Of a DNA stretch of 24,611 nt, positions 1-24,611 are shown piece by piece. Where the stretch lies: the IMG/VR virus record IMGVR_UViG_3300048586_000404, positions 1 to 24,611 of that record, one strand, 5' to 3'. A program made the position numbers and the translations under genes. The DNA is from a virus. Under the pieces are notes generated by a model. The model had not been told where the DNA came from, did not search any database, and was given only the letters and a program-made list of their open reading frames with translations. How positions within the stretch are numbered: position 1 is the stretch's first letter; the number at the start of each line of letters is the position of its first letter.

Positions 1-1325
1 CGGCCAACGCCGCTAACAACCCCACCGTCCGCCGGATCCTCCGTGCTCGCTCACGCTACGAAGTGGCCAACAACTCCTACGCTCGTGGCATCGTGCTTAC
101 GTTGGCCAACGACTGCGTGGGCACCGGCCCGCGACTGCAACTGCTCACGGGAGACAGCACCGTCAACAACCTGGTGGAGGATGCCTTCGAGCAATGGGCG
201 TCTGCCATTCGGCTGCCGGAAAAGCTCCGCACCATGCGCGTGGCCCGCGCCGAGAGCGGCGAGGTATTCGCCATGCTCACCGCCAACCCCGTGCTGGACA
301 CCCCAGTGAAGCTGGACCTGCGGCTGATCGAAGCCGACCAGATCGCCACTCCAAACACCGGCGCAATTGGCGGCGTCGACGGCATTGTGCTCGATGCCTA
401 CGGCAACCCGGTCGAGTACCACGTGCTCCGCACCCACCCGGGTGACGGCAGCGCGCTGACCGGTTCCGGCGGCTTTGATCGCGTGCCCGCTGGTGCAGTT
501 ATCCATTACTATCGCACCGATCGTCCTGGTCAGAACCGAGGCGTTCCGGAGATCACGCCGGCCTTGCCGCTGTTCGCGCAGCTGCGCCGCTACACGCTGG
601 CGGTGATTGCGGCCGCCGAGACCGCCGCTGACTTTGCCGCCGTGCTCTACACCGACGCGCCCGCCAACGGCGAAGCCGATCCGGTCGAACCCATGGACCT
701 GGTCGAGCTGGAGCGGCGTATGGCGACGGTCCTGCCCGGCGGCTGGAAGCTCGGTCAGGTGGCAGCGGAGCAGCCCGCGACCACCTATGGTGAGTTCAAG
801 GCGCAGATCCTCAACGAGATCGCTCGCTGTCTGAACATGCCCTTCAACGTCGCGGCGGGCAACTCATCGGGCTACAACTACGCCTCCGGTCGTCTCGATC
901 ACCAGACCTACTACAAGTCGATCCGCGTGGACCAGGCCCACATGGGCCGGGTAGTCCTCGATCCACTGCTGCGTGCGTGGCTGGATGAAGCGACCCTCGT
1001 GGAGGGTCTGCTGCCGCAGGCGCTACGCCGCAGCGGCATGGTGCCCCAGCACCAGTGGTTTTGGGACGGCATGGAGCACGTCGACCCGGCCAAGGAAGCC
1101 AATGCCCAGGCGACCAGGCTCACCAGTCACACGACCACCCTTGCCTACGAGTACGCCCGCCAGGGCCGGGACTGGGAAGCCGAGCTTCGCCAGCGGGCCA
1201 AGGAAGTGGCGCTGATGAACGAACTGGGGCTGTCGGTTGCACCGGCGACGGCGGCGCCCACGGCACCTGACAACCAGGAGAACGATGATGAGCCAACCGC
1301 TCAAGACAACCGCGCCGCCGATTGA
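1..1325 (+). CDS. Phage portal protein, lambda gpB-like (5' end missing)
   Basis: Portal subunit. Twelve copies would form the ring at one capsid vertex through which DNA is packaged and to which the tail attaches. The frame is already open at position 3 and reads NNPTVRRILRARSRYEVANN before continuing into NSYARGIV, so the gene starts left of the window; about 440 codons remain. The early NxYARG stretch, the central YNYASGRLDHQTYYKSIR stretch (about position 870-930) and the C-terminal RDWEAELRQRAKEVALMNELGL region are typical of the lambda-family portal (PF05136). The C-terminus is Ala/Thr/Asp-rich and overlaps the next gene by 38 nt. The order portal then protease/capsid matches a lambda- or Mu-like head module. 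Family assignment is firm; the true start is not visible. Confidence 0.93.
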   Translation, partial: ANAANNPTVRRILRARSRYEVANNSYARGIVLTLANDCVGTGPRLQLLTGDSTVNNLVEDAFEQWASAIRLPEKLRTMRVARAESGEVFAMLTANPVLDTPVKLDLRLIEADQIATPNTGAIGGVDGIVLDAYGNPVEYHVLRTHPGDGSALTGSGGFDRVPAGAVIHYYRTDRPGQNRGVPEITPALPLFAQLRRYTLAVIAAAETAADFAAVLYTDAPANGEADPVEPMDLVELERRMATVLPGGWKLGQVAAEQPATTYGEFKAQILNEIARCLNMPFNVAAGNSSGYNYASGRLDHQTYYKSIRVDQAHMGRVVLDPLLRAWLDEATLVEGLLPQALRRSGMVPQHQWFWDGMEHVDPAKEANAQATRLTSHTTTLAYEYARQGRDWEAELRQRAKEVALMNELGLSVAPATAAPTAPDNQENDDEPTAQDNRAAD

Positions 1326-3381
1326 ACTGGCGGCGCAGTTCCAGATCGAAGCCGAAGCCGCCAGTGGCGACGGCAAGGCGGCGCTGCCGCGCTTCCGCAT
1401 GATCGCCTACACCGGTGGCCCGATGCGGATCGCCGGTTGGCGCTACCCGGTGGTGGTGGACCTGGCGGGCCTGGCGATCCCCAGCCAACACCGGCCCATT
1501 CGGTTTGGCCACGACGCGTCTTCCGGTGTGGGACACACCGACGCCATCCGCGTCGAGGGCGGGCAGCTGGTCGCCACGGGGCTGGTCTCGCGCGACACGC
1601 CGGCGGCCAAGGAGATCGTCGTATCGAGCAAGAATGGATTTCCGTGGCAGGCCAGTATTGGCGCCGCGGTGGAGGAATTTGAGTTCGTCAAGGAAACCCA
1701 GAAGGCCATCGTGAACGGTCGCACGTTCGATGGCCCGGTGAACGTCGTCCGCAAGGCGACGCTCGGCGAGATCAGTTTTGTGGACCTCGGCGCCGACGGC
1801 AATACCTCCGCCCACGTGGCGGCCTCGGCTCAAGACAAGGAGCACCCGATCATGGATGCAAGCACTCCCGCGACCCCGTCGACCTCGACCCCCGCTCCGG
1901 CCGCGCCTGCCGCAACCCCGGCTGCTGCAGCGCCCGCCGCGCCGCCGGTCCAGGCCGCAGCGGCTTCGGCTCCCGCGACTGTCCAGGCGGCCGGCGCTGC
2001 TCAATCGCCGGCGGCTGCCGCGGAGAAGTCGGTTGACCAGCTCCGCGCCGAGGCGCTGGCGGAGACCAACCGCATCGCTGCTATCCGCAAGGTGTGCGCG
2101 CCGGCGCATTCCAGCAATCGGTTCACAGACATCGAGGCCAAGGCCATCGCCGAGGGCTGGGACCCGACAAAGGCGGAGCTGGAGGTGCTGCGCGCCAGCC
2201 GGCCCATTCCTCCGGTCACCACCGGAGCCCCCGGCATCATCGTTCGCGGCGAGGATGGCGGCGTCACGGCCCAGGTGCTCGAGGCGGCGTGCTACATGAG
2301 CGCTCGGCTCGAAGGCATTGAGAAGCTCTTCGATGCCAAGATCCTGGAAGCGGCCGACCAGCGCTTTCACCGGGCCATCGGTTTGCAGGAACTGCTCCTG
2401 GAAGCCGCGTGGGCCAATGGCTATACCGGCCGCAGCTTCCGCGATTCCAAGGCGGTGATGCAGGCCGCGTTCCCCTCGGTGAACGCCGGCTTCAGCACCG
2501 TGGATATCGGTGGCATCCTCTCGAACGTCGCTAACAAGTTCCTACTCGAAGGCTTCTTCTCGGTGGAGCGCGCCTGGCGGAACATCTGCGCCATCCGCAA
2601 CGTGTCAGACTTCAAGACCGTCACCAGCTACCGCCTGATCGGCACCGACCAGTACGAGCAGGTCGCGCCGGGCGGGGAACTCAAGCACGGCACGCTGGGC
2701 AACGAGACCTACACCAACAAGGCCGACACCTACGGCCTGATGCTGGGTGTGGACCGCCGGGACATCATCAACGATGACCTCGGCGCCATCACGACCGTGC
2801 CCCGCAAGCTCGGGCGCGGCAGCGGCCTGAAGATCAACGACGTGTTCTGGACGATTTTCCTGAACAATGCAGCGTTCTTCACCACCGGCAACAAGAACTA
2901 CCTGGCCGGCGCCACCACCGCACTGGGCATCGACGCCTTGAGCGCTGCCGAGCAGACGTTCCTGGACCAGGTCGACTCCGACGGCAAGCCCATCGGCGTG
3001 ATGCCCGCGATCATGCTGGTTCCCACGGCGCTCTCGGCCCTGGGCACGCAACTCTTCAAGAGCGTGGAGATCCGCGACACCACCGCCAACGCCAAGGCGC
3101 CGATCGCCAATCCCCACCAGGGCAAGTTCCGCGTGGAGGTCAGTCGCTATCTGGGCAACACCAAGTACACCGGCAACAGCCAGAAGGCCTGGTATCTGCT
3201 GTCGGACCCCAACGACCTGCCGGTGATCGAGGTCGCATTCCTAAATGGTCAGGAGAGCCCGACGATCGAATCCGCTGAGGCCGATTTCAAATACTTGGGC
3301 ATACAAATGCGCGGTTACCACGACTTCGGTGTCGCGTTGCAAGACCCGCGTGGCGGTGTGAAGAGCAAGGGCGAGGCGTAA
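1288..3381 (+). CDS. Fused prohead protease - linker/scaffold - major capsid protein
   Basis: A 697-aa head polyprotein. The N-terminal part (about residues 15-185) looks like an HK97-type prohead protease: a candidate catalytic His in RFGHD (H75), a candidate Ser in QASIGA (S123) and the family's LGEISFVDLGA stretch near residue 160. Residues about 189-250 are almost pure Ala/Pro/Thr/Ser, a scaffold or linker. Residues about 260-697 are a major capsid protein; the IINDDLGAI, RKLGRGSGLKINDVFW and NPHQGKFRVEV segments resemble Mu gpT-like/HK97-fold capsids. AGGAG at 1276-1280 is 7 nt before the ATG at 1288; a second ATG at 1285 is only 4 nt away, so 1288 was chosen. The start lies inside the portal gene. 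Cleavage presumably frees the capsid subunit. Fusion of protease and capsid is known in other phages; the exact cleavage site cannot be read from the sequence. Confidence 0.9.
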   Translation: MSQPLKTTAPPIELAAQFQIEAEAASGDGKAALPRFRMIAYTGGPMRIAGWRYPVVVDLAGLAIPSQHRPIRFGHDASSGVGHTDAIRVEGGQLVATGLVSRDTPAAKEIVVSSKNGFPWQASIGAAVEEFEFVKETQKAIVNGRTFDGPVNVVRKATLGEISFVDLGADGNTSAHVAASAQDKEHPIMDASTPATPSTSTPAPAAPAATPAAAAPAAPPVQAAAASAPATVQAAGAAQSPAAAAEKSVDQLRAEALAETNRIAAIRKVCAPAHSSNRFTDIEAKAIAEGWDPTKAELEVLRASRPIPPVTTGAPGIIVRGEDGGVTAQVLEAACYMSARLEGIEKLFDAKILEAADQRFHRAIGLQELLLEAAWANGYTGRSFRDSKAVMQAAFPSVNAGFSTVDIGGILSNVANKFLLEGFFSVERAWRNICAIRNVSDFKTVTSYRLIGTDQYEQVAPGGELKHGTLGNETYTNKADTYGLMLGVDRRDIINDDLGAITTVPRKLGRGSGLKINDVFWTIFLNNAAFFTTGNKNYLAGATTALGIDALSAAEQTFLDQVDSDGKPIGVMPAIMLVPTALSALGTQLFKSVEIRDTTANAKAPIANPHQGKFRVEVSRYLGNTKYTGNSQKAWYLLSDPNDLPVIEVAFLNGQESPTIESAEADFKYLGIQMRGYHDFGVALQDPRGGVKSKGEA
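1837..1854 (+). promoter_or_regulatory. Possible internal ribosome binding site and start for the capsid part
   Basis: Inside the fused protease-capsid gene, AAGGAG at 1837-1842 is followed 9 nt later by an in-frame ATG at 1852 (residue M189 of the fusion). It sits exactly where the protease domain ends and the Ala/Pro-rich linker begins. Translation from here would give a separate 509-aa linker-capsid protein in excess over the protease. This resembles the nested lambda C/Nu3 arrangement, but it is inferred from sequence alone; AAGGAG here also encodes Lys-Glu and could be chance. Confidence 0.45.
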
Positions 3382-3392
3382 TCCAAGCGCAT

Positions 3393-3427
3393 CAGCGCCT
3401 CGAGGCACTCCCGCGCCTGGGGCGCTG
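3393..3427 (+). other. Hairpin between the capsid gene and the DUF2190-like gene
   Basis: In the 94-nt gap after the capsid gene, CAGCGCC (3393-3399) pairs with GGCGCTG (3421-3427), and inside it AGGC (3403-3406) pairs with GCCT (3415-3418) around an 8-nt loop. No T-run follows, so a standard intrinsic terminator is unlikely. It could stabilise or process the capsid mRNA, or damp read-through. The role is inferred. Confidence 0.4.
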
Positions 3428-3475
3428 GGATGTGGACCCTGAAACCGACTCAAGGCTTCTTACGGAGAACCGAAC

Positions 3476-3805
3476 ATGGCAACTTTCATTCAGGACGGCG
3501 ACAGCCTCGACTACACCCCCGGCGCCGACGTTGCAGCCGGGGCGGTGGTCGTGCAGGGGGATCTGGTGGGCGTGGCCAAGCGCCCCATCCCCGCCAACAC
3601 CCTCGGCAGCCTTGCCGTCAGCGGCGTGTTCGACTTCCCCAAGGCCAGTGGCGCCAGCACCGCGATCGGCGCGGGCGTGAACGTCTACTGGAACGCCGGC
3701 ACCCAGGTGGCCACCACCACCGCCAGTGGCAACAAGCTTCTGGGCAAGACCGTCCGCGCAGCCGCCGACGGTGACACACTCGTGCGCGTGCGCCTGAGCC
3801 AGTAA
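3476..3805 (+). CDS. DUF2190-like capsid decoration/stabilising protein
   Basis: A 109-aa protein rich in Gly, Ala and Val, made of short beta strands with no membrane segment. It opens with a pattern (FIQDGDSLDYTP, then VVVQGDLVGVAKRPI) that I associate with DUF2190, a small protein that commonly follows the major capsid gene and is thought to decorate or stabilise the head. The start is ATG at 3476, preceded by CGGAG. Its TAA stop (3803-3805) overlaps the AAGGAG ribosome binding site of the next gene, so the two are probably translationally coupled. The position directly after the capsid gene supports a head role; decoration as opposed to another head function is inferred. Confidence 0.75.
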   Translation: MATFIQDGDSLDYTPGADVAAGAVVVQGDLVGVAKRPIPANTLGSLAVSGVFDFPKASGASTAIGAGVNVYWNAGTQVATTTASGNKLLGKTVRAAADGDTLVRVRLSQ

Positions 3806-3816
3806 GGAGCGATGTC

Positions 3817-4215
3817 GTGACGGACCTCCTCGAGCGAGCCATTCTCTGGCTGGAAGGCCAGCGCGTGCGGCACCTGGGTCGCCAGGTGTACTACCAGCGC
3901 GGCACGGGCAGCGTCACGGGCAGCGTCACGGTCATCGCGACGCTGGGTCGCTCGACGTTCGAGCTCGACGACGGCGCCGGTGCGGTGCTGCGGGTCGAGA
4001 GCCGCGACTTCATCGTCAGCGCTGCGGATCTGGTGTTGGATGGCCAGCTGATCGAACCGCGCTCCGGCGACCGGATCATCCAGGCGGTCGAAGGCACGCT
4101 CTGGGTGTACGAGGTGACGGCCATCGGCGGCGAGCCAGCGTGGCGCTGGTGTGACCCATACCACCGGGCGATGCGCATTCACACCAAGCAGATCGACCGC
4201 GAGGAAACCGCATGA
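3817..4215 (+). CDS. Putative head-tail joining protein
   Basis: A 132-aa beta-rich protein starting at GTG 3817; AAGGAG at 3804-3809 is 7 nt upstream, while the nearby ATG at 3812 runs into a stop after two codons. After an N-terminal helix (LLERAILWLEGQRV) come short strands: a segment YYQRGTGSVTGSVTV, then DFIVSAADLVLDG, GDRI and VYEV, ending DPYHRAMRIHTKQI. The R-G-T/V-x-V, D-F-I and G-D-R-I layout and the gene position recall small lambda gpFII-like joiners that complete the head neck, but I do not recognise a named family. It overlaps the next gene by ATGA. A structure prediction matching a gpFII/stopper barrel would settle it. Confidence 0.55.
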   Translation: MTDLLERAILWLEGQRVRHLGRQVYYQRGTGSVTGSVTVIATLGRSTFELDDGAGAVLRVESRDFIVSAADLVLDGQLIEPRSGDRIIQAVEGTLWVYEVTAIGGEPAWRWCDPYHRAMRIHTKQIDREETA

Positions 4216-4466
4216 CGGATGTCAACAAAGAACGCCTGTTTCGCTGGGTGCCGGAGATCGCCGTGCTGGTGACCTGGTCGCTGACGGTGATCGGCGCGGT
4301 CTGGGCCGCGTCGGCCGAGCGCGCTGACGTGCGGCACGAACTGCGCGAGCAGAAATCGGCCATCGCCGACCACGAGGCACGGCTGCGTGTGCTGGAGAAG
4401 CAGACCGGCGAGATCGCCGCCGACGTGCGGTGGATCAGGCAGACCCTGGAGAGGCAGAAGCCATGA
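4212..4466 (+). CDS. Small membrane protein with coiled coil (phage, unknown function)
   Basis: An 84-aa protein that starts at the ATGA overlap with the previous gene and itself overlaps the next one in the same way. Residues about 14-34 (PEIAVLVTWSLTVIGAVWAA) form one hydrophobic membrane segment. Residues about 38-80 are highly charged with heptad spacing (RHELREQKSAIADHEARL, then VLEKQTGEIAADV), a coiled coil. This layout is shared by some holins, inner-membrane spanins and small phage membrane proteins, but no diagnostic motif is present, and the location inside the head/neck genes is not a lysis cassette. The function is unknown. Confidence 0.75.
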   Translation: MTDVNKERLFRWVPEIAVLVTWSLTVIGAVWAASAERADVRHELREQKSAIADHEARLRVLEKQTGEIAADVRWIRQTLERQKP

Positions 4467-4828
4467 GCAGGCGATGGATTAACTCAGTGGATGTCGAGTT
4501 CGACCCAGTGAAGGGCTCGATCCTGATCGACCAGGCATCGCCCGGGACCTTCGTCGGTGGGACCAAGACCGTTCCGTCGTCGGCGACGCCGCAGCCGCTG
4601 GTGGCGACGCCGACACCGTGCCGCTTCGTGTGGGTCGGCGCGCGGGTCGACAGCTACGGCAACCCACAGAACTACTACCCGTGCTTCATCGGTGATGCCT
4701 CCAGCCAGAACATTCCGGTGATGCCCAGCAACTTCGAAGGCATGGTGATCCGCGTCGATGACGCGGCGAAGGTCTTCGTGCGTGTCGTGACCAGCAACAA
4801 CGGTGTGGTCTATCGCATCTTCGCGTGA
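4463..4828 (+). CDS. Hypothetical phage structural protein
   Basis: A 121-aa protein. The start is ATG 4463, overlapping the previous stop by ATGA and preceded by GGAGAGG; an in-frame ATG 33 nt upstream lies inside the previous gene and lacks that spacing. It is predicted soluble and mostly beta: a Thr/Pro-rich stretch (TVPSSATPQPLVATPTP) followed by CRFVWVGARVDSYGNPQN, IGDASSQNIPVMP and a C-terminal strand series VIRVDDAAKVFVRVV. Such short sandwich-like domains often decorate virions or form attachment points for larger fibres. It lies directly before the beta-solenoid gene, with a stop-to-GTG distance of 7 nt, so the two may act together. No family recognised. Confidence 0.75.
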   Translation: MSRRWINSVDVEFDPVKGSILIDQASPGTFVGGTKTVPSSATPQPLVATPTPCRFVWVGARVDSYGNPQNYYPCFIGDASSQNIPVMPSNFEGMVIRVDDAAKVFVRVVTSNNGVVYRIFA

Positions 4829-4835
4829 GGTAACG

Positions 4836-5816
4836 GTGACGGTCTACTCGGCACAATCCGGCGACTGGTCTATCGCCTCGACGTGGGTCGGCGGCGTGGT
4901 GCCCGACCTCTACAACGATGACGTCATCATCGCCGCCGGTCACACCGTCACCATCCAATCGAGCGACTCGCTCACACTCGGATCGGGGCGCTGGATGCAT
5001 GTCGAGCCCAGCGCGCTGCTGGAGGTGTTCGGCTCGCTGCAACTGGACTCGGGCAGTTCGACCAGCATCGAAGGCGGCGTCTACGTTGACGCCGGCTACC
5101 TGCTGTATGTCTACGGGGACTTCACGATCAACTCCGGGGGCTGGCTTGACTGCTACGGCTACCTCTATTTCGAAGCGGGAAACTCTCCGACCATCGATGG
5201 CAGTCTCTACGTCGGCTACAACGGCAATGTTTACCTCTCCAACTCTACGACCCTGACGATCAACGGATCGCTGAGCGTCGACTACAGCGGCTACTTCTAC
5301 CTGAACTGGTACGCCAACCTGTACGTCTACGGGTCCGCGACGATCTGGGGCTACGCCTACATCGACTGGTACTCGTACCTCTACCTGTACGGACAACTCA
5401 CGGTCGAATCGGGCGGCGGCCTCTACTTCAGCTACTACGGCTACCTCCAGGTGGAGAGCGGCGGGCTGCTCACACTCAGGGGCTGGATTGACACATATGA
5501 CGGCGCGAGCCTCTACCTCGCCTACGGCACGCGGATGCTCATCGAACGCGATGGCGGCTTGAGCATCTACTACTACTCCAGTCTGACAGTCGATGGCGTC
5601 GTGGATGTCTTCGGGTCGCTCAGTGTCTCCTACGACTCCTACCTGAACGTGTACGGCCAGATGCGGGTGTACCGCTGGGTCTACATCTCGGGCCAGATGT
5701 ATGGCGGTGGGCGCATCGACATGATGCGGCGTGAAGCCCACATCTACGACTTCAACGGCAACTCCCTGATCTTCTTCGACCAGGCGCATGGCTTTGGCCA
5801 GACGCTGATCGCGTAA
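4836..5816 (+). CDS. Tyr-rich beta-solenoid protein with G8-like N-terminus
   Basis: A 326-aa protein starting at GTG 4836, 5 nt after GAGG at 4827-4830. The N-terminus (GDWSIASTWVGG, then P23, DDVIIAAGHTVTI) matches the W-x(4)-TW-x-GG...P...D-V-x-I-x-x-G-x-x-V pattern seen in G8-type domains and other extracellular repeat proteins. Residues about 45-300 are an irregular tandem repeat of short strands alternating small, hydrophobic and aromatic residues, for example YSGYFYLNWYANLYVYG and WYSYLYLYGQLTVESGG, with Tyr and Gly dominating and no Cys. This is what a right-handed beta-helix with a stacked aromatic ladder would look like. The end (REAHIYDFNGNSLIFFDQAH) probably caps it. It probably is a virion fibre, spike or decoration; its place among neck genes, not beside the tail fibres, is unusual. 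Function inferred. Confidence 0.8.
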   Translation: MTVYSAQSGDWSIASTWVGGVVPDLYNDDVIIAAGHTVTIQSSDSLTLGSGRWMHVEPSALLEVFGSLQLDSGSSTSIEGGVYVDAGYLLYVYGDFTINSGGWLDCYGYLYFEAGNSPTIDGSLYVGYNGNVYLSNSTTLTINGSLSVDYSGYFYLNWYANLYVYGSATIWGYAYIDWYSYLYLYGQLTVESGGGLYFSYYGYLQVESGGLLTLRGWIDTYDGASLYLAYGTRMLIERDGGLSIYYYSSLTVDGVVDVFGSLSVSYDSYLNVYGQMRVYRWVYISGQMYGGGRIDMMRREAHIYDFNGNSLIFFDQAHGFGQTLIA

Positions 5817-5829
5817 GACGAGGTGAACG

Positions 5830-6276
5830 ATGGCAGAAACGATTTCAACCCTGCTCCCCGCCAACCAGCTGGTCGTGCTCTCCGACGCCGAGCGCAAGGC
5901 GGTGGAGCACCTGCGCCTCACGCCCGAGCAGCGCGAAGCCCAGCGCTCCGCCCAGCAGCAGGCGCAGATGGCCCGCTTGCCGGTGGAAGTGAAGCAGGCC
6001 CGAGAAGCCAAGGCGGCGCGCCTGGCGGGAATGAACGCCGACCAGCGCCGCGTCTACCACCTCGGCCAGCACCTGGTCGCGGTGGTGCGGATGCTACGCC
6101 AGGAGACCCAGCGTGGCGTGGCCCTGGCCGACGTGGTGGGCGCGCCCGATGCCACGGAAGCCGAGGCGCTCACCTGGTTCTTCGACGAGGTGAGGAAGCC
6201 CAGGACGACCCCTGCGCCGGCTGAACCGGCTCCGGTCGATCCAGCGCCGGGCGGTGGCCCGGGAGGTCGGCCATGA
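5830..6276 (+). CDS. Hypothetical coiled-coil phage protein
   Basis: A 148-aa protein starting at ATG 5830 after GAGGTG. Residues about 17-70 are Gln/Arg/Glu/Ala-rich and helical (TPEQREAQRSAQQQAQMARL, then VKQAREAKAARLAGM), likely coiled coil. A short conserved-looking helix follows (YHLGQHLVAVVRMLRQET), and the last 25 residues are Pro/Ala/Gly. It overlaps the next gene by ATGA. No membrane segment or catalytic motif is seen. Helix-rich small proteins here can be scaffolding, assembly or connector factors, but nothing in the sequence decides between these. Confidence 0.75.
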   Translation: MAETISTLLPANQLVVLSDAERKAVEHLRLTPEQREAQRSAQQQAQMARLPVEVKQAREAKAARLAGMNADQRRVYHLGQHLVAVVRMLRQETQRGVALADVVGAPDATEAEALTWFFDEVRKPRTTPAPAEPAPVDPAPGGGPGGRP

Positions 6277-6710
6277 GCTTGATCACCACCCTCGCCGACG
6301 CCATCGTCACCGAGCTCAATGCCGCGCCCGCCGGCACGTTCGCCCAGGCGTTCGCCGCCGCACGGCATTACCGCCCGCAGTTCGACCTGGTCGAGCTGAA
6401 GACGCTGCGGGTGTCGGTGGTGCCCAGGTCGATCGGCATCACGGGCCTCATGCGCAACGCCAACCAGCACGATGTCTCTATCGACGTGGCGGTGCAGAAG
6501 AAGGTCAGCCCCACCGACGCGGCGGAACTCGACGGCCTGATGCTCCTGAACGAGCAGATCGCCGACTTCTTCCGCCTGCGGCGCCTGGCGACCTTGCCCG
6601 AGGCGATGTGGACGAAGACCGACAACGTGCCGGTCTACTCGCCCGAGCATCTGGAAACCAAGCAGGTGTTCACCAGCGTCCTGACATTGACGTTCCGCGT
6701 GGTGAGGTGA
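6273..6710 (+). CDS. Putative tail terminator / tail completion protein
   Basis: A 145-aa protein beginning at the ATGA overlap at 6273. It has an N-terminal helix (LITTLADAIVTELNAAPAG), a beta sheet (LKTLRVSVVPRSIGI, then NANQHDVSIDVAVQKKV), a middle helix (LDGLMLLNEQIADFFRLRRL) and a final strand (KQVFTSVLTLTFRVV). This alpha/beta order, size and position between connector genes and the tail tube gene fit the gpU-like tail terminator family, which caps the tail tube and docks it to the head. I recognise the pattern, not a strict motif, so the assignment is by context and fold order. It ends 5 nt before the ATG of the gp10-like gene. Confidence 0.55.
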   Translation: MSLITTLADAIVTELNAAPAGTFAQAFAAARHYRPQFDLVELKTLRVSVVPRSIGITGLMRNANQHDVSIDVAVQKKVSPTDAAELDGLMLLNEQIADFFRLRRLATLPEAMWTKTDNVPVYSPEHLETKQVFTSVLTLTFRVVR

Positions 6711-6715
6711 GTGGC

Positions 6716-7111
6716 ATGGTGAAGGCGAAAGCCAAAACCAAGTTCGACGCGAAGAAGGTGGTGAAGGCCGCCCAGCGCGCGAGCATCACCAGTCTCGGTC
6801 ACACCGGCGCCGCGATCCGTCTGGCGGCGCGTCGCTCGATCCGCAAGTCCGATGCGCCCTCTGCGCCAGGGACGCCCCCGCATACGCGCAAGGGGCGGAT
6901 TCGGAACGCCATCAAGTATGCGGTGGTCGCCGCGGCGCAGTCGGTGGTGATCGGTCCAGATCACGCCGTCGCCGCCGATTCCGGTGCGGCCCATGAGTTC
7001 GGCGGCCCATTCCGCCAGGAGCAGTATCAGAAGCGCCCGTTCATGGGGCCGGCGTTGGAGAAGGTCAAAGCCCGCCTGCCCCGCATGTGGGCTGGATCAG
7101 TGAAAGGATGA
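6716..7111 (+). CDS. HK97 gp10-like neck/tail protein
   Basis: A 131-aa basic protein starting at ATG 6716 with GAGG 8 nt upstream. An open frame extends further upstream but lies over the previous gene. The N-terminal 30 residues are very Lys-rich (MVKAKAKTKFDAKKVVKAAQ). Then come a helix ending AARRSIRKS, the PPHTRKGRIRNAIKYAV segment, a strand VVIGPDHAVAADSGAAHEFGG, and the C-terminal QYQKRPFMGPALEKVKARL. The order 'R-x-G-x-L/I-R..., V-x-G, H-E-F-G, R-P-F-M-x-P-A-L' is the signature of the HK97 gp10 / minor tail Z-like family that joins head and tail. Its place between the terminator candidate and the tail tube gene agrees with this. Confidence 0.8.
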   Translation: MVKAKAKTKFDAKKVVKAAQRASITSLGHTGAAIRLAARRSIRKSDAPSAPGTPPHTRKGRIRNAIKYAVVAAAQSVVIGPDHAVAADSGAAHEFGGPFRQEQYQKRPFMGPALEKVKARLPRMWAGSVKG

Positions 7112-7115
7112 AACC

Positions 7116-7562
7116 ATGAGTGTCAAACTCGGCCTCGATGCCAAACTCTACTACTGCGTCGCCGGCATCGGCGGCACACCCACCTGGCTGGAATTGACCA
7201 ACGTCAAGAACGTCACGCTCTCGCTGACCAAGGGCGAGGCGGACGTGACCACCCGCGCCAACAACGGCTGGAAGGCGACGGCCGGCACCCTCAAGGAAGG
7301 CAGCATCGAGTTCGAGATGGTGTGGGACACGGCCGACGCCGGGTTCACGGCCATCAAGAACGCCTACTTCTCCAACACGCTCATCGGCATTGCCGCGATG
7401 GATGGCCCCATCGCCACCAACGGCAGCCAGGGGCTGTGGGCAGACTGCATGATCACCGACTTCTCCCGCGATGAGCCGCTGGAGGATGCGATCAGCGTGA
7501 AGGTGACGGCCAAGCCAACCTACTCGGCCAACGCCCCGATCTGGAAGACCATCGGACCATGA
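7116..7562 (+). CDS. Major tail tube protein
   Basis: A 148-aa protein, ATG at 7116 after AAGGATGA. It polymerises, in this family, into the tube of a long tail. The sequence shows the tail-tube layout: N-terminal strands (LGLDAKLYYCVAG), the VKNVTLSLTKGEADVTTRAN segment, NGWKATAGTLKEGSIEFEMVW, a helix (ADAGFTAIKNAYFSN), and C-terminal strands ending AISVKVTAKPTYSANAP. The 'L-s-k-g-e-a-D-v-T-t-R' followed by 'G-W' is typical of TP901-1/lambda gpV-like tube proteins. Position directly before the chaperone pair and tape measure confirms it. A GGCGATG/CATCGCC hairpin follows the stop codon. Confidence 0.85.
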   Translation: MSVKLGLDAKLYYCVAGIGGTPTWLELTNVKNVTLSLTKGEADVTTRANNGWKATAGTLKEGSIEFEMVWDTADAGFTAIKNAYFSNTLIGIAAMDGPIATNGSQGLWADCMITDFSRDEPLEDAISVKVTAKPTYSANAPIWKTIGP

Positions 7563-7597
7563 GGAGATCCGTAGAGCGCATGAAAATGCTCACGGGT

Positions 7598-7620
7598 GGC
7601 GATGAGGGGGGGACATCGCC
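7598..7620 (+). other. Hairpin between tail tube gene and chaperone gene
   Basis: In the 124-nt gap after the tail tube gene, GGCGATG (7598-7604) and CATCGCC (7614-7620) are perfect inverted arms around a purine loop (AGGGGGGGA). There is no T-run after it, so it is not a typical intrinsic terminator. The abundant tail tube message ends just upstream, so a 3' stabilising or partial-attenuation role is plausible but unproven. The rest of the gap shows only a weak frame beginning at GTG 7630, in frame with the next gene. Confidence 0.45.
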
Positions 7621-7686
7621 CGGGGAACCGTGAGCGAGGACGAATGTACCGCCGGCGGCGGTGAACACAAGAGGACTCAGGCGAAC

Positions 7687-8175
7687 ATGAAAACCTTCAA
7701 TGACAACGCCGCCCGGAGCTGGACCGTCCAGGTGAACGTGGACGCCATCAAACGCGTGCGGGATCTGGCCGAGGTGAACCTGCTGGAGGTGGTCGAGGGC
7801 AAGCTGCTGGAGCGGCTGATCTCCGATCCCGTGCTGCTGTGCGACGTGATCTACTGCCTCTGCAAGCCCGAGGCGGACGCCAAGAGCATCAGTGACGTGG
7901 AGTTCGGCCGCGCCATGGCCGGTGACGCCATTGATGGCGCGACCACCGCACTGCTGGAGGAGCTGGTCGATTTTTTCCCCCAAGCCAAGCGCCGGGTCCT
8001 CGCCAAGGCGCTGGCCAAGCTCCAGAAACTCCAGACCGCAGCGCTGGCGGCGGTGGAGACGCGGCTGGACTCGCCGGAACTGGATCGGCAGCTCGCTCAG
8101 CAGCTGGCGCAGCTTCAGAGCTCATCTGGCAGTGCGCCGGCATCCTCGGTCTCCACCCCGGCCCCTTCACCCTGA
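7687..8175 (+). CDS. Tail assembly chaperone, G-like part
   Basis: A 162-aa protein from ATG 7687; an in-frame GTG at 7630 could add 19 residues, but the MKTFNDNAARSWTVQVNVD beginning is a natural start. The N-terminal half has strands and helices (VNVDAIKRVRDLAEVNLLEV, then the ISDPVLLCDVIYCLCKPEAD segment) and the C-terminal half is helical (KRRVLAKALAKLQKLQTAAL), ending in a Ser/Pro/Ala tail (SSSGSAPASSVSTPAPSP). It lies between the tail tube and tape measure genes, the fixed place of lambda G/GT chaperones that wrap the tape measure. The low-complexity tail is overlapped in the -1 frame by protein-like sequence that continues into the next entry, which points to a G/GT frameshift pair. 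Confidence 0.75.
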   Translation: MKTFNDNAARSWTVQVNVDAIKRVRDLAEVNLLEVVEGKLLERLISDPVLLCDVIYCLCKPEADAKSISDVEFGRAMAGDAIDGATTALLEELVDFFPQAKRRVLAKALAKLQKLQTAALAAVETRLDSPELDRQLAQQLAQLQSSSGSAPASSVSTPAPSP

Positions 8176-8183
8176 GAGAGCTG

Positions 8184-8423
8184 GTGGCGATGGCGCAGGC
8201 CCGCCAGCAGGACGCCTGGAACCACAGCGCCTCGCTGCTGGCGATGCTGGCCAACGTCAATCGCGACCCGAAGAAAGGCCGGGCATTCAAACCGATCGAC
8301 TTTCATCCGATGCCTGTAGCGAAGCACGCCCCCGAGCTGCCGCCGCTCCGGGGCGACATCGGCCTGCTTAAGACGGTGTTCGTGGAACAGCGCCCGGCCG
8401 CTCAGAAGGAGACCCCATCATGA
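8184..8423 (+). CDS. Tail assembly chaperone, T-like part in the -1 frame
   Basis: An open frame of 79 codons from GTG 8184 (also ATG 8190), in the -1 frame relative to the G-like gene, ending in an ATGA overlap with the next gene. It reads AWNHSASLLAMLANVNRDPK followed by a Lys/Arg and FHP region, typical of the T part that I know from tail chaperones. The same frame upstream of 8184 already reads sensible protein from about 8118 (ELIWQCAGILGLHPGPFTLR), inside the end of the G-like gene and without a start codon. That argues for fusion to G by -1 frameshifting, not independent initiation. No standard slippery heptamer lies near 8100-8120; TTTTTTC at 7971-7977 is in the right phase but far upstream. 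Re-initiation at 8184/8190 remains an alternative. Confidence 0.65.
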   Translation: MAMAQARQQDAWNHSASLLAMLANVNRDPKKGRAFKPIDFHPMPVAKHAPELPPLRGDIGLLKTVFVEQRPAAQKETPS

Positions 8424-9304
8424 AGATCAAGCTCTCCCGCGTGGAGAAGTCGCTGTTTGCGGGCGTGACGCTGCTGGTGCCTGCCCTGGTGATCGCATGG
8501 CTGTTCTCCTGGACGACCGGCGGTGCTGCTTATGTCGCCGCTGTGCTGACGGTGTGGGTGTGGATCTGGCGGCCCCAGGGGCGGGACCCGCGCGGGCGGT
8601 TCACCAGCAAGCTGCTCCTCCCGGCGATGCTGCTGCCCCTGATCGGCGGCTGCCGCGGCGCCGCGGTCGTGCCTGAGCCAACGGCCCCCGGCACCATCAC
8701 GCACCAGAAGGACACCCAGCGCTGGCAGTTCGTGCCCACGGCGCCGGTGGCAATGAGCGTTCCGCTCCATGCCGCGACCGACGCCCGGGCGCTGGTGCTG
8801 GTGATCCCGACGACGGCGCAACCCGTGACGGTGGAGCAGACCAGCCAGCAGACGCGGATCGTGCAGCCGGAGAACCCGGCCGCCGGTGCCACGCTCGCCA
8901 CAGGCAATGAGCAGACCACCGCCACCGTCCCACCGGCCTACAAACCCGCTGCACCCGCGCGTTTGCCTGGGGCGGATACGCCGACCGAGAAGGCCTTGGG
9001 GGGCCTGGTCTGGGTGGGCGGCGGGTTGATCCTGCTGGGTGTCGCCGGCGTGGCGCTGCGATTCCTGCCGTGGACGGCGGGCCTGGGGGCGGTGGTGCCG
9101 ATCGGCATCAGCGTGCTGATCGCGCTGGCCGGCGGCCTGCTGGTCGCCTTCGCGACGGTGCTGGCGACGGCGCCCTGGTGGGTGATCGGCCTGTGCATCG
9201 CTGCCGTGGTGCTCGTCGGGTTCCTGGTCGCCACGCGCGACAACCTCCTGAAACTCTCGAATCCGAAGCCAGCGCCGATCCCGCCGGTGGCCATCACGAC
9301 GTAG
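8420..9304 (+). CDS. Polytopic membrane protein with internal lipobox (unknown function)
   Basis: A 294-aa protein starting at the ATGA overlap at 8420 with AAGGAG upstream. Membrane segments are visible at about residues 11-31 and 35-50, then at about 194-214, 222-247 and 251-271. Between them, after a charged loop (RPQGRDPRGRFTSK), is a hydrophobic run with a lipobox-like end, LLPLIGGC (C78), followed by a Pro/Thr/Gln-rich, probably extracytoplasmic stretch to about residue 190. A GTG near residues 45-47 could give a second, shorter product with a classical lipoprotein signal. Its position between the chaperones and the tape measure is not a standard one for membrane proteins. It might act in DNA entry, superinfection exclusion or lysis; nothing in the sequence chooses. 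Confidence 0.75.
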   Translation: MKIKLSRVEKSLFAGVTLLVPALVIAWLFSWTTGGAAYVAAVLTVWVWIWRPQGRDPRGRFTSKLLLPAMLLPLIGGCRGAAVVPEPTAPGTITHQKDTQRWQFVPTAPVAMSVPLHAATDARALVLVIPTTAQPVTVEQTSQQTRIVQPENPAAGATLATGNEQTTATVPPAYKPAAPARLPGADTPTEKALGGLVWVGGGLILLGVAGVALRFLPWTAGLGAVVPIGISVLIALAGGLLVAFATVLATAPWWVIGLCIAAVVLVGFLVATRDNLLKLSNPKPAPIPPVAITT

Positions 9305-9317
9305 AGGAGGACCCGCG

Positions 9318-11324
9318 ATGGCCAATGCACGTGGCATCCGCGCCGGAGCGGCGTATGTCGAACTGTTCGTCAACGACTCGAAGCTCGTCCGCGGGCTCAC
9401 GCAAGCCAGCAAGAAGCTCAAGGCCTTCGGCGACGCGATCACCGGCTGGGGCCAGAAGATGACCGCCATCGGTGCGGCCGTCACCGCGCCGCTGTTGGGC
9501 AGCGCCAAGGCGTTTGCCGAGATGGGCGACCGGATCGCCAAAGCCTCCGCGCGCACCGGCGTCTCGGTCGAGACGCTCTCGGAGCTGGCCTACGCCGCCG
9601 ATCTGTCGGGCGCTTCCCTGGAAACCCTCGAAGGCTCCCTGCGGAAGATGCAGAAAGCCATCGTGGAAGCGGCCGATGGCTCCGCCAGCGCCAATGACGC
9701 GCTGGGGAAGCTGGGTCTCACCGTCGAGGACCTCCGTGGTCTGTCGCCCGACCAGCAGTTCAAGCTGATCGCCGACCGCCTCTCGCAAATCCAGAGCCCG
9801 GCGCTCAAGGCGGCGCTGGCGATGGAACTGTTCGGTAAGTCCGGCACGCAGCTATTGCCGCTGATGGCCGACGGGGCCAAGGGAATCGACGCGCTGCAGG
9901 CGCAGGCCCGGGCGCTGGGTCTAACCATGTCCACCGAGGACGCCAAGGCCGCCGAGGCCCTCAATGACGCCTTCGACACGCTGTGGAAGGTCATCAAGCA
10001 AGGGGTGTTCGTCATCGGCTCGGCGCTGGCGCCAACGCTCAAGGCTGTCAGCGAGTGGATCGTCCGCACCGTCGTCACCACCACCGCGTGGATCAAGCAG
10101 AACAAGGACCTGGTGGTCATGATCTTCAAGGTCGCCGCCGCCGTGCTGGCTGGTGGCGCGGCGCTTTTGGCCCTGGGCCTGACCATCTCGGCGCTAGGTA
10201 CAGTCCTGGGGGCGCTGGCCGGGGTGATCGGCGCCGTGATCGTCGCGTTCAAGGTCATCGTCGCGGTGATCGGGGCGATGCTCGGTCCGATCGGCCTGGT
10301 CATCGCCGCCATCGCGGCGCTGGGTGCCTACCTTATATATGTCTCCGGCACCGCCGGGCAGGCGGTCCAGTGGCTGGGCGGACGGTTCGCCGAGCTCTCG
10401 CGCTTCGCCTCCGACTCCCTCCGGGGCATCGCCGACGCCCTGATGGCCGGCGACATCGCCCTGGCGGCGCGCATCCTGTGGCTGAGCCTGAAGCTGGCCT
10501 GGGACAACGGCGTGGCGATGCTGCAGCGCATCTGGCTGGCCTTCAGCGGGTTCTTCGTCAAGGTCGGCTACGGGGCCTTCTACGGCGTGCTGGCGGCGGC
10601 GGAGTTCGTGTGGCACGCCATGAAGGTCGTCTGGATCGAGGGGGTGTCGTTTCTGCGGAAGCTGTGGGCGGACTTCACCAACTGGCACGCCAAGGCGGTG
10701 GAAGGCACCGCCAACGCGATGGTGTCGGCGTGGATCTGGGCCCGGGAGCAGACTGGCGCTATCGACGCGGACCAGGCCGCCTTCGAGCGCGACTACGTCC
10801 AGAAACAGCACGAGATGGCCAGCCGCCAGATCGACCAGGAGCGCAACAGCGCCGTGGCCGATGCCGAGCGGCAGCGCCAGGCCGAGCGCACCGCCGAAAC
10901 CCAGCGCCATGAGCAGCGCCTGGCGGAGATCGGCAAGGGGTACAACGACGCCGAGGCGTCCGTGGAGGCCGAGCGCGCCGAGAAGCAGCGCAAGACAGAA
11001 GAGGCGCTGGCGGCAGCGCGGCAGGAGTGGCAGGACGCCATCGCCGAAGCGCGACGCAAGCGGCAGATGAGCGAGTCGGACGGTCCCCAGCGCCTCCAGG
11101 CGCCACCCGACATCGCCGACTACCTCGAGGGGCTGGGGCCGGCCATCGAGCAGGCGCAGCAGAAGGCCACCATCGGTGCCGCCGGGACGTTCAGTGCCAT
11201 GGAGGCCAGGGGACTGGCCGGCGGCGGCGTGACCGACCGGATCGCCAGCGCCACCGAAGCCACAGCCAAGCACACCAAGAAGCTCGCCGACAAGGTCCGT
11301 GACGGCGGCCTGGCATTCGATTGA
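9318..11324 (+). CDS. Tail tape measure protein
   Basis: A 668-aa protein starting at ATG 9318 after GAGGAGG. The N-terminal half is the tape-measure pattern: VELFVNDSKLVRGLTQASKK, then KMTAIGAAVTAPLLGSAKAF and the ARTGVSVETLSELAYAADLS region, followed by ALAMELFGKSGTQLLPLM. Residues about 265-342 are a long hydrophobic run of two or more membrane segments, usual for tape measures that help DNA cross the inner membrane. Residues about 487-583 are a strong Arg/Glu/Ala coiled coil. The length suggests a tail of roughly 100 nm if the usual ratio of about 1.5 angstrom per residue holds. It follows the chaperone pair in the expected order. Its stop lies inside the ribosome binding site of the next gene. 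Confidence 0.92.
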   Translation: MANARGIRAGAAYVELFVNDSKLVRGLTQASKKLKAFGDAITGWGQKMTAIGAAVTAPLLGSAKAFAEMGDRIAKASARTGVSVETLSELAYAADLSGASLETLEGSLRKMQKAIVEAADGSASANDALGKLGLTVEDLRGLSPDQQFKLIADRLSQIQSPALKAALAMELFGKSGTQLLPLMADGAKGIDALQAQARALGLTMSTEDAKAAEALNDAFDTLWKVIKQGVFVIGSALAPTLKAVSEWIVRTVVTTTAWIKQNKDLVVMIFKVAAAVLAGGAALLALGLTISALGTVLGALAGVIGAVIVAFKVIVAVIGAMLGPIGLVIAAIAALGAYLIYVSGTAGQAVQWLGGRFAELSRFASDSLRGIADALMAGDIALAARILWLSLKLAWDNGVAMLQRIWLAFSGFFVKVGYGAFYGVLAAAEFVWHAMKVVWIEGVSFLRKLWADFTNWHAKAVEGTANAMVSAWIWAREQTGAIDADQAAFERDYVQKQHEMASRQIDQERNSAVADAERQRQAERTAETQRHEQRLAEIGKGYNDAEASVEAERAEKQRKTEEALAAARQEWQDAIAEARRKRQMSESDGPQRLQAPPDIADYLEGLGPAIEQAQQKATIGAAGTFSAMEARGLAGGGVTDRIASATEATAKHTKKLADKVRDGGLAFD

Positions 11325-11334
11325 GGGGCAGCAC

Positions 11335-12147
11335 GTGCCGATCACCCTGCGGGAAAAGATCGACAGCAGAGCCAGCGAGACGGGACAGAACCCGTCGGTG
11401 ACGCTGCTGTTCCTGCTGGAAGGCACCAGCGACGACCTGTCGGCCAAGACGCTGGCGTGGAACTCCACGCCCACCATGTACGACGGTCTGGTGCGCCAGA
11501 GCCTGGGCATCGAGCCGGAGTGGGTCGATACCAACGCCCTCGACGGCCGCTGGCTGGTGACGGTGCGCTACGGCAGCTCGACCGAGGACCCGCCCACCGG
11601 CGACAGCACGTTCTCGTTCGACACCGGCGGCGGCACGCAGCACATCACCCAGTCGCTGCAGACCATCGCGAAGTATCCGGCGGGCTCGGCGCCCGACTTC
11701 AAGGGCGCGATCGGCGTCACGCATGACAACGTCGAGGGCGTGGACATCACCGTGCCCGTGTATCAGTTCTCCGAGACGCACTATCTGGCCGATGCGGTGG
11801 TGACGCCGGCGTATCGCGGCACGCTGTTCCAGATCACCGGGAAGGTCAACAGCGGCAGCTTCCGGGGGCTGGCGCCCGGTGAGTGTCTGTTCCTGGGGGC
11901 CTCGGGGTCGAAGCGCGGGCAAGGCGACTGGGAGATCACCTTCCGCTTCGCCGGCAGCCCCAACGTCACCGGGCTCACGGTCGGCCCCATCGGCGGCATC
12001 AACAAGAAGGGCTGGGAATACATGTGGGTGCGCTACGCCGACAGCGAGGATGACGACGCCAAGGTGCTGGTGAAGAAGCCCGTCGCGGTCTACATCGAGA
12101 AGGTTTACGAGTCGGCCAGCTTCGCGGGCCTGGGGATCGGCAGTTAG
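11335..12147 (+). CDS. Putative distal tail protein
   Basis: A 270-aa protein. GTG at 11335 was chosen because GAGGGG (11323-11328) lies 6 nt upstream; an in-frame ATG at 11299 is inside the tape measure gene with no such site. It is soluble and beta-rich, with segments such as SVTLLFLLEGTSDDLSAKTL, TYDG-like MYDGLVRQSLGIEPEWVD, WLVTVRYGS, FSFDTGGGTQHITQSLQTIA and, near the C-terminus, WEITFRFAGSPNVTGLTVG. The GGTQHI and VNSGSFRG stretches look like conserved loops. Coming directly after the tape measure, it probably is a tail-tip or distal tail component (the place of lambda gpM/L or siphovirus Dit), but I recognise no named domain. Confidence 0.6.
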   Translation: MPITLREKIDSRASETGQNPSVTLLFLLEGTSDDLSAKTLAWNSTPTMYDGLVRQSLGIEPEWVDTNALDGRWLVTVRYGSSTEDPPTGDSTFSFDTGGGTQHITQSLQTIAKYPAGSAPDFKGAIGVTHDNVEGVDITVPVYQFSETHYLADAVVTPAYRGTLFQITGKVNSGSFRGLAPGECLFLGASGSKRGQGDWEITFRFAGSPNVTGLTVGPIGGINKKGWEYMWVRYADSEDDDAKVLVKKPVAVYIEKVYESASFAGLGIGS

Positions 12148-12158
12148 GAGGCCGGCGG

Positions 12159-14159
12159 ATGGGCGACAGCTTCAAGAAAGTCCAGCCCGGCGACAAGCTC
12201 CGCATCCCGGCGGCGGCGTACAACGCGTTCATCGATTCGGCACTGGACCTCCGGGCGCGCCAGCAGAACCAGGGGCGCACGCCGCAGGCCACCTACCGCA
12301 CCAGTGGGATCGTGCTGGTGAGGAACGCTTCCGGTGCCGATCAGAACCGCTTCGCCGTGCTGGGGGTCGAGCGTCCCATCTACACCCCCGAGGACAACCT
12401 CGACAGCTTCAAGAACAAGGTGGCGCTGGTGGGCGTGGTGCCCACCGTCCAGGACCATTACGGCCGCTTTGTCGTGTTGCTCGAGCCCCTGAAGGCCGGG
12501 GCCATCGGTATGGCGTATGGCGCGGGCGTCTGCCCGGTGAAAGTCACGATCCCAGACACCGAGCAGAAGTATCAGTTCGCCGACGTGAACGACGGCAGCA
12601 CGGGTACGCTCCTGGCTGCGCCACTGGGAGCGGCGTTCATCCTGTGGAAGGAAAGCGACGAGGACACCGGCACCATGTGGGCGGTGGTCCGCATCGGCCT
12701 CCCGCCGATCCGCCCGTTCGCGCTGGACCCCTGCGATAGCGAAGACGGCGAGACGCGCTATGTCACCAACGACCTCTCGAAAAAGCTCGACAAGGTGCTG
12801 CTGGTTGACGACGTCTGCTACACCGTCCGCGTGCCCGACGCCAGCGAGATCCGCTGCATCGAACCACGCTGCGTCGAAATTCAGGCGGAGTACGACGACT
12901 GCGAGCGGTGCACGGCCTGCTGGCTCCTGACCCCCTGCAACGAGAGCGGCGGCAGCGAGATCAAGACCAACACCGACCTGGCGTCCTATGAGGGCAGCGT
13001 GGTCAAGCTCGATGACGGCAACTGTTACACCGTGTCGGTCGCCGAGAACTGCCTGGACGCGGTGCCGGTGACGGTCGAGGAGTCCTTCGACGACTGCACG
13101 CGCTGTGGCTACTGCTACCACCTGCAGAACTGCTTCGACGAATCCGACACATTGGTAATCGACAACGACCTGGAGAGCCAGTTCGAGCAGACGCCCGAGG
13201 AGATCGTTGCCGATGCCCGCGTGGTAGAGATCGGCGGCCAGTGCTACACCGTTACTGCCTACGACACGGATTGCGAGTATGCCGAAACCGTCACCATCGA
13301 CCGCATCTTCGCCTCCTGCGGCGAGTGCGGGTGCTTCAAGCTGACCAGCTGCGAGGGTGACCCGCCGACCGTCATCTACACCCGCCACGCCACCGGCCCC
13401 GGCGGCGGGCTGATCTACCTGCGGGACTATGTCGGCCAGATCCTGCGCCTCGCCGATGGCAACTGCTACAGCGTCGAGGAATCAGACGAGTGCGAGACGC
13501 TCACGGACGTCAGCGTCCAGGAGGCATACGACGACTGCTATGCCTGCACCTGCTGGCTGCTGACCGATTGTGAAGACGAGGAAAGCACGCTGGTGACGTT
13601 CAGTGATCTTTCTGCGCACGGCGTCGGCGCGATTGTCCGCCAGGCCGGCACCGACCCGATCAAGTGCTGGACCATCACCGACACCGCCCCTTGGTCCGGT
13701 AGCGCTGTCGCGTTCGAGGTCGAGGACGACTATCCCGACTGCGACACCTGCCTGAAGAAGCAGAAATACCTCCTCACGCAGGACTGCAGCCTGGAAGAAT
13801 GTGAAGGCGAGGAAGGGAGCAGCGGCGGCGATGAGATCATCACCACCGAGGATCTGCACGCGGCCGTAGGCCAGTGGGTGAAGGTCGGCGGCATGTGCTA
13901 CTCGGTCGCGACCACCGAGACCGGCGACATCACACACGAGAGCCTGTCCTTCCGAGGCCCGTTCGCCAGTTGCGACGCCTGCCTGGAGTCGCCTGTCGAT
14001 GCCAAGAAGCGGTTCATCACTGACCTGGTGTTGGACGGGACCAACCTGGTCGCCAAGACCGAGGAGATGGCCATCAAAGGCGGCAAGATCGTCGGCTTCT
14101 GCTCCAGCGACGACATCACCATCGAGGGCACCGAGTGTCCGGATGAGGCGGAGGAATAG
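12159..14159 (+). CDS. Tail protein with about six Cys-rich tandem repeats
   Basis: A 666-aa acidic protein from ATG 12159, with AGGAGG 7 nt upstream. Residues 1-185 form a beta-rich head (FKKVQPGDKLRIPAAAYNAF, then KVALVGVVPTVQDHYGRFVV). Residues about 190-610 are roughly six diverged repeats of about 70 aa. Each repeat has an opening xLLTxC or similar, a D-L segment, V-x-L/V-x-D-G-x-C-Y-x-V, and a closing DDCxxCxxC (for example WLLTPC, DGNCYTVSV, FDDCTRCGYC). The last repeats lose some Cys. The C-terminal 55 residues (RFITDLVLDGTNLVAKTEEM) are a separate end. The Cys pairs could form disulfides outside the cell or bind metal. The gene position is that of tail-tip or receptor-binding proteins. 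No exact family recognised. Confidence 0.8.
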   Translation: MGDSFKKVQPGDKLRIPAAAYNAFIDSALDLRARQQNQGRTPQATYRTSGIVLVRNASGADQNRFAVLGVERPIYTPEDNLDSFKNKVALVGVVPTVQDHYGRFVVLLEPLKAGAIGMAYGAGVCPVKVTIPDTEQKYQFADVNDGSTGTLLAAPLGAAFILWKESDEDTGTMWAVVRIGLPPIRPFALDPCDSEDGETRYVTNDLSKKLDKVLLVDDVCYTVRVPDASEIRCIEPRCVEIQAEYDDCERCTACWLLTPCNESGGSEIKTNTDLASYEGSVVKLDDGNCYTVSVAENCLDAVPVTVEESFDDCTRCGYCYHLQNCFDESDTLVIDNDLESQFEQTPEEIVADARVVEIGGQCYTVTAYDTDCEYAETVTIDRIFASCGECGCFKLTSCEGDPPTVIYTRHATGPGGGLIYLRDYVGQILRLADGNCYSVEESDECETLTDVSVQEAYDDCYACTCWLLTDCEDEESTLVTFSDLSAHGVGAIVRQAGTDPIKCWTITDTAPWSGSAVAFEVEDDYPDCDTCLKKQKYLLTQDCSLEECEGEEGSSGGDEIITTEDLHAAVGQWVKVGGMCYSVATTETGDITHESLSFRGPFASCDACLESPVDAKKRFITDLVLDGTNLVAKTEEMAIKGGKIVGFCSSDDITIEGTECPDEAEE

Positions 14160-14161
14160 CC

Positions 14162-14752
14162 ATGCCGCTGATGTTTTGGCAAGGCAAGCCGCTGATCGTC
14201 TCCGGCAAGCTCGCCATGCACGAGCGCTGCTGCTGCGTGGACTTCGTCAACACCTGGGCGTTCACCGACGAGGGCTTCATCGACGGCGGGCAGGATGGTG
14301 CATTCCGAGGCTATGACGACCCCGCCGATGTGCCGGCGAGCCCGTGGACGATCCGCAATGGCGGCTTCGGGCTGCGTCTGGACTGGGAAGATGACATCAA
14401 CTGCCGCGATCACAACCCCTACACCCAGTACGCCAGCGCCACGGCCACGATCATCGTGCCGCGCGACATGATCATGACGATCAACTGGTCTGGTGAAGGG
14501 GAAACGCAGGACCCGGACTTCGAACTGATGAGCCTCAGTGTGGACGGCAACTTCGTCGGCTCGGCCCACGCCCCGGGCGGCTGGAACGGCTGCGGCGGCA
14601 TGGGCGCGGTGATCTCCGACCCGCCGCCACCCCAGCAGGTGTTCCTGGCCCGAGGCATCCACACGCTGACGATCTGGGCGACCACCAATGACCCGCTGTA
14701 CCACTTCGGCGCGTGGTATCAGTTCGACCTCAGCTTCGCCAACGCGCTGTAA
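14162..14752 (+). CDS. Putative tail-tip/fibre protein, beta-sandwich-like
   Basis: A 196-aa protein, ATG at 14162 and GGAGG at 14150-14154. The gene begins 3 nt after the stop of the Cys-rich repeat gene. A notable CCC triplet occurs at residues 23-25 (HERCCCVDF). The rest is aromatic and beta-rich: TIRNGGFGLRLDWEDDINCR, TIIVPRDMIMTINWSGEG, LMSLSVDGNFVGSAHAPGG, FLARGIHTLTIWATTND and a final WYQFDLSF. This strand pattern looks like a lectin- or carbohydrate-binding-like sandwich, which would suit host recognition at the tail end. The assignment is from composition and position only. Confidence 0.65.
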   Translation: MPLMFWQGKPLIVSGKLAMHERCCCVDFVNTWAFTDEGFIDGGQDGAFRGYDDPADVPASPWTIRNGGFGLRLDWEDDINCRDHNPYTQYASATATIIVPRDMIMTINWSGEGETQDPDFELMSLSVDGNFVGSAHAPGGWNGCGGMGAVISDPPPPQQVFLARGIHTLTIWATTNDPLYHFGAWYQFDLSFANAL

Positions 14753-14764
14753 GGAGTACCCGCC

Positions 14765-15121
14765 ATGCTGAAACCCGCCGATCGCCTGCCTCCGTCGCCC
14801 ATCAAGAAGAAGCCCTGCGGCTGCGCGGGCAAGACCGCCGCCCGCGCCGGCGCTACCGTCACCCGCCCGAGCTGCCTCGAATGCGTTGAGAAGCACCTGG
14901 GCGCGGCGTGGGTACTGATCGCCGAACACCGTGACGGCTACCCGCACCGCCTCCGCGCCATCGGCCATCTCCATGAAGCCGAGGACGAAAGCCAAGCGTG
15001 GCCGGAGCTGCACAACACTATCCGAGCGGCGCGGAAGGCATACCAGCAGACCGGAACTATGCCGGAGTTCGCGGCGCTGGCTGCACAGATCGCTCACCTG
15101 CGGGCGGTGGTCCTCGCCTGA
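14765..15121 (+). CDS. Small Cys-motif protein at end of phage operon (unknown)
   Basis: A 118-aa protein, ATG 14765 with AAGGAG upstream. The first 40 residues are basic and carry C18-x-C20 and C37-x-x-C40 (KPCGCAGK and SCLECVEK), which could form one four-Cys zinc site. The remainder is helical: EKHLGAAWVLIAEHRDGYPH, RAIGHLHEAEDESQ, and a final AALAAQIAHLRAVV. The 'CLxCVxKHL...GYPHxxxAIGHLxEAxDE' pattern is one I associate with small uncharacterised phage and plasmid proteins. Its TGA ends at 15121, directly against the end of a degenerate minus-strand reading frame at 15122. It is the last phage gene of the operon in the window. Confidence 0.75.
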   Translation: MLKPADRLPPSPIKKKPCGCAGKTAARAGATVTRPSCLECVEKHLGAAWVLIAEHRDGYPHRLRAIGHLHEAEDESQAWPELHNTIRAARKAYQQTGTMPEFAALAAQIAHLRAVVLA

Positions 15122-15433
15122 TCACAGCAGAACAATGTCGCGCAACCTCCCGGAGCGGTGCCGCGCCGTCTCCATCGGTACGCCCAGGGCCTGAGAGAAC
15201 TCGGCATCTGAGATGTGCGGCACGCCGCATGGCACGTGGCCGTCCGTTGCGGCGACGTAGATGGTGCCTGCCGCTCAGCCCGCGGCCTTCCCGCTGAGCG
15301 GCTTGGGGCTCGCCCGCAGCATCCGCAGCACCTTGTTGGCCTTCTCCTGCAGATTCCCGTTGGGCCACTCCGCGAAGAATCGATCCATGTGCTGCTGGCA
15401 CTGTTGCTCAAAGTCGGAGGCAGCTCTTTCTAT
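15122..15433 (-). pseudogene. Degenerate small gene(s) convergent with the phage operon
   Basis: One minus-strand frame reads protein-like sequence in two blocks. Block 1 (15433 to 15275, 52 codons plus TGA) is helical: ERAASDFEQQCQQHMDRFFA, then AEWPNGNLQEKANKVLRMLR. Block 2, same frame after the TGA (15274 to 15122, 50 codons plus TGA), reads TIYVAATDGHVPCGVPH, then HISDAEFSQALGVPMETARH. A perfect AAGGAG ribosome site (15447-15442) sits 8 nt before codon ATA at 15433, where ATG would be expected. The frame ends flush against the + strand stop at 15121. Reading: a gene of about 103 codons that lost its start and gained an in-frame TGA, or two tiny genes with unusual starts. Neither block matches a family I know. 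Confidence 0.5.
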
Positions 15434-15508
15434 CTGGCGTACTCCTTAAATGCGGCTCTTCCATAATGCGCCGTGTCCGTGGGATTGGCGTGCGACCCGC
15501 ATGCGACT

Positions 15509-15548
15509 CAGCCCCGGATAGCCTCGGATGATTAAGGGCTGGGGGCTG
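15509..15548. repeat. Inverted repeat upstream of the helicase operon
   Basis: CAGCCCC (15509-15515) and GGGGCTG (15542-15548) are perfect inverted arms 26 nt apart, with a second nested GGGCT at 15536-15540 that can also pair with AGCCC. It lies between the degenerate minus-strand frame and the promoter-like sequence at 15596. It may be an operator for the HTH protein encoded next door, or a bidirectional transcription barrier; there is no T-run. Positions 15434-15508 show nothing else I can support. Confidence 0.3.
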
Positions 15549-15595
15549 ACATGCCCCTGTCAGTGGCGCCCGGTAGACTTTGCGCTCGCGCGGCA

Positions 15596-15624
15596 TTGAC
15601 GCCAACAGCGAATAACTGTGAAAT
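15596..15624 (+). promoter_or_regulatory. Candidate sigma70-type promoter for the HTH-helicase operon
   Basis: TTGACG (15596-15601, five of six matches to TTGACA), a 17-nt spacer, then TGAAAT (15619-15624, four of six matches to TATAAT). Transcription would start near 15631, leaving a leader of about 50 nt before the HTH gene at 15684. It is the best match in the only long non-coding interval of the window, but matches of this strength also occur by chance. Confidence 0.4.
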
Positions 15625-15683
15625 GGTCTTCCAGCTCTGCCCGGCCGGGGATGCCGGTTGGCTCTCGCGCGGAAGGAAGACTC

Positions 15684-15872
15684 ATGGCCAAGAAGGTGGC
15701 GGACGCTGTGATGACTATCGACGACCTGGCGGAGTACCTAAAGCTCTCGACGTCCACGCTCTACAAGCTGTGCGCCGAAGGGAAGGTGCCGGGACAGAAG
15801 GTGGGCCGCCACTGGCGGTTCCACAAGGACGTTATCGATCAATGGCTCGGGAAACGCCCAAAGCGCAACTAG
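15684..15872 (+). CDS. Excisionase-type helix-turn-helix DNA-binding protein
   Basis: A 62-aa protein, ATG 15684 after GGAAGGAAG. An in-frame ATG 66 nt upstream lacks a ribosome site. It shows the whole excisionase/MerR-type winged HTH: TIDDLAEYLKLSTSTLYKLC (helix-turn-helix), then GKVPGQKVGRHWRFHKDVID (wing) and a basic end QWLGKRPKRN. Such proteins bind DNA as small helix-turn-helix units and act as regulators or recombination directionality factors. Here it is the first gene of an operon with two helicases and a methylase, 113 nt before the first helicase gene, so a regulator or a DNA-targeting subunit of that system is more likely than a phage excisionase; no integrase is visible nearby. 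Confidence 0.88.
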   Translation: MAKKVADAVMTIDDLAEYLKLSTSTLYKLCAEGKVPGQKVGRHWRFHKDVIDQWLGKRPKRN

Positions 15873-15985
15873 AAAGATGGGTACGACATGATCCGACGTC
15901 CAATATGCGCGACACCCCTGTGCGAGCGACCCGGTTCACTGGGAACGGTCGGACCTGCGATTACCACCGCGCGAGGGGCTCTGGC

Positions 15986-18900
15986 ATGAACGTCTTCGAC
16001 ACCCACGCCAAGATTGTAGGTGATTACGCGAGCTACATCCGAAGCTTCATCAACATTGCCGACCCGGCGATCAGCCAGACGGTTGACGCAGCGCTCGCCG
16101 AAGGAAAGCTTTGGCCGCAACCTCTCCTTCAGTTCAACCCATCCTACGCGATGGCCGGAAGCGTTGCTCAGATCGTCCAGTCGGGCGTGCTTCACGAATC
16201 CGTCACGGACATCTTCAGGGGCTACTCCCTCTACCGGCATCAGCTGGAGGCGATCAAACTTGGCACCGCCGGCCAAGACTTCGTCGTGACCTCCGGAACG
16301 GGGTCCGGCAAATCACTCACGTACATCGCTTCCATCTTCCACCACCTTCTGTGCGAACCGCTGTCAAAAGGCGTGACGGCCGTTGTCGTCTATCCGATGA
16401 ACGCCTTGATCAACTCGCAGACGAACGAGTTCAAAACATACAAGGACAATTACGAGAAGACCACCGGACGCGACTTCCCCATCACGTTTGGCCAGTACAC
16501 AGGCCAGGAGAAGGAGGAGGTACGCAAGAACCTGCGTGAGAATCCGCCGCACGTCTTGCTGACAAACTACATGATGCTCGAGCTCCTGCTGACGCGGGTG
16601 CAGGAGCGGCCAATCCGTGACGCCATCTACGATGACCTTCGCTTCTTGGTCTTCGATGAGCTTCACACGTACCGTGGGCGGCAGGGCGCTGACGTCGCTA
16701 TGTTGATCCGCCGTATTCGCGCGCAATGCAAGCAGCACTCCACATGCATCGGCACATCGGCGACGATGGTGTCAGTCGGAAGTCTGGCGTCACAGCGTGA
16801 GCAGGTTGCCCAGGTCGCCACCACCATCTTTGGGCGTCGGTTTCGTCCAGATCAGGTCGTGAACGAGACGCTTACGCGCTCACTCGCGTACTCGGGTGCG
16901 CTCCCGGATCAGCAATCCCTCGCCCACGCCATCGACAGCGGCATAGATACTGGAAGCGGTGAGGCGAGCCTTCGTTCGCATCCGGTGGCAATATGGTTGG
17001 AGAACCGGGTCGCTCTTGAGGAACGTGAGGGCGAGCTGGTCCGCCGCAGGCCCCTTCGAATTGGTGAAGTGGTGTCCGCCCTCTCCGCGGACTCAGGTAG
17101 GCCTGAGCGGGCCTGTCACGATCATCTCGCGCAGGTGCTGCTCTGGATCAGCACGATCAACCAGAAACTCCGGAGCACCGGATCGCGCTATACGATTCTG
17201 CCGTTCAAACTGCACCAGTTCATTGCCCAGACTGGTTCCGTCTATACCACGTTGGACCAAGACGACAATCGGTTCATCACGCTGGAACCTGGCATATACA
17301 AGCAGGATGAGAAGAACAAGAAGCCGATCTTCCCGAACGTCTTCAGCCGCGCCACAGGTCACCCGTTCATCTGCGTGACGCGCAACGGAGACATGCTCGA
17401 ACCGCGCGAATTCCGCGAGAGTTCCGATGAAGAAGACGGCGTGACTGATGGCTACCTGATTGTCGGCGAAGAGGTATGGGACCCGGAGAATGATCTTGAG
17501 TACCTGCCTGAAGCGTGGCTTCGCACCAACAAAAGCGGCACGTTCCCCGACACGAAAAAGGCCAAGCTGTTCCCGACCAAGATCTTCTTCGACGAGTATG
17601 GCAACTGCTCGGATACCCAGCCGATGAAATTCTGGGGCTGGTTCATGCGCGCGCCATTGCTCTTCGATCCCACGGGCGGTGTCTTCTTCGACACGAAAAC
17701 CAACGAGGGCACGAAGCTCACGAAACTGGGAAGCGAAGGCCGCAGTACGTCAACCACCATTGCCGCCTTTTCCATCCTCAATCAACTGCATGATGCAGGC
17801 TATCACGCCAGAGACCAGAAACTGCTAAGCTTTACAGATAATCGCCAGGATGCCGCGCTGCAAGCGGGTCATTTCAACGACTTCGTGCAGGTGGTCCAGT
17901 TCCGCGCAGGCGTCCACAAAGCGCTTGCCGCCGCTCCCAGCCATACGCTGACATACGCCAACATCGGCGAGGCTGTCTTCAAGGCGCTAGCTTTGCCGTT
18001 TTGTGACTACGGGAATCGGGCGGAGGAGCCTACGATCGCGACCGTGCGCCGGAGCTACGAGCAGACGCTCCAGGCCTACCTTTTCTACCGAGCCGTCTCC
18101 GACCTGCGTCGCAGTTGGCGGATTGTCCTTCCCAATCTCGAACAGTGCGGTCTGCTAACCATCGACTACCTGGACCTCGACGAGATCGCGAGGGAGGAGA
18201 CATTGTGGGCAGATATGCCCCTTGTGTGCGACCTTCCCTCCGCCGAGCGGCGTGCTTTTCTTACGACGATTCTCGACTTCTTCCGGCTGGAGTACGCACT
18301 CCACAGCGAGAACTTCCTTACGCCAACGCGTCTGAAGGAGTATGAGAAGCATTTTCGTGAGCAGTTGAAGGCGCCGTGGACCCTCGACCGCGACGAGGAC
18401 TTGCGCGAGCCATGCGTCATCCGCTTCGAGCCGCTTCACAGGTCGGCAAGGCTGTTCTCGAAGAGCATGGGGCCAGCCAGCGCACTCGGGAAATACATCA
18501 AGCACGCTGCAAATCAGATGGGATTCGACCTTGATGCCCTCCGGGGTGATCACTATCGCGAGTTCATCTTGAAGCTCATGCGGAAGCTCAAGGAGGCGGA
18601 TTACCTTGTTGAGCAGACGGCGCGAAGCGACAAAAACACGGAAGTGTCGATCTTTAGACTTCGCATCGAGAAACTCTTATGGCGTCTCGGCGACGGAGTA
18701 ACCGCGGTGCCCGACGTCATCAAGCGCCGATCCTATAAGGACCAGCGACCGAAGCCCAATGAGTTCTTCCGGGACATGTATCGGCGGGACTTCTCCCAGG
18801 CTAAGAGGCTCCGTGCGGAGGATCACACGGGCCAGCTCAACGTGGAGAATCGGCAGGACCGCGAGGATCGCTTCCGCGCGGACTGGTTCCTTGATGCGGC

Positions 18901-21157
18901 GAAGATGCAGCCTGATGAAGCCAGGATTCGCAGTGATTCGATCAGTGCGTTGTTCTGCTCCCCAACGATGGAACTGGGCATCGACATCGGTGGCCTGAGC
19001 GTGGTCCACATGCGGAACGCACCCCCGAACGCGGCCAACTACGCGCAGCGTTCGGGGCGGGCTGGACGCAGTGGCCAGGGGGCCTTGGTTTTTACCTACT
19101 GCTCCAGCTACTCACCGCACGACCGCCACTATTTCCAGCAGCAGGCCGACCTTGTCGCCGGCACGGTTCAAGCACCCAGGCTTGACCTGTGCAACCGCGA
19201 ACTGCTCTTAACGCACCTGAACGCGCTGGCCATCAGCGAAATTGGCTTGCCGAGCATCGAGTCGCACCAGGGCGAGAGGCCATCGCTCATGCGATTGGTC
19301 GTTGATGACAATGACGTGATGCCCTTGGCTCCCGGCGTCCGCGACGGCCTGCAGATCACGCCGGCGACGTATGGCACGCTGAAGGCAACGTTTCGAAGGG
19401 TGATCAAGGATTTCGAGATCGACCTTCAGGCACGCGCCAGTACTTGGTATTCGGAGGACTGGCTTGACCAGAATCTGGGCAAGCTCGCGGACCATCTCAA
19501 CGCTTCGATGACGCGTTGGCGGCGCCTGTATCGCTCCGCTCGTTCACTTCTTACGCGGGCAACGCAACCGATCGAGAGCGGCCGGCTCACCGTTGGAAGC
19601 GACGAGTACAAGAAGCACAAGCGCCACCAAGACCAAGCCAACCGCCAACTCAATCTGCTTCGGAACGACCTCGGCGGGGCCGACGAGCTGTCCGAGTTCT
19701 ACCCGTATCGCTACCTTGCATCCGAGGGTTTTCTACCGGGCTACAACTTCACCCGGCTTCCCCTTCGAATATTCGTGCCCACGGGCAACACGACAGGGGA
19801 GTTCATCTCCAGGCCACGATCCATCGCGCTACGCGAGTTCGGCCCGCTCAATGTCATCTACCACAACGGGCGGAAGTACCGCGTGTCCCAGTTGGTTGTG
19901 CAGGACGCGGAGTCTTCGCTCACGGAAGCGAAGATCAGCATCAAGGCCGGATACTACCTCGCCGGAGAGCAGAAGGACTTGGAGATTTGTCCGTTCTCGG
20001 GGGCAAACCTCGGCGACAATGCCAACAAGGCACACATTCATGATCTCCTCGAGATGGCCGAGTCTCGCGCGGAGGAGGTCGACAGAATTTCCTGCGAGGA
20101 GGAGGAACGCCTTTCCCGCGGCTTTGACGTCCAGACCTACTTCGCGGTTGACGGCGGGCATTTGGACCGCGTCCGTAAGGCGGTGGCGCGATCCAGTGAG
20201 GCACGCCTGCTGAACCTACGATACATTCCCGCCGCCCGGCTTGTGCATGTGAACAACCAGTGGCGGGCGCAGAAGACCGAGGGCTTTCCAATTGGCCTGA
20301 CGTCTGGCGACTGGCGAAGTTCCATGCCGGAGCCGGAGGACAATCCGCGTGAAGACTTCCGATTAGTCAGGCTCTGGACCTCGAACCTCGCCGACGCCCT
20401 CTACATCGAGCCGATTCAACCGCTAGGATTGAAGCCCGAAGGCGTGATCACGCTGCAACACGCGCTGAAGCGTGCCATCGAGCAGGTCTTCCAAGTGGAA
20501 CCCAGCGAGATCGGCGTGGTGACGGTGGGAGATCCTCAAGCGCCGAACATCCTCCTTTACGAGGCTGCTGAGGGCAGCCTCGGCATCCTATCGCAATTCG
20601 TCGACGACGTGCAGACCTTCCGCAAGGTGGTTGAAGCGGCGAAGGCGATTTGCCGATTTGACGACCCACAGTACCTCGCCCCTGCGTCCTACGACGATCT
20701 GTTGAGCTACTATAACCAGCGGGACCACAAGGTCATCGACCGCTTCCTTATCCGGGACGCACTCGACAAGCTCGCCTTGTGCCTGGTCGAAATCCACACC
20801 AATCCAGGGTTCAGGGATTACGAGGAGCAGTACCAGTCCATGCTGCGGCAACTCGATCCCAACTCGTCCACGGAGCGGGCCTTCATCCAGTACTTGTACG
20901 AGAATGGCTTGCGGCTGCCGGATGCCGCCCAAAAACGAGTCGACGGCATCTATTGCCAGCCAGACTTCTATTACGAGCCGCGCTTTTGGGTCTTCTGTGA
21001 CGGTTCTCCACATGACGACCAGGCCGTACGCGAGCGTGATGAGAGCCAAAGGCAAGCCATCATCGCTCGTGGCGACGAGGTGTGGTCTTGGCACTACCGT
21101 CAAGACTTGGCGACCCGGATCGCTCTGCGATCCGACATATTCAGGAAGGTCCGATGA
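15986..21157 (+). CDS. Giant DEAD/DEAH helicase with DUF1998 region and C-terminal nuclease-like region
   Basis: A 1723-aa putative defence helicase. ATG 15986 is chosen: AGGGG lies just upstream and MNVFDTHAKIVGDYASYIRS is a typical family start; the frame is open back to 15551 but there overlaps the HTH gene. RecA1: Walker A TSGTGSGKS (about 102-110), FDELH (223-227), SAT (258-260). RecA2: SFTDNR (615-620), MELGIDI (995-1001), QRSGRAGR (1021-1028), with about 370 residues inserted between the first two. A DUF1998-like region follows: GVITLQHALKRA (from 1486), YEAAEGSLG (1525-1533), YDDLLSYYNQ (1569-1578), without the usual Cys residues. The last 65 residues (PDFYY 1659-1663, FCDGSPH 1670-1676, then R-x-R-D and GDEVWSWHY) resemble a VSR/DUF559-type PD-(D/E)XK nuclease. 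Overall it is like MrfA/DrmA-B or Druantia DruE. It overlaps the SNF2 gene by ATGA. Confidence 0.85.
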   Translation: MNVFDTHAKIVGDYASYIRSFINIADPAISQTVDAALAEGKLWPQPLLQFNPSYAMAGSVAQIVQSGVLHESVTDIFRGYSLYRHQLEAIKLGTAGQDFVVTSGTGSGKSLTYIASIFHHLLCEPLSKGVTAVVVYPMNALINSQTNEFKTYKDNYEKTTGRDFPITFGQYTGQEKEEVRKNLRENPPHVLLTNYMMLELLLTRVQERPIRDAIYDDLRFLVFDELHTYRGRQGADVAMLIRRIRAQCKQHSTCIGTSATMVSVGSLASQREQVAQVATTIFGRRFRPDQVVNETLTRSLAYSGALPDQQSLAHAIDSGIDTGSGEASLRSHPVAIWLENRVALEEREGELVRRRPLRIGEVVSALSADSGRPERACHDHLAQVLLWISTINQKLRSTGSRYTILPFKLHQFIAQTGSVYTTLDQDDNRFITLEPGIYKQDEKNKKPIFPNVFSRATGHPFICVTRNGDMLEPREFRESSDEEDGVTDGYLIVGEEVWDPENDLEYLPEAWLRTNKSGTFPDTKKAKLFPTKIFFDEYGNCSDTQPMKFWGWFMRAPLLFDPTGGVFFDTKTNEGTKLTKLGSEGRSTSTTIAAFSILNQLHDAGYHARDQKLLSFTDNRQDAALQAGHFNDFVQVVQFRAGVHKALAAAPSHTLTYANIGEAVFKALALPFCDYGNRAEEPTIATVRRSYEQTLQAYLFYRAVSDLRRSWRIVLPNLEQCGLLTIDYLDLDEIAREETLWADMPLVCDLPSAERRAFLTTILDFFRLEYALHSENFLTPTRLKEYEKHFREQLKAPWTLDRDEDLREPCVIRFEPLHRSARLFSKSMGPASALGKYIKHAANQMGFDLDALRGDHYREFILKLMRKLKEADYLVEQTARSDKNTEVSIFRLRIEKLLWRLGDGVTAVPDVIKRRSYKDQRPKPNEFFRDMYRRDFSQAKRLRAEDHTGQLNVENRQDREDRFRADWFLDAAKMQPDEARIRSDSISALFCSPTMELGIDIGGLSVVHMRNAPPNAANYAQRSGRAGRSGQGALVFTYCSSYSPHDRHYFQQQADLVAGTVQAPRLDLCNRELLLTHLNALAISEIGLPSIESHQGERPSLMRLVVDDNDVMPLAPGVRDGLQITPATYGTLKATFRRVIKDFEIDLQARASTWYSEDWLDQNLGKLADHLNASMTRWRRLYRSARSLLTRATQPIESGRLTVGSDEYKKHKRHQDQANRQLNLLRNDLGGADELSEFYPYRYLASEGFLPGYNFTRLPLRIFVPTGNTTGEFISRPRSIALREFGPLNVIYHNGRKYRVSQLVVQDAESSLTEAKISIKAGYYLAGEQKDLEICPFSGANLGDNANKAHIHDLLEMAESRAEEVDRISCEEEERLSRGFDVQTYFAVDGGHLDRVRKAVARSSEARLLNLRYIPAARLVHVNNQWRAQKTEGFPIGLTSGDWRSSMPEPEDNPREDFRLVRLWTSNLADALYIEPIQPLGLKPEGVITLQHALKRAIEQVFQVEPSEIGVVTVGDPQAPNILLYEAAEGSLGILSQFVDDVQTFRKVVEAAKAICRFDDPQYLAPASYDDLLSYYNQRDHKVIDRFLIRDALDKLALCLVEIHTNPGFRDYEEQYQSMLRQLDPNSSTERAFIQYLYENGLRLPDAAQKRVDGIYCQPDFYYEPRFWVFCDGSPHDDQAVRERDESQRQAIIARGDEVWSWHYRQDLATRIALRSDIFRKVR

Positions 21158-24027
21158 CCACGCTCCTCCAGCCAGGCAAACTCGTCTCACTGCGCGGTCG
21201 CGAATGGGTTGTCCTTCCTTCCGATGACCCAGATTTGCTCATCGTGAAGCCGCTGGGCGGCTCAGATGAGGAGACCGCCGGCATCTATCTACCGCTACAG
21301 ATAGAGGCCGATCAGCCACGCGATGCGTGCTTCCCGCCGCCCGCGCCGGCAGATTTGGGCGATGTCAGCACTGCTCGACTGCTCTACGACTCTGCGCGGC
21401 TTGCGTTCCGCAACGGCGCTGGCCCGTTCCGTGCGCTGGCGAAGCTGTCTTTCCGACCTCGTGCCTACCAGATTGTTCCGCTGACCATGGCGCTGCGCCA
21501 GGACGTTGTGCGTCTGCTCATTGCGGATGACGTCGGTGTCGGCAAGACCATTGAGGCGTTGCTCGTGGTGCGCGAGCTGTTGGAGCGGCGCAAGATCAAG
21601 CGCTTCGCCGTGGTCTGTCTGCCACATCTCTGCGACCAGTGGCAGGAGGAGATTCGCTCGAAGCTCGACATCGAGGCTGTGATCATTCGCTCCAGCACAC
21701 AAGCCCGGCTTGACCGCCAGATTCAGGGCGATGCAAGTGTTTACGACTACTACCCCTACCAGATCGTCAGCATCGACTTCATCAAATCCGACGTAAGGCG
21801 GGACGTCTTTATCGAACAGTGCCCCGAACTTGTGATCGTTGACGAGACCCACACCTGCGCCCGCCCAACCGGCGCTTCGGCCGCACAGCAGCAGCGCTAT
21901 CACCTTGTCAGCAGAATCGCCGCGAAGGCTCGGCAGCATCTCGTTCTCCTGACCGCCACACCCCACAGCGGCAAGCCGGAGGAATTTCAGTCGTTGCTAG
22001 GGCTTCTCCGCCCCGAGTACGAGGCGATTGACCTTCCCACTTCGACGCAGTCGCAGCGCCGCGAGCTTGCCCAGCACTTCGTTCAGCGGAAACGCGCCGA
22101 TGTGGAAAAGTGGATGGACGAAGACACGCCCTTCCCGAAGCGCGAAGCGTTCGAGTGGCCGTATGACCTGTCGCGCGAGTACGCCGGGTTCTTCGACGAC
22201 ATCCTCGAGTTCGCGCGGAAGCTGGTGGTGTCGGACGGTTCCAGCCGGAGATCCAAACGCGTTCACTACTGGACCGCGCTGGCTCTTCTGCGTGGCGTCA
22301 TGTCGAGCCCCGATGCGGGCGTGAAGATGCTCAATACCCGCCTGGACAAACTCGCGGCAGCGGCCAGCGAGGGGGATGCCTCGGCAAACGATAACACCGA
22401 GCCCGAAGGCGAGAACCCCGTCCGTGACCTCGACTTCGGCTTTGAGGGTGACAACACGCCCACACAGGTTATTGAGCAGGGCGATTGGAGCGATCACCAA
22501 CGGCGGCAGTTGCGGCAATTCGCCGAGCGTCTGGAACGTCTTGGCGACATTCAGCATGACCACAAACTACTCGCGGCTGCCCTCGTGCTGGAAGAGTGGC
22601 TCAAACACGGCTTCAAACCAGTCGTGTTCTGCCGGTACATCGAGACGGCGAACTACCTCGGCAAACACCTAGAATCGGCGCTGCGTGGGAAGTTCCCCAG
22701 GCTTGATCTGCGCGTGGTGACCAGCGAGCTTCCCGACGACCTCCGCAAGCAGCGCATCGCGGAAATGGCCGGCGACAAGCCCCGCATCCTCATCGCCACG
22801 GACTGTCTCAGCGAGGGCATCAACCTTCAGGAATCGTTTACCGGCGTCCTGCATTACGACCTGCCGTGGAATCCCAACCGCCTGGAGCAGCGCGAGGGCC
22901 GGGTGGATCGTTTCGGCCAGAAGGCGCCGGAGGTGAAGGCATGCCTCCTTTATGGCTCGGACAATCCGATTGACGGCATCGTGCTCGATGTGCTGCTGCG
23001 CAAGGTGCGCGAGATAAAGCGGGCCACCGGTATCAACGTCCCGTTTCCCGAAGATTCGCAGAGCATCATCGACACCATCACCCAGGCGTTGCTCCTCAAC
23101 CCCGACCGCCGCATCGAAGGCAAACGCAGGGCAAACGAGCCGACGCTCTTTGACTTCCCCGAGTTTCCCGAGGCTGCCGCCGCCAAGGCCAACGTTACAC
23201 GCAAAATTGACGAGGCAGCAGAACGCGAGAAGACCTCGCGCAGCATCTTCGCGCAGAACGCGATCAAGGCACAGGACATCGCCGAGGACCTGAAAGTCGT
23301 GGACGAGGCCATCGGGAACCCACGGGCCGTGGAGGATTTCGTCACGGCCGCTCTCGCCGGGCTGTTTGGCGTACAGATTACCCAGGAACGCGACGGCCAC
23401 GGCATCGTTACGGGCAATCTTCCGCCCCAACTCGTTGATCTGCTGCCCCCCGGTCGCGTGGTGAAGGTGAGCTTCGAGTCTCCCACGCCCGAGGGCTACC
23501 ACTACCTGGGCCGCAACCACCGGTTCGTCGAGCAGCTTTGCCAGTTGGTCATGGCCAATACCCTGGCCCGCCAGGACAAGCGTGCCGCGCGAGCCGCTGT
23601 GATCCGCACCAAGCAGGTCACCAAGAAGACGACGTTGCTCCTGTTCCGCTGCCGCAACGTCATTGAGCAGGGCAAGGGTGGGCACCAGATCGTCGCTGAA
23701 GAGATGCTGCTGTGGGGCTGGCGCGGCACCCCCGGCCAGAAGGAATTCCTCGAACATGCCGAGGCCAAGGATCTGCTGGCTGCGGCGCGGGCATCCAGCG
23801 ACCTCTCCCCCCAGTCTCGTGCCAACTTCCTTGAAAACGAGCTCAAGCTCATCGGGAAGCTAGACGCCGAGTTCGCCACCATCGCCGAGGAGCAGTCCAA
23901 GCGGCTGGTCGCGGCCCACGAGCGATTCAGCGCACTGATGGACAGGCAGAAGTTCCAAGTTGTCTACCCCGTCCTACCTATGGACCTGCTGGGCCTCTAC
24001 ATCCTTCTGCCGGAGGCCGCATCGTGA
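21154..24027 (+). CDS. SNF2/RapA-type helicase, DrmD-like
   Basis: A 957-aa SF2 ATPase starting at ATG 21154, in the ATGA overlap, with AGGAAGG upstream; the same frame is open back to 21082 but that lies inside the helicase gene. Motifs: Walker A ADDVGVGKT (124-132), DETH (230-233), LLTATPHSG (265-273), then in the second RecA lobe VVFCRYIETANYL, ILIATDCLSEGINL and motif VI QREGRVDRFGQ (579-589). These are SNF2/HepA-like. After the core come a charged region (IDEAAEREKTSRSIFAQNAI) and a helical C-terminus. In class 1 DISARM, the SNF2-like DrmD is encoded directly before the adenine methylase DrmMI, exactly the order here. It probably remodels or translocates on DNA for the system. It overlaps the next gene by GTGA. 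Confidence 0.88.
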   Translation: MTTLLQPGKLVSLRGREWVVLPSDDPDLLIVKPLGGSDEETAGIYLPLQIEADQPRDACFPPPAPADLGDVSTARLLYDSARLAFRNGAGPFRALAKLSFRPRAYQIVPLTMALRQDVVRLLIADDVGVGKTIEALLVVRELLERRKIKRFAVVCLPHLCDQWQEEIRSKLDIEAVIIRSSTQARLDRQIQGDASVYDYYPYQIVSIDFIKSDVRRDVFIEQCPELVIVDETHTCARPTGASAAQQQRYHLVSRIAAKARQHLVLLTATPHSGKPEEFQSLLGLLRPEYEAIDLPTSTQSQRRELAQHFVQRKRADVEKWMDEDTPFPKREAFEWPYDLSREYAGFFDDILEFARKLVVSDGSSRRSKRVHYWTALALLRGVMSSPDAGVKMLNTRLDKLAAAASEGDASANDNTEPEGENPVRDLDFGFEGDNTPTQVIEQGDWSDHQRRQLRQFAERLERLGDIQHDHKLLAAALVLEEWLKHGFKPVVFCRYIETANYLGKHLESALRGKFPRLDLRVVTSELPDDLRKQRIAEMAGDKPRILIATDCLSEGINLQESFTGVLHYDLPWNPNRLEQREGRVDRFGQKAPEVKACLLYGSDNPIDGIVLDVLLRKVREIKRATGINVPFPEDSQSIIDTITQALLLNPDRRIEGKRRANEPTLFDFPEFPEAAAAKANVTRKIDEAAEREKTSRSIFAQNAIKAQDIAEDLKVVDEAIGNPRAVEDFVTAALAGLFGVQITQERDGHGIVTGNLPPQLVDLLPPGRVVKVSFESPTPEGYHYLGRNHRFVEQLCQLVMANTLARQDKRAARAAVIRTKQVTKKTTLLLFRCRNVIEQGKGGHQIVAEEMLLWGWRGTPGQKEFLEHAEAKDLLAAARASSDLSPQSRANFLENELKLIGKLDAEFATIAEEQSKRLVAAHERFSALMDRQKFQVVYPVLPMDLLGLYILLPEAAS

Positions 24028-24611
24028 GCTACCCAAGTATTCGCATCGAAGGGGCCATCCTCTCTCCGGACATTCTGGACCGGATCGAGGATATCCAGGG
24101 CCAGCGTCCCGCCGACTTCGGCATCCCCTCGCCCGGCAAAGTTAAGGACGAGATCGCCCGCGCTTGGGCCGATGCACAGGACTACTGGCGGATCTACCAG
24201 CGCAAGATCGAGTCGCTTCGCCCCGAGTCCCTGGCCACAACCGAAACCCGCAATCTCTGGATCGTTCCCCTTCTGGGTCTTCTGGGCTACCAGCTCGAAT
24301 ACCAGCATCAGGGCATCAAGGCCGGCGACAAGAGCTATCCCATCTCCCACCGCACAATCAACCGCGCCCTGGGTGCCGTTCACATCGTCGGCTATCGCGA
24401 TCCCGCCGGACTGGATCGCAAGCCGGAGCGCGCCGCCGGCCCGCGCATGTCCGCCCATGCGTTGGTGCAGGAATACCTCAACCTCTCCGACCAGCTCTAC
24501 GCCATCGTCACCAACGGCAAACTCCTGCGCCTGTTGCGCGACAGCTCGCGCCTGGTGAAGCTCACTTACCTGGAGTTCGACCTCGACCGCATCTTCACCG
24601 ACGGCCTCTTT
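24024..24611 (+). CDS. Eco57I-like adenine DNA methyltransferase/R-M protein, N-terminal part (DrmMI-like)
   Basis: An open frame of 196 codons running off the window's right edge. It starts with GTG 24024, overlapping the SNF2 stop by GTGA. The N-terminal region reads IARAWADAQDYWRIYQRKIE, TTETRNLWIVPLLGLLGYQL, SYPISHR, then LVQEYLNLSDQLYAIVTNGK, LLRLLRDSSRL and LTYLEFDLDRIF. This is the conserved N-terminal region of the large Eco57I-type methylase/restriction proteins (often over 1000 aa), including DrmMI of class 1 DISARM. The catalytic NPPY-type motif would lie further downstream, outside the window, so methylase activity itself is not seen. Expected role: N6-adenine methylation of host DNA to mark self, in one operon with the two helicases. 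Confidence 0.8.
   Translation, partial: MSYPSIRIEGAILSPDILDRIEDIQGQRPADFGIPSPGKVKDEIARAWADAQDYWRIYQRKIESLRPESLATTETRNLWIVPLLGLLGYQLEYQHQGIKAGDKSYPISHRTINRALGAVHIVGYRDPAGLDRKPERAAGPRMSAHALVQEYLNLSDQLYAIVTNGKLLRLLRDSSRLVKLTYLEFDLDRIFTDGLF

What the first reader, a model, noticed from the sequence alone, without database searches (positions are those of the whole stretch)
15684..24611. HTH - fused helicase/DUF1998/nuclease - SNF2 helicase - Eco57I methylase operon, a DISARM-related system with a new layout
Seen: four + strand genes, the last three joined by 4-nt overlaps, encoding a small HTH protein, a giant helicase with DUF1998 and nuclease-like regions, an SNF2 helicase and an Eco57I-type N-terminus. 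Known: class 1 DISARM contains DrmD (SNF2), DrmMI (adenine methylase), DrmA (helicase), DrmB (DUF1998) and DrmC (PLD nuclease). Inferred: here DrmA, DrmB and the nuclease are replaced by one polypeptide, and a DNA-binding HTH protein is added. It could be a distinct DISARM/Druantia-like class.
Basis: partly seen in the sequence, partly recalled or inferred. Interest (0 to 1): 0.8.

Follow-up and report, generated by a model that had tools for sequence, protein, structure and literature searches.

The report
Zinc-free ARMADA defence operon beside prophage
The genes are a recently described kind of bacterial anti-virus system (ARMADA Type I) at the edge of a virus of Planctomycetota bacteria, but its main helicase belongs to a branch that has lost the zinc-holding cysteines that its relatives keep, an apparently undescribed variant that can be tested directly.

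Summary
In detail: an HTH gene, a 1723-aa helicase, an SNF2 helicase and a methylase N-terminus lie in a row, the last three joined by 4-nt overlaps. The 'new DISARM-like class' reading is half right: this layout is ARMADA Type I, described in a 2025 preprint (PMC12458937): YprA-like helicase with fused Vsr-type nuclease, RapA-like helicase, PglX/DrmMI-like methylase. The order recurs at about 20 loci I examined, with complete NPPY/NPPW methylases and no drmA/B/C. A tree puts the window within Type I, apart from E. coli ARMADA II and Druantia. What looks new is inside the helicase: an 11-member clade from several phyla has no cysteine at ten zinc-ligand positions in three modules (0 of 102 residues, against 438 of 441 in 46 relatives), yet dN/dS is about 0.04. 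The HTH gene and its upstream element are shared with only two close relatives, so it is probably a regulator. An SMC/DUF2326-like ATPase follows the methylase at 6 of 20 loci. The operon starts about 150 bp right of the last phage-type sequence of a prophage family common in Planctomycetota, whose right ends often adjoin other defence or metal-resistance genes. Whether it is phage cargo or chromosomal flank is unresolved.

The parts
15122..15445 (-). Pseudogene (in-frame stop, no start) of a ~105-aa gene that sits at the right end of related prophages; last phage-type sequence before the operon
   Evidence: translation and homologues of 104-121 aa beside prophage right ends
15596..15624 (+). 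Conserved promoter-like/operator-like element upstream of the HTH gene
   Evidence: same element upstream of the HTH gene in L002 and L004; no chance matches in shuffles
15684..15872 (+). Small HTH_17 (excisionase/MAD1-like) protein, probable regulator
   Evidence: Pfam HTH_17 1.9e-16, PADLOC mad1 7e-12, NCBIfam MAD1 below its cut-off
15986..21157 (+). YprA/DruE-like helicase (ArmC-like), 1723 aa, zinc-free clade
   Evidence: DruE profile 1e-76; DEAD, Helicase_C, MZB; tree
17345..17677 (+). Former zinc module 1 (residues 454-564; CxxC and CxxC replaced by S/T and D/G)
   Evidence: alignment columns
19937..19999 (+). Former zinc module 2 (residues 1318-1338; three of four cysteines replaced)
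   Evidence: alignment columns
20651..20698 (+). Former DUF1998 zinc cluster (residues 1556-1571; C1564, C1568, C1571 replaced by L, S, D)
   Evidence: alignment columns
20798..21154 (+). C-terminal Vsr/DUF559-type nuclease domain with invariant E, PDF and DGxxH residues
21154..24027 (+). SNF2/RapA-like helicase (BrxHII/DrmD/DpdE-like; ArmA-like)
   Evidence: PADLOC DpdE 7e-192, DrmD 8e-85; NCBIfam DrmD 2e-92 below its cut-off
24024..24611 (+). N-terminal 196 aa of a PglX/DrmMI-like adenine methylase, cut by the contig end
   Evidence: 95% identical to L004 methylase (DrmMI 1e-229, Eco57I, NPPY)

Best explanation
An ARMADA Type I anti-phage operon of a clade whose YprA-like helicase has lost its structural zinc sites. 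Proposed working: the methylase marks host DNA at a specific adenine motif; the YprA-like helicase loads on phage DNA that lacks the mark, moves along it with ATP and cuts it with its fused Vsr-type nuclease; the SNF2 helicase helps to sense or remodel the target; the HTH protein tunes expression through the element upstream. Shown here: gene order, domains, phylogenetic place, catalytic residues, loss of ligands, purifying selection. Inferred from ARMADA II and DISARM: defence activity, methylation as self-mark, translocation and cutting, regulation by the HTH protein. Zinc-free folding is inferred from sequence only.
For: Gene order and overlaps; the same order at about 20 loci; tree with the window inside the Type I group; Vsr/DUF559 domain with invariant catalytic residues; NPPY/NPPW in relatives' methylases; 0 of 102 against 438 of 441 cysteines at ten ligand positions, with non-ligand cysteines kept; dN/dS 0.03-0.05 for helicase, SNF2 and methylase against L004; defence neighbours in relatives such as LmuB-like, HamA and ABC-3C genes; published activity of ARMADA Type II (PMC12458937).
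Against: No Type I system has been shown active in the text read; the methylase of the window is incomplete; AlphaFold models were of too low confidence to show the BrxA-like, beta-barrel or nuclease folds; loss of zinc binding is not measured.
Confidence: 0.88

Rival explanations
1. A distinct new DISARM class, in which DrmA, DrmB and the nuclease fused and an HTH protein was added.
For: The SNF2 protein and the methylase are closest to DrmD/DpdE and DrmMI profiles.
Against: The helicase is closer to DruE (1e-76) than to DrmA (2e-12); it groups with ARMADA I helicases; the layout is already described as ARMADA I; the HTH gene is not conserved.
Confidence: 0.05
2. The operon is chromosomal flank next to an integrated prophage, not phage cargo.
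For: GC falls from 66% in the phage part to 60% in the operon; L002 and L004 carry the operon without similarity to the window's phage genes; several prophages of this family have ordinary host genes right of the tail module.
Against: The operon's conserved element starts about 150 bp from the last phage-type sequence; many relatives have some other defence or metal-resistance locus at the same spot; in G245 such genes lie between the tail genes and a serine recombinase, with none found in the 19 kb left of the portal.
Confidence: 0.5
3. The clade is a decaying, non-functional copy whose zinc sites are lost by drift.
For: Ten conserved cysteines are missing.
Against: The replacements are shared by 11 sequences from several phyla; all three genes are open with dN/dS about 0.04; helicase and nuclease residues are kept.
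Confidence: 0.03

Closest known systems
ARMADA Type I (Bell et al. 2025 preprint, PMC12458937)
   Same: YprA-like helicase first, then BrxHII/RapA-like helicase, then PglX-like methylase; Vsr-type nuclease fused to the helicase C-terminus; no GajB-like fourth gene.
   Different: Loss of ten of eleven zinc-ligand cysteines in three modules; an HTH gene with its own upstream element in front (window, L002, L004); position at the right end of a prophage.
ARMADA Type II (E. coli NCTC 12900, ATCC 8739; here E. coli plasmid locus L178)
   Same: Homologous helicase, SNF2 helicase and methylase.
   Different: Type II order is SNF2, methylase, YprA, then a UvrD/GajB-like helicase; zinc ligands kept; far away in the tree.
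DISARM class 1
   Same: DrmD-like SNF2 helicase and DrmMI-like methylase.
   Different: Helicase and OB-CON-DUF1998 parts are fused in one protein; nuclease is Vsr-type and fused, not a separate PLD protein.
Druantia (DruE)
   Same: DruE is the best PADLOC match of the helicase.
   Different: No DruA-D, DruM or DruH partners; SNF2 helicase and methylase instead.
MADS (MAD1)
   Same: The HTH protein resembles MAD1 (64.9 bits against a cut-off of 80).
   Different: No other MADS gene is present in the window.

Membership tests
ARMADA Type I | Gene order YprA-like helicase, BrxHII/RapA-like helicase, PglX-like methylase | tested here: met
   complete methylases in relatives
ARMADA Type I | Helicase falls in the ARMADA I clade of the YprA tree | tested here: met
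   inside a 27-row Type I group (support 99), apart from E. coli ARMADA II and Druantia-like rows; DrmA, DpdJ and MrfA were not in the tree
ARMADA Type I | C-terminal Vsr-type nuclease fused to the helicase | tested here: met
   DUF559 in 12 of 16 members, MTES_1575 in 5, Vsr in 1; invariant E, D, DGxxH; window member alone has no hit
ARMADA Type I | BrxA-like insert, beta-barrel and coiled-coil finger domains | tested here: inconclusive
   AlphaFold2 model of the region had pLDDT 43
ARMADA Type I | Zinc-binding modules of the YprA family, including the DUF1998 4-Cys cluster (a common feature, not the authors' criterion for the class) | tested here: not met
   0 of 102 ligand cysteines in the clade, 438 of 441 in 46 relatives
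ARMADA Type I | Anti-phage activity | not testable with these tools
   shown for Type II only in the text read
DISARM class 1 | Separate drmA and drmB genes | tested here: not met
   one polypeptide carries helicase and MZB/DUF1998 regions
DISARM class 1 | PLD nuclease DrmC | tested here: not met
   no drmC-like gene follows in the relatives read; the window itself ends inside the methylase
DISARM class 1 | DrmD and DrmMI homologues | tested here: met
Druantia | DruE with DruA-D, DruM or DruH partners | tested here: not met
   partners are an SNF2 helicase and a methylase

The most novel reading that the evidence does not exclude
A zinc-independent form of an immune YprA-family helicase: three metal modules were lost together in one ARMADA I lineage and replaced by metal-free folding, similar in logic to the zinc-free (C-minus) ribosomal protein paralogues, and the form spread across phyla on prophages and plasmids; the Planctomycetota prophage family acts as a carrier with an exchangeable slot for defence or metal-resistance genes.
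Probability: 0.4. Interest if true: 0.65.

Novelty: new variant of a known kind. Interest (0 to 1): 0.45.

Why it matters
The preprint treats extra zinc modules as a hallmark of defensive YprA helicases and says the DUF1998 cysteine cluster marks the whole family and was lost entirely only in Dpd. A conserved, multi-phylum operon without ten of these ligands suggests that the zinc is dispensable in ARMADA and offers a natural control for what the modules do (target recognition, stability or complex assembly). The phage setting adds a candidate route by which such large systems move.

Tried and rejected
AlphaFold2 models of two helicase regions were of low confidence (pLDDT 41 and 43), so no fold search was run. 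phmmer of the helicase C-terminus alone against the PDB gave nothing useful. A viral-contig scan with the window helicase alone found nothing; with a broader alignment it found 8 contigs at 28-38% identity, none of the zinc-free clade. Sigma-70 promoter, terminator and tRNA scans of the junction were negative. An intact gene at 15122-15445 was rejected (in-frame stop, no start). The HTH protein as a core component was rejected. BRIGADE, TALON and Dpd were considered and dropped because the partner genes do not fit. A search of the junction peptide in phage and plasmid records found nothing.

Full report
Observation. The window is an entire IMG/VR contig. ORF calling and family searches confirm the reported genes. 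The helicase starts at 15986 rather than 15551, since relatives begin at the same MNVFDTH methionine. The junctions helicase/SNF2 and SNF2/methylase overlap by 4 nt. The methylase runs off the contig after 196 codons; its closest relative (L004, 95% identical over that stretch) is a 1413-aa Eco57I/MmeI-type methylase with NPPY, and L003 has NPPW.

Identity. PADLOC profiles give DruE for the helicase (1e-76; DrmA only 2e-12), DpdE/DrmD for the SNF2 protein and DrmMI for the relatives' methylases. This is the architecture named ARMADA Type I in PMC12458937: YprA-like helicase with a C-terminal Vsr-type nuclease, BrxHII/RapA-like helicase, PglX-like methylase. The three-gene order is present, with small exceptions, at 20 loci where the sequence reaches past the methylase, including Agrobacterium, Paraburkholderia and Caballeronia plasmids; in a few loci an extra gene lies between SNF2 and methylase, or the methylase is split. 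Deinococcus radiodurans plasmids have the same order. A maximum-likelihood tree of 32 helicases places the window in the Type I group (support 99), apart from an E. coli ARMADA II helicase and two Druantia-type ones (branches of the outgroups are long, and DrmA was not included).

Nuclease. The last 119 residues align across Type I with invariant E, D (PDF or ADF) and DGxxH residues. Pfam matches are DUF559 in 12 of 16 members, MTES_1575 in 5 and Vsr in 1, none for the window member alone. A profile search of the PDB gives an endonuclease-like protein, 3hrl, at E 0.004. This is the Vsr-like PD-(D/E)XK group, not PLD.

Zinc modules. In 46 other ARMADA I, ARMADA II and Druantia-type helicases, ten cysteine positions in three modules are kept in 438 of 441 cases. 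In the window and ten relatives (about 67-87% identical) none is cysteine, 0 of 102. The relatives come from Planctomycetota, Elusimicrobia, a Deltaproteobacteria-titled genome and two others of its phylum, Methylococcaceae/Crenothrix, and two Burkholderiaceae plasmids. One further ligand, C1335, is kept, as are non-ligand cysteines such as 991 and 1039, so this is not a general shortage of cysteine. The clade is monophyletic (support 100), and dN/dS against L004 is about 0.04 for helicase and SNF2 and 0.03 for the methylase part (synonymous sites are near saturation, so the ratio is rough). PMC12458937 says that the DUF1998 cluster marks the whole family and was lost entirely in Dpd. PMC13192584 reports structural zinc clusters beside the DNA channel of DruE. 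I found no report of an ARMADA lineage without them in the papers held; supplementary files were not readable here.

Accessory genes. The HTH_17/MAD1-like protein and a 29-nt upstream element are shared in place with L002 and L004 only; a weaker HTH relative occurs near one other locus, L252. A regulator is the simplest reading. An SMC/DUF2326-like ATPase directly follows the methylase in L004, L008, L009, L183, L233 and G328, 6 of 20 loci, with and without zinc ligands. The window ends before that place.

Phage setting. The left 15 kb encode portal, head protease, tail and tape-measure proteins. Portal homologues occur in 40 of 392 sampled genomes of the phylum of L004 (Planctomycetota), up to four per genome. 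After the last + strand tail-side gene comes a pseudogene on the - strand; intact relatives of it sit at the right end of related prophages. About 150 bp further the operon's conserved element begins. At the same place relatives carry a CRISPR array, Type I R-M or C5-methylase/Vsr/Z1/DUF4420 genes, HmaAB-like, DrmD/DrmMI-like or BrxHI/SngC-like helicase systems, metal-transport genes, or ordinary host genes (the last two by reading the translations, not by a family search). G328 has an ARMADA I operon about 11 kb beyond the tail genes, in the opposite direction. This fits a cargo slot, or repeated integration beside islands. Without att sites I cannot decide, and no control for the density of such genes elsewhere was run.

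Mechanism. Shown by sequence: ATPase and nuclease motifs are intact, and the methylase motif is intact in relatives. Inferred from ARMADA II and DISARM: methylation as self-mark, translocation on unmarked phage DNA, cutting by the fused nuclease, protection without cell death.

Verdict. A known kind of system (ARMADA Type I) in a new variant, by its loss of zinc ligands, in an interesting but unproven phage-borne position.

Noticed in passing
L161, L164, L168, L174, L093, L097, L098, L107: Relatives of the window's prophage have different defence loci just right of the tail genes (CRISPR array, R-M systems, HmaAB-like, DrmD/DrmMI-like, BrxHI/SngC-like): a candidate defence hotspot of a Planctomycetota prophage family.
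   Followed up: partly
L165, L166, L167, L262, L263: Other prophages of the family have heavy-metal transport or resistance genes at the same place, judged from translations.
   Followed up: partly
L004:18699-20735, L008:27312-29282, L009:27318-29288, L183:21435-22863, L233, L159/L160: An SMC/DUF2326-like ATPase gene directly follows the ARMADA I methylase at 6 of 20 loci; a LmuB-like gene directly precedes the helicase in L003.
   Followed up: partly
L219 (519-aa ORF) and L004:4447-6066: A related ATP-binding (AlbA_2-like by eye) protein lies between SNF2 and methylase in L219, in pieces in L006, and upstream of the HTH gene in L004.
   Followed up: no
window:14765-15121: Last tail-side gene (118 aa, cysteine-rich N-terminus) has 29 relatives in viral contigs and no PHROG family.
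   Followed up: partly
L267-L271, L272: Five other IMG/VR contigs carry ARMADA-like helicases (34-38% identity); a more distant one (29%) is on the 102-kb contig that also holds a relative of the window's phage, L018.
   Followed up: no
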